Positions 1 through 64,000 of a stretch of DNA of 64,000 bases are shown here, piece after piece. The notes beneath the pieces are model-generated. The model saw nothing but the letters and a program-made list of their open reading frames with translations. It ran no database searches and was not told the origin of the DNA. This DNA is from Pseudomonas poae (lineage in GTDB: Bacteria; Pseudomonadota; Gammaproteobacteria; Pseudomonadales; Pseudomonadaceae), in contig NZ_JYLI01000012.1 in the NCBI RefSeq assembly GCF_001439785.1, forward strand, positions 124,001-188,000. Reading direction: 5' to 3'. The translations under genes and the position numbers were made by a program. The stretch's first letter is position 1, and every line of letters begins with the position of its first letter.

Positions 1-1
1 C

Positions 2-289
2 ACCAGCGGCGCCGCCCAACGTGCATTGGACTATTACTTGAAAGCGGATATGTCCACCTCCAGGGCAGACGACACCTTCTTTCATATCAAACCCGGCATC
101 AGCCACGAAGAAGCCCTGGTGCACGCTTCCGACCTGCTGCGCAGTGCAGCCGCCACGGCCTACGAATCGGCGAGCAGCCATCAGGGCAATCAACGTGACC
201 TGGCGTTTTCAGTGGTGTATCTGATCGACATGGCGAAAGCGATGGTGGAGCGATCGTTGCTGCAGCCAGAGGCTCAGGCAAACGCGTGA
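2..289 (+). CDS. DUF6124-like small protein, 5' end outside window
   Basis: The reading frame is open from base 2 (T-S-G-A-A-Q-R-A-L-D-Y-Y) to the stop at 289, so the true start lies upstream of the window; the TTG at 26 is only the first internal start-like codon. The pattern of an 'RALDYYL' helix, a short variable stretch with 'FHIKPGISHEEALVHASDLLRS', then a helix ending in 'YLIDMAKAMVERSL', resembles the Pseudomonas DUF6124/DUF3077 group of proteins of about 110-120 residues. Their function is unknown; no signal peptide or membrane segment is visible in the part seen. Family assignment is by recall of the pattern, not by search. Confidence 0.6.
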   Translation, partial: TSGAAQRALDYYLKADMSTSRADDTFFHIKPGISHEEALVHASDLLRSAAATAYESASSHQGNQRDLAFSVVYLIDMAKAMVERSLLQPEAQANA

Positions 290-332
290 AGAATGCGAAG
301 CAAAAATATTTCTATCCCTGGGATAAAAACAT

Positions 333-360
333 TTGACTTGCAAATGATAATGATTATTAT
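333..360 (+). promoter_or_regulatory. Fur box over the prrF promoter
   Basis: Bases 342-360 read aaatgataatgattattat, a close match to the Fur operator (repeats of GATAAT/ATTATC). A -35 element TTGACT lies at 333-338 and TATTAT at 355-360 can serve as -10 with a 16-bp spacer, so bound Fur-Fe would cover the promoter. Transcription would begin near 367, at the 5' end of the small RNA, giving iron repression of it. Confidence 0.85.
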
Positions 361-367
361 TGGGCCT

Positions 368-481
368 AGCTGATCGCGAGATCAGTCGATAGGCCAAGAG
401 ACCTTAGGTCGGACTCTTGGAATATCTCCTCATCAGGCTAATCACGGTTTTTGACCCGGCTCTTTGGCCGGGTCTTTTTTT
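368..481 (+). ncRNA. prrF: PrrF iron-responsive small RNA
   Basis: The sequence from about 368 contains the hallmarks of PrrF RNAs of Pseudomonas: the CGCGAGATCAG segment, two GGCCAAGAG/CTCTTGG arms, the single-stranded 'TCTCCTCATCAGGCTAATCACGG' core used for target pairing, and a strong terminator (stem GACCCGGC 453-460 with GCCGGGTC 467-474, then eight T). PrrF RNAs are made in iron starvation and with Hfq repress mRNAs of non-essential iron proteins such as sdh, sodB and acnA (known biology). The Fur box just upstream supports the call. Only one copy is in this window; the species group usually has two at separate loci. The exact 5' end is inferred from the promoter. Confidence 0.92.
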
Positions 482-750
482 GCCAGTTTCCCTGGCATGG
501 CTTCAGGCTAATGAAGACTGTGTATTGCTTGATGGCGCGCATGGTAGCAAAAGACCATTGCCCAATGAAAGCCGCCCAACCGCTCTGGACGGGATCTTTG
601 AGAAACAGCACCTGAGAATCACTCTCACCGTTTTCTAGCCATCGTCGGGTCAACGAAGACACCTCCCTCCCCTGCAACAATTTTGCATCAAGATTTTGCC
701 CGACCTCTGTGTAATATAGCCGCCACAACTCATATTCAGGCAACCAGACT

Positions 751-1902
751 ATGACCGTGGCCTTGACCTCCATCAAGATCAGCACCGACTTCGACAGCGG
801 CAACATCCAGGTCCTGGATGCCAGCGATGCCTATCAGTTGTTGCTGGCAATTAAACCCGATACCCGCAGCCATCACTTCCAGTGGTTCCACTTCAAGGCA
901 GAAGGTATGCACGTGGGCCACACCCACACCTTCCGCCTGAGCAATGCGAGCTACTCCTCGTATAAAAATGCCTGGAGCGGCTACAACGCCGTGGCGTCGT
1001 ATGACCACGTCAACTGGTTCCGCGTGCCCACGCGCTTCGATGGCGAGACGCTGCACATCAGCCTTCAAACCCGCGAGAAACATGCCTGGTTTGCCTACTT
1101 CGAACCCTACAGCCGCGAGCGTCACGATTGGTTGATCGAGCAGGCCCTGAAACACGCCGGCACCCAACTGCTGGCCACCGGTAAAAGTGTCGAAGGCCGT
1201 GATATCCAGTTGTTGCGCCGCGGTAAAGGCGGCGAAGGTCGGCTCAAGGTGTGGATCATTGCGCAGCAGCACCCGGGCGAGCACATGGCGCAATGGTTCA
1301 TGGAAGGGGTGATCGAACGCCTGCAACGCGATGGTGATGCCGAGCTGAAAAAGCTGCTGGCCGTCGCCGACCTGTACCTGGTGCCCAACATGAATCCTGA
1401 CGGCGCGTTCCATGGCCACCTGCGCACCAACGCCATGGGCCAGGACCTCAACCGCGCCTGGCAAAGCGCCAGCCAGGAGATGAGCCCCGAAGTGCTGTTC
1501 GTGCAGCAGCAGATGGAAAAGTACGGCGTGGACCTGTTCCTCGATATCCACGGCGATGAGGAAATCCCCTACGTGTTCACCGCCGGCTGCGAAGGCAACC
1601 CCGGCTACACGCCGCGCATCGAAGCGCTGGAGAAGCACTTTCGCAGCCACCTCAGCGCCTTGACCCGCGACTTCCAGACCACCCACGGCTACACCCGCGA
1701 CCTGCCCGGCGAGGCCAACATGACACTGGCCTGCAACGCGGTTGGCCAGAAGTACGATTGCCTGTCGCTGACCCTGGAAATGCCTTTCAAGGACAACGAC
1801 GATGCGCCCAACCCCAAAACCGGCTGGTCAGGGGATCGCTCCAGGCAACTGGGTCAGGATGTGTTGAGTACCGTGGCGGATATCGTCACGAGCCTGCGCT
1901 GA
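751..1902 (+). CDS. M14 family zinc carboxypeptidase (cytosolic carboxypeptidase-like)
   Basis: A 383-residue protein with an N-terminal beta-rich domain (about 1-120) followed by an M14 peptidase domain. The zinc motif HPGE (H174, E177), a later zinc histidine in DIHGDEE (H267), the substrate-binding 'NMNPDGAFHGHLRTN...DLNR' stretch and the catalytic glutamate in 'LTLEMPF' are all visible, so it should be an active metallopeptidase removing C-terminal residues. No signal peptide is seen, consistent with the cytosolic CCP-like branch found in many proteobacteria. Its physiological substrate is unknown. It stands alone; bases 482-750 upstream hold no gene that I can support. Confidence 0.85.
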   Translation: MTVALTSIKISTDFDSGNIQVLDASDAYQLLLAIKPDTRSHHFQWFHFKAEGMHVGHTHTFRLSNASYSSYKNAWSGYNAVASYDHVNWFRVPTRFDGETLHISLQTREKHAWFAYFEPYSRERHDWLIEQALKHAGTQLLATGKSVEGRDIQLLRRGKGGEGRLKVWIIAQQHPGEHMAQWFMEGVIERLQRDGDAELKKLLAVADLYLVPNMNPDGAFHGHLRTNAMGQDLNRAWQSASQEMSPEVLFVQQQMEKYGVDLFLDIHGDEEIPYVFTAGCEGNPGYTPRIEALEKHFRSHLSALTRDFQTTHGYTRDLPGEANMTLACNAVGQKYDCLSLTLEMPFKDNDDAPNPKTGWSGDRSRQLGQDVLSTVADIVTSLR

Positions 1903-1945
1903 TCCATTTACATTGTGCACCTGAAATTTCAGGCATCCACACTCC

Positions 1946-2080
1946 TGTGGCGAGCAGGCTTGTCCTGCGTTGGGCTGCGCAGCAGCCCCAAAACCAGGCG
2001 CTGAGTCGTATCATGTACACCGCGTTTTGCTGGATTGGGGGCGCTTCGCACCCCAACGCGGGGCAAGCCCGCTCGCCACA
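1946..2080. repeat. REPIN-like repeat, copy 1 (135 bp)
   Basis: The ends are imperfect inverted repeats: TGTGGCGAGC(A/G)GGCTTG...GCGTTGGG at the left and CCCAACGCGGGGCAAGCCCGCTCGCCACA-type at the right, with a non-palindromic centre. Near-identical copies lie at 14202-14336 and 18878-19012. A 45-bp tail (GAGGCTCCAGTTTGCTGCG...) follows on the right. This fits the GTGGCGAGC class of REP sequences paired as REPINs in fluorescent pseudomonads. Short open frames across it are spurious. Confidence 0.85.
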
Positions 2081-2131
2081 GAGGCTCCAGTTTGCTGCGC
2101 GACAGCGCTAGGAGCCTCCCGCAGTTAGCGC

Positions 2132-2680
2132 TCAATCTGCTCCAGCATCCCGCCCAGTCATACTCTGCAACACCCCATCGCGCCGAATCCACCCGTGAAA
2201 CAGCGCCGCCGCCAGGTGCGCCAACACGGTAAAAAACAGCACATACGCCAAAAACCCATGGGCCCTGCGCAACAGCGCAAACAACGGCGCATTCGCCGCC
2301 ACCAAGGCCGGCAACTGCACCGAACTGCTTAGCATTACCGGGTCCCCGGCCGCTGAAATCATCGCCCAGCCAAGCAAGGGCAGCACCAGCATCAACCCGT
2401 ACAGCACCAGATGAGACGCCTTGGCCGCCAACACCTGCCATAACGGCAAATCAGCCGGCAACGGCGGCTGACGCGTAGAAAAGCGCACCACCAACCGCAC
2501 AATCACCAACGCCAGAATCGCGATACCCAGGGGCTTGTGCAGATGCAGCAACCACTCATGCCGCTCCGATACTGATGCAGCAAGCCCCGCACCAATAAAC
2601 AGCATGGCAATGATCATCAACGCCATCACCCAATGCAGCAGGCGCGCCAGCGGAGCAAAAAAACGCGGTTGAGCACTCAT
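2132..2680 (-). CDS. Cytochrome b561 family protein
   Basis: A 182-residue inner-membrane protein with four predicted hydrophobic helices (about 12-34, 48-66, 88-110 and 142-164). Histidines in 'LLHWVMALMI', 'LHLHKPLG', 'SHLVLYGLM' and 'RRAHGFLAYV' are placed as expected for di-haem b561 proteins of the YodB/YceJ group, which pass electrons between quinol and a periplasmic partner. Its ATG overlaps the stop of the upstream catalase-related gene by ATGA, so the two are translationally coupled; b561 probably supplies electrons to, or works beside, that peroxidase. Expression should follow the ECF-type promoter upstream of the pair. Confidence 0.88.
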   Translation of the reverse strand: MSAQPRFFAPLARLLHWVMALMIIAMLFIGAGLAASVSERHEWLLHLHKPLGIAILALVIVRLVVRFSTRQPPLPADLPLWQVLAAKASHLVLYGLMLVLPLLGWAMISAAGDPVMLSSSVQLPALVAANAPLFALLRRAHGFLAYVLFFTVLAHLAAALFHGWIRRDGVLQSMTGRDAGAD

Positions 2681-3759
2681 GGTTTCGACTCCTGCGGGGC
2701 ACTGTGCAGCGGGCTGACTTCACCGGCGCGGCGCAAATACGAACTGGCATAAGCCGCCGAACGCGCGGCCAGCAATGGGTCACTGGAGGCTTCGATACCG
2801 CTCGGCAAGATCAGCGGATCAAAGTTGATATCACGGCAATCGCCATCCGCCTGCGGCTGGCTGCTTTGCAGCACCAGCGTGCCAGCGTTCAACACCTTGT
2901 GTTCACCGCTCCAGGCCTTGCTGGCATCGTCCACGGGGTCGCCGGGGTTGGCCAGGGTCATGTTCAGTTGCCAACGCAGCGGCCCGGCCGTCAGGCGCTG
3001 CACCAGGTCCGTTTGCAGAAAGTCGCTGTCCGACGGCGCAACATCACCTGCGCCATCCTGGCTCTGCGGCACCACGCCCCAGCGTACGGCCTGACGCTTG
3101 CCCTCGGCATTTATCAGGTAGAACGCGTTGATGCCGTTATAGGATTGCGTGGCGTAGCTGGCCGAAGGCTTCGCTGTCTTGACCCACGCCAGAAACGCCG
3201 CCGTTTCCGGGTGCGCGGCAAAAAACGCCGGCATGTTCGCCGGGTTCGGCTTGCCGGTGGCCGGGTCGGGCGCGCCGGCCTTGAGCATCTGGTAGAACGC
3301 CTCGGGCGTGCCCACCGGAAACACCGGCATGCTGTTCATGCCCGTGCGCCATTGCTGGCCGTTGGCCTGGCTGAACTGCACGGCAAAACTGCGGATCGGC
3401 ACACTGCTGTCCGGCGCGTAAGGGTTGCCGCTGGGCAAGGCGAACCGGCCGATTACCGGCGTCCTGGCCTCGCTGAACACCTGCGCACTGGAGTACGCGC
3501 GCGCCTCGGCGCTGCTCTCGAAATAACCGGCTACACACACGCCCTTGGCATGGTTACGCCGAAAGCCTGGATGCACGCCGTTATTGGTTTCCAGTGCATT
3601 GACCAAGGTCTTGGGGCGCAGGCGTTGTGGGTCGAGTGTGCCGTTGACGTAGGCGAACGCCCCGGCTACAACCGCAACCACAGCGCCGATACCGGCGAGC
3701 CGTGCGATCAGGCTCGCCGTGCTCAACGGAGGACGCGGCGGTGATGAGTGATCTACCAT
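2677..3759 (-). CDS. Catalase-related peroxidase (SrpA type)
   Basis: 360 residues with an N-terminal membrane anchor or uncleaved signal (about 17-40) and a catalase-fold domain. The segment 'GVHPGFRRNHAKGVCVAGYF' carries the distal haem histidine (RNHAKG), and 'FALPSGNPYAPDSSVPIRSFAVQF' matches the small catalase-related peroxidases, which lack most of the C-terminal region of full catalases. It probably reduces peroxides in the periplasm with a single haem. A GGAG lies 6 nt before the ATG at 3759. Operon with the cytochrome b561 gene downstream; divergent from an ECF sigma/anti-sigma pair, a combination seen in several proteobacteria as an oxidative-stress module. Confidence 0.88.
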   Translation of the reverse strand: MVDHSSPPRPPLSTASLIARLAGIGAVVAVVAGAFAYVNGTLDPQRLRPKTLVNALETNNGVHPGFRRNHAKGVCVAGYFESSAEARAYSSAQVFSEARTPVIGRFALPSGNPYAPDSSVPIRSFAVQFSQANGQQWRTGMNSMPVFPVGTPEAFYQMLKAGAPDPATGKPNPANMPAFFAAHPETAAFLAWVKTAKPSASYATQSYNGINAFYLINAEGKRQAVRWGVVPQSQDGAGDVAPSDSDFLQTDLVQRLTAGPLRWQLNMTLANPGDPVDDASKAWSGEHKVLNAGTLVLQSSQPQADGDCRDINFDPLILPSGIEASSDPLLAARSAAYASSYLRRAGEVSPLHSAPQESKP

Positions 3760-3813
3760 GAAGGAACTCCAGGGCCAATGGCCTTAGGGATGAAACATAA
3801 GGTCGGAGCATTG

Positions 3814-3839
3814 AGACGAATGCCGATCCGCCCTATTCC
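3814..3839 (-). promoter_or_regulatory. ECF-type promoter for the peroxidase operon
   Basis: On the minus strand the region reads GGAATA (3834-3839), 15 bases, then CGTCT (3814-3818), which has the layout of ECF sigma promoters. It is the same motif with the same spacing as on the plus strand at 3870-3895. It would start the transcript near 3806, about 45 nt before the peroxidase ATG. Confidence 0.75.
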
Positions 3840-3869
3840 CCGGCGCCGGATTTATTTTTTCAGTGCGGA

Positions 3870-3895
3870 GGAATAACCTTCAACGCCGGACGTCT
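3870..3895 (+). promoter_or_regulatory. ECF-type promoter for the sigma/anti-sigma operon
   Basis: GGAATA (3870-3875), 15 bases, CGTCT (3891-3895). Identity with the minus-strand element at 3814-3839 in both boxes and spacer length argues that the ECF sigma factor encoded here drives its own operon and the peroxidase operon. The expected start near 3902 leaves a short leader before ATG 3930 and almost none before the GTG at 3912. Confidence 0.75.
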
Positions 3896-3929
3896 CTCAA
3901 GTCCAAGCGTAGTGGACAACCCGACGCCC

Positions 3930-4436
3930 ATGCATGCCCTCGACGAACCGTTACGTGAACTCATCCCCAGGCTACGGCGCTTCGCCGTGTCCCTGACCCG
4001 TAACGCCAGCAGCGCCGACGACCTGGTGCAGTCGACGCTGGAGCGGGCGATCATCAGTTGGGCCGACAAACGCGTCGAGGGAGACCTGCGAGCCTGGCTG
4101 TTTTCGATTCTCTATCGCCAGTTTCTCGATGCCCACCGCCGCAGCCGACGCTACGCGCGCATGCTCGAATTCTTCACCGGACGCGACGATGCGCAGCCGT
4201 CGGTGGAGCGCACGGTGATGGCCCAATCCACCCTGCAAGCCTTTGACAAACTTGGCACCGAGCAGCGCGCCCTGCTGTTGTGGGTGTCGGTCGAAGGCCT
4301 GAGCTACAAGGAAGTCGCCGACATACTCGAGGTGCCCCTTGGCACCGTGATGTCACGCCTGTCTCGCGCGCGCCAGGCCCTGCGCCAACTCAGCGATGGC
4401 GAAATTGCCAGCCCTTCCCTGCGGATACTCAAATGA
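3930..4436 (+). CDS. ECF RNA polymerase sigma factor
   Basis: 168 residues from ATG 3930 (an in-frame GTG at 3912 would add six). Region 2 is seen in 'LIPRLRRFAVSLTRNASSADDLVQSTLERA' with 'DLRAWLFSILYRQFLDAHRR', and region 4 in 'LLLWVSVEGLSYKEVADILEVPLGTVMSRLSRAR', a helix-turn-helix that reads the -35 box. Regions 1 and 3 are absent as in all ECF factors. The stop overlaps the ATG of the next gene (ATGA), coupling it to its anti-sigma factor. The mirrored promoters upstream suggest autoregulation plus control of the peroxidase/b561 operon. The inducing signal is not evident, peroxide or singlet oxygen being plausible. Confidence 0.92.
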   Translation: MHALDEPLRELIPRLRRFAVSLTRNASSADDLVQSTLERAIISWADKRVEGDLRAWLFSILYRQFLDAHRRSRRYARMLEFFTGRDDAQPSVERTVMAQSTLQAFDKLGTEQRALLLWVSVEGLSYKEVADILEVPLGTVMSRLSRARQALRQLSDGEIASPSLRILK

Positions 4437-5170
4437 TCAGCCTGCCCCCCAGCGAACGCGATTTACATGCCTACGTCGACCATCAACTGCTGGAAAGTGA
4501 TCGCCGCGCGATGGAAACCTGGCTGGCCGGCCACCCCGAGGTGGCGGCCCAGGTGCACGCCTGGCAACAGGATGCGCAGTTGCTGCGCGCTTCGTTGAGC
4601 GGCGCCCTGCAGACACCTGCCAACCCGCAACTGGACCCGGCGCTGATTCGCCAGCGCATCCGGCACCGGTCGCGTCGGCACTTGGCCACAGCCGCCGTGC
4701 TGCTGATCGCCGTGAGCATCGGCGGGCTGGGCGGCTGGCACGCCCGCGAAGCCACTCATCCGCCGACGCTGCCAATGACCGATGCGATGCAGGCCTACCG
4801 CCTGTTTGCGCAGGACGGCATCATGCCCGCCGACTACAAAACCCAGGACAGCGGCACGATGCAAGCCTGGCTCGACCGCTACTTCAACCAGGCCCATCGC
4901 CTGCCCGACCTGAGCCAGGCGGGTTTCAGGCCGGTCAGCGGGCGCCTGCTCACTACCGAGCAAGGCGCGGCCGCCATGGTGCTGTACGAAGACCGGCAAG
5001 GCCAACGCATCAGCTTTTACATTCGTCCTCCCGGCCCGGGAAACGGTTTCCTGCCCCGTGGCAGTCGCAGCGCCGATGGCCTGCAGGCCGAGTACTGGTC
5101 CGGGGGGGGCTACAATTATGCGATGGTCAGCCCGGTGGGCCAGCCCGGCACGCCGCTGCTGAAGTTCTAG
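4433..5170 (+). CDS. Membrane anti-sigma factor
   Basis: 245 residues. The N-terminal part 'ERDLHAYVDHQLLESDRRAMETWLAGHPEVAAQVHAW' is a typical anti-sigma domain (zinc-finger-like fold, here without the full HxxxCxxC set), followed by a single membrane helix at about 84-100 (ATAAVLLIAVSIGGLGGW) and a periplasmic domain of about 145 residues. It should hold the ECF sigma factor at the membrane until a periplasmic signal releases it. Translationally coupled to the sigma gene by ATGA. Its stop overlaps tail-to-tail the stop of the convergent pilus tip gene. Confidence 0.85.
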   Translation: MISLPPSERDLHAYVDHQLLESDRRAMETWLAGHPEVAAQVHAWQQDAQLLRASLSGALQTPANPQLDPALIRQRIRHRSRRHLATAAVLLIAVSIGGLGGWHAREATHPPTLPMTDAMQAYRLFAQDGIMPADYKTQDSGTMQAWLDRYFNQAHRLPDLSQAGFRPVSGRLLTTEQGAAAMVLYEDRQGQRISFYIRPPGPGNGFLPRGSRSADGLQAEYWSGGGYNYAMVSPVGQPGTPLLKF

Positions 5171-6147
5171 AAGCCAACGTCGAGCACCACGTTGTCCACA
5201 TAGACGCCGGCCGGCGGCGTGGTTTGATCGGTGTAAATCCTGGCGTTGTAGTTGTATACCTGACTGCCAATGCCCAGCCCATTGCCGGGGTTGACCTCGG
5301 CCGTCGAACTGGCCCGCCGCGCCGCGCCGACACTGCCCCAGCGCGTGGTGCCAGCACTTTTGAAAATATCGTAGGCCAGGTAATTGGTACCGGAAACCAT
5401 CCGCCGCCGCCCGCCGACGCTCACCGCGTTCTGCCCGTCGCTGAGCCCGACGGTATAGGCGCTGCCCTTGGTGCAAGCAATGTTGATGGTCTGCCCGGTC
5501 ACGGCGGTGAATCCGCTGACCACCGGCGCGCTGCCAAAGAGGATAGGCGGCGCGGTGATCTGGCAGTCGTTGGTCACCGTCATGCTGACGGTCAGGGTGG
5601 CGCTGCCGTTACCGATGTCGCGGCCCAGGCAGATACCGCCAAAGCCCACCCCCGAGCAATAATTCCAGTTCCAGGCGATGTTCAGTGTCTCGCTGTACAA
5701 GCCGGCGGCGACGTTGCTGCCGGTGATGCTGCCCAGGTACAGCGGCACGGTTTTCGTGCCTGGCCCTGCGATCAGCCCGATAAGCTGGGCAATGCCACCC
5801 GTGCCGCCAAAATCGAACTGGGTGTTGCGCGCAATCGGAAAGCTCGCGGTGTTGGTGCCATAGATCGTGTAGCCGATCACATCACCGGTCGGCCCGACCA
5901 TGCCGCTGCTGGCCGAGGTGATGGTGGCGTAGAAATGGTCCGACGGTACCAATAGCGAAATCAGCGCCGAGGTGCAACTCAACCCGGCGCTGGTGGTGGA
6001 GCTGGCCTGCGCAGCCGTGCGTACCGTCATCGAACTGATCGAGCCGAAACTGGCCGGCACACTGGCCGCCACCGAACACGCCGCCATGGCCTGGCCCGAG
6101 CACAGCAGCCCCAGACCCAACAGCCATCCCTTGCCCCTCACTCGCAT
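5167..6147 (-). CDS. Spore coat U domain protein, Csu pilus tip adhesin (CsuE-like)
   Basis: 326 residues from ATG 6147 (AGGA and GGAG lie just upstream; longer starts at 6156 and 6186 are less likely). A signal peptide (MRVRGKGWLLGLGLLCSGQAMA) is followed by two spore-coat-U domains, about 24-170 and 175-326, the second ending in the donor-strand-like 'YTDQTTPPAGVYVDNVVLDVGF'. Two-domain SCPU proteins encoded last in such operons are the tip subunit of archaic Csu pili and mediate attachment to hydrophobic surfaces in Acinetobacter. It is the last gene of the seven-gene operon and is preceded by a short REP palindrome. Confidence 0.85.
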   Translation of the reverse strand: MRVRGKGWLLGLGLLCSGQAMAACSVAASVPASFGSISSMTVRTAAQASSTTSAGLSCTSALISLLVPSDHFYATITSASSGMVGPTGDVIGYTIYGTNTASFPIARNTQFDFGGTGGIAQLIGLIAGPGTKTVPLYLGSITGSNVAAGLYSETLNIAWNWNYCSGVGFGGICLGRDIGNGSATLTVSMTVTNDCQITAPPILFGSAPVVSGFTAVTGQTINIACTKGSAYTVGLSDGQNAVSVGGRRRMVSGTNYLAYDIFKSAGTTRWGSVGAARRASSTAEVNPGNGLGIGSQVYNYNARIYTDQTTPPAGVYVDNVVLDVGF

Positions 6148-6165
6148 ACTCTCCATTCCTGTCCC

Positions 6166-6187
6166 TGTGGCGAGCGGGCTCGCCACA
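6166..6187. repeat. Short REP palindrome inside the pilus operon
   Basis: TGTGGCGAGC-GG-GCTCGCCACA, a perfect 10-bp inverted repeat with a 2-base centre, sits between the usher stop (6218) and the tip adhesin start (6147). It shares its arm with the long REPIN-like repeats of this window. In mRNA it would form a stable hairpin 18 nt before the adhesin start. Confidence 0.85.
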
Positions 6188-6217
6188 ACAGCTCTTTCAA
6201 CAAAGAAAATGGCGCGT

Positions 6218-8584
6218 TCATTGACACACCAACGGCCCGATCAGCGGCACATCCTGTTGCTGCTCATCGATGTCGAATGCGGCCTGGCAACTCTGGCCTT
6301 CGCCCAGGGTGACCTGCAGCGTGTTGTGTGCGCTGAGGTTTTCCAGGTAGACCAGGCCATCCCAGCCCACCACCGCCTGGGTGTTGCTCTGTTCGTGCAC
6401 CACCAGGCTGCCCAGCGGCAATTCCTGATGCTGACGGTCCACCAGGGTAATGCTCGCGGCGAGTACCCGACGCAATGGAAACTCCAGCAGATAGCCACTG
6501 CCCCGGCGCACCGACACCCGCTGCTCGACATTCTCGCTCTGGATGTTCGGCGGCAGGTTCAGCGGATCGATTTCATATTTGGCGCGGTAGTAGGCACTGC
6601 TCCACGGCACCAGCAGGTGCCCATGACGATCGGTCTGGCCGACCAGCTGGTTTTCGTAACGCACCGGAATCCCGGCGAACCCCTGGGTACTCACCACCAC
6701 AAACGCGTCGTTGATACGGTTGGCGGCAAACACGTTGCCGCCCATCCAGACGAGTGAGCCGCTGGCGTCCGCCCAACGCGTCTCGGCGTCGCTGCTGCCA
6801 TAGACGCCGGCTTGCAACTGCACCGACTGCAAGCGCCAGGTCAGGTCGGCCTGGCGATAGGTCGGGCCATCGCCCTGGGCATAACCGAGGTTGTAGCCCA
6901 CCCCGCCTTCGCTGGGCACTGCGCTGCTGTAATTGAGGCGCTGGCGACTGGCGCCGTCCTTGCTGCGCTCGGTACTCACCGCCAGGCTGCCATTGAGGTC
7001 GAATGGAATCACCAACTGCGCCTGCATGGCCCAGTTGCGGTCACCGATCTCGCGGTTGGCTGACAGGTAAAAACTGGTGTTGCGCCACAGCGGTTTGCTC
7101 CAGCTCAGGTTAAGCAGGCGCGTACGCGAATCGTCCGCCGCCTGCACATCGAAATAGCCCACACCCAGGCTGCCGAAGCGTTGCAGATTGAGGCTCAGGG
7201 TGACCTGCTCGCTGCGCTTGCTGAGGCTCGCGTAAGGCGTGTCGACCAGGGTCAGGTCGGCATAATCGTCGCGGCGCTCGACCCGCTGGTACGACAGGCT
7301 GTAGCGCGTGCTGTTGTACTGGTAACCCAGGCTCAGTTGCTGACCGCTGCGACCGTCGAACCGGCTTTGACTGATGGCGGTGTTGAGCACGCCGAAGTTG
7401 CCCAGGCGCAGGTTACCGCCAAGCCCGCCAAGGCTAAGGTTGCTGGACGCTTCGGCATGGCTTTCCAGCGTCACATTGTCGGAGTAGCCATAGCGAAAGG
7501 TGCCGCTGGCCACGCCCGACCCGTAGCCGAAATCACGCAGGGCATAATCGCGACGCAAGGTGCCGGCGGCGACCGAAAAATCTGTGAGGCCTTGTTGCAG
7601 CAGCGTGCTGGTGACGTAGAACGGCACCGTGGTCGACACCTGCCGGCCCAACGCATCGGTGGTGACCACAACAGCTTCACCGGCGCCATTGATGAACGGA
7701 ATGTTGGTGAGGGTGTAGGGCCCGGGTTGCAGCAGTGCGCTTTCGGATTTGTAGCCGTTGATGAACAGATCCACCGACGATGGCACCGCCGCCTCCCCGG
7801 CAAACTGCGGCAAGGGATAGGTGACCTGGTCGGGGCGCACCGCAAAGTCCCGCGACAGTTGCACCCCGCCCAGGCGCACCGAGCTGCTCCAGGGCAGCGA
7901 GCCGCTGATCACATCGCCCGCCTCGTAGGTGAGCAAACGTTCATCATCGGAAAAGCGCCAGGTGGTGTCGTAACGCCGGTAACCGTTATTGAGCGTACTG
8001 GCGCTGATGCCGCCAGCCAGGGTCTGGCGAAACTGCCCGGTGGTGGACAAGGTGCCCCAGTTGTCGAACAGCCGCACCTCGTTCCAGGCCGCCAGATAGC
8101 TGCCGCCTTCATCGGTGTCGTTGAAATACACATCGTAGTTGAGCAATGCGCCGAAGCTGCTCATGGCCTGGGTGCGCGGGTAGGTGTTGCGGTTTCCGAT
8201 GAACTGCTCCTGCAGCCAGGACGGCGGCACGTCCAGCAGCAGGCGCTGGCCGGTGCTGTCGTAATCGCTGTGCAGGCCGGGCACCGTGTCCAGGGGCACG
8301 CGGGTGCCGAAGTCACCGGGCAAGGTCATGCCCACCTCCTGCAATGCGCTGGCGGGCACGAAAAGTTGCCCGGCACGTTGGTCCACCGCGATCACGCGGC
8401 CAGTGTCCATCTGGTTGACCACCAACTGCAGAAACAATTGAGCATCGGCGACCGCCTCCATGCTGCTCGGCGGCGGCGGCAATTCGCCCGCCACCGCGGC
8501 GCCCCACAGCCCGCCAGCCACGGCCATCGACAGCCATATACCGCAAGTCTGACCACGACTCACACATGGCGTTGTGTCCTTCAA
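6218..8584 (-). CDS. Fimbrial outer membrane usher (CsuD-like)
   Basis: 788 residues from the TTG at 8584, chosen because AGGAGGGA ends 8 nt upstream; an in-frame GTG at 8608 overlaps that site. A signal peptide ends near 'WGAAVAG-ELPPPP', then come the N-terminal domain with 'NQMDTGRVIAVDQRAGQLFVPASALQEVGM', a large beta-barrel region with plug ('FINGYKSESALLQPGPYTLTNIPFINGAGEAVVVTTDALGRQ', typical of ushers) and C-terminal domains with a late cysteine pair (SCQAAF...LVCQ). It forms the pore that orders subunits from the chaperone and exports the pilus. Confidence 0.9.
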   Translation of the reverse strand: MKDTTPCVSRGQTCGIWLSMAVAGGLWGAAVAGELPPPPSSMEAVADAQLFLQLVVNQMDTGRVIAVDQRAGQLFVPASALQEVGMTLPGDFGTRVPLDTVPGLHSDYDSTGQRLLLDVPPSWLQEQFIGNRNTYPRTQAMSSFGALLNYDVYFNDTDEGGSYLAAWNEVRLFDNWGTLSTTGQFRQTLAGGISASTLNNGYRRYDTTWRFSDDERLLTYEAGDVISGSLPWSSSVRLGGVQLSRDFAVRPDQVTYPLPQFAGEAAVPSSVDLFINGYKSESALLQPGPYTLTNIPFINGAGEAVVVTTDALGRQVSTTVPFYVTSTLLQQGLTDFSVAAGTLRRDYALRDFGYGSGVASGTFRYGYSDNVTLESHAEASSNLSLGGLGGNLRLGNFGVLNTAISQSRFDGRSGQQLSLGYQYNSTRYSLSYQRVERRDDYADLTLVDTPYASLSKRSEQVTLSLNLQRFGSLGVGYFDVQAADDSRTRLLNLSWSKPLWRNTSFYLSANREIGDRNWAMQAQLVIPFDLNGSLAVSTERSKDGASRQRLNYSSAVPSEGGVGYNLGYAQGDGPTYRQADLTWRLQSVQLQAGVYGSSDAETRWADASGSLVWMGGNVFAANRINDAFVVVSTQGFAGIPVRYENQLVGQTDRHGHLLVPWSSAYYRAKYEIDPLNLPPNIQSENVEQRVSVRRGSGYLLEFPLRRVLAASITLVDRQHQELPLGSLVVHEQSNTQAVVGWDGLVYLENLSAHNTLQVTLGEGQSCQAAFDIDEQQQDVPLIGPLVCQ

Positions 8585-8638
8585 TGGACATCTCCCTCCT
8601 GTTAACACCCGGGCATTGGCCCGTCCCTCTGCATCGGC

Positions 8639-9427
8639 TTATCGCTTGGGCGCCAGGCTCTCCAGTTGCGGCGCACCGTTGATTCGTACCTGTAACGGCT
8701 GGTCGGCCGACACGGCATCCGGCACCGGCCAGCGCATGGTCGCGCCGGGCAGCACATAGCCGAGCAAACCCTCGACCAATGGCCGGGTTTGCCCGTTCTG
8801 TTTGAAGGAGGCATCCGTGAGCCGCGCATGCACGGCGCCCTGGTTACGCACTTCGATATAACTGCGCCCAGCCACATTGACCTTGTGCCAGCTCAGCTCC
8901 GGCTTGCCGGCGCCCTTGGGGTCGCGCGGGCGGGTCGCGTCTTCCCTGCTCCACAGGCCCGCGCCATAGGCGAACAACGGCACCGAATAGCGCATCTGGA
9001 AGCGAATCGCCGCTGCGGTGTTCTTGCCTTCCGGAGGCGTGGGCACCTGCAGCGCGGAGGGGATTTCATCGATGATGATGCGGTAGGCCTGCTCCTGCCC
9101 CGGCGGCACTTCCTTAGTGCGGGTCAGGCGCACGAGTTGCTTCTGGCCGGGCTCGATCCTGGCCACGGGCGGGCTGCCGATCACATCGCGCTGGTTCTGG
9201 TACTGTTCGTCGAAGCCCTGTTGGCTCCAGGCAAACACGCGCACCTGCAGGTTAGCGGTCTCGGTGCCACGGTTTTCCAGCCACAGTGCGCTGGCCTGTT
9301 GATCGGCCTCCAGCACCGGGTCTATCGGCCAGATCAGCACTGAGCTTGCGGCCTGCACGAGCCCGCTCATGCTCGCGGCAATCAAGGCAATACCCACGGC
9401 GCACAAGCGCCGGGAAGGTGAACGCAT
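8639..9427 (-). CDS. Periplasmic pilus chaperone (CsuC-like)
   Basis: 262 residues from ATG 9427, which has AGGAG 7 nt upstream. A signal peptide (about 1-24) precedes a PapD-type N-terminal domain: 'SVLIWPIDPVLEADQQASALWLENRGTETANLQVRVF' and the 'RIEPGQKQLVRLTRTKEVPPGQEQAYRIIIDEIP' strand that contributes donor-strand complementation. The archaic-class feature of an extended first strand with hydrophobic pairs is compatible. It folds and delivers SCPU subunits to the usher. Preceded by four subunit genes and followed by the usher, as in csuA/B-A-B-C-D-E of Acinetobacter. Confidence 0.88.
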   Translation of the reverse strand: MRSPSRRLCAVGIALIAASMSGLVQAASSVLIWPIDPVLEADQQASALWLENRGTETANLQVRVFAWSQQGFDEQYQNQRDVIGSPPVARIEPGQKQLVRLTRTKEVPPGQEQAYRIIIDEIPSALQVPTPPEGKNTAAAIRFQMRYSVPLFAYGAGLWSREDATRPRDPKGAGKPELSWHKVNVAGRSYIEVRNQGAVHARLTDASFKQNGQTRPLVEGLLGYVLPGATMRWPVPDAVSADQPLQVRINGAPQLESLAPKR

Positions 9428-9452
9428 AAAACCACTCCTCATATTGAAATCC

Positions 9453-9941
9453 CTACCAGGACAGCTGCACCTGCAACGTGTCGCTGTACGTCCCATTCGG
9501 CTGATTGCCAGGCAGTACCACGCGCCCGTAAATCGGCAGGCGGATATTGCTTGCATCGCTGTAGCTCACGCTGACGCTCTGGCCCACCCCCAGGCTCTGG
9601 CTGAATGCGGCATCCCTGAATAACTGATAACCCACTTGGGCACTGCCGCTGCTGTGCTTGAGGTTGCGCCCGCTGGTGCTGTGCAGCCCGCCGTCGACAC
9701 TCACGCTCAATGCCACGCCTGGTGTGCATTGCAAGGTGATGCCGCCGGTCAGGGCTGCGGTCACGGTGCTGGTGGCCAGGGCGGAATAGCTGCCGTAGTT
9801 CAGCGAACCGTAATTGACCCCACCGCCCACAATCAGACAGCCCGGCGTAATGGTCGCGCTCACCTGGAAGCTCTGGTTGGTCACCGCCGCCAACGGCAAC
9901 GGCAACACCAGCCCGAAGGCCAGCAACGCTGTACGCCACAT
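9453..9941 (-). CDS. Spore coat U domain pilus subunit (fourth in operon)
   Basis: 162 residues: signal peptide MWRTALLAFGLVLPLPLAA, then a single SCPU domain with the conserved N-terminal cysteine segment 'ATITPGCLIVGGGVNYGSLNYG', 'GITLQCTPGVALSVSVDGGLH' and the C-terminal 'PNGTYSDTLQVQLSW'. Such proteins are pilin subunits joined by donor-strand exchange. It starts 2 nt after the stop of the previous subunit gene. The subunit role (major, minor or adaptor) cannot be told from sequence. Confidence 0.85.
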   Translation of the reverse strand: MWRTALLAFGLVLPLPLAAVTNQSFQVSATITPGCLIVGGGVNYGSLNYGSYSALATSTVTAALTGGITLQCTPGVALSVSVDGGLHSTSGRNLKHSSGSAQVGYQLFRDAAFSQSLGVGQSVSVSYSDASNIRLPIYGRVVLPGNQPNGTYSDTLQVQLSW

Positions 9942-9943
9942 GG

Positions 9944-10486
9944 TCAGAACGTCAGTTCAACGGCCACCGTGTCCGTGTACGTGCCCGCCGGTAACCCCGG
10001 TTTGCCGACGGCTCGGCCGTACAGCGCGACGGTTTGCGCCACGCCGGTGCTGGCGGCCAGGGTCACCACGCCGTCAATCGCCAGCAGCGCGGAGTGCCCG
10101 CTGTCGGTATAGAAGTCGTACGGCACAAAGTTGCCAGCGCCGTCGGCCAAGGCACGGGTGCCGCCCGGCGAGGCGCCGTCATGGGCACCGGCGCGCACCT
10201 TCACCGCAGGCGTGGTGCCAGCCGAACACAGGATCGACAAGGCCCCGCCGGTGCCGGTGCCGCCCAACAGCTGGGCGTCTGCATTGGTAAACAGGCTGTT
10301 GATGGTGCCGAAGTTCAAGGCACCGAAGTTAAGCCCGGTTGCGGCACCGGAGCCGTTGACCTGACAGCTGGCGATCAAGGTCATGCTGGAGCTGATCTGC
10401 CCGGTGACCGTAGTCGCCGCATTCAGGCTGGAGGCCATCGCAAGGCCCAGGGCGCAGACGCCGATTCGCGATACAAGTGGGTTCAT
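9944..10486 (-). CDS. Spore coat U domain pilus subunit (third in operon)
   Basis: 180 residues from ATG 10486, with AAGGA about 8 nt upstream. A signal peptide ends near 'ASSLNA', then comes the SCPU domain with 'IASCQVNGSGAATGLNFGALNFGTI', 'ALSILCSAGTTPAVKVRAGAHD' and 'LPAGTYTDTVAVELTF'. Rich in glycine, alanine and threonine, as expected of a shaft subunit. It is the copy most like CsuA/B in composition, although it is third in the order rather than first; this is an impression, not an alignment. Confidence 0.85.
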   Translation of the reverse strand: MNPLVSRIGVCALGLAMASSLNAATTVTGQISSSMTLIASCQVNGSGAATGLNFGALNFGTINSLFTNADAQLLGGTGTGGALSILCSAGTTPAVKVRAGAHDGASPGGTRALADGAGNFVPYDFYTDSGHSALLAIDGVVTLAASTGVAQTVALYGRAVGKPGLPAGTYTDTVAVELTF

Positions 10487-10504
10487 GAGAGTCATCCTTT
10501 GGGT

Positions 10505-11047
10505 TTACCAATCCAGTGTCACGGTCAATGTGTCGGTGTAGGTTCCTGCCGGGAGGGCGGTGGTATTGGCCACCACGGCGCCCCACACCGGGATGGTCAT
10601 TTGCGTGCCATTGCTGGCGACGAAACTGCGTTGCTCGCCGATGGTGTAAGGAATGCGTCCCAGCGGGTCGGCCATCAGTTGATAATCGATGGTCTGGCGA
10701 CCGTTGCTCAGACGCCGGCTGGAGCCGACGGAATTGGTGCCGCCGTCGATGGTCACGGTAAAACTGGCGACCGTCGGGTTACAGGAAACCATCAGCGGCG
10801 CGTTATCGCCGGCCGACATGCCGGTCGCCAACGGGTTGTTCCAGGTGGGCCCCTGGCTGCCGAAATCCAGCATGGCGGTGCCGCCGTTCGGGCTGACGGG
10901 TGCCACGTCGGTGCCTTTGCTCACCTCGCAACTGGCGGTGACCACCATGCGCGCCTGGATGAAGCCTGTGGCCACCGCGGCCCGAGCATCCGGCGCCAGC
11001 AACCACAGGCCACCCATGGCCAGCAGGGTCAAACGATGGCCTACCAT
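10505..11047 (-). CDS. Spore coat U domain pilus subunit (second in operon)
   Basis: 180 residues. The frame is open much further upstream, but ATG 11047 has AGGTGA 6 nt before it and begins a clear signal peptide (MVGHRLTLLAMGGLWLLAPDARA), and the start overlaps the end of the upstream subunit gene by 7 bp. The SCPU domain carries 'VTASCEVSKGTDVAPVSPNGGTAMLDFGSQGP', 'APLMVSCNPTVASFTVTIDGG' and 'LPAGTYTDTLTVTLDW'. A donor-strand pilin of the Csu-type pilus. Confidence 0.85.
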   Translation of the reverse strand: MVGHRLTLLAMGGLWLLAPDARAAVATGFIQARMVVTASCEVSKGTDVAPVSPNGGTAMLDFGSQGPTWNNPLATGMSAGDNAPLMVSCNPTVASFTVTIDGGTNSVGSSRRLSNGRQTIDYQLMADPLGRIPYTIGEQRSFVASNGTQMTIPVWGAVVANTTALPAGTYTDTLTVTLDW

Positions 11048-11568
11048 GTGACCGTCACCTTGAGCAGGTCGGTATAGCGGCCAACGGCGGGAATGTCCTT
11101 GAGGGGGTCGATGCGGCCGTAGAGCGGCAGGTCGACCGAGCCGCTGTCCGGCACGCGGCCGCTGACTGGCACGTTCACCGGCAACGGGATCAGCCGCGCG
11201 GCGTCCGCATAAATACGATAGGGGATGGGTTTGCTCGACGCGGTGGCATTGCCCAGATAACGCACTTCGCCGGTGCCACCGTGCAGGCCACCGTCTACGC
11301 GCATCTGATACGGCGTGTCGGGGTTGCACTCCAGGCGCGGCTGGCGCTGGCTGATGAGCGCCGCACTCAGTGGGCCGGCCGGATCGTCCAGCCGCGGGCC
11401 GCTGCCAAAATCCAGCACGCTAAGCTGCTCCACACCGGCACTGCGCGTGGTGCCCACCAACTGGCAACCGCGCTGCACGTCGATACGCACCACAACCTGC
11501 AGTTGCGCCGCGTAGACCGCGTCACAGAGCATTGCGCCCATGATTGCCAATACCGCTCGTCCCTTCAC
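11041..11568 (-). CDS. Spore coat U domain pilus subunit (first in operon)
   Basis: 175 residues from GTG 11568, with AAGGA 9 nt upstream. Signal peptide MKGRAVLAIMGAMLCDAVYA, then an SCPU domain with 'VDVQRGCQLVG'-like cysteine segment, 'QPRLECNPDTPYQMRVDGGLHGGTGEVRYLG' and the end 'VGRYTDLLKVTVTW'. The fixed pairs of cysteines in strands one and four fit the fold. First gene of the operon; its promoter must lie in 11569-11724, the interval shared with the divergent zapE-like gene. Confidence 0.83.
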   Translation of the reverse strand: MKGRAVLAIMGAMLCDAVYAAQLQVVVRIDVQRGCQLVGTTRSAGVEQLSVLDFGSGPRLDDPAGPLSAALISQRQPRLECNPDTPYQMRVDGGLHGGTGEVRYLGNATASSKPIPYRIYADAARLIPLPVNVPVSGRVPDSGSVDLPLYGRIDPLKDIPAVGRYTDLLKVTVTW

Positions 11569-11680
11569 AGCACCAAATCCTTATGCGCGGGTGACACCTT
11601 CGTATGAGGGTAGTCCCTCAGGGGGAATCTGCCAGTCGATAGCGGATTTAGCCCGGACCGTGGCTTTTCGAGACTGCGCC

Positions 11681-11701
11681 GGTCGCCTACAGTAGGCGAC
11701 C
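11681..11701. promoter_or_regulatory. Perfect 21-bp palindrome between pilus operon and zapE-like gene
   Basis: GGTCGCCTAC-A-GTAGGCGACC, two 10-base arms around one central base, lies 24 bp before the zapE-like start and 112 bp before the first pilus gene. It could be an operator for a dimeric regulator of either side, or an RNA hairpin in one leader. It does not match the REP arms elsewhere in the window. Confidence 0.5.
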
Positions 11702-11724
11702 ACCGCACCCTGGAGTGACTTGTA

Positions 11725-12816
11725 TTGGCCGGTTCCCTGATTCGTCGCCTGCTCGGTAAAAAAACCGACACCCGCACCGACGCATCCATCGCGATGTTCT
11801 TTCAGACAAAGGCCGCGCAGCAGGGCTACACCCTCAGTGCCGACCAGACCCGGGCGATTGCCGCCATGGACCGCGAGACCGCGCACCTGTTCGCCGGTCA
11901 ACCCAGCCGCAGCCTGTATCTGCACGGCCCGGTGGGGCGCGGCAAGAGCTGGTTGCTCGACGGTTTTTTCCAGGCGTTGCCACTTGCCGAGAAACAGCGC
12001 GTGCACTTCCACGATTTTTTTACCCGCCTGCATCAGGGCATGTTCCAGCACCGCGCGCAGGACGACGCTCTGGCCGTAACCCTGGATGAATTACTGGCCG
12101 GCTGTCGGGTGCTGTGTTTCGACGAGTTCCATGTGCACGATATCGGCGACGCCATGCTGATCAGCCGGCTGTTCAAGGCGCTGTTCCAGCGCGGCGTGCT
12201 GGTGCTGGTGACGTCCAACTATGCACCCGAAGGCCTGCTGCCCAACCCGCTGTACCATGAGCGCTTCAAGCCGGTGATCGACCTGATCGCGGCGCGCATG
12301 GACGTGCTGGAAGTCAGTTCACCCGAGGATTTTCGCAGCCTGCCCCAGGCTCATGGTCAACAACGTTTTACCCGCGGGCACTACGTGTGGCCAGGCACGC
12401 CGGTGCAACGCGAGGCGCTTGGCCTGCCGGCTCCGGACGCCCCCGAGCACAGCCTGACGGTGGGCAACCGGCAGTTGAAGTGTCGCGGCCATCAGGCGCG
12501 CACTATCGCCTTCACCTTCGGCGACCTGTGCGAACAACTCACCGCTGTGATGGATTACCTGCTGCTGTGCCAGGACTATGACCACTGGATCATCGATGGC
12601 CTGCCCCACCTCGCCGACTGCCCGATTGCCGTGCAACAGCGCTTCATCAATCTGGTGGATGTGCTCTACGACCGTGACAAACAGCTGACGCTGATCGGTG
12701 AACAGTCACTGGCGCAGGCCATGAGCGGCCAGGCCATCGATCTGGCGCGCACCGCCAGCCGTCTGGGGCAATTGCAACAGGTCGCCCCGCAACCTGCGCC
12801 CGAGCCGTTATCATGA
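11725..12816 (+). CDS. zapE: ZapE/AFG1-like ATPase
   Basis: 363 residues from TTG 11725 with a weak GAGTG upstream. The AFG1/ZapE P-loop fold is clear: Walker A 'GPVGRGKS' (68-75), 'VHFHDFFTRLHQ' sensor-like segment, Walker B 'LCFDEF' (130-135), 'DAMLISRLFKALFQRGVLVLVTSNYAPEGL' and the late 'DHWIIDGLPHL...QRFINLVDVLYDRDKQL'. ZapE stimulates constriction of the FtsZ ring under stress in E. coli. Pseudomonas usually also carries a zapE near the petABC genes, so this may be a second paralogue; its partner 25 bp downstream is a kinase-like protein. Confidence 0.85.
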   Translation: MAGSLIRRLLGKKTDTRTDASIAMFFQTKAAQQGYTLSADQTRAIAAMDRETAHLFAGQPSRSLYLHGPVGRGKSWLLDGFFQALPLAEKQRVHFHDFFTRLHQGMFQHRAQDDALAVTLDELLAGCRVLCFDEFHVHDIGDAMLISRLFKALFQRGVLVLVTSNYAPEGLLPNPLYHERFKPVIDLIAARMDVLEVSSPEDFRSLPQAHGQQRFTRGHYVWPGTPVQREALGLPAPDAPEHSLTVGNRQLKCRGHQARTIAFTFGDLCEQLTAVMDYLLLCQDYDHWIIDGLPHLADCPIAVQQRFINLVDVLYDRDKQLTLIGEQSLAQAMSGQAIDLARTASRLGQLQQVAPQPAPEPLS

Positions 12817-12841
12817 GCGCCTTTTTTACGCCCCTTGCCGA

Positions 12842-14158
12842 GTGACCGCGCCGTTCATGAATACCCTCGCCCAACTCAAGGCCGGCCAATTGGCCGGTGC
12901 CACGCGCCTGGACCTGTCCTGCGGGCTGACTGAATTCCCCCGGGAAATCTTCGAACTGGCCGACTCCCTGGAAATCCTCAACCTCACGGGCAACGCACTG
13001 AGCCGCCTGCCCGACGACCTCCACCGGCTGACGCGCCTGCGCGTGCTGTTCTGTTCGGACAACGCCTTTACCGAGTTGCCGGCGAGCCTGGGACAATGCG
13101 CAACATTGAGCATGATCGGCTTCAAGGCCAACCAGATCAGCCATGTGCCGGCCGCCGCCTTGCCGCCGCAATTGCGCTGGCTGATCCTCACCGACAACCG
13201 CATCAGCCAGTTGCCCGACGAACTGGGCCGGCGCCCGCTGCTGCAAAAGCTGATGCTGGCCGGCAACCGCCTGGCGCAGCTACCCGAGAGCCTGGCCAAC
13301 TGCCGGAACCTCGAACTGATCCGTATCGCCGCCAATCGCCTGCCCCACCTGCCCCGCTGGCTGCTGACCCTGCCCAGCCTGACTTGGCTGGCCTATGCCG
13401 GCAATCCGGTGGAAATGGCAGCGGACCTGGCAAGCGAGGACGCGACGCCGAACATTCCCTGGACCGACCTGGAACTGGGCGACGTGCTGGGTGAAGGCGC
13501 TTCGGGGATCATCCGCCAGGCGCTGTACAAACCCCAGGCGCTGCCGGTGGCGGTCAAACTCTACAAAGGCACGATCACCAGCGACGGCTCACCGCTGCAC
13601 GAAATGCAGGCCTGCATCGCCGCCGGCCTGCACCCCAACCTGATCAAGGTAAGGGGCCGCGTGGTCGGTCACCCGGATGACCAAGCCGCGCTGGTGATGG
13701 ACCTGATCGAGCCGAGCTACCGCAACCTCGCCGCCCTGCCGAGCCTGGCTTCCTGCACACGCGACATCTACACGGCCGATACCCGGTTCAGCCTGGACGT
13801 GGCGTTGCGCATGGCACGCGCAATCGCCTCGGTGGCGGCGCACCTGCACCGGCACGGCATCACCCATGGCGACCTGTATGGCCACAATATTCTGTGGAAT
13901 GAAGCCGGGGAGTGTCTGCTGGGGGATTTTGGCGCCGCGTCGTTCCACGCCACAGCGGACACGCTGGAGACCAGGGCCTTGCAAAGGATTGAAGTGCGCG
14001 CGTTCGGCGTATTGCTGGGGGAATTGCTGGAGCGGGTTGACGGGCAGGTGAGCGACGAACTGCTGGCGCTGCAGCAAAACTGCTGTCAGCCCGATGTGCT
14101 GGCGCGGCCCGGCTTCGAAGACATCGAAGCACTGCTCGATTCCCTCCAACACCGCTAA
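12842..14158 (+). CDS. Leucine-rich repeat protein with protein-kinase-like domain
   Basis: 438 residues from GTG 12842 (ATG 12857 is an alternative). Residues about 20-190 form about seven LRRs of the pattern LxxLxxxxNxLxxLP. From about 212 there is a eukaryotic-like kinase domain: glycine loop 'LGEGASGII' (216-223), 'VAVKLYKG' with lysine K239, catalytic loop 'THGDLYGHNIL' (D344, N349) and 'GDFGAA' (DFG 362-364). All key residues are kept, so it may phosphorylate Ser/Thr, although the C-lobe is short. It is cytosolic (no signal or membrane helix). LRRs suggest a protein-binding sensor. Likely co-transcribed with the ATPase gene 25 bp upstream; substrate unknown. Confidence 0.85.
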   Translation: MTAPFMNTLAQLKAGQLAGATRLDLSCGLTEFPREIFELADSLEILNLTGNALSRLPDDLHRLTRLRVLFCSDNAFTELPASLGQCATLSMIGFKANQISHVPAAALPPQLRWLILTDNRISQLPDELGRRPLLQKLMLAGNRLAQLPESLANCRNLELIRIAANRLPHLPRWLLTLPSLTWLAYAGNPVEMAADLASEDATPNIPWTDLELGDVLGEGASGIIRQALYKPQALPVAVKLYKGTITSDGSPLHEMQACIAAGLHPNLIKVRGRVVGHPDDQAALVMDLIEPSYRNLAALPSLASCTRDIYTADTRFSLDVALRMARAIASVAAHLHRHGITHGDLYGHNILWNEAGECLLGDFGAASFHATADTLETRALQRIEVRAFGVLLGELLERVDGQVSDELLALQQNCCQPDVLARPGFEDIEALLDSLQHR

Positions 14159-14201
14159 ACAACTGTGGGAGGCTCCCTGTCACGCAGCAAACTGGGACCT
14201 C

Positions 14202-14336
14202 TGTGGCGAGCAGGCTTGTCCTGCGTTGGGCTGCGCAGCAGCCCCAAAAACAGGCGCTGAGCCGTATCAGGTACACCGCGTTTTGCTGGATTGGGGGCGC
14301 TTCGCACCCCAACGCGGGGCAAGCCCGCTCGCCACA
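14202..14336. repeat. REPIN-like repeat, copy 2 (135 bp)
   Basis: Same length, ends and centre orientation as 1946-2080 and 18878-19012. Unlike those copies, the 45-bp flank (GAGG..CCCAGTTTGCTGCG when read on the minus strand) lies on its left side, 14163-14201, in reverse orientation. Confidence 0.85.
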
Positions 14337-14395
14337 GGAATGTGCCTGTCTGGAACTTTATCTTTAAAATCAATAAGTTAGCTTGTGCTTGATAA

Positions 14396-14417
14396 GAGGG
14401 GGCAAGCCCCCTCCCAC
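14396..14417. repeat. Short REP palindrome (GGGGGCAAGCCCCCTCCC type)
   Basis: GAGGGGGCAAGCCCCCTCCC-type sequence ending 3 bp before the stop of the minus-strand YebC-family gene. This is the second REP class in the window (others at 39235-39253, 49691-49717, 63466-63488). As it follows the stop closely it could stabilise or end that mRNA. Confidence 0.8.
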
Positions 14418-14419
14418 AA

Positions 14420-15127
14420 TCAGCCCGCCAAACCAACAAACATGTCCTGCACATCGTCGTGGTTATCCAGGCCTTCGAGGAACGCCTCAACCTCGGCCAT
14501 CTGCTCATCGCTCAACCCGGTCACCGGGTTCTTGGCGATATAGCCCAGCTTCGCCGACAACACGGTGAAGCCCTGCTCCGGCAGCGCTTTCTGCACGGCG
14601 TCGAGGTCGGTGGTCTCGGTAATGAACAGGCTGGTGCCTTCTTCTTCACCTTCTTCGAAATCCTGGGCACCGGCTTCGATGGCAGCCATCTCCGGGTCGG
14701 CGTCCGGGCTGTCCGGCGAGGCTTCGATCAGGCCCACATGGTTGAAGTCCCAGGCCACCGAGCCGGATGCGCCCAGTTGGCCCTTGCGGAACGCCACGCG
14801 GATTTCCGCCACGGTGCGGTTGATGTTGTCGGTGACGCATTCGACGATCAACGGCACCTGGTGCGGGGCGAACCCTTCGTAGGTCACGCGGTGGTATTGC
14901 ACGGTTTCACCGAGCAGACCGGCGCCCTTCTTGATCGCGCGCTCCAGGGTTTCCTTGGGCATCGAGGCCTTTTTGGCCTGCTCCACCACCAGACGCAGGT
15001 GGGCGTTGGTGGCGGTGTCGGCGCCATTGCGCGCGGCAATGGTGATTTCTTTCACCAGCTTGCCGAAGATCTTGCCCTTGGCATTGGATGCCGCTTCTTT
15101 ATGTTTGACTTTCCACTGTGCGCCCAT
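14420..15127 (-). CDS. YebC/PmpR family protein
   Basis: 235 residues. The start '[35 protein letters not shown]' and '[25 protein letters not shown]' are diagnostic of the YebC family, followed by the acidic middle and '[14 protein letters not shown]', '[26 protein letters not shown]'. Family members act as DNA-binding regulators (PmpR in quorum sensing) and, more recently, as ribosome-associated factors easing proline stretches. The '[10 protein letters not shown]' beginning is that of the YeeN-like branch, so this is probably the second paralogue and not the ruvC-linked one. It stands alone. Confidence 0.9.
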
Positions 15128-15226
15128 GACTCACTCTCTAACTGTCCATGGCGCCGAGACGTCTACTGGCCGGCGCTTTGGCGGCAGAGTTTATAGCGCA
15201 GCCACGCTTCGTTCCAGCAAAAACCC

Positions 15227-16084
15227 TCAGGGCGCCAACTCGAAAACCGCCTGGATCATGCGCTGCGAGTGCCGCCGTTGCAGGCAGCCGAGCAGGTGCC
15301 GGTTCACCAGGCCATCGCCCTGGATAGGCACTGCGCGCACCCTCGGGTCGGGGCTGACTTCAATCGAGGACACCACGCCGACGCCCAGTTCGGCCGCGAC
15401 CGCTTCAGTCACCGCTTCACGGCTGTCCAGTTCCAGCAGCACCCTGGGCTGCACATCGACCGCCCGGCACGCATCGTCAAAGGTGCGCCGGGTGATGGAG
15501 CCGGGCTCGCGCAGCACCATGATCACGTCATGCAATTGCGTGAGTGCAATACCTTCGCGCAGGCTCGCCCACGGATGCGCCGCCGGCACCAGTGCGCAAA
15601 TGCGCGACTCACCCAAGGGTTGCAGGTGCACACCATTGCGCGGCGCCACTTCGGTGAGCACGGCCACGTCGGCATGCTCGGCCAACAGCGCCGCCAGGGT
15701 TTCCTGGGCGTTGCCCAGACGCAGGTTCACGGTGATGCCCGGGTAGCGTGCACGCAGGCTGGCGATCATCGGCATCACCAGGTGCGGGCCGTCCGCCGCG
15801 ACTTCAAGGCGCCCGCTGAGCAGTTGGCGATTGGCCTCCAGCAGGGTCTGCGCCTCGTCCACCAGGCCGAAGATCGCCCGGGTGATCGCCGCCAGGCGCG
15901 TGCCCTCCTCGGTCAATTCAACCCGTCGAGCGGTGCGACGCAGCAGCGGAATCTGGTAGTGCTCTTCCAGCGCCTTGATGTGCCCGGTCACCGCCGGCTG
16001 GCTGATAAACAGCCGCGCCGCCGCCCGGGTAAAGCTGCCCTCGCGGGCCACGGCATCAAATGCGCGCAATTGAAACAGGTTCAT
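15227..16084 (-). CDS. LysR-type regulator of aminoethylphosphonate use
   Basis: 285 residues from ATG 16084. The N-terminal winged helix-turn-helix is plain ('MNLFQLRAFDAVAREGSFTRAAARLFISQPAVTGHIKALEEHYQIPLLRRTARRVELTEEGTRL'), followed by a substrate-binding domain of the usual size. It is divergent from phnW-phnX with 112 bp between starts, the standard arrangement for a LysR activator that controls the neighbouring operon. Expected inducer: 2-aminoethylphosphonate or phosphonoacetaldehyde (inference from context). Confidence 0.85.
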   Translation of the reverse strand: MNLFQLRAFDAVAREGSFTRAAARLFISQPAVTGHIKALEEHYQIPLLRRTARRVELTEEGTRLAAITRAIFGLVDEAQTLLEANRQLLSGRLEVAADGPHLVMPMIASLRARYPGITVNLRLGNAQETLAALLAEHADVAVLTEVAPRNGVHLQPLGESRICALVPAAHPWASLREGIALTQLHDVIMVLREPGSITRRTFDDACRAVDVQPRVLLELDSREAVTEAVAAELGVGVVSSIEVSPDPRVRAVPIQGDGLVNRHLLGCLQRRHSQRMIQAVFELAP

Positions 16085-16196
16085 GGTTATCGGCCTCGCT
16101 GATGGCTCGCATAACAACAAACAATTTGATTGATGACAAGCCAAACTGCAATTTAGGCGCCGTAGCTTTCACACCAACGCCTCGCGAGAACTTGCA

Positions 16197-17309
16197 ATGA
16201 TCACTGCCGCTCCGCGCCTGCTGACCCCTGGCCCCCTGACCACCTCGCCGCGCACCCGCCAGGCGATGCTGGAAGACTGGGGCTCATGGGATGCGCGCTT
16301 CAATCAACTCACCGCCAGCGTCTGTGCACGGCTGCTGGCGATTCTCAACGGTGCGGACAGCCACCACTGCATTCCCCTGCAAGGCAGCGGCACCTTTGCC
16401 GTCGAGGCCGCCATCGGCACGCTGGTGCCCCGTGACGGCAAGGTGCTGGTGCTGATCAACGGCGCGTACGGCAAGCGTCTGGCAAGGATTTGCACAGTGC
16501 TCGGTCGCGCATTCAGCACCTTCGAAACCGCCGAGGATGCCACCACCACCGCCGCCGATGTGGACCGCCTGCTGCACGCCGACAACCGCATCAGCCATGT
16601 CGCTCTGGTCCACTGCGAAACCAGCACCGGCATCCTCAACCCGCTCGCGGAGATTGCGCAGGTGGTCGCACGCCACGGCAGGCGGCTGGTTATCGACGCC
16701 ATGAGTTCGTTCGGTGCACTGCCCATCGATGCCCGCGAAATACCCTTCGACGCGCTGATCGCGGCCTCTGGCAAATGCCTGGAAGGCGTCCCGGGCATGG
16801 GCTTTGTGTTCGCACAGAAGGCCGCGCTGGCTACAGCCCAAGGCAACAGTCACTCGCTGGCGATGGACCTGTTCGACCAGCACAGCTACATGGCCAGCAC
16901 CGGCCAGTGGCGCTTCACCCCACCGACCCATGTGGTTGCCGCCCTGCATGAGGCGCTGCTGCAATTCGACGAAGAAGGCGGCCTGCCCGCCCGCCACCTG
17001 CGCTACGCCAACAACTGCCAGGCGCTGCTGGACGGCATGGCCGCGCTAGGCCTGCGCAGCTTCCTGCCGGCCGCCATCCAGACACCGATCATCGTCACCT
17101 TCCACGCTCCGCAAGACCCGCGCTATCGATTCCAGGCGTTCTACGAGCGGGTCAAAGCCAGGGGCTTCATCCTGTACCCCGGCAAACTGACCCAGGTGGA
17201 GACATTTCGCGTCGGCTGCATTGGGCATGTCGACGCCACGGACATGCGGGCGGCGGTCACGGCGATCGGTGAAGCGCTCCTACACCCCAACAGCATCCAC
17301 AGGACTTGA
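16197..17309 (+). CDS. phnW: 2-aminoethylphosphonate--pyruvate transaminase
   Basis: 370 residues, the family length. A class V PLP aminotransferase: '[25 protein letters not shown]' at the N-terminus is the PhnW signature, '[12 protein letters not shown]' and '[15 protein letters not shown]' (D167) bind the cofactor, and '[15 protein letters not shown]' holds the PLP lysine K193. It converts 2-aminoethylphosphonate and pyruvate to phosphonoacetaldehyde and alanine. phnX starts 3 bp after its stop, completing the two-step pathway to acetaldehyde and phosphate. Confidence 0.96.
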
Positions 17310-17312
17310 ACC

Positions 17313-18140
17313 ATGCAGTATCAAAACCCCAACACCCTGCAAGCGGTGATCCTCGACTGGGCCGGCACCGTGGTCGATTTCGGCTCGTTCGCGCCCACGC
17401 AGATCTTCGTTGAGGCGTTCGCCGAATTCGGCGTGCAGGTATCGATCGAAGAAGCCCGTGGCCCCATGGGTATGGGCAAGTGGGACCATATCCGCACCCT
17501 CTGCGACCAGCCTGAAGTGGCCGCGCGCTACCGCCAGGCGTTCGGCCGCACGCCCACTGATGCGGACGTGACCGCGATCTACCAGCGCTTCATGCCGTTG
17601 CAGATCGAGAAGATCGCCGAGCACTCGGCGCTGATCCCCGGCGCCCTCGACACCATCGCGGCGCTGCGTGCGCAGGGCATCCGAATCGGCTCCTGCTCTG
17701 GCTATCCCCGGCAGGTGATGGACAAGGTGGTCGCCCTGGCGGCGAGCAACGGTTACGTCGCCGACCACGTCGTGGCCACCGATGACGTCCCCAACGGTCG
17801 CCCGTGGCCGGCGCAGGCTCTGGCCAACGTGATCGCCCTGGGCATTGACGACGTGGCGGCGTGCGTGAAAGTCGATGACACCGTGCCGGGCATCCTCGAA
17901 GGCCGTCGCGCCGGCATGTGGACCGTGGCGCTGACCTGCTCCGGCAATGCGCTGGGCCTGACCTACGCGCAATTTCTGGCCCTGGACAGCGCCACGCTGG
18001 CCGCCGAGCGCCAGCGTATCGAAGTGATGTTCGCCGACTCGCGCCCCCACTACCTGATCGACACGATCAGCCAGTTGCCAGCGGTAATCGCCGACATCAA
18101 CGAGCGCCTGGCGCGCGGTGAAATGCCGCAAGGCGCCTGA
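17313..18140 (+). CDS. phnX: Phosphonoacetaldehyde hydrolase (phosphonatase)
   Basis: 275 residues of the HAD superfamily. The nucleophile lies in '[14 protein letters not shown]' (D15, with the phosphonatase-typical A in place of D at +2), and the cap lysine that forms the Schiff base with the aldehyde is K56 in '[14 protein letters not shown]'. Later motifs '[14 protein letters not shown]' and '[22 protein letters not shown]' complete the active site. It splits the C-P bond of phosphonoacetaldehyde to acetaldehyde and phosphate. Same operon as phnW. Confidence 0.96.
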
Positions 18141-18253
18141 CAGCGATCACGATGACGGCATCGCGGGCGCGCACTGCGACGAAATCAGGCATACAGTAAA
18201 CGGACTCCGTCGCCAAAGAACGGAACATGACCTGATGAGTGAGGACACCAGCG

Positions 18254-18811
18254 ATGCCGTGGAAAAATTCCGATACGCGCTACAGCACCATGTCGATTGC
18301 GCTGCACTGGTTGATGGTGGTGCTGCTGGCGGTGGTCTATGCCTGCATCGAGTTGCGCGGGCAGTTCCCCAAAGGCAGTGGCGCACGCACACTGATCGTC
18401 GAAATGCACTTCATGTTCGGCCTTACCGTGTTCGTGCTGGTGTGGCTGCGATTGTTTGCGCGCAGCCTGGGGGTGGCGCCAGAGATCGTCCCGGCCCCGC
18501 CGCCGTGGCAGCGTCTGCTGGCCCGGCTCACGCACGCCGCGCTGTATGCGCTGATGATAGGCATGCCGGTCGCCGGTTGGCTGATCGTCAGCGCCGAGGG
18601 GCACTCGGTGATGTTCTACGGGATGGAGTTGCCGCTGCTGATCGCCGAAAACAAGGCGCTGGCCAAGGAGATCGAGGGCTGGCATGTGCTGTTCGGGCAG
18701 ATCGGTTACTGGCTGATTGGGCTGCATGCGCTGGCGGGGATTTTTCACCATTATGTGGTGCGCGATAACACAGCGTTGCGAATGCTGCCGGGCAGGCGGC
18801 CAATCGGTTGA
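18254..18811 (+). CDS. Cytochrome b561 family protein (second copy)
   Basis: 185 residues from ATG 18254 (GAGGAC lies about 8 nt upstream; an in-frame GTG at 18239 is less likely). Four membrane helices and haem-ligand histidines in 'IALHWLMVVL', 'EMHFMFGLTVFVLVW', 'LTHAALYALM' and 'HVLFGQIGYWLIGLHALAGIFHHYVV' are those of the b561 family. Unlike the copy at 2132-2680 it has no peroxidase partner; it stands alone between phnX and a REPIN-like repeat. Role: quinol oxidation, possibly with scavenging of superoxide as for CybB-type proteins. Confidence 0.88.
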   Translation: MPWKNSDTRYSTMSIALHWLMVVLLAVVYACIELRGQFPKGSGARTLIVEMHFMFGLTVFVLVWLRLFARSLGVAPEIVPAPPPWQRLLARLTHAALYALMIGMPVAGWLIVSAEGHSVMFYGMELPLLIAENKALAKEIEGWHVLFGQIGYWLIGLHALAGIFHHYVVRDNTALRMLPGRRPIG

Positions 18812-18877
18812 CAACACGCCACTAGCGGGAGCATGGGCGATTTCAGGCAACCACACGCCTTTGCCGAGCGGCCCTCC

Positions 18878-19012
18878 TGTGGCGAGCAGGCTTGTCCTGC
18901 GTTGGGCTGCGCAGCAGCCCCAAAACCAGGCGCTGAGCCGTATCAGGTACACCGCGTTTTGCTGGATTGGGGCGCTTCGCCCCCCCAACGCGGGGCAAGC
19001 CCGCTCGCCACA
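18878..19012. repeat. REPIN-like repeat, copy 3 (135 bp)
   Basis: Third near-identical copy of the repeat at 1946-2080, with the same flank on its right (19032-19075) and an extra half palindrome (CAACAAGCCCGTTCGCCACAG, 19011-19031) inserted between core and flank. Confidence 0.85.
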
Positions 19013-19081
19013 ACAAGCCCGTTCGCCACAGAGGCTCCGGTTTGCTTCGCCACATCGCCAAGCCTCCCGCAGGCTGTTGTG

Positions 19082-19972
19082 TCAGGGGTCGAAGCCGCGG
19101 CGCCCCTGGAGGCCGCCGGTATGGATGAAGATCAGGCGGGTACTGGGGGCGAAGCGGCCTGCCTCGATCTGCTGCTTGAGCGCCAGCAGCGCCTTGCCGG
19201 TGTAAAGCGGCTCCAGCGGCAGGCCGCATTGCTGCTGCGTGGCGTCAATAAACGCGAGCAACAACGGATCGACACTGGCAAAGCCGCCCCTGCTCGCGTC
19301 CAGCAGCTCATAACCTTGCGTCACGATTGATTGCACATTTCGCTCCACACCATGACCTTGCGGCACGGCCAGTGCACCGTATACCGGATGGCCGCCCGCC
19401 TCGGCCAGCACCAACCCAGCCAACGTAGTGCCGGTGCCGGTTGCCAGCCACCAGGCGTCATAATCAGCCCAGCCAAGCGCATTCAACTGCGTATGCGCCT
19501 GTGCGACCATCACCCCACACCCCAATGCCCCGGTCAATCCGCCACCGCCCTCGGGCACCGCATGCAAATGGGGATACTGCTCGTGCCACGGTTCCCAGAA
19601 CCCCGGCTCGTTACGCGCACGATAGCCGCCATAGCCCAGCCAGTGCAGTTGCATGCCGAATGCTTTGAGGTCCAGCACCGTGGGCGTGTCCTGCGGGTGA
19701 CCGCGCAACAGGCCGACCGTGGCAAAACCAAAGCGCTGGCCTGCCGCCGCCAACGCGTGCAGATGGTTGGAGTAGGCCCCGCCCAGGCTGATGATGCCGC
19801 TGGCACAGGCCTGCCGCGCCTGGTCCAGATGTCCGCTGAGCTTGAACCATTTGTTGCCGCTGATCAGCGGGTCGATCAGGTCCAGGCGCAGCACGGCAAG
19901 CTCGACACCGCGCAGCCAATCGAGCTGCACGGGTTCAAGGGGGGCATGGGGGAGCCAGTCGAAGGGACCCAT
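19082..19972 (-). CDS. PLP-dependent ACC deaminase/D-cysteine desulfhydrase family protein
   Basis: 296 residues of fold-type II PLP enzymes. The PLP lysine is in 'LISGNKWFKLSGHL', the asparagine after it in 'SLGGAYSNHLHALAAAGQRFGF' (GAYSNH is the family signature), and 'LATGTGTTLAGLVLAEA' binds the phosphate. Members deaminate 1-aminocyclopropane-1-carboxylate or break D-cysteine; this short form (about 300 residues) is more like the desulfhydrase-like branch whose true substrate is often unknown. No operon partner. Confidence 0.85.
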   Translation of the reverse strand: MGPFDWLPHAPLEPVQLDWLRGVELAVLRLDLIDPLISGNKWFKLSGHLDQARQACASGIISLGGAYSNHLHALAAAGQRFGFATVGLLRGHPQDTPTVLDLKAFGMQLHWLGYGGYRARNEPGFWEPWHEQYPHLHAVPEGGGGLTGALGCGVMVAQAHTQLNALGWADYDAWWLATGTGTTLAGLVLAEAGGHPVYGALAVPQGHGVERNVQSIVTQGYELLDASRGGFASVDPLLLAFIDATQQQCGLPLEPLYTGKALLALKQQIEAGRFAPSTRLIFIHTGGLQGRRGFDP

Positions 19973-20029
19973 CGAGGTGGAACCTGCGCGAAAAAGGGGC
20001 GTTAGTTTAACACCGCCCCTGCACGGGTC

Positions 20030-22129
<2,100 letters not shown>

Positions 22130-22328
22130 TTATGTTCAACAGATTAAGAGGCGACAGGCTGCCACTCAATGACCCAAACTAACAACTTGTTAACCTGAAT
22201 GCACAGCATCTGTTTCCCACCCGCGCAATAATTCAGCGTACCTATCAACCCCATCCACTTTGCTGACTTCAGGTAATCGCGCAGCGCCTGCATCCTGAGA
22301 CCACGCCGCCCTCGTAGGACTGAGAAAA

Positions 22329-23834
22329 ATGCCCACATCCTTATCAGCGTTGACTGAGCACACGCCCGCGCCCGCGCCCGAGGTGGATGAGGTGCTCGAC
22401 AGCATCATTGCGATGGTGTCGGCGCATTTTGCGACGCCGGACCCGCATACGCGCGCACCGATGAGCGAGCAGGACAACCTGTTCCTGCACAACGCCGCCG
22501 CGGTGGCCGCCGCCCGATTGGATTTCATTCACGACAAGCACTTCATCGATGCGCTGACCGGGCTGTCCAATCGCGAGTGTTTTGAACGCGACGTTGCGAA
22601 AGGCGCGGCAGGCCTGCCGGAGCGCCTGGCCATACTGATCGAGCCACTGACCGCATTCGGCATGGACAGGCTGGTAAAAGCCCTGGGCCTGGACTGTTTC
22701 GTCGAGTTCATGCTTGGGGTGAAAAATGTACTCGCCTCGGCACTGCCCGGGCATGCCCGTCTGTATCGCGCCGGCACGCTGAGCTTCGCCGTGCTGATGG
22801 ATGATGACTCCGAAGTTGACCTGCCTGCGCTTATCCAGCGACTCACCGCTGCCCTCGCGCAGCCGGTGCACTTTCAGAATGTGCCGGTGTTCGCCGATGT
22901 CGGCATCGGCGTACTGAGGATCGGACCCAACGCCGTGCCGCCTGTCGATAACGTGCGGTTGATGGCCAGCGTGACGGACACGGCACGGCGTTCCGAGCAT
23001 CGATGGCTGTATTACGACGCTACCATCGATGCCCACGCACAGCGCAGCGCAATGCTGCTTCACTCGATCGAATCCGCGTTGCTCGCGCCGGACCAGTTGC
23101 GCCTGGAATATCAGCCTCGCATCAATCTGGCCAACAAATGCTGCGACTCGGTCGAGGCGCTTTTGCGCTGGACGCATCCGGTACTGGGAGAAATCGGGCC
23201 AGCCGAATTCATCGGCCTGGCAGAGACCACCGCCGCCATTCGCCATATCACCAGTTGGGTGGTGAGAAACGTATGCAAGCAGATAGACGCGTGGAGAAAC
23301 CAGGGCCTGCACCTGAACGTGTCGCTCAATGTGTCATCGATAGACCTCACCGATGGCCAATTGATTGATGAGCTGACCCACTCACTGGCGCAGTTCAACC
23401 TGGCGCCGCAGTGCATTGAACTGGAGTTCACCGAAAGCGTGCTGATTCCCGACTTCGATGCCGTCCAGCATCAGCTCATGCGCCTGCACCAGTTGGGCGT
23501 GGCCATCGCCATCGACGACTTTGGAAGCGGCTACAGCAACTGGCGGTATTTGCGGGACATTCCCGCCAAAAGCGTCAAGCTCGACCGCTCACTGCTGGTG
23601 GATCTACGGCCCGACACCAGCAATTGGCATATCGTCAAAGGCATCATCAGCCTGGCGCGAAACCTCAATCTCACCGTGGTGGCCGAGGGCGTGGAAACCC
23701 TTTTGAACTACCGACTCTTGCGTGACTGGCAATGCCATCAGGGCCAAGGCTATTTCTTCTGTAAACCCCTGTCACCCGCCGCCCTGCGTGAATGGGTCGC
23801 AGGCGGGCAATGCTTTGAGGGCCTCAAAGAATAA
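22329..23834 (+). CDS. EAL-domain c-di-GMP phosphodiesterase with degenerate GGDEF
   Basis: 501 residues without membrane helices. Residues about 75-230 resemble a GGDEF domain ('DALTGLSNRECFERD') but the catalytic loop has become 'YRAGTLSFAVL', so it cannot make c-di-GMP. Residues about 240-495 form an EAL domain with all catalytic motifs: 'VEALLRW' (ExLxR), 'NVSLNVSS', 'IELEFTES', 'AIDDFGSGYSNW', 'VKLDRSLL', 'VVAEGVET' and 'GQGYFFCKP'. It should cleave c-di-GMP. No sensory domain is recognised in the first 70 residues. Single gene, divergent from fadH across a 259-bp spacer in which I see no feature. Confidence 0.92.
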   Translation: MPTSLSALTEHTPAPAPEVDEVLDSIIAMVSAHFATPDPHTRAPMSEQDNLFLHNAAAVAAARLDFIHDKHFIDALTGLSNRECFERDVAKGAAGLPERLAILIEPLTAFGMDRLVKALGLDCFVEFMLGVKNVLASALPGHARLYRAGTLSFAVLMDDDSEVDLPALIQRLTAALAQPVHFQNVPVFADVGIGVLRIGPNAVPPVDNVRLMASVTDTARRSEHRWLYYDATIDAHAQRSAMLLHSIESALLAPDQLRLEYQPRINLANKCCDSVEALLRWTHPVLGEIGPAEFIGLAETTAAIRHITSWVVRNVCKQIDAWRNQGLHLNVSLNVSSIDLTDGQLIDELTHSLAQFNLAPQCIELEFTESVLIPDFDAVQHQLMRLHQLGVAIAIDDFGSGYSNWRYLRDIPAKSVKLDRSLLVDLRPDTSNWHIVKGIISLARNLNLTVVAEGVETLLNYRLLRDWQCHQGQGYFFCKPLSPAALREWVAGGQCFEGLKE

Positions 23835-24025
23835 AGCCGCGCAGGAACCAAGCCGGACGATCCGGTTCCAACGCGCAAGCGTCAGCATTGGCGAAAATGG
23901 CCACCGTGGCGAGGAAAACGCCGCGCATCGCCCCAATAATTCCTGTAACCCGCCGACTCTGTGTATCCTCATTCGCACGTCAGTCGAAAATTCATGCCCC
24001 GTCCCAGGTTCGTTGTCCGTTATCC

Positions 24026-25156
24026 ATGCGTAAACTCTTAGCCCTCACCGTCACCATGGCCCTGGTTGCCGCCCTCACCGCCTATCTGGTCTGGACCCAG
24101 GATCGCCCCGTGGCGCATTACCTGTCGGACCTGCGCATCAATGTCGCCGTCAACCAGGGCCAGCCTGCCGATCGGGGCAACCTGCTGGGCATCCAGCCGG
24201 AGCTGTTCCCCGCCGATTACCAGAGTGTGGAGCGCCTGCACCTTAAACTCGCAGCCTACCTGCAAAAGGCCCGCGACGAGGGCTTGATCAACGACAAGAC
24301 TATCGTGGTGATGCCCGAACATATCGGCACCTGGCTGATGCTCGTCGGCGAAAAAAACGAGTTGTACCAGGCCACTCATTGGCAGGACGCAATGAGCTGG
24401 CTGGCGCTCAGCAATCCGTTGTCGTTCGCGCGCTCGTGGATCAGCGCCACTGGCGGCGACCGCATGAACGACGCCTACCTGCGCATGAAAGCCGAAGCCA
24501 TGGCGCGCGACTATCAGCTGCTGTTCGGCGGCCTGGCCAAGGAATTCGGGGTAACGCTGGTGGCCGGTTCCATCGCCCTGCCCAACCCAAGCGTAAGCCA
24601 GGGACAACTGCAGGTCGGCCATGGCCCGCTGTATAACGCCAGCGTGGTATTTGCCGCCGACGGCCTGGCAGTAGGCCAGCCGCAACGCCAGTTCTACCCG
24701 ATCTACGATGAGCGCGGCTTTATCGAGCCGGGTGATGAAAACATCGTCAATGTAGTGGACACCCCGGCCGGCCGCCTGGGCATTCTGATCGGCAGTGATA
24801 GCTGGTACCCCGACAACTACCGCAAGCTCAACGAACAAGGCGCTCAACTGATCTCGGTGCCGGCGTATGTGATCGGTCGCGACACCTGGGACCGCCCATG
24901 GCGCGGTTTCAAAAGCGTGTCCACCCCAACAGAAATCAGCCTCAAGCCCGAGGAGCTCAGCGAGGGTCAGGCCTGGCATCGCCTGACGTTGATCAGTCAG
25001 CAACCGATCAGCCAGGCCACCGCCGGCATGAGTGTGTTCCAGCGTGGACAATTCTGGGACCTGGGCAGCTCCGGCCAGAGCTTTTTGAGCAGCAACGGCC
25101 AGGTGTTTGCCGACGGCAGCGCCCGTGGCGCACGCCTGCTGAACATCTGGCTGTAA
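24026..25156 (+). CDS. Carbon-nitrogen hydrolase-like membrane-anchored protein, catalytic Cys missing
   Basis: 376 residues from ATG 24026. One N-terminal membrane helix (4-22) precedes a nitrilase-fold domain. The glutamate of the triad is kept in 'IVVMPEH' (E98), but the nucleophile position, normally 'ICYDxxFPE', reads 'LIGSDSWYPDNYRK' (G256/S257), and the lysine region reads 'GQPQRQFYP' without lysine. The protein is therefore probably not an amidase in the usual way; serine 257 might substitute or it may bind a ligand. It ends 4 bp before the AraC regulator gene, so it may serve that regulator or be controlled with it. Confidence 0.75.
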   Translation: MRKLLALTVTMALVAALTAYLVWTQDRPVAHYLSDLRINVAVNQGQPADRGNLLGIQPELFPADYQSVERLHLKLAAYLQKARDEGLINDKTIVVMPEHIGTWLMLVGEKNELYQATHWQDAMSWLALSNPLSFARSWISATGGDRMNDAYLRMKAEAMARDYQLLFGGLAKEFGVTLVAGSIALPNPSVSQGQLQVGHGPLYNASVVFAADGLAVGQPQRQFYPIYDERGFIEPGDENIVNVVDTPAGRLGILIGSDSWYPDNYRKLNEQGAQLISVPAYVIGRDTWDRPWRGFKSVSTPTEISLKPEELSEGQAWHRLTLISQQPISQATAGMSVFQRGQFWDLGSSGQSFLSSNGQVFADGSARGARLLNIWL

Positions 25157-25160
25157 CAGC

Positions 25161-26195
25161 GTGAAGCCGGTGCGACTGGGGGACTTGTCGGTCGGCTTCC
25201 TGCACAGCCTGGCCGACGCGATCCAAAGCCATGGCCTCGATCCGCAACCGCTGCTGCTGCACTACGGCTTTGATCCTGCGCGCCTCGCTGAAGCCGGCGC
25301 ACGCTTGTCGATCCCGCGCTATATGCGCCTGGGCCATGCGGCCATCCAACTCACCGGCGACCCGGGCCTGGGCCTGCGCATGGGCAGGCTCAGCCGGCTG
25401 AGTCAAGCGGGCCTGGCGGGCGTCACGGCAGCCCAGGCGCCCACGGTGCGCGAGGCCGCTCGCACGCTTACGCGCTTCGAAGCGCTCTACGGCTCCAACT
25501 ATCGAGGCCAATCCAGCTTTCATGAGGATGCAGAAGGCGCGTGGCTAAGGTTCTACTCCATAAGCCCCTACAACGCCTATAACCGCTTCGTGGTGGACTC
25601 AATCATCGCTGGCTGGCTGCACCAACTGTCGAGCCTTGCACAACAGACCGTGCAGGCGCAGCGCATTGACATCGAATTCGAAGCACCGGACTACCACGAA
25701 CAATACGGTGTGCTGGCGCAAGGCCCGATCCACTTTGGCGCCGAGGCCAACCAGTTGCGCCTGAGTCAACACAGCCTGGCCCTGCGCAATCCGCAGCATT
25801 GCCCGAGTACCTGGCAACTGTTGCTACAGCTGTGTGAAAGGGAATTGGAGCAGTTGACACGCACCCGCAGCCTGCGCGAGCGCATCACCCGTTTGCTCGG
25901 GCCAATGCTCAATGGCGGCCGGGAACCCGACCTTGAAGAAGTGGCGGCACGCTTGAAGCTGCCGATCTGGACACTGCGGCGCAAACTGGCCGACGAAGGC
26001 ACCCGGTTTCGCGCCATTCTCAACGACACCCGCCGCGACCTGGCCATGACCTACATTCGCGATACGGAACTGGCGTTCGGCGAGATCGCCTACCTGCTCG
26101 GCTTTGCATCGGCCCAGGCGTTTCAACGGGCCTTCAGACGCTGGAACAACCAGACCCCAGGGGAATTTCGCCGCAGTCAGCGGCATTCCGCCTGA
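25161..26195 (+). CDS. AraC-family transcriptional regulator
   Basis: 344 residues from GTG 25161. The N-terminal part (about 15-200, 'LLLHYGFDPARLAEAGARLSIPRYMRLGHAAIQLTGDPGLGLRMG') is the arabinose-binding-like domain of the OruR/ArgR subgroup, and the C-terminal 100 residues are an AraC HTH: 'DLEEVAARLKLPIWTLRRKLADEGTRFRAILNDTRRDLAMTYIRDTELAFGEIAYLLGFASAQAFQRAFRRWNNQTPGEFR'. It should activate genes in response to a small ligand. Gap of 4 bp to the nitrilase-like gene upstream indicates one operon. Confidence 0.9.
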   Translation: MKPVRLGDLSVGFLHSLADAIQSHGLDPQPLLLHYGFDPARLAEAGARLSIPRYMRLGHAAIQLTGDPGLGLRMGRLSRLSQAGLAGVTAAQAPTVREAARTLTRFEALYGSNYRGQSSFHEDAEGAWLRFYSISPYNAYNRFVVDSIIAGWLHQLSSLAQQTVQAQRIDIEFEAPDYHEQYGVLAQGPIHFGAEANQLRLSQHSLALRNPQHCPSTWQLLLQLCERELEQLTRTRSLRERITRLLGPMLNGGREPDLEEVAARLKLPIWTLRRKLADEGTRFRAILNDTRRDLAMTYIRDTELAFGEIAYLLGFASAQAFQRAFRRWNNQTPGEFRRSQRHSA

Positions 26196-26203
26196 AGTCG
26201 GGG

Positions 26204-26290
26204 TTACAACTCGGTGGCGTCGTCGACCGGATCCAGCGGATCCAGTTCAAAGGCCTGATACTCCAGCAGTTCTTCCTGATAATCGTCCAT
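26204..26290 (-). CDS. 28-residue acidic small protein
   Basis: An ATG at 26290 is preceded by an ideal AAAAGGAGCTCACC (AAGGAG, 6-8 nt spacing) and opens a 28-codon frame ending TAA at 26204-26206. The product begins MDDYQEELLEYQAFELDP and ends in DDATEL: nine Asp/Glu in the first 20 residues and no basic residue at all. I recall similar tiny acidic proteins in other pseudomonads but no function. It lies tail-to-tail with the AraC gene, 8 bp apart. The strong ribosome site is the main evidence; conservation would need to be tested. Confidence 0.65.
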   Translation of the reverse strand: MDDYQEELLEYQAFELDPLDPVDDATEL

Positions 26291-26409
26291 GGTGAGCTCC
26301 TTTTGGATAGCGATGACAGGTTAATGACCTGCATCACCAGCCTAAAGTGCCGTCATGACGAAAAAAAGTCAGCACCGTGACGTTCCTGCACTTGAGGATG
26401 TGGCAAGGC

Positions 26410-27213
26410 TCAAGGCTGCGTTGGCAGCGGCGGAATCGCCTCGGTGGGCGCCGGCAGGCTTGGATTGGTCGGCGAAGGTGCCGGCTCGGCTGCAGGTGCC
26501 GCTGCGGGCTCTGTCTGCGGCGCAATCGGCGCTGCCTCAGGTGGCGGCGCAAGCGGCTGAGACGCGGCTGGCTCTTCTTTCGGCGCCTCAACCTTCTCGG
26601 TTGCCGGCGCAGTCAAGGGCGCAGCCTTGGGTTCGGGCATGCCCAGTTCTGCCTTGGGCGTCTCCGGAATGTGCGCAGCCTTCTTCACTTCCTGGGGCAG
26701 GAAGACGTCCACCAGCGCAAAGTAGCGGTCGTAGAACTTGGGCGCTGAAACCGTCTCACTTGCCACTTTCACCATCGAGTCATCGGTGGAGCCGATGGGC
26801 ATCGATACTGAGCCCAGCACACCCACGCCGAGGCTCGCAGAGTTATTGACCTTCTTCAGCGCATATCGGTCCTGCAAGGCGTTGGCGAACATCGTCGAAT
26901 GCTTGCCACTGCCATCATCGGCGCACACCACGTTGAAGCTGATCTGCAGGTGCGTCTCGCCGGTCTGCTGGAAGCTCTTGTTGCCCACCACCAGCTTCGG
27001 ATCGCTGCTGGTGATGATGTAGCCCTGGCTGAGCAATGCACGCCGGGCAGCTTCGCACGCCGCGACATCGCTGACCGGGTAATCACGGGAAAACGTGCCG
27101 GAGTCGTCGAAGTTCTCATGCTCATAAATAGCGGTCTTGGGTGACGAGCAGCCCGCAGCGCCCGCCAGCACCAGCGCCAGCCCGAGGCCACGCAAGTGAA
27201 ATGATGTCGACAT
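26410..27213 (-). CDS. DUF2242-type lipoprotein with Pro/Ala/Glu-rich tail
   Basis: 267 residues. The lipobox 'LVLAGAAGCSS' marks an outer-membrane or inner-membrane lipoprotein (C22). The middle (about 30-190) matches my recall of DUF2242: 'YEHENFDDSGTFSRDYPVSDVAACEAARRALLSQGYIITSSDPKLVVGNKSFQ...THLQISFNVVCADD' and 'DRYFALVDVFLP'. The last 80 residues are low-complexity P, A and E, probably disordered and able to cross peptidoglycan. Function unknown. It lies downstream of ppiD but behind that gene's terminator, so it has its own promoter. Confidence 0.75.
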   Translation of the reverse strand: MSTSFHLRGLGLALVLAGAAGCSSPKTAIYEHENFDDSGTFSRDYPVSDVAACEAARRALLSQGYIITSSDPKLVVGNKSFQQTGETHLQISFNVVCADDGSGKHSTMFANALQDRYALKKVNNSASLGVGVLGSVSMPIGSTDDSMVKVASETVSAPKFYDRYFALVDVFLPQEVKKAAHIPETPKAELGMPEPKAAPLTAPATEKVEAPKEEPAASQPLAPPPEAAPIAPQTEPAAAPAAEPAPSPTNPSLPAPTEAIPPLPTQP

Positions 27214-27340
27214 CGAAAATCCTGAGAAAAACAGTCCGGCCGGTATTGTGCAACAGAACGGCCCCCGGGCGCGCGCATTCCTGTCAGTAAAAATTCCAGA
27301 CCCTTGCGATATTAGCGCTTCACTATTGGATCGACAGGCG

Positions 27341-27378
27341 AAAAAAAAGACCCCGGCCTTTTCAGGGCGGGGTCTTTC
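27341..27378 (-). terminator. Rho-independent terminator of ppiD
   Basis: Stem AGACCCCG (27349-27356) with CGGGGTCT (27368-27375); read on the minus strand it follows the ppiD stop by 15 nt and ends in eight U. The plus strand side has only a weak U tract. Confidence 0.9.
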
Positions 27379-27392
27379 TGTTCAAGCCGACA

Positions 27393-29267
27393 TCAGTACT
27401 TCTTGATGTCCGCCTGGGTTTCCAACTGCTTGCGGTACGCCGCGAAGTCCTGCTGGCCGATACGGGAAGCAAGGAAGCGACGGTATTGCGCCTTTTCTTC
27501 ATCCGTTGGGGCAGCAGCTTCGTTGACACCGTTCAAGCGCACCAGCACCAGGCTGCCGTCAGCCAGAGTCACGGTGGTGAAGGTAGGCTTGTCCTTGGCC
27601 GCAGGCTTGGGCATGCGGAACAGGGCCTGCAGCACGGCCGGATCGATCCCTTCCTGGCTACGGGTAGCCGCTTCGGTGACTTTCCAGGCCTGACCATCAA
27701 TAGGCTGGTTCAGCGCGGTCTTGCCATCACGCAGGCTGGCGATCAATTCGTCAGCGTGAGTTTTGGCAGCGGCGATTGCGCGCTCCTTGGTCATCTGTGC
27801 ACGAATCGCGTCCGCCACTTTTTCCAGCGGCAGTTGCGCAGGCTTCAGGTGTTCCTTGGCACGCAGCACGATGATGGTTTCAGGGTCCAGCTCGATGGCG
27901 CTGCTGTTGGCGCCTTCATCCAGCACTTCCGGGCTGAACGCAGCGGTCACGACGGCACGGTTGGCCGCAACACCTTCGCCACCCTCACGGCCAAACGGCG
28001 CGGAGGTGTGCACGGCAAGCTTCAGGTCCGACGCTGGCTGGGCCAGATCGGAGGCTTCGAAAGCCGCATCTTCCAGTTGCTTGGTGGCTTCGACATAACG
28101 CTGCTCAACCTGCTGGGTCTTCAGCTCGCGGGTCAGCTTGTCTTTCAGGCTGGCAAACGTCGGTACTTGCGGTGCCTCAACGCCGAGCAGCTTGATCAGG
28201 TGCCATCCGAACGCACTGCGCACCGGCGCCGAAACCTGGTCCTTGTTCAAGGCGTACAAGGCGGTTTCGAAGTCCGGATCATAGACGCCAGGGCCAGCAA
28301 AGCCCAGATCGCCGCCGTTGTTGGCCGAACCCGGATCCTGGGAGAACTCCTTGGCCAGGGCCTCGAACTTCTCACCCTTGGCCAAACGTGCCTGAATCTC
28401 TTCGATCTTGGCCTTGGCCTGCGCCTCGGTGACCTTGTCGTTGACTTCAATCAGGATATGCGCGGCACGACGCTGTTCGGAGAGGTTGGCGATTTCTTTC
28501 TGATAGGCCGCCTGCAACTCATCATCCTTGACCGTGACCTGGTCGAAGAAGGACGACTTTTTCAGTTCCAGATAGTCGATGACCACCTGATCTGGCGTCA
28601 TGAACTCCTTGGCGTGCTGGTCGTAGTAGGCTTTGACCTCGTCGTCGGTGAGCTTCACCGCCGCAGGGTCTGCCTTGATGCCGACGGTGGCGAAATCGCG
28701 GGTCTGTTTTTCCAGACGGGCGAATGCAAGCACTTCGGCGTCGGTCACGAAACCACTGCCGGCGATGCCTGCGCGAACCTGGCCGATCAGCATTTCCTGA
28801 GTCAGCATCTGACGGAACTGCAGCCGGGTGTAGCCCAGTTGACGGATTACCTGGTCAAAGCGCTCGGCGCTGAACTTGCCGTCCACCTGGAATTCAGGGG
28901 TCTGCAGGATCACCTGGTCCAGAGCCGCTTCAGAGAAGCCGAACTTGGAATCCGCCGCGCCTTGCAGCAGCAGCTTGCGATCGATCAGGCCCTTGAGCGC
29001 CGCTTCGCGCAGCAGTTTCTCGTCGAGCATGGAAGCATCGAAATCCTTGCCCAGCTGTTGCATCAGCTGGCGCCGTTGCATGTCGACAGCCTGACTCAGT
29101 TCGGTCTGGGTGATTTCGTCACCGTTGACCTTGGCCACGTCCTGTTTGTTGTTGGTCGAAGCCTGAAAAATGGCCTCGATACCGGTGAACGCCATCAATG
29201 CGACGATGATCCCGATAATGGTCTTGGCAATCCAGCCTTGTGAATTGTCCCTGATATTTTGCAGCAT
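27393..29267 (-). CDS. ppiD: Periplasmic folding chaperone PpiD (SurA-N/parvulin)
   Basis: 624 residues. A single N-terminal membrane helix (about 14-33, TIIGIIVALMAFTGIEAIF) anchors it to the inner membrane; a SurA-N-like chaperone region follows (to about 230) and a parvulin domain sits at about 260-370 ('RRAAHILIEVNDKVTEAQAKAKIEEIQARLAKGEKFEALAKEFSQDPGSANNGGDLGFAGPG'). PpiD helps proteins leaving the Sec translocon to fold, and often lacks strong isomerase activity. Located next to hupB as in other pseudomonads and enterics. Confidence 0.95.
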   Translation of the reverse strand: MLQNIRDNSQGWIAKTIIGIIVALMAFTGIEAIFQASTNNKQDVAKVNGDEITQTELSQAVDMQRRQLMQQLGKDFDASMLDEKLLREAALKGLIDRKLLLQGAADSKFGFSEAALDQVILQTPEFQVDGKFSAERFDQVIRQLGYTRLQFRQMLTQEMLIGQVRAGIAGSGFVTDAEVLAFARLEKQTRDFATVGIKADPAAVKLTDDEVKAYYDQHAKEFMTPDQVVIDYLELKKSSFFDQVTVKDDELQAAYQKEIANLSEQRRAAHILIEVNDKVTEAQAKAKIEEIQARLAKGEKFEALAKEFSQDPGSANNGGDLGFAGPGVYDPDFETALYALNKDQVSAPVRSAFGWHLIKLLGVEAPQVPTFASLKDKLTRELKTQQVEQRYVEATKQLEDAAFEASDLAQPASDLKLAVHTSAPFGREGGEGVAANRAVVTAAFSPEVLDEGANSSAIELDPETIIVLRAKEHLKPAQLPLEKVADAIRAQMTKERAIAAAKTHADELIASLRDGKTALNQPIDGQAWKVTEAATRSQEGIDPAVLQALFRMPKPAAKDKPTFTTVTLADGSLVLVRLNGVNEAAAPTDEEKAQYRRFLASRIGQQDFAAYRKQLETQADIKKY

Positions 29268-29331
29268 GCGTCCCCCAGAAACGGTTGAACTTCAAAAATT
29301 GGCAACCGTGGAGCGTGGGTAGAATCCGGAT

Positions 29332-29361
29332 AGAAGAAAGGCGCATCCGAGGATGCGCCTT
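29332..29361 (-). terminator. Terminator after the tRNA-like element
   Basis: AAGGCGCATCC-GA-GGATGCGCCTT (29338-29361), an 11-bp perfect stem; on the minus strand it is followed by UUCUUCUA. It ends transcription coming from the tRNA-like element or hupB before ppiD. Confidence 0.85.
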
Positions 29362-29369
29362 CTCGTAAC

Positions 29370-29444
29370 TGGCGGAGCGGACGGGGGTTTGAACCCACAC
29401 CCCCGGCGTGCGACCCAATGGATACGTGGGTCAGCTGCCGCTCC
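29370..29444 (-). ncRNA. tRNA-like structured RNA (tRNA pseudogene or novel RNA)
   Basis: On the minus strand this 75-nt segment begins GGAGCGG and ends CCGCTCC-G-CCA, a perfect 7-bp acceptor stem with discriminator base and encoded CCA. It contains GGGTTCAAACCC like a T loop and a 6-bp hairpin GACCCA/TGGGTC with a nine-base loop in the anticodon-arm region. But no D arm is seen, the T arm does not pair in standard register (a CGGGGG/CCCCCG stem with 12-nt loop fits better), and no amino-acid identity can be read. A hairpin CCAGAC-GCAA-GTCTGG (29454-29469) precedes it and a strong terminator follows. It may be a decayed tRNA or a stable RNA or mRNA 3' structure after hupB. Confidence 0.5.
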
Positions 29445-29496
29445 GCTGCCAGACCAGACTTGCGTCTGGCCCGGGTAGGCAAGGCGTGAACGAAGC

Positions 29497-29769
29497 TTAG
29501 TTAACGGCTTCTTTCAGAGCTTTACCGGCTTTGAAACCTGGTTTTTTGGCAGCCGCAATTTGCAGTGCTTTGCCAGTCTGTGGGTTACGGCCAGTGCGGG
29601 CTGGGCGATCAGTCACGGAGAATGTACCGAAGCCGACCAGGACCACGGAGTCGCCGGCCTTCAGAGCGCCAGTGACGGATTCGATCACTGCGTCCAGCGC
29701 ACGGCCGGCAGCAGCTTTCGGGATATCAGCGGATGCAGCGATAGCATCAATCAGTTCCGACTTGTTCAC
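29497..29769 (-). CDS. hupB: DNA-binding protein HU-beta
   Basis: 90 residues from GTG 29769 (AGGGGAC upstream); the frame extends further but HU begins '[32 protein letters not shown]'. The DNA-binding arm is '[46 protein letters not shown]'. A nucleoid protein that bends DNA, acting as homo- or heterodimer. Sits between lon and ppiD as in most gammaproteobacteria. Expression relative to lon appears independent since about 150 bp separate them. Confidence 0.96.
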
Positions 29770-29918
29770 TCTAAGTCCCCTTATATATCTATTGAGTATG
29801 ATTCTAAGTTTTTTTGTAACAGCAAAAAACGGTGCTGAATGGCCTACAGACACTTAAGAGCCGCTTTATAACAAGGGCTCTAAAAAACTGTCAAGGAAAC
29901 CCCCAAGGCTTCAACACA

Positions 29919-32315
29919 TTAATGCGTGCTAATTCTTTCCTTGGAATCAGACTCGCGTTTTTCATCCTTGGCGACTATCTCCGGAGCCACATCCGGCAAG
30001 GGCTCGGGCGCGTATTGCAGCGCAATTTGCAGGACTTCGTCAATCCATTTAACCGGTTTAATCTGAAGATCCTGCTTGATATTGTCAGGAATTTCCTTCA
30101 AGTCGCGAACATTCTCTTCAGGAATGATCACCGTCTTGATGCCGCCCCGGTGTGCCGCAAGCAATTTCTCTTTAAGGCCACCAATGGCCAGTACCTGACC
30201 GCGAAGGGTAATTTCCCCGGTCATGGCGACATCGGCGCGTACCGGAATTCCGGTCAGGGCCGAGACCAGCGCTGTGCACATGCCTACGCCGGCACTGGGG
30301 CCGTCCTTCGGGGTCGCGCCTTCCGGCATATGGATGTGGGTGTCGTGCTTCTCGTGGAAGTTCAGAGGGATCCCCAGACTGCGAGCGCGGCTTCTCACGA
30401 CGGTCTGCGCGGCAGTGATGGACTCGACCATAACATCCCCCAGAGAACCGGTCTTGATCAACTGCCCCTTGCCCGGAATGACCGCCGCTTCGATGGTCAG
30501 CAGTTCGCCGCCCACCTGGGTCCATGCCAGCCCAGTCACCTGGCCGACCTGATCCTGCTGCTCGGCCAGCCCGTAGCGGAATTTACGCACACCGAGGAAG
30601 TGCTCCAGAGAGTCGGACGAAACCTTCACCGAGAAGCGTTTTTCCAGCGCATGCTCCTTAACCGCCTTGCGACAGATTTTCGCAATCTGGCGCTCAAGGC
30701 CCCGTACACCGGCCTCGCGGGTGTAGTAACGCACGATGTCGCGAATCGCTTCGACCTCGAGCTCGATCTCACCTTTTTTCAGGCCATTGGCCGAGGTCTG
30801 CTTGGGCGCAAGGTACTTGACCGCAATATTGATCTTCTCGTCTTCGGTGTAACCCGGCAGACGAATCACCTCCATCCTGTCCAGCAGCGCCGGCGGAATA
30901 TTCATGGAGTTGGAGGTGCACAAAAACATGACGTCGGACAGGTCGTAGTCGACTTCGAGGTAATGGTCGTTGAAGTTGTGGTTCTGCTCTGGATCGAGCA
31001 CTTCCAGCAACGCCGATGCCGGATCGCCACGCATGTCGCTGCCCATCTTGTCGATTTCATCAAGCAGGAACAGCGGGTTGCGCACCCCGACTTTCGTCAT
31101 CTTCTGAATCAATCTTCCTGGCATCGAACCGATGTAGGTACGGCGATGACCACGAATTTCCGCTTCGTCACGCACGCCACCAAGAGCCATGCGCACGAAT
31201 TTACGATTGGTGGCACTGGCAATCGACTCGGCCAGGGACGTTTTACCCACGCCGGGTGGACCGACGAGGCACAACACCGGACCGCGAATCTTCTTCACGC
31301 GCTTTTGCACGGCGAGGTATTCGAGGATGCGTTCTTTGACCTCTTCGAGACCATAGTGGTCGGCATCCAGGATTTCTTCGGCGCGGGTCAGGTCCAGGCG
31401 TACCTTGGTCTGAGCCTTCCACGGCACCTGCACCAGCCAGTCGATATAGGAGCGCACCACGGTAGCTTCAGCCGACATCGGTGACATCTGCTTGAGCTTG
31501 TTCAGCTCGGCGGTCGCTTTGGTCAGTGCATCCTTGGGCAGGCCAGCGGCATCGATGCGCTTTTTCAGCTCTTCGATCTCGTTGTGGCCTTCTTCGCCGT
31601 CGCCGAGTTCTTTCTGAATGGCCTTCATCTGCTCATTCAGGTAGTACTCGCGCTGGCTGCGCTCCATCTGCTTCTTCACGCGGCCGCGGATGCGTTTTTC
31701 GACCTGCAACAGATCAATTTCGGCATCCAGCAGCGCCAGCACGTGTTCGACACGGGCCGACAGATCGATAATTTCGAGGATGTCCTGCTTCTGTTCGATC
31801 TTCAGCGCCATGTGCGCGGCCATGGTGTCGACCAGACGGCTCGGCTCATCAATGCTGTTGAGGGACGACAACACTTCAGCCGGGACTTTCTTGCCCAACT
31901 GCACATACTGCTCGAACTGCGAGAGCAGGCTGCGCACGAAAACTTCTGACTCGCGCTCAGGCGCTTCGACTTCGTCAATCAGCGCCACTTCAGCGCGCAG
32001 GTGACCGTCCACTTCCATGAAGCGCTCGACCGCACCGCGCTGCTCACCTTCCACCAGCACCTTGACGGTGCCATCGGGCAGCTTGAGCAGTTGCAGGACG
32101 GTGGCAATGGTGCCGACGCGATACAGGGCGTCTTCGCCCGGATCATCATCAGCAGGATTTTTCTGGGCCAACAGCAGGATCTGCTTGTCGCCCGTCATCG
32201 CGGCCTCGAGGGCTTCGATAGACTTCTCGCGCCCCACGAACAGCGGGATAACCATGTGCGGATAAACGACGACATCACGCAACGGCAGGAGAGGCAATTC
32301 AATGGTTGTCTTCAT
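29919..32315 (-). CDS. lon: ATP-dependent protease Lon
   Basis: 798 residues from ATG 32315. LON substrate-binding domain ('[33 protein letters not shown]'), AAA+ domain with Walker A '[15 protein letters not shown]' and Walker B 'FLLDEIDKM', and a C-terminal Ser-Lys protease domain with the catalytic serine in '[15 protein letters not shown]' and lysine in '[17 protein letters not shown]'. It degrades misfolded and regulatory proteins in the cytosol. A heat-shock-type promoter lies upstream. Confidence 0.97.
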
Positions 32316-32358
32316 GATTTCGCCTCTATGACAGTTGAAAAATAAGCATGGAACCAAG

Positions 32359-32385
32359 ATGGGGGCTGCATGCAAAAAAAACAAG
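32359..32385 (-). promoter_or_regulatory. Heat-shock (sigma-32 type) promoter of lon
   Basis: On the minus strand CTTG(TTT) at 32379-32385 is followed after 13 bases by CCCCCATCT (about 32357-32365), matching the sigma-32 pattern CTTGAAA-N11-16-CCCCATNT closely in the -10 and less so in the -35. It is 44 bp before the lon ATG, which fits heat-shock control of lon. Confidence 0.65.
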
Positions 32386-32437
32386 CTTATTGCCAGCAGT
32401 TAAACGCGGTAAACGCTCGCAGCTAAAAACCCAGCCA

Positions 32438-32470
32438 AAACAAAGGGGCCCCTGGAGGCCCCTTGTTTGT
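32438..32470 (-). terminator. Terminator after clpX
   Basis: Inverted repeat ACAAAGGGGCC...GGCCCCTTGT around 32440-32466 just after the clpX stop; on the minus strand it ends in UUUGUUUU. Confidence 0.8.
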
Positions 32471-32487
32471 ATCGTGACTGCAAACGC

Positions 32488-33771
32488 TTACGCGTCTGGC
32501 GCAGCCTTGGCAGTCGGCTCACTGTTTTCATAGATATACAGTGGCTTGGACTTGCCTTCTATAACGCTTTCGTCGATCACCACTTTACTCACTTCGGACT
32601 GCGAAGGAATTTCGTACATGGTGTCGAGCAACACGCCTTCGAGGATCGAGCGCAGACCACGTGCACCGGTCTTGCGCTCCAGTGCCCGCTTGGCCACCGA
32701 TTTGAGCGCGTCGGTACGGAACTCCAGGTCTACACCTTCCATCTCGAACAGCTTGGCGTACTGCTTGGTCAGGGCGTTTTTCGGCTCGGTGAGGATCTGA
32801 ATCAAAGCAGCCTCATCCAGCTCGTCCAGCGTGGCCAGGACCGGCAAACGACCGACGAATTCCGGAATGAGACCGAACTTGACCAGATCGTCAGGCTCGA
32901 CTTCACGCAGGGACTCGCCCACCTTCTTGCCTTCTTCCTTGCTGCGCACTTCTGCACTGAAACCGATGCCGCCACGGGTGGAACGCTGCTGGATAACCTT
33001 CTCCAGACCCGAAAATGCACCGCCACAGATGAACAGAATGTTGCGCGTATCCACCTGAAGGAATTCCTGCTGCGGATGCTTGCGGCCGCCTTGTGGCGGT
33101 ACGGAAGCAACCGTGCCTTCGATCAACTTCAACAGGGCCTGCTGCACGCCTTCGCCGGAAACGTCCCGGGTGATCGACGGGTTATCCGACTTGCGTGAAA
33201 TCTTGTCGATTTCGTCGATGTAGACGATACCCATCTGGGCCTTTTCCACATCGTAGTCGCACTTCTGCAACAGCTTCTGAATGATGTTCTCGACGTCCTC
33301 GCCCACGTAGCCGGCTTCGGTGAGGGTGGTGGCGTCGGCGATGGTAAACGGAACGTTCAGCAGACGGGCCAGGGTCTCTGCAAGCAGGGTTTTACCCGAG
33401 CCTGTAGGACCGATCAGCAGGATGTTGCTCTTGCCGAGTTCGACTTCGTCGCCTTTCTTGTCACGCTGGTTCAGACGCTTGTAGTGGTTGTATACCGCTA
33501 CGGCCAGAACCTTCTTTGCACGCTCTTGACCGATGACATATTGGTCAAGGATGCCGCTGATTTCTTTGGGCGATGGCAGTTTATGCGCGCTGCTTTCGGC
33601 CTGGGCTTCCTGCACCTCCTCGCGGATGATGTCATTGCACAGGTCGACGCACTCGTCGCAGATAAACACCGAGGGACCGGCAATCAATTTGCGTACTTCA
33701 TGCTGGCTTTTGCCACAGAAGGAGCAATAGAGCAGCTTGCCGTTGTCCTCGCCGTTGCGGGTGTCAGTCAT
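32488..33771 (-). CDS. clpX: ATP-dependent Clp protease ATP-binding subunit ClpX
   Basis: 427 residues from ATG 33771. The N-terminal zinc-binding domain has CSFCGKSQ...CDECVDLC (four cysteines), followed by the AAA+ core with Walker A '[16 protein letters not shown]', Walker B '[10 protein letters not shown]', the pore loop and the IGF-type loop that docks ClpP in '[11 protein letters not shown]'. It unfolds tagged substrates and feeds them to ClpP. Upstream neighbour clpP, 112 bp away with a hairpin between, so partly separate expression is possible. Confidence 0.97.
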
Positions 33772-33819
33772 TCGTTCGATCCAAATTCGATAGGCTTGCA
33801 ACACAAGATGAAGGCTTAC

Positions 33820-33839
33820 GCGGGCTTTTTCAAGCCCGC
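33820..33839 (-). terminator. Hairpin between clpP and clpX
   Basis: GCGGGCTT-TTTC-AAGCCCGC, perfect 8-bp stem between the two genes; no U run follows on the minus strand, so it may attenuate or protect the 3' end rather than stop transcription fully. Confidence 0.5.
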
Positions 33840-33883
33840 CGATGATCGGACAAACCGATCAGCCTTGTTTTGCGCCGCTTATA

Positions 33884-34519
33884 TTAGGCTGGGCGCTTTT
33901 CGATCACGGCGTCGATCAACCCGTACGCACGTGCGGCTTCGGCGCTCATGAAGTTGTCGCGGTTGGTGTCGCGTTCGATTTCTTCCAGGGTGTGACCGCT
34001 GTGCTTGGCCATCAACGTGTTGAGGCGCTCGCGAATGAAGAGAATCTCCTTGGCGTGAATTTCGATGTCCGACGCCTGGCCCTGGAAACCACCCAGTGGC
34101 TGGTGAATCATCACACGCGAGTTCGGCAGGCAGAAACGCTTGCCTTCGGCACCCGCGGTCAGCAGAAAGGCGCCCATGCTGCAGGCCTGGCCGATGCAGG
34201 TGGTCGACACGTTCGGCTTGATGAACTGCATGGTGTCGTAGATCGACATGCCTGCAGTTACCGAACCGCCTGGGGAGTTGATGTACAGATGGATGTCCTT
34301 GTCCGGGTTTTCCGCTTCAAGGAACAGCAGCTGCGCACAGATCAGATTGGCCATGTAGTCCTCTACTGGACCAACCAGAAAGATCACTCGCTCCTTGAGC
34401 AGGCGCGAGTAGATGTCATAGGCGCGTTCGCCACGAGCGGATTGCTCGACAACCATCGGGACCAGGCCGCCTGCGGCCTGGATATCAGAGTTCTGCTGAA
34501 TATAGGAATTACGGAACAT
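33884..34519 (-). CDS. clpP: ATP-dependent Clp protease proteolytic subunit
   Basis: 211 residues. Catalytic serine in '[17 protein letters not shown]' (usual family text is GQAASMGAF; a cysteine replaces the alanine before the serine), histidine in '[18 protein letters not shown]' and aspartate in '[13 protein letters not shown]'. The N-terminal propeptide-like segment '[19 protein letters not shown]' is typical of Pseudomonas. Forms the tetradecameric chamber served by ClpX and ClpA. Order tig-clpP-clpX-lon is the ancestral arrangement. Confidence 0.97.
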
Positions 34520-34559
34520 GCTCTGCAGTTACTCCCAAATAGTCATGTCTTGAAAACGC

Positions 34560-34584
34560 ATAAGCCAGCGCGAGGCTGGCTTAT
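34560..34584 (-). terminator. Hairpin between tig and clpP
   Basis: ATAAGCCAGC-GCGAG-GCTGGCTTAT, a perfect 10-bp stem 26 bp after the tig stop, without a U run. Possibly a partial terminator separating tig from clpP. Confidence 0.5.
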
Positions 34585-34610
34585 GGTTGAATTTCCAACG
34601 AGTTGGACAA

Positions 34611-35921
34611 TCAGTCGGCTTGTGCTGCTTCCGCCGGTTTGACTGCTTCTTCGTAAGAGACCGTCTTATCGGTCACCTTAGCCTTCTGCAGAACAGTATC
34701 CACAACTTGTTCTTCCAGCACAACCGAACGTACTTCGTTCAGTTGCTGGTCGTTCTTGTAGTACCAAGACACAACCTGCTCAGGCTCCTGGTAGGCCGAA
34801 GCCATTTCCTGGATCATTTCACGTACGCGATCTTCATCAGGCTTGAGGTCGAATTGCTTGACCACTTCAGCCACGACCAGACCCAGTACAACGCGACGCT
34901 TGGCTTGCTCTTCGAACAGCTCGGCCGGCAGTTGATCAGGCTTGACGTTGCCGCCGAACTGTTGAACAGCCTGTACGCGCAGACGGTCCACTTCGTTGGA
35001 CAGCAGGGCCTTTGGCACTTCGATCGGGTTGGCGGCCAGCAGACCGTCCATGACCTGGTTCTTGACCTTGGACTTGATGGCCTGACGCAGCTCACGCTCC
35101 ATGTTCTTGCGAACTTCGGTGCGGAAGCCTTCGATGCCGGTTTCCTTGATGCCGAATTGAGCGAAGAACTCTTCGTTCAGCTCAGGCAGCTTGGGCTCGG
35201 ACACGGTGTTGACCGTTACGGTGAATTCGGCGGCTTTACCAGCCAGGTCCAGGTTCTGGTAGTCAGCCGGGAATTCCAGGTTCAGCACGCGTTCTTCGCC
35301 GGCCTTGGCGCCAACCAGACCGTCTTCAAAACCCGGGATCATGCGGTTGGAGCCCAGCACCAGTTGAGTACCCTTGGCCGAGCCGCCAGCGAATGCTTCG
35401 CCGTCAACCTTGCCCACGAAATCGATGTTCAACTGGTCTTCGTTCTGTGCGGCACGTTCGGCCACTTCAAAACGGGTGTTCTGCTTGCGCAGGATGTCCA
35501 GCATGTTATCCAGATCGGCATCAGCCACTTCAGCGCTCAGGCGCTCGATTTCGATACCGTCAAAACCGGCAACTTCGAACTCGGGGAACACTTCGAATAC
35601 GGCAACGTATTCCAGGTCCTTGCCAGCTTCCAGGGACTTGGGCTCGATGGAAGGCGAGCCAGCCGGATTCAGCTTTTGCTCAACGACAGCTTCATAGAAG
35701 GAAGCCTGGATCACGTCACCTACCGCTTCCTGACGCGCATCAGCACCAAAACGGCGCTTGATTTCGCTCATTGGCACTTTGCCTGGACGGAAACCAGCGA
35801 TCTTGGCTTTTTGGGCGGTCTGCTGCAGACGCTTGTTGACCGCAGTCTCGATACGCTCAGCCGGCACGGTGATGCTCATGCGGCGCTCGAGAGCAGTAGT
35901 ATTTTCAACAGAAACTTGCAT
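34611..35921 (-). CDS. tig: Trigger factor
   Basis: 436 residues from ATG 35921 (M-Q-V-S-V-E-N-T); the longer frame is discarded. The ribosome-binding signature is '[16 protein letters not shown]' (variant of GFRxGKxP), then the FKBP-type isomerase domain ('[60 protein letters not shown]') and a helical C-terminal chaperone domain. It shields nascent chains at the ribosome exit. Confidence 0.97.
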
Positions 35922-36280
35922 GGATATTCCTCGTTGCACAGACATTAGCCGGCCATTTCCGACCCCAATCAAGGGCATGCATTCTAGTGGGTCAAACTCA
36001 AGAAGTCACCCTGCTGGAAATACGCGCGAAAACAGCCGCCGTTTTATCGGTACGAAGGCACTGATGGACTTCGCCCCGGTGACAAATAAAGCCAATCGCG
36101 CCAGGGCTCTGCGCCGCCTCTTCTATATAAAGAAAAGGCCATTCATCTCCCTGACGACCCTCCCTGCGAACAGGGACGGCAGGCAGCGCAGCAGCATCGA
36201 GACACATAAAAACGATGAAGCGCCCTGCCCTTGCGACCCATTACCTGCAGTCGCCGAATACTCGAACCGCCAAAACCAAA
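35922..36280. other. Intergenic region between tig and the tRNA cluster
   Basis: About 360 bp. The tig promoter must lie at its left end (TAGAAT-like -10 on the minus strand near 35980). I see no further gene, repeat or clear RNA structure in it; open frames here have no ribosome site or family likeness. Confidence 0.5.
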
Positions 36281-36312
36281 AAAGGCGCCAGACTGTTAAA
36301 TCTGGCGCCTTT
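36281..36312 (-). terminator. Terminator after the last tRNA-His
   Basis: AAAGGCGCCAGA (36281-36292) pairs with TCTGGCGCCTTT (36301-36312); minus-strand U run follows. It ends the four-tRNA transcript. The same stem occurs after the other tRNA-His (36574-36604). Confidence 0.9.
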
Positions 36313-36318
36313 CGAATA

Positions 36319-36395
36319 TGGGGTGGACGAAGGGGATCGAACCCTCGACAACGGGAGTCACAATCCCGTGCTCTACCAACTGAGCTACGCCCACC
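36319..36395 (-). tRNA. tRNA-His (GTG)
   Basis: Cloverleaf with anticodon stem GGGAT/TGACTCCC region and anticodon GTG, T loop GGTTCGATCC, encoded CCA (TGG at 36319-36321) and the extra G-1 (base 36395) that is special to tRNA-His. Identical or nearly so to the copy at 36612-36688. Confidence 0.97.
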
Positions 36396-36470
36396 ATCTT
36401 GCATCGACGAAGCACTCAAACAACTTCTTCGTCTGGCCTCATCACGCCCTGGGGCCTGATGACGCTTGAT

Positions 36471-36555
36471 TGGTGCGGATGAAGAGACTCGAACTCTTAC
36501 GCCTCGCGGCGCTGGAACCTAAATCCAGTGTGTCTACCAATTCCACCACATCCGC
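36471..36555 (-). tRNA. tRNA-Leu (TAG)
   Basis: 85 nt with a long variable arm (GCGCCGCGAGGCGT), acceptor GCGGATG, anticodon stem CTGGA/TCCAG with loop TTTAGGT giving anticodon TAG, T loop AGTTCGAGTCT and encoded CCA. Second-last gene of the minus-strand cluster. Confidence 0.97.
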
Positions 36556-36573
36556 GCTTGCAGCTCTTAAAGC

Positions 36574-36604
36574 AAAGGCGCCAGATGATTAATCTGGCGC
36601 CTTT
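36574..36604 (-). terminator. Hairpin after the first tRNA-His
   Basis: AAAGGCGCCAGA (36574-36585) with TCTGGCGCCTTT (36593-36604), the same stem as the final terminator of the cluster but with only a broken U run (UUUGCUUU), so read-through into tRNA-Leu is likely. Confidence 0.65.
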
Positions 36605-36611
36605 CAAAATA

Positions 36612-36688
36612 TGGGGTGGACGAAGGGGATCGAACCCTCGACAACGGGAGTCACAATCCCGTGCTCTACCAACTGAGCTACGCCCACC
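36612..36688 (-). tRNA. tRNA-His (GTG), first copy in transcript
   Basis: Same sequence features as 36319-36395: anticodon GTG, G-1 at 36688, encoded CCA at 36612-36614. Together with its 3' hairpin it forms a unit repeated around tRNA-Leu. Confidence 0.97.
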
Positions 36689-36719
36689 ATATAGCGCTAC
36701 TTGTGCCAAAGCTGCCTAA

Positions 36720-36796
36720 TGGCGCACCCGGCAGGACTCGAACCTGCGACCATCCGCTTAGAAGGCGGATGCTCTATCCAGCTGAGCTACGGGCGC
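36720..36796 (-). tRNA. tRNA-Arg (TCT)
   Basis: 77 nt: acceptor GCGCCCG with CGGGTGC, D arm AGCTCAGCTGGATAGAGC, anticodon stem CCGCC/GGCGG with anticodon TCT, T loop GGTTCGAGTCC and encoded CCA. First gene of the Arg-His-Leu-His cluster. Confidence 0.97.
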
Positions 36797-36911
36797 CTTA
36801 TTAATCTGTACTCTTGGAGGATTACAAACTAAGTGCTTTCCAGCCTTGCAGAACAACGATTCTGCTCGACCTTCTTAACCAGTGCTAGGCTGTGCCCGAC
36901 AAGTGCGACGA

Positions 36912-36940
36912 ATAGTATAGAGGGCCCGGAAACCCGTCAA
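36912..36940 (-). promoter_or_regulatory. Promoter of the tRNA cluster
   Basis: On the minus strand TTGACG (36935-36940), 17 bases, TACTAT (36912-36917). Start expected near 36905, about 110 nt before tRNA-Arg. The GC-rich spacer and discriminator fit stringently controlled stable-RNA promoters. Confidence 0.75.
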
Positions 36941-37072
36941 ATCTTTTTTGAAAAAAACTGATTTTATTTAAGGGCTTAGGGCAATTTGCGGACCAAGCGC
37001 CTTTGCCCTCACGCCTCGGCGTGCGAGAATGCGCGCACTTTTCTTCCCCCTCTCGATGGTTAATCACGCGTA

Positions 37073-37927
37073 ATGACTGCACAACTTATCGACGGCAAAT
37101 CAATCGCCGCCAGCCTGCGCCAGCAGATCGCCAAACGCGTTACCGAGCGTCGCGAGCAAGGCCTGCGCACGCCGGGCCTCGCGGTGATCCTGGTGGGCAG
37201 CGATCCTGCCTCTCAGGTTTATGTCTCGCACAAGCGTAAAGACTGTGAAGAGGTCGGCTTTATTTCCAAGGCCTACGACTTGCCCAGCGACACCACTCAA
37301 CAGGCCCTTACCGACCTGATTGACGGCCTCAACGAAGACCCGGGCATCGACGGCATCCTGCTGCAACTGCCACTGCCCGAGCACCTGGACGCGTCCAAAC
37401 TGCTCGAACGCATCCGCCCGGACAAGGACGTCGACGGTTTCCACCCTTATAACGTCGGCCGTCTGGCCCAACGTATCCCGCTGCTGCGCCCGTGCACCCC
37501 CAAAGGCATCATGACGCTGCTCGAAAGCACCGGCATCGACCTCTACGGTCTCGATGCGGTGGTGGTGGGTGCCTCCAACATCGTCGGTCGCCCGATGGCA
37601 ATGGAGCTGCTGCTGGCCGGCTGCACCGTCACCGTTACCCACCGTTTCACCAGGGATCTTGCCGGCCATGTCGGTCGTGCCGACCTGGTCGTGGTCGCCG
37701 CCGGCAAGCCGGGCCTGGTGAAAGGTGAATGGATCAAGCCAGGCGCCATCGTCATTGACGTAGGCATCAACCGCCAGGACGACGGCAAGCTGGTCGGCGA
37801 TGTGGTGTATGACACCGCCCTGCCCCGTGCCGGCTGGATCACGCCGGTGCCGGGTGGCGTAGGTCCAATGACCCGCGCATGCCTGTTGGAAAATACGTTG
37901 TACGCCGCAGAGACCCTGCACGGCTAA
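37073..37927 (+). CDS. folD: Bifunctional methylenetetrahydrofolate dehydrogenase/cyclohydrolase
   Basis: 284 residues, the family length. Signatures '[26 protein letters not shown]' (catalytic lysine in YVxxKxKxC) and the NADP-binding '[31 protein letters not shown]' with '[18 protein letters not shown]' near the end are all present. It interconverts 5,10-methylene- and 10-formyl-tetrahydrofolate in one-carbon metabolism. Divergent from the tRNA cluster, with its own terminator. Confidence 0.97.
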
Positions 37928-37942
37928 TAACCTCGCGTACTG

Positions 37943-37976
37943 AAAAAGCCTCGCCTTATCGCGGGGCTTTTTATTG
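37943..37976 (+). terminator. Rho-independent terminator of folD
   Basis: AAAAAGCCTCG...CGCGGGGCTTTTT, a GC-rich stem followed by TTTTTATT, 16 bp after the folD stop. Confidence 0.85.
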
Positions 37977-38135
37977 TCCGTAGAAAAACTGTTTTTTGTT
38001 ATTTTTTAAGCACTTTCGTCTGGTTCTGGAAGAACATTCGACAGTTATCCATCCATACTCCTAGAATGTAACGTCATTTTTCTTACCAGCCGTTTCCCCA
38101 ACGGTCTTTCATTACTTTTTAGCGAGTTCACCCGC

Positions 38136-39059
38136 GTGAAAATTCGTCTCTCTCTTGTCAGTCTGTTTTTCGCTTTGACAGGCACATTCGCCCACGCCGC
38201 CGAAACCACCCAGGCCCCGCGTGATACGTCCAAACTGCAGATCGCTTCCGGCAGCGCCATGCTGGTGGACCTGCAGACCAATAAAGTCATCTATTCCAGC
38301 AACCCCGACGTCGTGGTGCCTATCGCCTCGGTGAGCAAGCTGATGACCGGCCTGATCGTGCTGGAAGCCAAGCAGAACATGGACGAGTACATCGATATCA
38401 ACATCACCGACACGCCGGAGATGAAAGGCGTGTTCTCCCGCGTCAAAATCGGCAGCCAGATGCCGCGCAAGGAAATGCTGCTGATCGCCCTGATGTCCTC
38501 GGAAAACCGCGCCGCCGCGAGCCTGGCGCACCACTATCCGGGAGGTTACGCAGCGTTTATCGCGGCGATGAACGCCAAGGCCAAGGCGCTGGGCATGACC
38601 AGCACCCATTATGTGGAGCCCACCGGCCTGTCGATCCACAACGTGTCGACCGCCCGCGACCTGAGCAAGCTGCTGGCTGCCGCACGGCATTACCCGCTGC
38701 TCAGCCAGTTGAGCACCACCAAGGAAAAGACTGTGTCGTTCCGCAAGCCCAACTACACACTGGGCTTCTCCAACACCGACCACCTGATCAACCGCGCCAA
38801 CTGGGACATCAAGCTGACCAAGACCGGCTTCACCAACCAGGCCGGCCACTGCCTGGTGCTGGTGACCAGCATGGGCAACCGTCCGGTGTCGCTGGTGATC
38901 CTGGATGCGTTCGGCAAATTCACTCACTTTGCCGATGCCGGCCGTATTCGCAATTGGGTCGAGACCGGCAAGAGCGGCTCGGTGCCCGATGTGGCGCTGC
39001 GCTACAAGGCTGACAAGAATCTGAAAAGCCGCCCGAATGCGGCGCATGTACAGCGCTGA
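38136..39059 (+). CDS. pbpG: D-alanyl-D-alanine endopeptidase (PBP7/8)
   Basis: 307 residues from GTG 38136. Signal peptide [21 protein letters not shown]; penicillin-binding motifs SVSK (SxxK), SSEN (SxN) and KTGFTNQAG (KTG) place it in the S11 low-molecular-weight class. '[22 protein letters not shown]' is typical of PbpG. It cuts DD cross-links in peptidoglycan in the periplasm. Single-gene unit between the folD terminator and a REP pair. Confidence 0.93.
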
Positions 39060-39100
39060 ATAATGCAGCAAGTTCCAATTCAGGAACAGTTCCAGATGAG

Positions 39101-39185
39101 GAGGGGAGCTTGCCCGCGAAAGCGGTGGGTCAGTCACTATCAATGTTTGCCGGGGCGACGCCTTCGCTGGCAAGCCAGCTCCCAC
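39101..39185. repeat. REPIN-like repeat, third type (85 bp)
   Basis: GGGGAGCTTGCCCGCGAAAGCGGTGGGTCAG at the left and CGCCTTCGCTGGCAAGCCAGCTCCC at the right form imperfect inverted ends around a short centre. It is the GGGAGCTTGC class of REP pairs common between genes of fluorescent pseudomonads. Confidence 0.75.
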
Positions 39186-39234
39186 ATTTGATCTTCGTTA
39201 CTTTGAGCATCGCGTTCGCTTAACTGAACGGCAT

Positions 39235-39253
39235 GGGGGCTTGCCCCCTCCCA
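39235..39253. repeat. Short REP palindrome
   Basis: GGGGGCTTGCCCCCTCCC single REP, 22 bp after which the minus-strand C39-like gene ends; same class as 14396-14417. Confidence 0.8.
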
Positions 39254-39275
39254 CACTCATTTGCATGCCAACATT

Positions 39276-39938
39276 CTATTTATGTTCGGCCAACACTTTG
39301 AGCGCCTGAGCCGCTGCCTGCTCCTGCCCGGCCTCGGCGGTGGCATTGGCGGCGTCGCGCCAACGCTGCGCATCGACATTTGCCGGCAACTGACTCGGAC
39401 GTTGGGTCAGGATTGCCCAGCTTCCGGCGCTGCTCCATTTTGATTCGAAATCACTGAAGTCCATCAACAGACGCCGGTTCATGCCCGAGCGCAGCAGCAC
39501 CGTGCTTTTCTGCTGGTTGAAGCCGACCACCACCACATACCGCGCGTCCGACCACAGCCCGCCACCGAGGCGCGCCATCACCGGGTAACCGGCAGCCACC
39601 TGCGCCAGCACGGCCGTCAGCCTTGCGTCCAGCGGGTACACCATCAGCCCGTATTCACGCGCCAGCACCTGCATGTTGCGCGCAAGGTCGGCCTCGGCGC
39701 CGGGCAGATGCAACGGCTTATCCAGCAGTCCCGGTGTCATCACAATGCCTTGTTGCGACAGCATGCTGGCCAATGCCGTGGGACCGCTTTGATAGGCCTC
39801 GCTGCGAAAGGTCGGCACGCCGTTGAGTTCCATGCGTTCCGGCAGGCCTGCCAGTTTCGAGGGATGGGAGGAACACGCCGCCAGCCCCACTGCACAGGCC
39901 AGCCACAAGACAGGTTTCAGGTTCAAGGGTAACCGCAA
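39276..39938 (-). CDS. C39 peptidase-like lipoprotein lacking catalytic residues
   Basis: 220 residues with a lipobox 'LACAVGLAACSS'. The domain (about 40-180) follows the papain-like C39 pattern of Pseudomonas peptidase-TPR proteins, but the active-site 'YQCGPAALA' has become 'YQSGPTALASML' (S51) and the histidine segment 'HYVVVxGY' reads 'ARYVVVVGFNQQKSTVLLRSG' (R133). Both catalytic positions are therefore lost, and the protein is more likely a binding or scaffold protein at the envelope. The C-terminal helix (about 185-220) resembles part of a TPR. Family assignment is by motif. Confidence 0.7.
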   Translation of the reverse strand: MRLPLNLKPVLWLACAVGLAACSSHPSKLAGLPERMELNGVPTFRSEAYQSGPTALASMLSQQGIVMTPGLLDKPLHLPGAEADLARNMQVLAREYGLMVYPLDARLTAVLAQVAAGYPVMARLGGGLWSDARYVVVVGFNQQKSTVLLRSGMNRRLLMDFSDFESKWSSAGSWAILTQRPSQLPANVDAQRWRDAANATAEAGQEQAAAQALKVLAEHK

Positions 39939-40113
39939 TTTTCTACTCTCTGATCAACCGCCAATGAGGGCACAAATCATAGCCCAATCACGGCTGTGGT
40001 TATGCAAACGAGTTGGATGGCATGACCATTGGTCAACAACAGGCAACCGTCACGTAGCCAGGCTGTCAACCAAGAAGACCGAGTGTGCCCCGTGCGGGCA
40101 AGAGGAGGCCGGA

Positions 40114-40281
40114 ATGAGCCTTGTAACAACCATTGCGATGTTGATCTGCGGTTGGCTGGCGGTGGCCGCCGCCATGTTGTGGGGGGTATTGCGCATTGCC
40201 CGTCGGCACCATCACCCCCACGCCACACCCGTAAAGCCGCAAAAGGCGCGGTGCGCCACGCCTAGCCAGGCATGCAACTGA
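40114..40281 (+). CDS. 55-residue single-span membrane protein
   Basis: ATG 40114 is preceded by AAGAGGAGGCCGGA, an excellent ribosome site. The product has one hydrophobic helix (MSLVTTIAMLICGWLAVAAAMLWGVLRIA) and then a His/Arg/Lys-rich cytosolic tail with two cysteines near the end. The frame is open further upstream but without a site. Its last 20 bp overlap, tail-to-tail, the lipoprotein gene on the other strand. Function unknown. Confidence 0.6.
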   Translation: MSLVTTIAMLICGWLAVAAAMLWGVLRIARRHHHPHATPVKPQKARCATPSQACN

Positions 40282-40666
40282 AGTCCTGAGTCGCCGCAAC
40301 CTCTTTGCCGTGCCCATCCATCAGTGTTGCGCGCACGGTTGTGCCCAGACTGGACTCCACCAGCGTGTAGTGCTCGCCCGCCTTGAAATGCCTGTACTCG
40401 ACCCTACCCTGGCAGTCCTGCTGATTGTCGTCGCCCGCCGGCTCCTCGAACAACGTCACGTCGAGCCGATGATCTCCCGGTGTCACTTCAAAAAAGCGCC
40501 CGTCGTCCACCCGCTTGCCATCCACCCGCTCGGCCATCAGATCATTTGGGGTTTCTTCCTTCAAGCCGATCCACGCATCGCCCGGATCAGCCTTGGGGAG
40601 CGGGCCGGCGCAGGCCGACAGCAATACAGCGACAACAGGCATCAAGCACAGCGTTTTCAATGACAT
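40262..40666 (-). CDS. Small lipoprotein of unknown function
   Basis: 134 residues from ATG 40666 with GGAG upstream. The lipobox 'VVAVLLSACAGP' is clear. The rest contains 'GDHRLDVTLFEEP' and 'YRHFKAGEHYTLVESS', a pattern like PEGA-related beta domains in which a value is built into a signal ('pGdHrl.v'). Likely sits on the inner face of the outer membrane. Overlaps the convergent small membrane gene by 20 bp. Confidence 0.7.
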   Translation of the reverse strand: MSLKTLCLMPVVAVLLSACAGPLPKADPGDAWIGLKEETPNDLMAERVDGKRVDDGRFFEVTPGDHRLDVTLFEEPAGDDNQQDCQGRVEYRHFKAGEHYTLVESSLGTTVRATLMDGHGKEVAATQDFSCMPG

Positions 40667-40801
40667 GACAGAACTCCGGAAAAGACAGTTGCGATGGGCA
40701 ACAAGCTTGAAGAGCGGTCGTTTGCAGAACAAATGAATACGGATGAAGCAATGTTAAGCCGCTGACTAAATCTTCCTTCATCTGGCTGAAAGGTGCGTGT
40801 T

Positions 40802-40846
40802 AGGCGGGTCGCCCGAGACTGCCGGGGTTTGCAATCCCGCCTTTTT
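40802..40846 (+). terminator. Terminator-like hairpin in the leader of the RND operon
   Basis: AGGCGGG (40802-40808) pairs with CCCGCCT (40836-40842) followed by five T, ending 12 bp before the RND start codon and overlapping its ribosome site region (TTTTTGGAGAG). It could terminate leader transcripts (attenuation) or hide the ribosome site. Confidence 0.5.
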
Positions 40847-40858
40847 GGAGAGTCACGC

Positions 40859-43800
40859 ATGCTCGGGCTGGTAAAGACCGCACTGCACAAGCCGTACACC
40901 TTCATCGTGTTGGCCATCGTCATCTGCATCATCGGGCCGATGGCGGCCCTGCGTACCCCCACAGATGTGTTCCCGGATATCGGCATCCCCGTGGTTGCGG
41001 TGGTGTGGCAATACAACGGCCTGTCGCCGGACGCCATGGCCGGTCGGGTGATCTACACCTATGAGCGCGCGTTGAGCACCACCGTCAACGACATCGAACA
41101 TATCGAATCGCAATCGCTGCCCGGCATGGGCATCGTCAAAATTTTCTTCCAGACCGGCGTGGATATCCGCACCGCCAACGCCCAGGTCACCGCCGTCTCA
41201 CAGACCGTGCTCAAGCAAATGCCGCCGGGCATCACGCCGCCGCTGATCCTCAACTACAGCGCCTCCACGGTGCCGATCCTGCAAATGGCGTTTTCCAGCC
41301 CCAGTCTCTCCGAAGCGAGGATTCGCGACCTGGTGCAGAACGCTATCCGCTTGCCCCTGAGCGCCCTGCCCGGCCTGGCTATGCCCACCCCCATGGGCGG
41401 CAGGCAACGCCAGATCACCCTTGACCTGGACCCACAGGCCCTGGCCGCCAAAGGCCTGTCGGCACAGGACGTGGGCACGGCCCTGGCACTGCAGAACCAG
41501 ATCATCCCGGTGGGCACCGCCAAGCTGGGGCCCAACGAATACACGGTCCTGCTCAACAACAGCCCCAAGGCCATCGACGAACTCAACGACCTGCCGATCA
41601 AGACCGTCGACGGCGCGCTGATCACCATCGGTCAGGTGGCCCACGTGCGCGACGGCTCGCCGCCGCAGACCAACATCGTGCGCGTCGACGGCCATCGCGC
41701 AGTGCTGATGCCGGCGCTGAAAAACGGCAGCATCTCGACCCTGTCGATCATCGACGGCATCCGTAAAATGCTGCCACGCATCAACGAAACCCTGCCGCCG
41801 TCGCTGAAGACTTCGCTGCTGGGTGACGCCTCGGTGTTCGTCAAGCAATCAGTGGGCAGCGTGGCCCAGGAAGGCATCATCGCCGCGCTGCTGACCAGCG
41901 CGATGATCCTGCTGTTCCTCGGCAGCTGGCGCTCCACCGTGATCATCGCCGCGTCGATTCCCCTCGCCGTGCTCTCGGCCATCGCGCTGCTGGCGGTCAG
42001 CGGGCAAACGCTCAACGTCATGACCCTTGGCGGCTTGGCATTGGCGGTAGGGATTCTGGTGGACGACGCCACGGTGACCATCGAAAACATCAACTGGCAC
42101 CTGGAACAGGGCAAGGCGGTGAAGACCGCGATCCTTGACGGCGCCGCGCAGATCGTCGGTCCGGCCTTCGTTTCGCTGCTGTGCATCTGCATCGTGTTCG
42201 TGCCGATGTTTCTGCTGCAAGGCATCGCCGGCTATCTGTTCCGGCCGATGGCGCTGGCGGTGATGTTCGCCATGGCCAGCTCGTTCATCCTCTCGCGCAC
42301 CCTGGTGCCGACCCTGGCGATGTATCTGCTCAAGCCACACGCGCCGGAGCCGGGCCCAGGCCATCATCCGGAAGATGCCTTCATCAATCACCATGAGGGC
42401 GAGCATCACCCGCAGCCGCGCCATGCGATGCTGCAATCGGTGGTGAATGTCCAGCAGGGCTTCGAGCGACGCTTTTCGAACCTGCGCGATACCTACCATG
42501 GCCTGCTGACGCTTGCCCTGGGCCAGCGCAAACGCTTTATCGCAGGCTTTCTCGCGTGCGTGCTGGCCTCGTTCCTGCTGCTGCCGAGCCTGGGCGAGGA
42601 CTTCTTCCCCGCCACCGACGCCGGTGCCCTGGCGCTTCACGTGCGCCTGCCGCTGGGCACGCGCATCGAAGAAAGCGCCGCCGCGTTCGACCGCATTGAA
42701 GCGCGCATTCGCCAAGTGATTCCGGCCACTGAGCTGGACACCATCGTCGACAATATCGGCATTCCGCTCAGCGGCATCGACATGGCCTACAGCAGCAGCG
42801 GCACCATCGGCCCGCAGGACGGCGATATTCAGGTCAGCCTGAAAAAGGATCACGCACCCAGCGCCGACTACATCAAACAACTGCGCGAAACCCTGCCCCG
42901 AAGCTTCCCCGGCAGCCACTTCGCGTTCCTGCCCGCAGACATCAGCAGCCAGATCCTCAACTTCGGCACGCCGGCGCCGCTGGACATTAAAATCTCCGGG
43001 CGCAGCGATGCCGAAAACCGCGCCTATGCGGTGGAACTTGAGCGGCGCCTGCAGCATGTGCCGGGCATTGCCGACCTGCGTCTGCAGCAGTCCACCGGCT
43101 ATCCGTCGCTGCAGGTGAATGTCGACCGGCTGCGCGCCAATGGCCTGGGCATCACGGAAAAGGACGTGACCAACAGCATGGTGGCGTCGCTGGCCGGCAG
43201 CTCCCAGGTGGCGCCGACGTTCTGGCTCAACCCGGCCAATGGCGTGTCGTATTCGATTGTGGCGGCAACGCCGCAGTACCGCCTCGACAGCTTGCCGGCG
43301 CTCGAAGCACTGCCGGTGACCGGCACCGACGGCCAGTCGCAGATCCTCGCCGGTGTCGCCAGCATTTCCCGCACTCACAGCCCGGCCGTGGTGACCCACT
43401 ACAACATCCAGCCAACGCTGGACCTCTACGCCAACGTGCAAGGCCGTGACCTCGGCGGCGTCGCCCGTGACGTACAAACCGTACTGGATGACACCGCGCA
43501 CCTGCGCCCCAAAGGCGCGACGATCAGCCTGCACGGGCAGATCGACGCGCTGCACGAAGCCTTCACCGGCTTGAGCGTCGGCCTGCTCGGCGCAGTGCTG
43601 CTGATCTACCTGCTGATCGTGGTCAACTTCCAGTCCTGGGCCGACCCCTTCGTGATCATCACCGCCTTGCCGGCCGCGCTGGCCGGCATCGTGTGGATGC
43701 TGTTCCTCAGCGGCACATCGCTGTCGGTGCCGGCACTCACCGGCGCGATCCTGTGCATGGGCGTGGCGACGGCCAATTCGATCCTGGTGGTGAGCTTCTG

Positions 43801-44080
43801 CCGTGAGCGCCTGGCCGTGCATGGCGATGCGTTGAAGGCCGCACTCGAGGCCGGCTACACACGCTTTCGCCCGGTGTGCATGACCGCCCTGGCGATGATC
43901 ATCGGCATGCTGCCCCTGGCCCTGTCCCAGGAGCAAAACGCGCCCCTGGGCCGTGCCGTCATTGGCGGCCTGATCTGCGCCACCGTCGCCACCCTGCTAT
44001 TCGTTCCCGTGGTTTTCAGCCTGGTCCACGGACGCCACCCTACTCGCGCCACTGCTGGAGAAACCCCTCATGTCGTCTGA
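40859..44080 (+). CDS. RND efflux permease
   Basis: 1073 residues from ATG 40859 (GGAGAG upstream). Twelve membrane helices with two large periplasmic loops are expected; 'GGLALAVGILVDDATVTIENINWHLEQGK' in helix 4 carries the DD pair of proton-relay drug exporters, and 'ALTGAILCMGVATANSILVVSFCRERL' matches helix 10. This is nearer to the multidrug (HAE-1-like) than to the heavy-metal branch. A His-rich insert 'GHHPEDAFINHHEGEHHPQPRH' at about 515-540 in the central cytoplasmic loop is unusual. First gene of a permease-adaptor-outer membrane factor operon; genes overlap by 11 bp. Confidence 0.92.
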   Translation: MLGLVKTALHKPYTFIVLAIVICIIGPMAALRTPTDVFPDIGIPVVAVVWQYNGLSPDAMAGRVIYTYERALSTTVNDIEHIESQSLPGMGIVKIFFQTGVDIRTANAQVTAVSQTVLKQMPPGITPPLILNYSASTVPILQMAFSSPSLSEARIRDLVQNAIRLPLSALPGLAMPTPMGGRQRQITLDLDPQALAAKGLSAQDVGTALALQNQIIPVGTAKLGPNEYTVLLNNSPKAIDELNDLPIKTVDGALITIGQVAHVRDGSPPQTNIVRVDGHRAVLMPALKNGSISTLSIIDGIRKMLPRINETLPPSLKTSLLGDASVFVKQSVGSVAQEGIIAALLTSAMILLFLGSWRSTVIIAASIPLAVLSAIALLAVSGQTLNVMTLGGLALAVGILVDDATVTIENINWHLEQGKAVKTAILDGAAQIVGPAFVSLLCICIVFVPMFLLQGIAGYLFRPMALAVMFAMASSFILSRTLVPTLAMYLLKPHAPEPGPGHHPEDAFINHHEGEHHPQPRHAMLQSVVNVQQGFERRFSNLRDTYHGLLTLALGQRKRFIAGFLACVLASFLLLPSLGEDFFPATDAGALALHVRLPLGTRIEESAAAFDRIEARIRQVIPATELDTIVDNIGIPLSGIDMAYSSSGTIGPQDGDIQVSLKKDHAPSADYIKQLRETLPRSFPGSHFAFLPADISSQILNFGTPAPLDIKISGRSDAENRAYAVELERRLQHVPGIADLRLQQSTGYPSLQVNVDRLRANGLGITEKDVTNSMVASLAGSSQVAPTFWLNPANGVSYSIVAATPQYRLDSLPALEALPVTGTDGQSQILAGVASISRTHSPAVVTHYNIQPTLDLYANVQGRDLGGVARDVQTVLDDTAHLRPKGATISLHGQIDALHEAFTGLSVGLLGAVLLIYLLIVVNFQSWADPFVIITALPAALAGIVWMLFLSGTSLSVPALTGAILCMGVATANSILVVSFCRERLAVHGDALKAALEAGYTRFRPVCMTALAMIIGMLPLALSQEQNAPLGRAVIGGLICATVATLLFVPVVFSLVHGRHPTRATAGETPHVV

Positions 44081-45233
44081 TCACACCCCCTCGCGCAAGC
44101 GCTTGATGCTCCTGGGCGTCGGCGGCCTGACCCTGGCCGCCCTGTTGGTCGCCCACGGTCTGCACGCGCGCGCACTGCACGCGCGCTCGGTCAGCGCCTG
44201 GACCGAAACCGCTGCCATCGCACAGGTCAGGGTGGTGCAACCCCAACGCAACGCCGCCGGCGATACCCTACGCTTGCCCGCGCACCTGGAGGCCTGGAGC
44301 AAGGCGCCGATCCATGCGCGGGTCAGCGGCTACCTCAAGGACTGGAAAGTCGATATCGGCAGCCGGGTCAAGGCCGGGCAGGTGCTCGCCGACATCGACA
44401 GCCCGGACCTGGACCAGCAATTGGCGCAAACCCATGCGCAACTGGTCCAGCAACAAGCCAATGCGCGCCTGGCGGCCACCACTGCCACGCGTTGGCAACA
44501 CCTGCTGGCGAGCCATTCGGTGTCGCGTCAGGAAGCCGATGAGAAAACCTCGGATGCGGCCGCCGCCAAGGCCAATGCCCAGGCCGCCGCAGCCGACTAT
44601 GCGCGACTGCGCGCACTGGAAAGCTACAAGACCCTGCGCGCACCGTTCGCCGGCACCATCACCGCGCGTAATACCGATATCGGCCAGTTGATCAAGGCCG
44701 ATACCGACAGCAACCTGGCCTTGTTCAACCTCGCCGACACGCACCAATTGCGCCTGTATGTGCCGGTGCCGCAGAACTACGCGGCGGTTATCCATCCGGG
44801 CCTGCACGCCGAGCTGACGGTGCCCGAGCATCCTGGCGAACACTTCAAGGCGCGCTTGGTCGGCGACTCCACCGCCATCGACCGCCGTTCCGGTACCCTG
44901 CTCGCGCAGTTCGTGGTCGATAACCCAGGCGATGCGTTGCTGCCCGGCGATTACGCCGAAGCCACGCTGCCGGTTCCAGCCGATACCCACGGCGTGAGCA
45001 TTCCGGCCAGCGCATTGATCTTCCGTGCCCAGGGCACTCAGGTGGCGCTGCTGGATGCGCAGAACCATGTGCACTTGCAGGGCATTCATATCGGCCTCGA
45101 CCTGGGCGCTCGCCTGGTGATCGATCAAGGGCTCAACTCCGCCGACCGCGTGGTCGACAACCCGCCCGATGCACTGCGCGAGGGCGATCCGGTGCAGCTG
45201 GCCGCTACCGCTGGAGGTGCGCATGCGGCGTGA
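44070..45233 (+). CDS. RND efflux periplasmic adaptor (HlyD/AcrA type)
   Basis: 387 residues: N-terminal membrane or signal helix (about 11-30), lipoyl half 'HARVSGYLKDWKVDIGSRVKAGQVLADIDSPDLDQQL', alpha-hairpin coiled coil (about 112-190), second lipoyl half 'YKTLRAPFAGTITARNTDIGQLIKADTD' and beta-barrel. It links the permease to the outer membrane channel. ATG lies 11 bp inside the end of the permease gene. Confidence 0.92.
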   Translation: MSSDHTPSRKRLMLLGVGGLTLAALLVAHGLHARALHARSVSAWTETAAIAQVRVVQPQRNAAGDTLRLPAHLEAWSKAPIHARVSGYLKDWKVDIGSRVKAGQVLADIDSPDLDQQLAQTHAQLVQQQANARLAATTATRWQHLLASHSVSRQEADEKTSDAAAAKANAQAAAADYARLRALESYKTLRAPFAGTITARNTDIGQLIKADTDSNLALFNLADTHQLRLYVPVPQNYAAVIHPGLHAELTVPEHPGEHFKARLVGDSTAIDRRSGTLLAQFVVDNPGDALLPGDYAEATLPVPADTHGVSIPASALIFRAQGTQVALLDAQNHVHLQGIHIGLDLGARLVIDQGLNSADRVVDNPPDALREGDPVQLAATAGGAHAA

Positions 45234-46626
45234 ATCGGTGGTGGCGTTGATGCTGCTGGCATTGCAGGGTTGCTCGATGGCGCCGACCTACCAGGTACCG
45301 AGGGTCGATCTGCCGGCCGATTACCGCGAGGGCCCCTGGCACAGCGCGCAGCCGTCCGACCGAATGGCGCCGCAGTGGTGGACGTTTTACAACGATGCGC
45401 GCCTCAATAGCCTGCAGCAGCAATTGCTCAAGGCCAACCCAGACTTGGCGGCGGCGCTGGCGCATTTCGATGCAGCCCAGGCGTATGCCAGCCAGTTGCA
45501 CGCAGGACTGTTCCCGCAGATCAACGCCAGCGCGCAGCCGCTGCGCCAACGGCAGTCGGATTCGCGGCCGCTGCGCGGGGGTACGCAGCCGTCGGTGTAC
45601 AACAGCGATACCGCCGAATTTTCGCTGAGCTACGACCTGGACCTGTGGGGCAAAATCCGCAACCAGGTGGCGGCGGGAGATGCCAAGGCGCACGCGTCGG
45701 GGGATGAGCTGGCGGTGGCGAGGTTGAACCTGCAGCACCAGCTGGCAACCTTGTATGTGCAGCTCAATGGATTGGATGTGCAGCGCCGGACTCTTGAGCG
45801 TTCGCTGGATGATTTCAGCCAGGCACTGCAACTGACGCGCAACCGCTATGAAGGCCAGATCGCTTCAGAGCTGGACCTGACGCGCGCGCAAAGTCAACTG
45901 GCGCAGGCCAGGGCGCAGCTGGATGAAGTGCGCGGGCAGCGCAACCTCACCGAACATGCCATCGGTGAGCTGGTGGGTGTGACGGCCAGTGATTTCTCCC
46001 TGCCGCCCAGCCCGCACTTGATCGCCCTGCCGCTGATTCCTGCGCAACTGCCGAGCCACCTACTGCAACGTCGCCCCGACATAGCGGCAGCGGAGCGTCG
46101 TGTGTTTGCGGCCAATGCGAATATTGGTGTAGCCAGAGCGGCGTGGTACCCGGATTTCAGCTTGACCGGCCTGATCGGCGGACAGACACAGGGCGTTGGC
46201 AACCTGCTATATGCCGGCAATCGTTACTGGGCGCTGGGACCGCTGGTCAACCTGCCGATCTTCAACGGCGGGCGCTTGAGCGCCAATGAGCGCCAGGCCA
46301 AAGCCGAGTTCGAAGAAGCCTCGGCGCAGTATCGCAGCCAGGTGCTGAAAGCCGTGCGCGAGGTGGAAGACAACCTGGCGCAACTGCGCGACTTGCAGCG
46401 CCAGGCCGAGGATGAACAAGCGGCAGCGGATGCGGCGCAGCACACCCAGACGCTGGCAATGAACAGCTATCAGGCAGGCGCGGTGAGTTACCTGGAAGTG
46501 GTGACCGCACAGACCGCGGCATTGCAAGCGCAGCGAGCGTTGCAGGCAGCACAGACGCGGCAGTTGCAGGCGAGCGTGGGGCTACTCACCGCGCTCGGCG
46601 GTGGCTGGGAACCAGGCACGTTTTAA
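45223..46626 (+). CDS. Outer membrane efflux lipoprotein (NodT family)
   Basis: 467 residues from ATG 45223, 11 bp inside the adaptor gene. Lipobox 'LMLLALQGCSMAPTYQVP' and two TolC-type repeats (about 60-250 and 260-467), with 'LQRRPDIAAAERRVFAANANIGVARAAWYPDFSLTGLIGG' as the family signature. It forms the trimeric outer-membrane duct of the pump. Confidence 0.92.
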   Translation: MRRESVVALMLLALQGCSMAPTYQVPRVDLPADYREGPWHSAQPSDRMAPQWWTFYNDARLNSLQQQLLKANPDLAAALAHFDAAQAYASQLHAGLFPQINASAQPLRQRQSDSRPLRGGTQPSVYNSDTAEFSLSYDLDLWGKIRNQVAAGDAKAHASGDELAVARLNLQHQLATLYVQLNGLDVQRRTLERSLDDFSQALQLTRNRYEGQIASELDLTRAQSQLAQARAQLDEVRGQRNLTEHAIGELVGVTASDFSLPPSPHLIALPLIPAQLPSHLLQRRPDIAAAERRVFAANANIGVARAAWYPDFSLTGLIGGQTQGVGNLLYAGNRYWALGPLVNLPIFNGGRLSANERQAKAEFEEASAQYRSQVLKAVREVEDNLAQLRDLQRQAEDEQAAADAAQHTQTLAMNSYQAGAVSYLEVVTAQTAALQAQRALQAAQTRQLQASVGLLTALGGGWEPGTF

Positions 46627-46645
46627 TGCTCAACACAGCTCCAAA

Positions 46646-46734
46646 TGTGGAAGGGGCTGCTACCGATAGCGTTGAGTCAGTTGATACACGTGTGGCTGAC
46701 CCACCGCCATCGGGAGCAAGCCCTTCCAGACACA
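46646..46734. repeat. Decayed REPIN (89 bp)
   Basis: TGTGGAAGGGGCTGCTACCGATAGCG at the left and CGCCATCGGGAGCAAGCCCTTCCAGACACA at the right are imperfect inverted ends around GTTGAGTCAGTTGATACACGTGTGGCTGACC. It has the layout of the GGGGGCTTGCCCCCGATAGCGG class of REPINs, with several mismatches. It lies 40 bp from a REP-associated transposase remnant. Confidence 0.75.
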
Positions 46735-46773
46735 TCCTGCCAAAAGCCTGCCGATCAAGCTCAGCGACAGCAG

Positions 46774-46878
46774 GATGACCTTGTGAAAACGGCCAGGCAT
46801 GTGGTGGCCAATCCCCTGCGGGCGGGGCTGGTGGATCGAATCGGCGACTACCCGCTGTGGGACGCCGTTTGGCTGTAG
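46774..46878 (+). pseudogene. C-terminal remnant of a REP-associated tyrosine transposase (RAYT)
   Basis: The last 34 codons before TAG 46878 read DDLVKTARHVVANPLRAG-LVDRIGDYPLWDAVWL, closely like the end of RAYT (Y1-like REP-associated) transposases ('ARYIVANPLRAxLV..igdYPhWDaiWL'). The catalytic HUH and tyrosine regions are gone and no start is usable, so only the 3' end of the gene survives, next to a decayed REPIN. RAYTs mobilise REP sequences. Confidence 0.8.
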
Positions 46879-46990
46879 CGCCTTCGCCTACCTTTTTTGC
46901 CCTCATTTCAGGCTTAAACACGAACCCCCACTCACAGACTTATCCGAAACTTCGTACACTGCCTGCCCTACTCCTTGATTGGTATGAACA

Positions 46991-47356
46991 ATGTTGATCA
47001 AAAAAGCCCTCACCACCGTCGCGCTGCTGGCCTCCCTGCTGGGCGCGGCGTCAGCCTTCGCCCACGCGCACCTGAAAAGCTCGCAGCCTGCGGCAGACAG
47101 CAGCGTCGCAGCGCCCAAGGAGCTGCGCCTGACGTTCACCGAAGGCGTCGAAGCCACGTTCACCAAAGTCTCACTGAGCAAGGACGGCACCGAAATCGCG
47201 ATCAAAGGCCTGGACACACCGGATAAAGACAAGAAGGTGCTGGTCGTGACACCCGCTGCGCCGCTGGCGGCCGGCAACTACAAGGTGGTGTGGAACGCCG
47301 TCTCCGTCGACACCCACAAGAGCAACGGTGAATACAGCTTCAAGGTCGGCCAATAA
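46991..47356 (+). CDS. copC: Periplasmic copper-binding protein CopC
   Basis: 121 residues. The signal peptide MLIKKALTTVALLASLLGAASAFA is followed by 'HAHLKSSQPAADSSVAAPKELRLTFTEGVEATFTKVSL', with the N-terminal histidine that binds Cu(II) after cleavage, and 'LAAGNYKVVWNAVSVDTHKSNGEYSFKV' with the second Cu ligands (D, H). Single CopC domain of the YobA type. copD begins 3 bp after its stop. Confidence 0.93.
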   Translation: MLIKKALTTVALLASLLGAASAFAHAHLKSSQPAADSSVAAPKELRLTFTEGVEATFTKVSLSKDGTEIAIKGLDTPDKDKKVLVVTPAAPLAAGNYKVVWNAVSVDTHKSNGEYSFKVGQ

Positions 47357-47359
47357 TCC

Positions 47360-48214
47360 ATGGCGACGCTGCTGGTGCTGTGCCGTTTCGTGCATTTCAT
47401 CGTCGTGCTGCTGATGTTCGGTGCCTGCGCGTTCAGGCCCTGGCTGCTGGGCACGCACGCGCAACCGGCGCTGGACCGGCAACTGCTGCGCATCACCCGT
47501 GGCCTGGCCTGGCTGGGGCTCGGTTCGGGCGTAGTGTGGTTGTTGTTGATCACCGCGAGCATGGCCGGCACCTGGGACGCCGCCCTGCAACCGGCGACGG
47601 TGCAACTGGTGCTGGGCAAGACGTTCTTCGGCCAAGTCTGGATCTGGCATCTATTGCTGAACCTGCTGCTCGTGATCGCGCTGATCAAACCCTGGCCGGT
47701 GCTGCGCCTGCCATTGCTTGCGCTGTTACTGGCGACCCTTGCACCGGTGGGCCACGGCGCGATGCTCGACGGACTCAGCGGGCAGTTGCTGATCCTCAAT
47801 CAGGTGGTGCACCTGGTGTGCGTCGGCGCCTGGCTCGGGGGTTTACTGTTGTTGGTGCTGATACTGCGCTCGCCAACGCCGGCACTGGCATCGATCCTGC
47901 GGCGCTTCAGCGGCGTCGGTTATGGTGTGGTGGCCGGCCTGCTTGTGACGGGCCTGATCAACGTGCGCGTACTCACCGGACAACTGTGGCCTACGCCGTT
48001 GTTCAGCGGGTTCGCGCTGATTTTGTTGATCAAGGTGCTGCTGGTGCTCGGCATGCTGGGGCTGGCGTTGCTGAACCGTTTGCGCCTTAAGCATTGCGAA
48101 CAGCGCGTGAGCGCGCTGAAAGCCAGCATCATGCTGGAATGGTTACTCGGTATTTCAGCGGTGGCGGCGGTTTCCCTGCTGGGCACCCTTCCGCCCATGA
48201 CCATGACTGGCTGA
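47360..48214 (+). CDS. copD: Copper homeostasis membrane protein CopD
   Basis: 284 residues with eight hydrophobic helices. 'LCRFVHFIVVLLMFGACAFRPWLLG', 'WIWHLLLNLLLVIALI', 'VGHGAMLDG' and 'NQVVHLVCVGAWLGGLLLLVLIL' carry the conserved histidines of the CopD/YebZ family. Together with CopC it probably brings copper across the inner membrane or delivers it to cuproproteins. Operon with copC. Confidence 0.93.
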   Translation: MATLLVLCRFVHFIVVLLMFGACAFRPWLLGTHAQPALDRQLLRITRGLAWLGLGSGVVWLLLITASMAGTWDAALQPATVQLVLGKTFFGQVWIWHLLLNLLLVIALIKPWPVLRLPLLALLLATLAPVGHGAMLDGLSGQLLILNQVVHLVCVGAWLGGLLLLVLILRSPTPALASILRRFSGVGYGVVAGLLVTGLINVRVLTGQLWPTPLFSGFALILLIKVLLVLGMLGLALLNRLRLKHCEQRVSALKASIMLEWLLGISAVAAVSLLGTLPPMTMTG

Positions 48215-48337
48215 TTCAACACGTCTATCAAACCCACCGCAGCCAACAGTGAGACGGCCTCACCTCAAACAATTTGTTTAGTCATCGTATAACTTCCGCT
48301 TGACACCCCCCGAAAACCCCGCAAATATCCGCCCTAA

Positions 48338-48358
48338 TGTTGTACGACAACGTATGAC
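48338..48358. promoter_or_regulatory. Putative operator shared with the uronate operon (site 1)
   Basis: Read on the minus strand, GTCATACG, four bases, C-G-TACAACA. It agrees at 16 or 17 of 21 positions with 49796-49816 upstream of udh. The inner part TTGT-CG-TACAA is a partial palindrome typical of GntR-family operators. It lies about 40 bp before the porin start. Confidence 0.6.
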
Positions 48359-48396
48359 AAATAATAAAAACAACAAAAGAAAAAGGGAGCTTCACT

Positions 48397-49659
48397 GTGA
48401 GTCAATTCGCCCGCGCTACCTCCTCGCACCTCGGTCTCATCAGCTTCGCCAGTCTTACGTTCACGCTGCCCCTCGTCGCCCAGGCCGATGGCTTTCTCGA
48501 CGACGCCAAGGCCTCGCTGAACTTGCGTAACGCCTACTTCAACCGCAACTTCACCAACCCGGCCAACCCCCAGGCCAAGGCTGAGGAGTGGACGCAGAAC
48601 TTCATTCTTGATGCTAAGTCCGGCTTCACCCAGGGCACCGTGGGTTTCGGCCTGGATGTGCTGGGCCTGTACTCGCAGAAGCTCGACGGCGGCAAAGGCA
48701 CCGCCGGCACGCAACTGCTGCCGGTGCACAGCGATGGCCGTCCGGCCGACAACTTCGGGCGCCTGGGCGTGGCGCTGAAAACCCGGCTGTCGAAGACCGA
48801 ACTGAAGGTCGGTGAATGGATGCCGGTGTTGCCGATTCTGCGCTCCGACGACGGCCGCTCCCTGCCGCAAACCTTTCGCGGCGGCCAGGTCACCTCCAAC
48901 GAGATCGCCGGCCTGACGCTCTACGGCGGCCAGTTTCGCGGCAACAGCCCGCGCAACGACGCGAGCATGGAAGACATGTTCATGAACGGCAAAGCGGCGT
49001 TCACCTCCGACCGCTTCAACTTCGGCGGCGGCGAGTACGCCTTCAACGACAAGCGCACCCAGGTCGGCCTGTGGTACGCCGAACTCAGCGATATCTACCA
49101 GCAGCAATACCTCAACCTCACCCACAGCCAGCCTGTGGGCGACTGGACCCTGGGGGCCAATCTCGGTTTCTTCAACGGCAAGGAAGACGGCAGCGCACTG
49201 GCCGGCGATCTGGACAACAAAACCGTGTCCGCGCTGTTCTCCGCCAAATACCAGGGCCACACCTTCTACGTCGGTCTGCAGAAACTCACCGGCGACAGCG
49301 TGTGGATGCGCGTCAACGGCACCAGCGGCGGAACCCTGGCCAACGACAGCTATAACTCCAGCTACGACAACGCCAAGGAAAAATCCTGGCAGGTGCGGCA
49401 TGACTTCAACTTCGTCGTGCTGGGCGTGCCGGGGCTGACCTTGATGAACCGCTACATCAGCGGCAGCAACGTGCACACCGGGGCGATCACCGATGGCAAG
49501 GAATGGGGACGCGAGTCCGAACTGGCCTATACCGTACAAAGCGGTGCGCTGAAGAACCTGAATGTGCGCTGGCGCAACTCGACCATGCGTCGGGATTTCA
49601 GCACCAACGAGTTCGATGAAAACCGGCTGTTTGTGAGCTATCCGATTTCCCTGCTGTAA
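48397..49659 (+). CDS. OprD-family outer membrane porin
   Basis: 420 residues from GTG 48397 with GGGAG upstream. Signal peptide to about 'LPLVAQADG', then the OprD start 'FLDDAKASLNLRNAYFNRNFTNP...QAKAEEWTQNFILDAKSGFTQGTVGFGLDVLGLYSQKLDGG', which begins the 18-strand barrel, ending in '...ENRLFVSYPISLL'. Family members are substrate-specific channels for amino acids or organic acids. The uronate genes that follow and the shared operator suggest uptake of galacturonate, glucuronate or their aldaric acids (inference). Confidence 0.92.
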   Translation: MSQFARATSSHLGLISFASLTFTLPLVAQADGFLDDAKASLNLRNAYFNRNFTNPANPQAKAEEWTQNFILDAKSGFTQGTVGFGLDVLGLYSQKLDGGKGTAGTQLLPVHSDGRPADNFGRLGVALKTRLSKTELKVGEWMPVLPILRSDDGRSLPQTFRGGQVTSNEIAGLTLYGGQFRGNSPRNDASMEDMFMNGKAAFTSDRFNFGGGEYAFNDKRTQVGLWYAELSDIYQQQYLNLTHSQPVGDWTLGANLGFFNGKEDGSALAGDLDNKTVSALFSAKYQGHTFYVGLQKLTGDSVWMRVNGTSGGTLANDSYNSSYDNAKEKSWQVRHDFNFVVLGVPGLTLMNRYISGSNVHTGAITDGKEWGRESELAYTVQSGALKNLNVRWRNSTMRRDFSTNEFDENRLFVSYPISLL

Positions 49660-49690
49660 CACTCAACCTCCCTTTCACAGCAAATCCCCT

Positions 49691-49717
49691 GTGGGAGGGA
49701 GCAAGCCCCCTCCCACA
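49691..49717. repeat. Short REP palindrome
   Basis: GTGGGAGGGAGCAAGCCCCCTCCCAC, between the porin gene and udh, 32 bp after the porin stop. It might separate expression of the two. Confidence 0.8.
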
Positions 49718-49795
49718 TTTTGCGCCTCACTGTGCTTTCATTCTGTCTGCAAGAACGTTGACAAGCCGGTGAAACCCTAACGATACTTCGGCAAA

Positions 49796-49816
49796 GTCAT
49801 ACGACAACCTACAACA
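49796..49816. promoter_or_regulatory. Putative operator shared with the uronate porin (site 2)
   Basis: GTCATACG, ACAA, CCTACAACA: matches the minus-strand reading of 48338-48358 in both outer blocks. It ends 15 bp before the udh ATG, a place where a bound repressor would block the promoter or early elongation. Confidence 0.6.
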
Positions 49817-49831
49817 ATAAATGGGACCTTC

Positions 49832-50650
49832 ATGACCACCACCTCCGCCCCCGTTCCATTCAACCGCCTGCTGATCACTGGCGCCGCCGGCGGCCTGGGC
49901 AAAGTACTGCGCGAGCGCATGCGCCCTTACGCCCAGGTGCTGCGCCTGTCGGACATCGCCGACATGGCCCCCGCCGCCGCCCATGAAGAAGTGCACCCTT
50001 GCGACCTCGCCGATAAACAAGCCGTGCACCATCTGGTGGAAGGTGTCGACGCCATCCTGCATTTTGGTGGTGTGTCGGTTGAACGATCGTTCGAAGAAGT
50101 ACTCGGCGCCAATATCAGCGGGATTTTTCATATCTACGAAGCCGCCCGCCGCCATGGCGTGAAGCGCGTGATCTTCGCCAGCTCCAACCACGTGATTGGG
50201 TTCTACAAACAGGGCGAGCCACTCGACGCCCACTCGCCGCGCCGCCCGGACAGCTACTACGGCCTGTCCAAGTCCTACGGCGAAGACATGGCCAGTTTCT
50301 ACTTCGACCGCTACGGCATCGAGACCGTGAGCATCCGCATCGGCTCCTCGTTTCCCGAACCACAGAACCGCCGGATGATGCACACCTGGCTCAGCTTCGA
50401 CGACCTGACCCAACTGCTCGAACGCGCGCTGTATACGCCAAACGTCGGCCACACGGTGGTGTACGGCATGTCCAATAACCTCGACACCTGGTGGGACAAC
50501 CGCTACGCCGCTCACCTGGGCTTTGCTCCCAAAGACAGCTCCGAAGTGTTCCGCGCCCACGTGGAAAAACAACCGCCCGTGCCTGCCGATGACCCGGCGG
50601 CGGTGTATCAGGGCGGTGCGTTCTGCGCGGCCGGGCCGTTCGGTGACTGA
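49832..50650 (+). CDS. udh: NAD-dependent uronate dehydrogenase
   Basis: 272 residues, extended SDR. 'RLLITGAAGGLGKVLRERM' is the NAD-binding glycine motif, 'LHFGGVSVERSFEEVLGANISGIFHIYEAARRHGVKRVIFASSNHVIGFY' is characteristic of Udh, and the catalytic Y143-x-x-x-K147 is in 'SYYGLSKSYG'. It oxidises glucuronate and galacturonate to the aldaro-lactones. First gene of a six-gene set (lactonase, TRAP transporter, epimerase) running in one direction with short gaps. Confidence 0.93.
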   Translation: MTTTSAPVPFNRLLITGAAGGLGKVLRERMRPYAQVLRLSDIADMAPAAAHEEVHPCDLADKQAVHHLVEGVDAILHFGGVSVERSFEEVLGANISGIFHIYEAARRHGVKRVIFASSNHVIGFYKQGEPLDAHSPRRPDSYYGLSKSYGEDMASFYFDRYGIETVSIRIGSSFPEPQNRRMMHTWLSFDDLTQLLERALYTPNVGHTVVYGMSNNLDTWWDNRYAAHLGFAPKDSSEVFRAHVEKQPPVPADDPAAVYQGGAFCAAGPFGD

Positions 50651-50680
50651 GTCTGACTCCAACCAAGGGAATGAGTGGCC

Positions 50681-51556
50681 ATGACCGCTGAATTGATTGT
50701 CGACGCCCGCAACGCCGTGGGCGAATGCCCGGTGTGGGTGCCCGAGGAAAACGCCCTGTATTGGGTGGATATCCCCAACGGTGGCCTGCAACGCTGGAGC
50801 GCCGACAGCGGCCATATCGCCGCGTGGAAGGCCCCGCAGATGCTCGCCTGCATTGCCCGCACCACTGCCGGCAATTGGGTCGCAGGCATGGAATCAGGCT
50901 TCTTCCAGCTCACGCCTTACAACGATGGCAGCCTCGACACCACGCCACTGGCCAGCGTCGAACACCCCCGCGAGGACATGCGCCTCAACGACGGCCGCTG
51001 CGACCGCCAGGGCCGCTTCTGGGCCGGCAGCATGGTGCTGAACATGGGCTTGAACGCGGCCGAAGGCACGCTTTATCGCTATGATTCCGGCGCCGCGCCC
51101 CATGCCCAGTTGAACGGTTTCATCACCCTCAACGGCCTGGCCTTCAGCCCCGACGGCCGCACGATGTACGCTTCGGATTCGCACCCGCTGGTGCAGCAGA
51201 TCTGGGCCTTTGACTACGACATCGACAGCGGCACCCCGAGCAATCGCCGGGTGTTTGTCGACATGCATAAATTCCTCGGCCGCCCCGATGGCGCGGCGGT
51301 GGATGCCGACGGCTGCTACTGGATCTGCGCCAATGACGCCGGCCTGGTGCACCGTTTCACCCCCGACGGTCGCCTCGACCAGTCACTTACCGTACCGGTG
51401 AAAAAACCGACCATGTGCGCCTTCGGCGGCAGCCGTCTGGATACGTTGTTCGTCACCTCGATTCGCGATGACAACAGTGACCAGTCCCTGTCCGGTGGCG
51501 TGTTCGCCCTCAACCCCGGCGTCAAGGGACTGCCCGAACCGCGCTTCATCCCCTAG
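50681..51556 (+). CDS. SMP-30/gluconolactonase-type aldaro-lactonase
   Basis: 291 residues from ATG 50681 (AAGGGA 10 nt upstream). A six-bladed propeller with metal-site motifs 'GECPVWVPEENALYWVDI' (Glu near residue 15), 'MRLNDGRCDRQGRFWAGSM' (Asn-Asp), 'TLNGLAFSPDGRTMYASDS' and 'PDGAAVDADGCYWIC'. By position just after udh it most likely opens the glucaro- or galactarolactone made by that enzyme. Other sugar lactones are possible. Confidence 0.88.
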   Translation: MTAELIVDARNAVGECPVWVPEENALYWVDIPNGGLQRWSADSGHIAAWKAPQMLACIARTTAGNWVAGMESGFFQLTPYNDGSLDTTPLASVEHPREDMRLNDGRCDRQGRFWAGSMVLNMGLNAAEGTLYRYDSGAAPHAQLNGFITLNGLAFSPDGRTMYASDSHPLVQQIWAFDYDIDSGTPSNRRVFVDMHKFLGRPDGAAVDADGCYWICANDAGLVHRFTPDGRLDQSLTVPVKKPTMCAFGGSRLDTLFVTSIRDDNSDQSLSGGVFALNPGVKGLPEPRFIP

Positions 51557-51607
51557 CTGCATCGCTGTGCCTTGAATACAAAAATAACAAGACAGGAGTG
51601 ATACCCC

Positions 51608-52570
51608 ATGGACTTCAAACGCACGTTACTCGTCACCGCACTGTTCACCCTCAGCAGCGCCGCCCAGGCGCTGGAAATCAAATTCGCCGATATCCACCCC
51701 GACGGCTATCCCACCGTGGTCGCCGAAAAGAACATGGGCGCCGCGCTCACTAAGGAGAGCAACGGCGAACTGACCTTCAAGTTCTTCCCCGGCGGCGTGC
51801 TGGGCTCCGAGAAGGAAGTGGTCGAACAGGCCCAGGTCGGCGCGGTGCAGATGACCCGCGTCAGCCTCGGTATCGTCGGGCCGGTCGTGCCGGATGTGAA
51901 TGTGTTCAACCTGCCGTTCGTGTTCCGCGACCAGGCGCACATGCGCAAGGTCATCGATGGCGAGATCGGCGATGAGATTCTCGCCAAGATCACCGACTCC
52001 GAATTCGGCCTGGTGGCCCTGGCCTGGATGGACGGCGGCACGCGCAACCTCTACACCAAAGAGCCGGTGCGCAAAATCGAAGACCTCAAGGGCATGAAGA
52101 TTCGCGTACAGGGCAACCCGTTGTTCATCGACGCCTTCAACGCCATGGGCGCCAACGGTATCGCCATGGACACCGGCGAGATCTTCAGCGCCCTGCAGAC
52201 CGGCGTGATCGACGGCGCGGAAAACAACCCGCCCACCATGCTCGAGCACAACCACTTCCAGAACGCCAAGTTCTACACCCTCACCGAACACCTGATCCTG
52301 CCCGAGCCCATCGTGATGTCGAAAATCACCTGGAACAAGCTCACCCCGGCCCAGCAGGACATGGTGAAAAAAGCCGCCAAGGCCGCCCAGGCCGATGAGC
52401 GTGTGTTGTGGGACGCCAAGTCCGCCAGCAGCGAAACCAAACTCAAGGCCGCAGGCGTGGAGTTCATCACCGTCGACAAAAAGCCCTTCTATGACGCCAC
52501 CGCAGCAGTGCGCGCCAAGTACGGCGCGCCTTACGCCGACCTGATCAAGCGCATCGACGCGGTTCAATAA
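51608..52570 (+). CDS. TRAP transporter solute-binding protein (DctP family)
   Basis: 320 residues. Signal peptide MDFKRTLLVTALFTLSSAAQA, then 'LEIKFADIHPDGYPTVVAEKNMGAALTKESNGELTFKFFPGGVLGSEKEVVEQAQVGAVQMTRVSLG' and the carboxylate-binding arginine segment 'DLKGMKIRVQGNPLFIDAFNAMGANGIAMDTGEIFSALQTGVIDGAENNP', both family signatures. A sugar-acid ligand, probably a uronate, is inferred from the operon. Confidence 0.92.
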   Translation: MDFKRTLLVTALFTLSSAAQALEIKFADIHPDGYPTVVAEKNMGAALTKESNGELTFKFFPGGVLGSEKEVVEQAQVGAVQMTRVSLGIVGPVVPDVNVFNLPFVFRDQAHMRKVIDGEIGDEILAKITDSEFGLVALAWMDGGTRNLYTKEPVRKIEDLKGMKIRVQGNPLFIDAFNAMGANGIAMDTGEIFSALQTGVIDGAENNPPTMLEHNHFQNAKFYTLTEHLILPEPIVMSKITWNKLTPAQQDMVKKAAKAAQADERVLWDAKSASSETKLKAAGVEFITVDKKPFYDATAAVRAKYGAPYADLIKRIDAVQ

Positions 52571-52633
52571 CGCCCTCCTTCCTGACAAGGCCCGGCGCGG
52601 TCGGCATCAACGCGCCCGGTCACGGTGAACGCC

Positions 52634-53161
52634 ATGAAGAATCTACTGCTGCGCTTCAATGACCGCCTCTACATGACCTGTATCTGGGTCGCCGGCCTGT
52701 CCGTGCTGGGGGTGGCGCTGATCATTCCCTGGGGCATCTTCGCCCGCTACATCCTCGGCACCGGCTCCAGTTGGCCGGAGCCCACCGCGATCCTGCTGAT
52801 GCTGGTATTCACCTTCATTGGCGCCGCCGCCAGCTACCGCGCCGGCGCGCACATGTCGGTGGCCATGGTCACCGACCGCCTGCCGCCCGCCCAACGCCGC
52901 ATCGTCGGCGTCCTCTCGCAACTGTTGATGGCGACCATCTGCCTGTTCATGACCATTTGGGGCAGCAAGCTGTGCCTGTCCACCTGGAACCAGTTCATGA
53001 GCGCCATCCCCACCCTGCGCGTGGGCATCACCTACATGCCGATCCCGATCGGCGGGCTGCTGACCCTGGTGTTCGTGCTGGAAAAACTTCTGCTGGGCGA
53101 CCAGAGCAATCGCCGCGTGGTGCGTTTCGACCTGGTTGAAGAAAGCGAAGGAGCTGCCTGA
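52634..53161 (+). CDS. TRAP transporter small permease (DctQ)
   Basis: 175 residues from ATG 52634 (GTG 52625 possible). Four membrane helices: 'CIWVAGLSVLGVALIIPWGIFARYILG', 'EPTAILLMLVFTFIGAAASYRAGAHM', 'IVGVLSQLLMATICLFMTIWGSKL' and 'MPIPIGGLLTLVFVLEKLLLG'. 'W.ep.ai.lm.w..figaa...r.g.h...' is the DctQ pattern. One base before the large permease gene. Na+-driven uptake of the ligand bound by DctP. Confidence 0.9.
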   Translation: MKNLLLRFNDRLYMTCIWVAGLSVLGVALIIPWGIFARYILGTGSSWPEPTAILLMLVFTFIGAAASYRAGAHMSVAMVTDRLPPAQRRIVGVLSQLLMATICLFMTIWGSKLCLSTWNQFMSAIPTLRVGITYMPIPIGGLLTLVFVLEKLLLGDQSNRRVVRFDLVEESEGAA

Positions 53162-53162
53162 T

Positions 53163-54443
53163 ATGGACGCATTGATTCTGCTCGGCAGCTTTGTCGCCCT
53201 GATCCTGATCGGCATGCCGGTGGCCTACGCCTTGGGGCTTTCGGCGCTGATCGGCGCATGGTGGATCGACATTCCGTTCCAGGCGCTGATGATTCAGGTG
53301 GCCGGCGGGGTGAACAAGTTTTCGCTGATGGCAATTCCGTTCTTCGTACTGGCCGGCGCGATCATGGCCGAGGGCGGCATGTCGCGGCGGCTGGTGGCGT
53401 TTGCCGGGGTGCTGGTGGGCTTTGTGCGCGGCGGCCTGTCGCTGGTCAACATCATGGCCTCGACGTTTTTCGGCGCCATCTCCGGCTCGTCGGTGGCCGA
53501 CACCGCCTCGGTGGGCTCGGTGCTGATCCCGGAAATGGAACGCCGTGGCTACCCCCGGGAGTTTGCCACGGCGGTTACCGTGAGCGGTTCGGTGCAGGCC
53601 CTGCTGACCCCGCCCAGCCATAACTCGGTGCTCTACTCCCTCGCAGCCGGCGGCACGGTGTCGATTGCCTCGCTGTTCATGGCCGGCGTGGTGCCGGGGC
53701 TGTTGATGAGCGCGTGCCTGATGGTGCTGTGCCTGATCTTCGCGAAAAAACGCAACTACCCCAAGGGCGAAGTCATCCCCCTGAAGCAGGCGCTGAAAAT
53801 CGCCGCCGACGCGCTCTGGGGCCTGATGGCCATGGTGATCATCCTTGGCGGCATCCTCTCGGGCATCTTCACCGCCACTGAGTCGGCGGCGATTGCGGTG
53901 CTGTGGGCGTTTTTCGTGACCATGTTCATCTACCGCGACTACAAATGGCACGAGCTGCCCAAGCTGATGCACCGCACGGTGCGTACCATTTCCATCGTGA
54001 TGATCCTGATCGCCTTCGCCGCCAGCTTCGGCTACATCATGACCCTGATGCAGATCCCGGCGAAGATCACCACGATGTTCCTGACCCTCTCGGACAACCG
54101 CTACGTGATCCTCATGTGCATCAACGCCATGCTGCTGTTGCTGGGCACGGTGATGGACATGGCGCCGCTGATCCTCATCCTCACACCGATCCTGCTACCG
54201 GTGATCGTCGGCATCGGCGTCGACCCGGTGCACTTCGGCATGATCATGCTGGTGAACCTCGGCATCGGCCTGATCACCCCGCCGGTGGGCGCGGTGCTGT
54301 TTGTCGGCGCGGCGGTGGGCAAGACCACCATCGAGAAAACCGTGAAGGCGCTGCTGCCGTTCTACGCGGTGCTGTTCCTGGTGCTGATCGCGGTGACCTA
54401 CATCCCGGCGCTGTCGCTGTGGCTGCCGAGCGTGGTGCTGTGA
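53163..54443 (+). CDS. TRAP transporter large permease (DctM)
   Basis: 426 residues from ATG 53163. Multi-helix permease with 'LMAIPFFVLAGAIMAEGGMSRRLVAFAGVLVGFVRGGLSLVNIMASTFFGAISGSSVADTASVGSVLIPEM', the classic DctM stretch, and 'LILILTPILLPVIVGIGVDPVHFGMIMLVNLGIGLITPPVGAVLFVGAAV' near the end. With DctP and DctQ it makes the tripartite transporter. Stop overlaps the start of the epimerase gene (TGATG). Confidence 0.93.
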   Translation: MDALILLGSFVALILIGMPVAYALGLSALIGAWWIDIPFQALMIQVAGGVNKFSLMAIPFFVLAGAIMAEGGMSRRLVAFAGVLVGFVRGGLSLVNIMASTFFGAISGSSVADTASVGSVLIPEMERRGYPREFATAVTVSGSVQALLTPPSHNSVLYSLAAGGTVSIASLFMAGVVPGLLMSACLMVLCLIFAKKRNYPKGEVIPLKQALKIAADALWGLMAMVIILGGILSGIFTATESAAIAVLWAFFVTMFIYRDYKWHELPKLMHRTVRTISIVMILIAFAASFGYIMTLMQIPAKITTMFLTLSDNRYVILMCINAMLLLLGTVMDMAPLILILTPILLPVIVGIGVDPVHFGMIMLVNLGIGLITPPVGAVLFVGAAVGKTTIEKTVKALLPFYAVLFLVLIAVTYIPALSLWLPSVVL

Positions 54444-55300
54444 TGATCGAGCTGGAGGATCACCTGACGCGCCTCACCCTGTCCCCGGCAGTGGGTGGCA
54501 GCATCGTCAACTGGACGGTGCGCGCCACCGGGCAGCCGCTGTTGCGAAACAGCGATGAGCATGCGATCAGTACCGGGTTGCCGGGCAAGCTGGGGTGCTA
54601 TCCGTTGGCGCCCTGGTCGAACCGGGTGGCCGAAGGCGGTTTTGACAACCCCGAGGGTTGGCTGGCGTTGACGCCCAACAGCCTCACCGATCCCCTGCCG
54701 ATTCATGGCTCGGCCTGGCAACAGCCCTGGCAGGTCGTGAGCCGGACGGCGGAGGAAGTGGTGCTGGCGATAGTCTGCGAGACGCCGTTCGCCTATCGCG
54801 CCGAGCAGCGGTTTGGCTTGAGCGACGGTGAACTGAGCATTCAATTGCGGGTAACCCACCTGGCCGCGCAGCCGGCCTGGCACGGTTTGGGCTTGCATCC
54901 CTACCTGCCCCGCAGGCCGGGCACGCGGTTGCAGGCCAGGGCGTCGCAAGTGTGGATGAGCGATGCATCCAAATTACCCACGGCGTTGGCGCCGATTCCC
55001 GAAGCCTGGGACTTTCGCCAACTCAAGGAGTTGCCTCAGGCGTTGGTGGACAACGGCTTTTGCCAGTGGGATGGGCGCTGCCGGATCGAACAGCCGGACT
55101 TGGCCTATGCCCTGGAATGCGAGGCCACCGGCGCCGATTACTTCCTCCTGTACTGCCCGCCGGGGCTTGAATTCTTTTGCATCGAGCCGGTGAGTCATCC
55201 GGTCAATGCCCATCACCTGCCCGGCCGACCCGGCTTGAAGCTGCTGGAACAACACCAGTCAACCCAACTCAACTTCACCTTGAAATACACGCCCCTGTAA
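54443..55300 (+). CDS. Aldose 1-epimerase family protein
   Basis: 285 residues from ATG 54443, overlapping the DctM stop by one base. Galactose mutarotase-like fold: 'YPLAPWSNRVAEGGFDNPEGWLALTPN' holds the substrate-binding NR motif, 'LPIHGSAWQQPW' the first active-site histidine, 'WHGLGLHPYLPR' the second and 'LEFFCIEPVSHPVNAHH' the catalytic glutamate. It probably interconverts anomers of the imported uronate for Udh. Last gene of the uronate operon. Confidence 0.88.
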   Translation: MIELEDHLTRLTLSPAVGGSIVNWTVRATGQPLLRNSDEHAISTGLPGKLGCYPLAPWSNRVAEGGFDNPEGWLALTPNSLTDPLPIHGSAWQQPWQVVSRTAEEVVLAIVCETPFAYRAEQRFGLSDGELSIQLRVTHLAAQPAWHGLGLHPYLPRRPGTRLQARASQVWMSDASKLPTALAPIPEAWDFRQLKELPQALVDNGFCQWDGRCRIEQPDLAYALECEATGADYFLLYCPPGLEFFCIEPVSHPVNAHHLPGRPGLKLLEQHQSTQLNFTLKYTPL

Positions 55301-55312
55301 CACCACAAACCC

Positions 55313-55334
55313 TGTGGGAGCTGGCTTGCCTGCG
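55313..55334. repeat. Half REP sequence
   Basis: TGTGGGAGCTGGCTTGCCTGCGATAGCGG begins a REP of the GGGAGCTGGCTTGCC class; no full right-hand arm follows. Sits in the 45-bp spacer between convergent genes and runs into the adaptor gene end. Confidence 0.65.
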
Positions 55335-55345
55335 ATAGCGGCGTG

Positions 55346-56491
55346 TCAGGGCGGGCTGTTCTTCAGCCGCCCTGCAGTATCAATACTCACCACCACCGAC
55401 AACCCCGGCCGCAACCGCTCGCTGTCAGCCTGCCCCGGGTCCACGCTAATCCTCACCGGCACCCGCTGGGCGATCTTCACAAAGTTGCCAGTGGCATTGT
55501 CCGCCTGCAACAGGCTGAATTCCGAGCCCGTCGCCGGCGAAATATGCTGCACCGTGCCATGAAACCTGCGGTGGTTCAGTGCATCCACAGTGAAAGACAC
55601 CGGCTGGCCGATCTGCACATCGGCCATCTGGGTTTCTTTCATATTGGCGATCACCCACAGCTGGTTGGGCACCAGCGCCATCAACTGCGCGCCGGAATTG
55701 ACGTAGGCGCCCAGGCGCACGCCGATCTGTCCCAGTTGGCCGTCGCGCGGCGCGGTGATGCGCGTGTTGGCCAGGTCGATACGCGCCAGCGCCACCGCGG
55801 CATCGGCACTTGCCACCGCCGCTTCCAGCGAACCGCGATTGACGATCACTGTCTGCAGGTCCTGCCGCGCAATCTCCAGATTGGCCTGGGCCTGGGCCAC
55901 CGCCGCAACGGTTTGCGCCTGCGCGGCGCGGGTCACGTCCAGCTCGCGCCTGGACACCGAGCCATCGCTGATCAGTTCTTCATTGCGGCGCAGGTCGGCG
56001 CTGCTTTTGCGCGCCTGGGCCTGGCTGTCCACCAGTGCGGCCTGGCGCAGCTTGATGGTGGCTTGCGCGCTGTTGCGCTGCTGCACCACATTGGCCAACG
56101 CCGCCTTCTGCACCGCCCGTTGCGCCAGCGCCTGGTCGAGGCGCTGCTGATAGATGCGGTCATCGAGGCGCACCAGCAGGTCGCCGGCCTTGACGTACTG
56201 GAAGTCCTGCACCGGCACCTCGAACACATAACCGCTGAGCTGCGGGCCGATGATCGTCACCTGGCCGCGTACCAACGCGTTCTCGGTGGTTTCCACCGCA
56301 CTGCTGAACGGCGGCAACTGCCAGGCGTAGAGCACGATCAACACACCGACGATGGCAATCGCGGCAAAGCCCAGGGAAGAGAGGATGCGCACCCGCAAGG
56401 AGCGCGGCTCGGTCGCCGTGGCGCCCGGCGGCGTGCTGCCTTCCGGCGTGGCAGCGATGGCATTGGTGGTTGTGGTGGTCGGTTCGGTCAT
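55346..56491 (-). CDS. HlyD/EmrA-type membrane fusion protein
   Basis: 381 residues from ATG 56491. N-terminal disordered Thr-rich stretch, one membrane helix (about 36-56, LGFAAIAIVGVLIVLYAW), lipoyl halves 'GQVTIIGPQLSGYVFEVPVQDFQYVKAGDLLVRLDDRIYQQRLDQA' and 'LARIDLANTRITAPRDGQLGQIGVRLGAYVNSGAQLMALVP', with a coiled coil between. It pairs with the DHA2 transporter encoded just upstream (ATGA overlap) as in EmrAB. Confidence 0.92.
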   Translation of the reverse strand: MTEPTTTTTNAIAATPEGSTPPGATATEPRSLRVRILSSLGFAAIAIVGVLIVLYAWQLPPFSSAVETTENALVRGQVTIIGPQLSGYVFEVPVQDFQYVKAGDLLVRLDDRIYQQRLDQALAQRAVQKAALANVVQQRNSAQATIKLRQAALVDSQAQARKSSADLRRNEELISDGSVSRRELDVTRAAQAQTVAAVAQAQANLEIARQDLQTVIVNRGSLEAAVASADAAVALARIDLANTRITAPRDGQLGQIGVRLGAYVNSGAQLMALVPNQLWVIANMKETQMADVQIGQPVSFTVDALNHRRFHGTVQHISPATGSEFSLLQADNATGNFVKIAQRVPVRISVDPGQADSERLRPGLSVVVSIDTAGRLKNSPP

Positions 56492-58131
56492 GAAGGTGCG
56501 CCGCTGGGTTGAACGGGAGGAACTGCCTGGGTGGTGCTCATCAGCCACAGGCTGCGAATGAAGATCCAGCTCATGGTAAGGATCGCGATGATCGCGATCA
56601 GCATGAAGACATCGTTGTAGGCCATCACGTTCGCTTCACGGGTCGCCGCCGTGGCCAGGCTGCGGATGCCCTGCAGGTTGCGCAACTGCGGATCGGCGAT
56701 CACCCCGCCATAGGCCGCCGCGCCGCTCTGCACCCGCGCCGCAACGCGCGGGTCGAGCAGGGTCAGGTGTTCGACGATCATGCTGGAATGGTACTTCTCA
56801 CGCACGACCTGGAAGGTGCCGAGCAACGCCGCGCCGATCAGCCCGCCGAGGTTCTGGCAAATGCCGAACATCACCGAAAAACTCACCAGGTTGCGCGGGT
56901 TGGCCAATACGTTTTTGGTGCCGAGCACCATGGTCGGTCCGAGGAAAAACGTGCCGCCAAAGCCCAGCAGGAACTGGCTGACATACAGGTTCTGCGGCCG
57001 CGTGAGGTTGCTGGAGAAACTGTCCATGACCGAGCCGGTGGCCATCAGCGCCAGGGAAATCACCAGCGGCATCAGCAGGTGCGCCGGGTTGATCGTCAAC
57101 GCGCTGACCACCAGCCCCGCAAGCGCCCCGGCCAGCATCACCACGTACAGCGTGTGCATCTGCTCGTAGCTCATGTTGAGCATCTGCATGAAACCCACTG
57201 CGCCGGTGGACTGCTCCGACAGCACCATGCGAATCAGGATCACCGCCAGCGCCAGACGAATCATCACGCCGCTGCCGAGCCAACGCGTCATCAGCAGCGG
57301 GTTGGCGCGGTTATGCTCGATGGCAAGGCCCGCCATGATCAGCACCAGGGAACAGGCCGACGCCACGCCGATCCAGGGTGCCTCCAGCCACCAGTCGATA
57401 CGCCCCAGGGACAGCACCGCACACAGCAGGGCCACGCCGGTGGCGAGGATGGCGAAGGTGAGAAAATCGAGTTTTTCAAAGGTCTTGAAGCGATCGCCGG
57501 GCGGTAATTTGAGGAGGAACACGCAGCCCAGGCAGATCAGCGCCAGGCCCAGCTCAAACAGGTACAAGCCGCGCCATTCGGCAATCTGCAGCAGGTCTTC
57601 GGAGAACAACCGCGCCAACGGCAAGGCCAACTGCGCGGTGCCCAGCCCGAGCACCAGCGAACGCAAGCGCCACTTGGCCGGGAAGGCCTGGATCATGTAG
57701 TACAAGCCCAACGAACTCAGCGCGGCCCCCACCATGCCATGGGCCGCCCGCACGGCGATGGCCGAACTGAGGTCGTTGACGAACAAATGGCCGAAGGTGA
57801 CCAGCACGTACAGCACCAGAAACACCTCGGTGAACGCACGCAAGCCGAACTGCTGACGAAACTTCACCAGCAACAGGTTCATGCACACGTTGGTCATCAC
57901 GTAGGCGGCGGGCAGCCAGGCCATCTCTGCGGTGGTCGCACCGAGGGCGCCTTGCAGGTATTGCAGGTTGGCGATGACCAGTGCGTTACCCAGCCCCCCG
58001 GTGATCGCCACCAGCGCACCGACCAGCGCGAACAGCCAGCGCTTGTGGGTGGGATGCAGCGGCGTCGACGGCGAACCGGGCAAGGTCGGTCGCTCATGGG
58101 GCTGCCAGGGGTGGGGGGTGTAGTTGTCCAT
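56488..58131 (-). CDS. DHA2-type MFS exporter (EmrB-like)
   Basis: 547 residues with about 14 membrane helices. 'ALVGALVAITGGLGNALVIANLQYLQGALGATTAEMAWLPAAYVMTNVCMNLLLVKFRQQFGLRAFTE' covers helices 1-2 and the loop, although the usual D of the 'LD.tivnvALP' motif is absent. 'GFGGTFFLGPTMVLGTKNVL...LVSFSVMFGICQNLGGLIGAALLGTFQVVRE' covers late helices. Proton-driven export of drugs or hydrophobic acids through the EmrA-like partner. No outer membrane factor gene is adjacent. Confidence 0.9.
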   Translation of the reverse strand: MDNYTPHPWQPHERPTLPGSPSTPLHPTHKRWLFALVGALVAITGGLGNALVIANLQYLQGALGATTAEMAWLPAAYVMTNVCMNLLLVKFRQQFGLRAFTEVFLVLYVLVTFGHLFVNDLSSAIAVRAAHGMVGAALSSLGLYYMIQAFPAKWRLRSLVLGLGTAQLALPLARLFSEDLLQIAEWRGLYLFELGLALICLGCVFLLKLPPGDRFKTFEKLDFLTFAILATGVALLCAVLSLGRIDWWLEAPWIGVASACSLVLIMAGLAIEHNRANPLLMTRWLGSGVMIRLALAVILIRMVLSEQSTGAVGFMQMLNMSYEQMHTLYVVMLAGALAGLVVSALTINPAHLLMPLVISLALMATGSVMDSFSSNLTRPQNLYVSQFLLGFGGTFFLGPTMVLGTKNVLANPRNLVSFSVMFGICQNLGGLIGAALLGTFQVVREKYHSSMIVEHLTLLDPRVAARVQSGAAAYGGVIADPQLRNLQGIRSLATAATREANVMAYNDVFMLIAIIAILTMSWIFIRSLWLMSTTQAVPPVQPSGAPS

Positions 58132-58521
58132 TGGGTGACCTTGGTGAGCCGACGGGGAAGTCGGTGAAATCCACGACTTTGGGAGTAGTAAACCTGAGCG
58201 GGGTTCATCTTGCTATATAACAAAAGAGACTTTTCTGGCGCGACTCAACCACTGGTCCTTTCTGAAATCGAGAGCGGGTTGAATCCTTATCATCCACAAG
58301 CGGAGCAAAAAATTTCAGTACTCCATCGAATTAATTTCGCGCCACGTTTATTTAAGTCCAAAAATGTAATAGCTGCGCCAGCATCAATGATGCTAAATTG
58401 CCTTCATGCGTATCGTTCAGGGAGAATTCCGCATGCGAGCTATCGACTATCAAAAAAACAACCTTGTAAAGCCGTACGATCAGCCTTGTTCGCGATCCTG
58501 CACTTATCGCGGAGCAGCTTT
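58132..58521. other. Intergenic region before the AT-rich island
   Basis: About 390 bp where composition shifts from GC-rich to AT-rich. It should hold the promoters of the EmrB-like gene (leftwards) and of the defence operon (rightwards). The reading frame of the kinase-like gene is open through here from 58210, but the segment lacks a ribosome site at its upstream starts, whereas ATG 58522 has GGAG 8 nt before it. No integrase, att site or direct repeat was recognised. Confidence 0.55.
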
Positions 58522-61419
58522 ATGAAAATCAACTATGAAACAACACCATATCAAAAAATTGATGACCTTAGAAAGTTACAGCATCGCACACGCAACCAAG
58601 TTCGAGCAATGCTCACCGGGGAGTCTGGCGTATCATTCAAACTATTAAATTCTTTGCGAAAATCAAAATCAATTAATGAAATTCTGCAGATTGAAAGAGT
58701 AATACGCGGCAGATCGAAAGAACCTGGCGAAATAATACCCGAACTTTTCCCGAGCAAAATACAAACAAAGGAAAACTATATTCGCTTATGCGCTCTCCTA
58801 CCTAGCAAACAAGTTGAACAAATAGAACGTTTGGCGCGAGAACACTTAGACATCCTGAACAACTTCAAAACTCTCGCATGCTATCTAAATGATAGAATTC
58901 TATCAAAAGATTTCGCTGCAGCGGATGAAGCCCTAGGACTTATACTTGAGACGGTTGGCAGCAGTAACTTCCTACTCAGAAAAGCAGCATTAATGCACAC
59001 AGAGAATTTCAACGGGCAACCTCTAAGGTCGGTAGACCTGATTCTGGAACAGGCCGGCCTAGGCGCAAGTAATTTAATTGCCAGCTCCTTAATTAATAGC
59101 TACAAAGAAGAACAGGAAATATTAAGTTTAAAACGTTCCATCATGAACTTAGCAAACAGAGGCTCCAGAAACAAATACACACGAGATATAGCAAGAATAC
59201 CTCTGCACCCGCATGCAAAAGACTTTTCTGATCTCGGAGAGTTGATTCAAAGCAGTTTACAATCGTCATTAATCGATGCTTTGATTATAATAAAAATAAA
59301 TAGAACGCTTATACCAATTATCAAAGACTCGACCTTACTTTCATTCTTCGACTCTTGGGATGCAGAACAATCCAGTCTTGAATCAATAGCTGAAAAGTAT
59401 TGCGAAATCGAGGATGGAGAATCCATTTTTTACAAAAGATCCAGCGCATGGCTGGAAAACAAAAATATTATAGAATATAGAATTTTACTCGATCATTTCT
59501 ATGATGACCCGGAAGCAGATTACTTTAATCTCGACAAAGCTCTGATCGAACAAATCGAAAAAACAGTTAGCAATATAAGCTTAGAAAGTTTAGCAAAGTG
59601 TAAAGATCTGACTCTTCACTCGCCCACAAAACTTCGCGAGTTGGAAAACAATGGTTTCATGACACGCACAGCCGTGTTTAATTTTTTAGTGCACAAGTCA
59701 GAGGGCAACGACTTTATATCAGAAAAATCGCTATTCGAGATAATGAGCAAAACTTACGATTTGGACAAGACAACAAATGCAGCGCATTTGAAAACCCTTG
59801 CAGTTTTTGCGGGTTCAAAAATATCAAAAATAATATACTATTTACTTATAGCCCGACGCAGTCGAAACGAAGGCGATGACCATCAACTTCGAAGAATTTT
59901 ACAGCAGGTTGTAATTGAATCGCACAACGGCGACCTTGTTAACTTTGTCGAAACCATTGCAAAAGACTCTAACGTTGTTGCAAAGTTCACCTACGCCGTA
60001 TGCGTAGAGGATTTCATAGCAAAACTTGTACACATAATAAAAACCTCCGCACAAATTACCGAAACAAGGGCAGCTCTTCATAAATGGATGGGTGAAACCA
60101 CAGGAGAGAAAAGTTTTTTAGACAGAGCACGAACGCTTATTATTGACCACCAAATCAATCGAGTCCGCAATGAGCTAGACGACCATAGAATATATGTCGA
60201 TGCTGCAAGATTTTCAGAGTGGTTCAAGGATGAGCTAATACGTGAGCTAGATATGGTACTAACTAGCATGGAACACAATCATACAAATATAGGTGTAGAG
60301 GACGGTCAGCTGCTTCAAATTGTAGAACATGCCTACGAAAGCTTTTGTTCAAATAGCATATTTGGTATCGCATCGTACTTGGGGCGACGGATAAGACATG
60401 GAACCTTTAAAGGACATTTATATTTTAGCGTTATAGCTATTGAGAGCGTAGAATGGTATGCACCACTTTTCAGGGATGTGAATTTTTCGGCACGATGGGC
60501 GCGCTGGAAAAAATCCTATGAACTTTCTATAGATAGCATCATTAATGAAAATTTGCATATTGAGTCTACAGGCAAGAGAAACGGATTACTTAAACCCAAC
60601 ATTTCTGATTGGGCAAAGATGGAAATTGCAATTGCCTGCGCTAAAAATCTTGTCAAAGACTTCATAGAACACAATACAACAATTCGAGCGGTGCCAAATA
60701 TAACTGAATATTGCTGGCGAATTGCTGAAGTCGACTTAAAAAACATCAATACTTTTCTAAAAAACCAAAGATCACGTTTGATGAACGATCAGCTTCTAAG
60801 CGAATTAAGACTAAGCGCACCTAATCAAGCTAGATATTCTGAGCGCTTGAAAGATTTCAACCGAGATTTGGTACACATGATTGATGAAAAACTTTTGGCA
60901 ATGTACGGCTGGTTCAAAAGACCTCTCAGTGCATCACCAAAAGCATCTCTTCCCTTACTCTATAAAGCAGTGGTAGCCGAGGTTAGGGTATACTTCACAG
61001 ACTTCGAAGTTGATACTGAATTCGAAGAGGCATACGACATACAACTAGTCGGAGGCCCCTATCATGTGATTTATGATGCGCTATACGTAATTGTCTACAA
61101 CGCTGCTAAGCACGGTAAGCCTAGCGGTGAAGTACTAAGAAATTTTAAACTTACTCCAAGCAGAAAAGGTAAACTCGGATTTATTTCCGTAACCATCACA
61201 TCTCAAATAAAAGACTCTGACACCGAGCAATCTATCCGCGAGAAGTTAGAAATAAAACCCGGCGATGATATTAATAATGCACAACTTCTAGAGGGACGAA
61301 GCGGCATTAAAAAGCTACATCAACTTCAACAGTCGGACCCAAACTTTAACATCGAATCCATAATTTGCGAAAATCGTACGGTAAGCGTTTCTGTGTCTTA
61401 TACTTTGGAACACTTATGA
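58522..61419 (+). CDS. dtcA: Detocs-like sensor: large protein with C-terminal histidine-kinase-type ATPase (DtcA-like)
   Basis: 965 residues from ATG 58522 (GGAG upstream). Most of the protein is helical, with no signal or membrane segment; no known domain is evident in the first 600 residues. The last 130 residues look like a GHKL ATPase: N box 'YDALYVIVYNAAKHG' (N860) and G2-like 'LEGRSGIKKLHQL' (924-935). Candidate phospho-acceptor histidines are H626 in 'RRIRHGTFKGHL' and H785 in 'DLVHMIDEKL'. Followed by a receiver gene with ATGA overlap and a receiver-nucleosidase gene, the architecture of the Detocs anti-phage system, whose DtcA senses infection. Codon use and base composition are markedly AT-rich compared with all other genes here, pointing to horizontal transfer. 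Confidence 0.8.
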   Translation: MKINYETTPYQKIDDLRKLQHRTRNQVRAMLTGESGVSFKLLNSLRKSKSINEILQIERVIRGRSKEPGEIIPELFPSKIQTKENYIRLCALLPSKQVEQIERLAREHLDILNNFKTLACYLNDRILSKDFAAADEALGLILETVGSSNFLLRKAALMHTENFNGQPLRSVDLILEQAGLGASNLIASSLINSYKEEQEILSLKRSIMNLANRGSRNKYTRDIARIPLHPHAKDFSDLGELIQSSLQSSLIDALIIIKINRTLIPIIKDSTLLSFFDSWDAEQSSLESIAEKYCEIEDGESIFYKRSSAWLENKNIIEYRILLDHFYDDPEADYFNLDKALIEQIEKTVSNISLESLAKCKDLTLHSPTKLRELENNGFMTRTAVFNFLVHKSEGNDFISEKSLFEIMSKTYDLDKTTNAAHLKTLAVFAGSKISKIIYYLLIARRSRNEGDDHQLRRILQQVVIESHNGDLVNFVETIAKDSNVVAKFTYAVCVEDFIAKLVHIIKTSAQITETRAALHKWMGETTGEKSFLDRARTLIIDHQINRVRNELDDHRIYVDAARFSEWFKDELIRELDMVLTSMEHNHTNIGVEDGQLLQIVEHAYESFCSNSIFGIASYLGRRIRHGTFKGHLYFSVIAIESVEWYAPLFRDVNFSARWARWKKSYELSIDSIINENLHIESTGKRNGLLKPNISDWAKMEIAIACAKNLVKDFIEHNTTIRAVPNITEYCWRIAEVDLKNINTFLKNQRSRLMNDQLLSELRLSAPNQARYSERLKDFNRDLVHMIDEKLLAMYGWFKRPLSASPKASLPLLYKAVVAEVRVYFTDFEVDTEFEEAYDIQLVGGPYHVIYDALYVIVYNAAKHGKPSGEVLRNFKLTPSRKGKLGFISVTITSQIKDSDTEQSIREKLEIKPGDDINNAQLLEGRSGIKKLHQLQQSDPNFNIESIICENRTVSVSVSYTLEHL

Positions 61420-61865
61420 GAAAAATTCTACTCGTAGAAGACGACGGATTTAAAGCAAAAAGCCTTATCGACTTTTTAGGGGTCGAATGGCCCGATGCAA
61501 CTGTAATCACAGCCCCGAGTCTTGTAGACGCCGTCGAAGCTCTATACGAACCCATATACGACCTAATCTTAGTCGACATGGCGATTCCAAGTCACCCCGC
61601 AATATTAGGAGGCGGATCTCCTATGTCACTATTGACTGGCGGACTAGAAGTACTTTTGGAACTTAGATCCATGGAGAGGAACGACCCTTGCATTGTCATT
61701 ACTCAATATCCAGAAATAGAGATCTCAGGAACTTTTTTCTCCGTACATGATGCTGCCTTAAAAATAAGAGACCGTCTTGAGTGCAATGTCTTGGGATGCA
61801 TAAAGTACTCTGAAGGCTCAAGCGAATGGAAGTTACCACTTAAAACACTTCTGGAGGAAGTATGA
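61416..61865 (+). CDS. dtcB: Stand-alone response-regulator receiver protein (DtcB-like)
   Basis: 149 residues, one receiver domain and no output domain. Acidic pocket 'LLVEDDGF' (E8, D9, D10), phospho-acceptor D54 in 'YDLILVDMAIPS', T96 in 'CIVITQYP' and K130 in 'LGCIKYSE' are all kept, so it should accept phosphate. An inserted loop (about 60-75, 'HPAILGGGSPMSLLTGG') follows the aspartate. In Detocs the receiver-only DtcB is thought to act as a phosphate sink that prevents accidental firing. Overlaps both neighbours by ATGA. Confidence 0.82.
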   Translation: MRKILLVEDDGFKAKSLIDFLGVEWPDATVITAPSLVDAVEALYEPIYDLILVDMAIPSHPAILGGGSPMSLLTGGLEVLLELRSMERNDPCIVITQYPEIEISGTFFSVHDAALKIRDRLECNVLGCIKYSEGSSEWKLPLKTLLEEV

Positions 61866-63043
61866 ACGTTTTGCTACTCGAAGATGATGAAAAAAAGATG
61901 AAAGCGATAAAGTCTGAGATACGTCAGTTTAGTGACAAAATCATAATTGACACATGCGAAAACCTTCAAGACTTTTCTCAGAAAGCACAGAGAAAAAAAT
62001 ATGAATTAATAATAGTAGACCTTTTAGTCCCATTATTTAAGGATAGCACTGACACCACAAATGTGTCAGAGCGTATCGTTGATATTTTCAAAGATCGCGA
62101 ATGCGCAAACGCTAACTCAGCTGTTCTGGCTTTAACGAAATTTAATAGCGCAGCGGAAGAAAACTTTAAAACTTTAAACCTCCAAGATATCACAGTAGTT
62201 ACATTCATCGAGAACAAGGAGGAATGGAAAAAAGTTTTGAGGTCCAAGCTGGAAAGTAGTATTCCGTTCCCTACATATGAATTCCTCATCATTTGCGCAC
62301 TAACCAAAGAAGCCAAGGGCTTCCAAGATGCCGGGTACAAGGTAGGTTCATCAATCACGATAAATGGACTACAGTGTCGAGAAATAGTGATTGGTGGAAA
62401 AACTGGAACAATAATCACCGCCCCTAGGATGGGGCTTGTAAACTGTGCAATAATCACATCGCGAGGAATCGACTTATTTAAGCCAAAACTTGTTTGCATG
62501 AGTGGTATTTGCGCGGGAATAGAGGGAAAAGCAAGTATATATGACATAGTCATATCACAAGTATGTCAACAACACGACTTTGGAAAATGGAGTAGTAAAG
62601 GCTATGAACCTGAAATCTACAACATTCAAATACCTCCAAAGCTGGAAAGAAAAATATTAGAACTTCTCGACACGGAAACTCTTATTGACTCTGTGAAACA
62701 CGGAACAATCCTATCTCGGAGTGAATTTCCTGAAGGACAGGAATTTTTTAATCCTAAAATAATTCTCGCGGCCACGTCGAGCGGTAGCGCAGTTGTTGCG
62801 GATGAGAAAATGGTTGACGGTATTAAAGCTCAACATCGAAAGATGACAGCATTCGAGATGGAGGCCTTCGCGGTTTATGAAGCTTCAAGGCTAGCTACGA
62901 TACCTCCGTTATATTTCAGCGCTAAAGCAGTGGTAGACGATGGCGGGAAAAATAAGGGTGATGCCTTTCATAGAATAGCGTGTATTTTATCCGCGAAAAC
63001 TGTGCATCAAATTATAGAGCAAGGTGCATTACTTGACTTATAA
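61862..63043 (+). CDS. dtcC: Receiver-nucleoside phosphorylase/nucleosidase effector (DtcC-like)
   Basis: 393 residues. Residues 1-128 form a receiver domain: 'VLLLEDDE' (E7-D9), acceptor D53 in 'ELIIVDLLVPLF', T92 in 'LALTKF' and K119. Residues about 138-393 form a PNP/MTA-nucleosidase-like domain: 'YEFLIICALTKEAKGF' (substrate loop), 'DLFKPKLVCMSGICAGIEGKASIYDIVISQV' (family core), 'TAFEMEAFAVYEA' (E332-M333-E334, ribose binding) and 'AKAVVDDGGKNKGD' (D359/D360, catalytic acid region). In Detocs this domain cleaves the N-glycosidic bond of ATP and dATP once phosphorylated, stopping phage growth. AT-rich like its two partners. Confidence 0.85.
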   Translation: MNVLLLEDDEKKMKAIKSEIRQFSDKIIIDTCENLQDFSQKAQRKKYELIIVDLLVPLFKDSTDTTNVSERIVDIFKDRECANANSAVLALTKFNSAAEENFKTLNLQDITVVTFIENKEEWKKVLRSKLESSIPFPTYEFLIICALTKEAKGFQDAGYKVGSSITINGLQCREIVIGGKTGTIITAPRMGLVNCAIITSRGIDLFKPKLVCMSGICAGIEGKASIYDIVISQVCQQHDFGKWSSKGYEPEIYNIQIPPKLERKILELLDTETLIDSVKHGTILSRSEFPEGQEFFNPKIILAATSSGSAVVADEKMVDGIKAQHRKMTAFEMEAFAVYEASRLATIPPLYFSAKAVVDDGGKNKGDAFHRIACILSAKTVHQIIEQGALLDL

Positions 63044-63465
63044 AAACCAATTCAACAACACATCAGGCAGTTCGCTTTAACGCGATGTTTTTTTAATTTT
63101 CCGTTCGTGCGCCACACACCGCAAAATTCATATGCTATACCAATTCTATTTTTAAAATATAGACTATTTAATTCATTTGTCCGCGATGCCGAATTTGAAC
63201 CAGCATCGCAGACAATCTTGAATGATTTCAAATTATTACTTAAGTCAAACAGTCAGGACACTAAGGGACACTTACTCATCAAAACAGCATCAACCATCAC
63301 TTGTGCACACTCAACTGACTATACTGATCGTCATCAGTTGCTGGCGATGAATACCCTGTATCTGTTGAGTCGCTTCATAACCCTTTGACCTCAATCATAT
63401 CGACAATCTCACTGGCATGCTCAGTAGCTCTTCCACGCTCAGATTAGAACGAACGCAAAGGTCGT
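63044..63465. other. AT-rich intergenic segment after the defence operon
   Basis: About 420 bp, still AT-rich to about 63400. An open frame at 63107-63388 has no ribosome site and no family likeness, so I do not call it. The segment probably belongs to the acquired island. No clear terminator with U run was found after the last gene. Confidence 0.5.
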
Positions 63466-63488
63466 TGGGAGCAAGCCCCCTCCCACAT
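63466..63488. repeat. Short REP palindrome
   Basis: TGGGAGCAAGCCCCCTCCCACA, same class as 14396-14417 and 49691-49717; it marks the return to host-like sequence. Confidence 0.8.
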
Positions 63489-63525
63489 TTTGTACAGTGT
63501 TCGGCAGAGAATTCCGGTCGGCTCT

Positions 63526-63730
63526 CAGGCCGCCGCGCTTTTGCTTTTGATCTGACGCGCCCCGTCAAACACGCTGTCCGGAGGGCATGCCGAGCCTGGG
63601 CGAGGCACCGAGTGTAGGGGCGAGGACCTTTTGGTTACTTTTGGCTGGGCTGGCTTCCTGGCCTTCCAAAAGTGACCCGCCGTAAAGGCAGAACCACCAA
63701 CCGCCGTTACCCCAATAATGGATATGTCCC
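63526..63730. repeat. Common Pseudomonas intergenic repeat (short variant)
   Basis: The stretch with GCTTTTGATCTGACGCGCCCCGTCAAACACGCTG, GAGCCTGGGCGAGGCACCGAGTG, ACCTTTTGGTTACTTTTGG, CCAAAAGTGACCCGCCGTAA and CGTTACCCCAATAATGGATATG is one I recognise as a dispersed repeat between genes of many fluorescent pseudomonads. This copy seems shortened in the middle. Small proteins sometimes called on it are spurious. Confidence 0.7.
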
Positions 63731-63732
63731 CC

Positions 63733-64000
63733 CTAAACCAAAGCCTTTAACAACATCCCAACGGCAACCAACACGCACAAACTGGCAAACCCCACCTGCA
63801 ACGTGCGCGCCGCAATCACCGAACCCAATCGCCGCCCAATCAACATGCCGACGACACTCGCGCCAATGAACGCCCAGCCCACCGGCTCGATGCTCACCCC
63901 CGCATGAAACGCCCCCACCACGCCGATCAACGACAACAGGCTGACCACCATCAACGACGTCGCCACAATTCCGCGCATTTGCACATCGGTCAATTGTTTG
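63733..64000 (-). CDS. TauE/SafE family permease, 5' end outside window
   Basis: Only the C-terminal 88 residues are inside the window (frame continues through the right edge as ...K-Q-L-T-D-V-Q-M-R-G). 'GIVATSLMVVSLLSLIGVVGAFHAGVSIEPVGWAFIGASVVGMLIGRRLGSVIAARTLQVGFASLCVLVAVGMLLKAL' covers three membrane helices with the G-RL--..-L-..F family ending. Members export sulfite, sulfoacetate or other anions. Substrate here unknown. Confidence 0.85.
   Translation of the reverse strand, partial: KQLTDVQMRGIVATSLMVVSLLSLIGVVGAFHAGVSIEPVGWAFIGASVVGMLIGRRLGSVIAARTLQVGFASLCVLVAVGMLLKALV

Follow-up and report, generated by a model that had tools for sequence, protein, structure and literature searches.

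Co-transcripts of an mRNA and a tRNA that are processed by RNase P exist, e.g. secG-leuU in E. coli, and ordinary 3' UTR stem-loops are elements in which pairing is conserved rather than sequence. The locus described here, between hupB and ppiD, resembles both: its ancestral layout would have shared with the secG-leuU type a coding gene, a tRNA and a terminator on one strand, and it too conserves pairing rather than sequence. It differs from the former in that its tRNA is dead in Pseudomonas poae and cleavage there is putative, and from the latter in that the stem derives from a tRNA acceptor helix and is followed by a separate terminator. A precedent for a pseudo-tRNA used inside a larger RNA is tRNA-Other of Bacillus cereus, which does not act in translation and is presumed to belong to a longer RNA that serves a different purpose (PMC3399842). 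Unlike the relic studied here, which is known purely from comparison and whose arms besides the acceptor helix are dispensable, tRNA-Other lies beside a genomic island, and its knockout gives phenotypes (PMC3399842). tRNA fragments arising from integration are common in prokaryotes (PMC9897764). No paper on a tRNA between hupB and ppiD was found in the literature, and the passages searched in work on tRNA sets, including that of P. fluorescens SBW25, held nothing on such a gene. Reuse of a pseudo-tRNA has precedent in itself; what appears to be new is its recruitment to a 3' UTR, the acceptor helix outlasting a decay that ran in parallel.

The relic lies in a stretch of 64,000 nucleotides from P. 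poae (hereafter, the window), on the minus strand (Table 1). In the order of this strand, the hupB stop (29497) was followed by a hairpin (H1), two unpaired bases, a 77-nt unit, a short linker, a terminator hairpin and the ppiD start (29267). The body of the relic comprised 75 nt (29444-29370), the 77-nt unit being the body together with the rest of its outer stem. The acceptor strands GGAGCGG (29444-29438) and CCGCTCC (29380-29374) formed a perfect helix of 7 bp, lengthened to 9 bp by the pairing of G29446 and C29445 with C29372 and G29373. An earlier note had reported, from the letters of the window, a perfect 7-bp acceptor stem, a GCCA end and GGTTCAAA, all of which were present in the relic on the minus strand; folding also recovered the GCAA-tetraloop hairpin and the strong terminator that it had placed just 5' and just 3'. 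The 146-nt segment folded with -83.5 kcal/mol (z = -6.5), none of 200 shuffles being equally stable, and a hairpin at the position of H1 was predicted in nearly all the relatives folded.

Table 1. Features of the hupB-ppiD region of the window (minus strand throughout).
Feature	Position	Strand	Basis or comment
hupB (HU-beta, 90 aa)	29497..29769	-	ORF translation; upstream gene, its 3' UTR carries the relic
Hairpin H1, 11 bp, GCAA tetraloop	29449..29474	-	fold; between hupB stop and relic
Decayed tRNA-Asp unit, three-way junction closed by the outer stem	29370..29446	-	BLAST identity and intact orthologues on the site
Outer stem, 5' strand, GCGGAGCGG (acceptor stem and two leader bases)	29438..29446	-	constraint, covariation
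Inner hairpin P2, GACCCA...TGGGTC	29410..29432	-	fold; takes the place of the D and anticodon arms in the clade of the window
Inner hairpin P3, CGGGGG...CCCCCG	29382..29405	-	fold; in place of T arm, register shifted
Outer stem, 3' strand, CCGCTCCGC (acceptor stem, G73, C74)	29372..29380	-	constraint, covariation
GCCA: G73 (29373) and encoded CCA (29372-29370)	29370..29373	-	window sequence
Putative terminator hairpin with U-rich tail	29337..29362	-	fold, near-total conservation, homologues in other families
ppiD	27393..29267	-	gene downstream of the relic

A simple consensus terminator scan of the minus strand did not list the terminator 3' of the relic, probably because an extension of its stem takes up part of the T run. 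Despite this, the hairpin was called as the putative terminator common to the relic and hupB, because it changed at only 0.6 steps per site and homologous hairpins with T runs were present in other families. The motif (G)GCGCATC...GATGCGC(C) was conserved at hupB-ppiD across much of the order (L115-L138), even at loci without a tRNA.

The relic is not a translating tRNA. Neither ARAGORN nor Rfam at its gathering threshold found a tRNA in it, and the Rfam tRNA model (RF00005) scored 13.5 bits, below its cut-off of 29; the failure of the D arm and of the T-arm register described in the earlier note was borne out in this way. The D arm, the anticodon arm and a canonical T arm were missing, the interior folding as two other hairpins, and the features of a functional tRNA that remained were the acceptor stem GGAGCGG/CCGCTCC, G73 and CCA. 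A known RNA was sought at the site of the relic with Rfam and ARAGORN and none was found; weak Rfam matches to ROSE and to the enterovirus cloverleaf were at chance level and were rejected.

The 3' half of the relic was 83-87% identical to tRNA-Asp genes (BLAST), and its origin was traced by comparing hupB-ppiD gaps at 219 loci (208 distinct). An intact tRNA-Asp(GTC), followed by a terminator of the same kind, occupied this gap in four further families of the order (L117, L118, L121, L123, L132, L137 and L139, the last read by eye and then matched by ARAGORN). Within Pseudomonas, 10 of the 150 species sampled had an intact tRNA-Asp at this site, and further intact copies were found in a clade including P. 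lini DSM 16768 and several other strains. The intact copies scored 68-70.5 bits with Rfam and shared with the relic their position, strand, G73, CCA and following terminator; the relic, at 13.5 against up to 70.5 bits, differed in having no D arm, anticodon or canonical T arm. The intact Pseudomonas copies also had the same acceptor stem, GGAGCGG/CCGCTCC, as the relic, whereas the genome of the window has four working tRNA-Asp genes at other sites (paralogues), with GCAGCGG/CCGCTGC. Because its acceptor stem matches the intact copies at the hupB site and not the paralogues, the relic is, on comparative grounds, a decayed orthologue of the hupB-site tRNA-Asp(GTC) and no stray fragment. That the intact copies arose through gene conversion by the paralogues was considered, and was disfavoured by their differing acceptor stem. 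In four loci of other families (L117, L118, L121 and L139), a hairpin of unrelated sequence was seen by eye 5' of the intact tRNA-Asp, as if guarding the end of the hupB mRNA after excision of the tRNA.

Decay took different forms in different clades: the D and anticodon regions and the indels differed, several lineages had lost most of the body, and of 140 decayed copies only 13 still had GTC in the anticodon columns. Intact, half-decayed and scarcely recognisable copies all coexisted. Mapped on a tree of ppiD and hupB, the intact and decayed states required at least 8 changes with reversals, or 29 if decay is irreversible; the exact number of independent losses is uncertain, since a nested intact clade may stem from exchange of the region between strains, yet there were more than a few. 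Seven intact copies nested among decayed relatives (L078, L079, L084, L088, L092, L097 and L249) shared the 5' flank GGTCATTCCTGACTTGG, and in these it is possible that the tRNA was restored via recombination between strains. Shrinkage to a hairpin occurred independently in separate lineages (e.g. L025, L024, L256, L301 and L320), L025 being reduced to GGAGCGG-AATCCCAT-CCGCTCC-ACCA, i.e. the acceptor stem plus ACCA. The hairpin-only lineages mostly folded well (z = -6.5, -6.9 and -5.2 for L024, L256 and L025 respectively), while a few (L297, L029) did not. Within one genus, this single locus shows a gradation between a working tRNA and a plain hairpin of 25 nt, half-decayed cloverleaves included, and selection is visibly at work on the acceptor helix. 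With such a series, the way in which a tRNA gene turns into a structural part of an mRNA can be put to the test.

Some copies of this region can be misannotated. ARAGORN named some half-decayed tRNA-Asp copies as tRNA-Asn GTT (L250, L262), tRNA-Ala GGC (L100) or tRNA-Tyr GTA (L270, L278), and among half-decayed copies Rfam gave 29.3 bits for L250, 33.7 for L093 and nothing for the others. These names are likely misannotations, though conceivably anticodon switches. Two loci (L274 and L296) carried an extra insert between the relic stem and the linker 5' of the terminator, that of L274 with TTTTGCCA repeats.

Substitution was compared among 140 decayed copies of alignable length (parsimony steps per site on one fast tree). 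The values were 0.6 for the terminator, 1.5 for the linker, 3.2 for the outer stem, 9.2 for H1 and 15.0 for the interior, with 18.3 for third positions of ppiD and 8.8 for those of hupB; ppiD is the better neutral yardstick, because the silent sites of hupB are slow themselves. The outer stem was about five times slower than the interior (p = 8e-10), a comparison in which the uncertain alignment of the interior may inflate its changes; in the 45 relatives closest to the window, where alignment was easier, the values were 0.2 and 3.5 (p = 1e-6). By part of the tRNA, the two acceptor strands gave 3.7 and 2.9, G73 1.0 and CCA 2.7, against 17.5, 13.2 and 16.9 for the D, anticodon and T arms respectively. 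Evolution after the loss of the tRNA was approximately neutral for the interior and not for the outer stem; to judge from these rates, the decay is not wholly neutral. The earlier note had also offered a tRNA mimic: for translation-like interactions this is disfavoured, the D, anticodon and T arms evolving at a near-neutral rate and the T and D arms being unconstrained.

To examine pairing, 49 distinct outer stems were aligned blind to structure, and the null was obtained by swapping 3' strands among lineages (2000 shuffles). Paired cells amounted to 397 of 441, against 342 +/- 5 (maximum 360) after the swap, and doubly changed pairs to 50 against 16 (maximum 28), in tests from which relatedness was not fully removed. 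Remodelled stems included GCCGAGCGT/GCGCTCGGC, GCGAAGCAC/GTGCTTCGC and GTGAAGCGG/CCGCTTCAC. Read on the hupB strand, G-U cells numbered 59 and A-C cells 12, an excess that points to RNA of the hupB strand as the pairing molecule. Compensatory changes in other Pseudomonas, which the earlier note had suggested looking for, were found in this way; an absent or unpaired segment in relatives, which would have spoken against it, was also looked for, and the outer pairing was instead kept nearly genus-wide, a few loci (among others L328, L029 and L335) pairing poorly or differently. Retention of the outer stem through selection on base pairing is shown statistically by these alignments.

The explanation which we favour, and hold to be fairly probable, is that a co-transcribed tRNA-Asp was turned into a stem with a structural role in the hupB 3' UTR. 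The ancestral unit, hupB - H1 - tRNA-Asp(GTC) - terminator, would be older than the genus Pseudomonas. The presence of several further tRNA-Asp genes would have made this one dispensable in most Pseudomonas lineages, and comparison of the copies shows that its D arm, anticodon and T arm were lost in several different ways. Once the tRNA was no longer needed, its closing helix may still have been useful in protecting or shaping the mRNA tail; now of 9 bp, it has been retained through selection for pairing and would act as a 3' UTR stem. H1, the stem and the terminator could together form a closed, nuclease-resistant 3' tail of the hupB mRNA, in place of the tRNA formerly excised. The job of the stem is most likely structural, as a putative nuclease barrier in this tail. 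We infer the transcription, processing and 3' ends of the hupB-relic RNA from sequence, and the evidence would fit a generic stabilising role and a processing role alike. Of the options left by the earlier note, the decayed tRNA is established by the intact orthologous tRNA-Asp genes on the same site; that of a processed hupB mRNA 3' end is well supported as to membership of the mRNA 3' end (position, terminator and sense G-U bias), while the processing is a proposal.

The strongest rival to the structural stem is a residual processing site, where RNase P would still cut at the acceptor helix and RCCA, the 3' side being trimmed; the dead tRNA would then still generate the hupB mRNA 3' end, to be shielded by H1. 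Within the tRNA, it is exactly the acceptor stem, G73 and CCA that are constrained, L025 has retained precisely the stem plus ACCA, and H1 stands immediately 5' of the would-be cut, as does the by-eye hairpin at the intact tRNA of L117, L118 and L121. RCCA was kept in 141 of 185 decayed copies, including that of the window, but was absent in the other 44, which belong to several lineages and mostly still have the stem. The leader bases, moreover, pair with G73 and C74, from which the usual contact of RNase P should suffer, and the downstream linker was equally conserved (1.5 steps per site), making the conservation of CCA non-specific. On balance, the residual site is possible but doubtful. 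Its extended form, a "ghost tRNA" in which the acceptor minihelix and RCCA would serve as an RNase P-dependent site of 3' processing or control of the hupB mRNA, in parallel across many Pseudomonas lineages, we regard as unlikely; if true, HU production would be coupled to the machinery of tRNA maturation.

Release from the hupB 3' UTR of a small RNA acting in trans, or of an RNA bound by a protein such as a chaperone of the ProQ/FinO type, would agree with a strongly folded element ending in a terminator. It is nonetheless improbable: the relic held no conserved unpaired sequence as a seed, the sequence and length of its interior varied freely, and a promoter-like site sought between hupB and the relic was not found. 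Since it is mainly the pairing that is kept, with sequence, loop and length left free, the structural role is preferred to that of a small RNA acting by base pairing. Still under way, neutral decay could have left the acceptor stem merely for lack of time, and the coexistence of all stages from intact to scarcely recognisable accords with it; against an interior near the silent-site rate, however, stem sites changed about five times less and compensatory changes were in excess, which makes this reading very improbable. A tRNA fragment left as an attachment site by integration of a mobile element, common as such fragments are in prokaryotes, has a negligible probability and is ruled out by synteny: intact orthologues lie between the same genes at the same position without an element, the 5' and 3' acceptor strands are both there, and the T arm, the usual part of att cores, is not conserved.

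Elsewhere in the window, the PrrF small RNA (333-482, plus strand) and a tRNA cluster Arg-His-Leu-His (36319-36796, minus strand) were ordinary.
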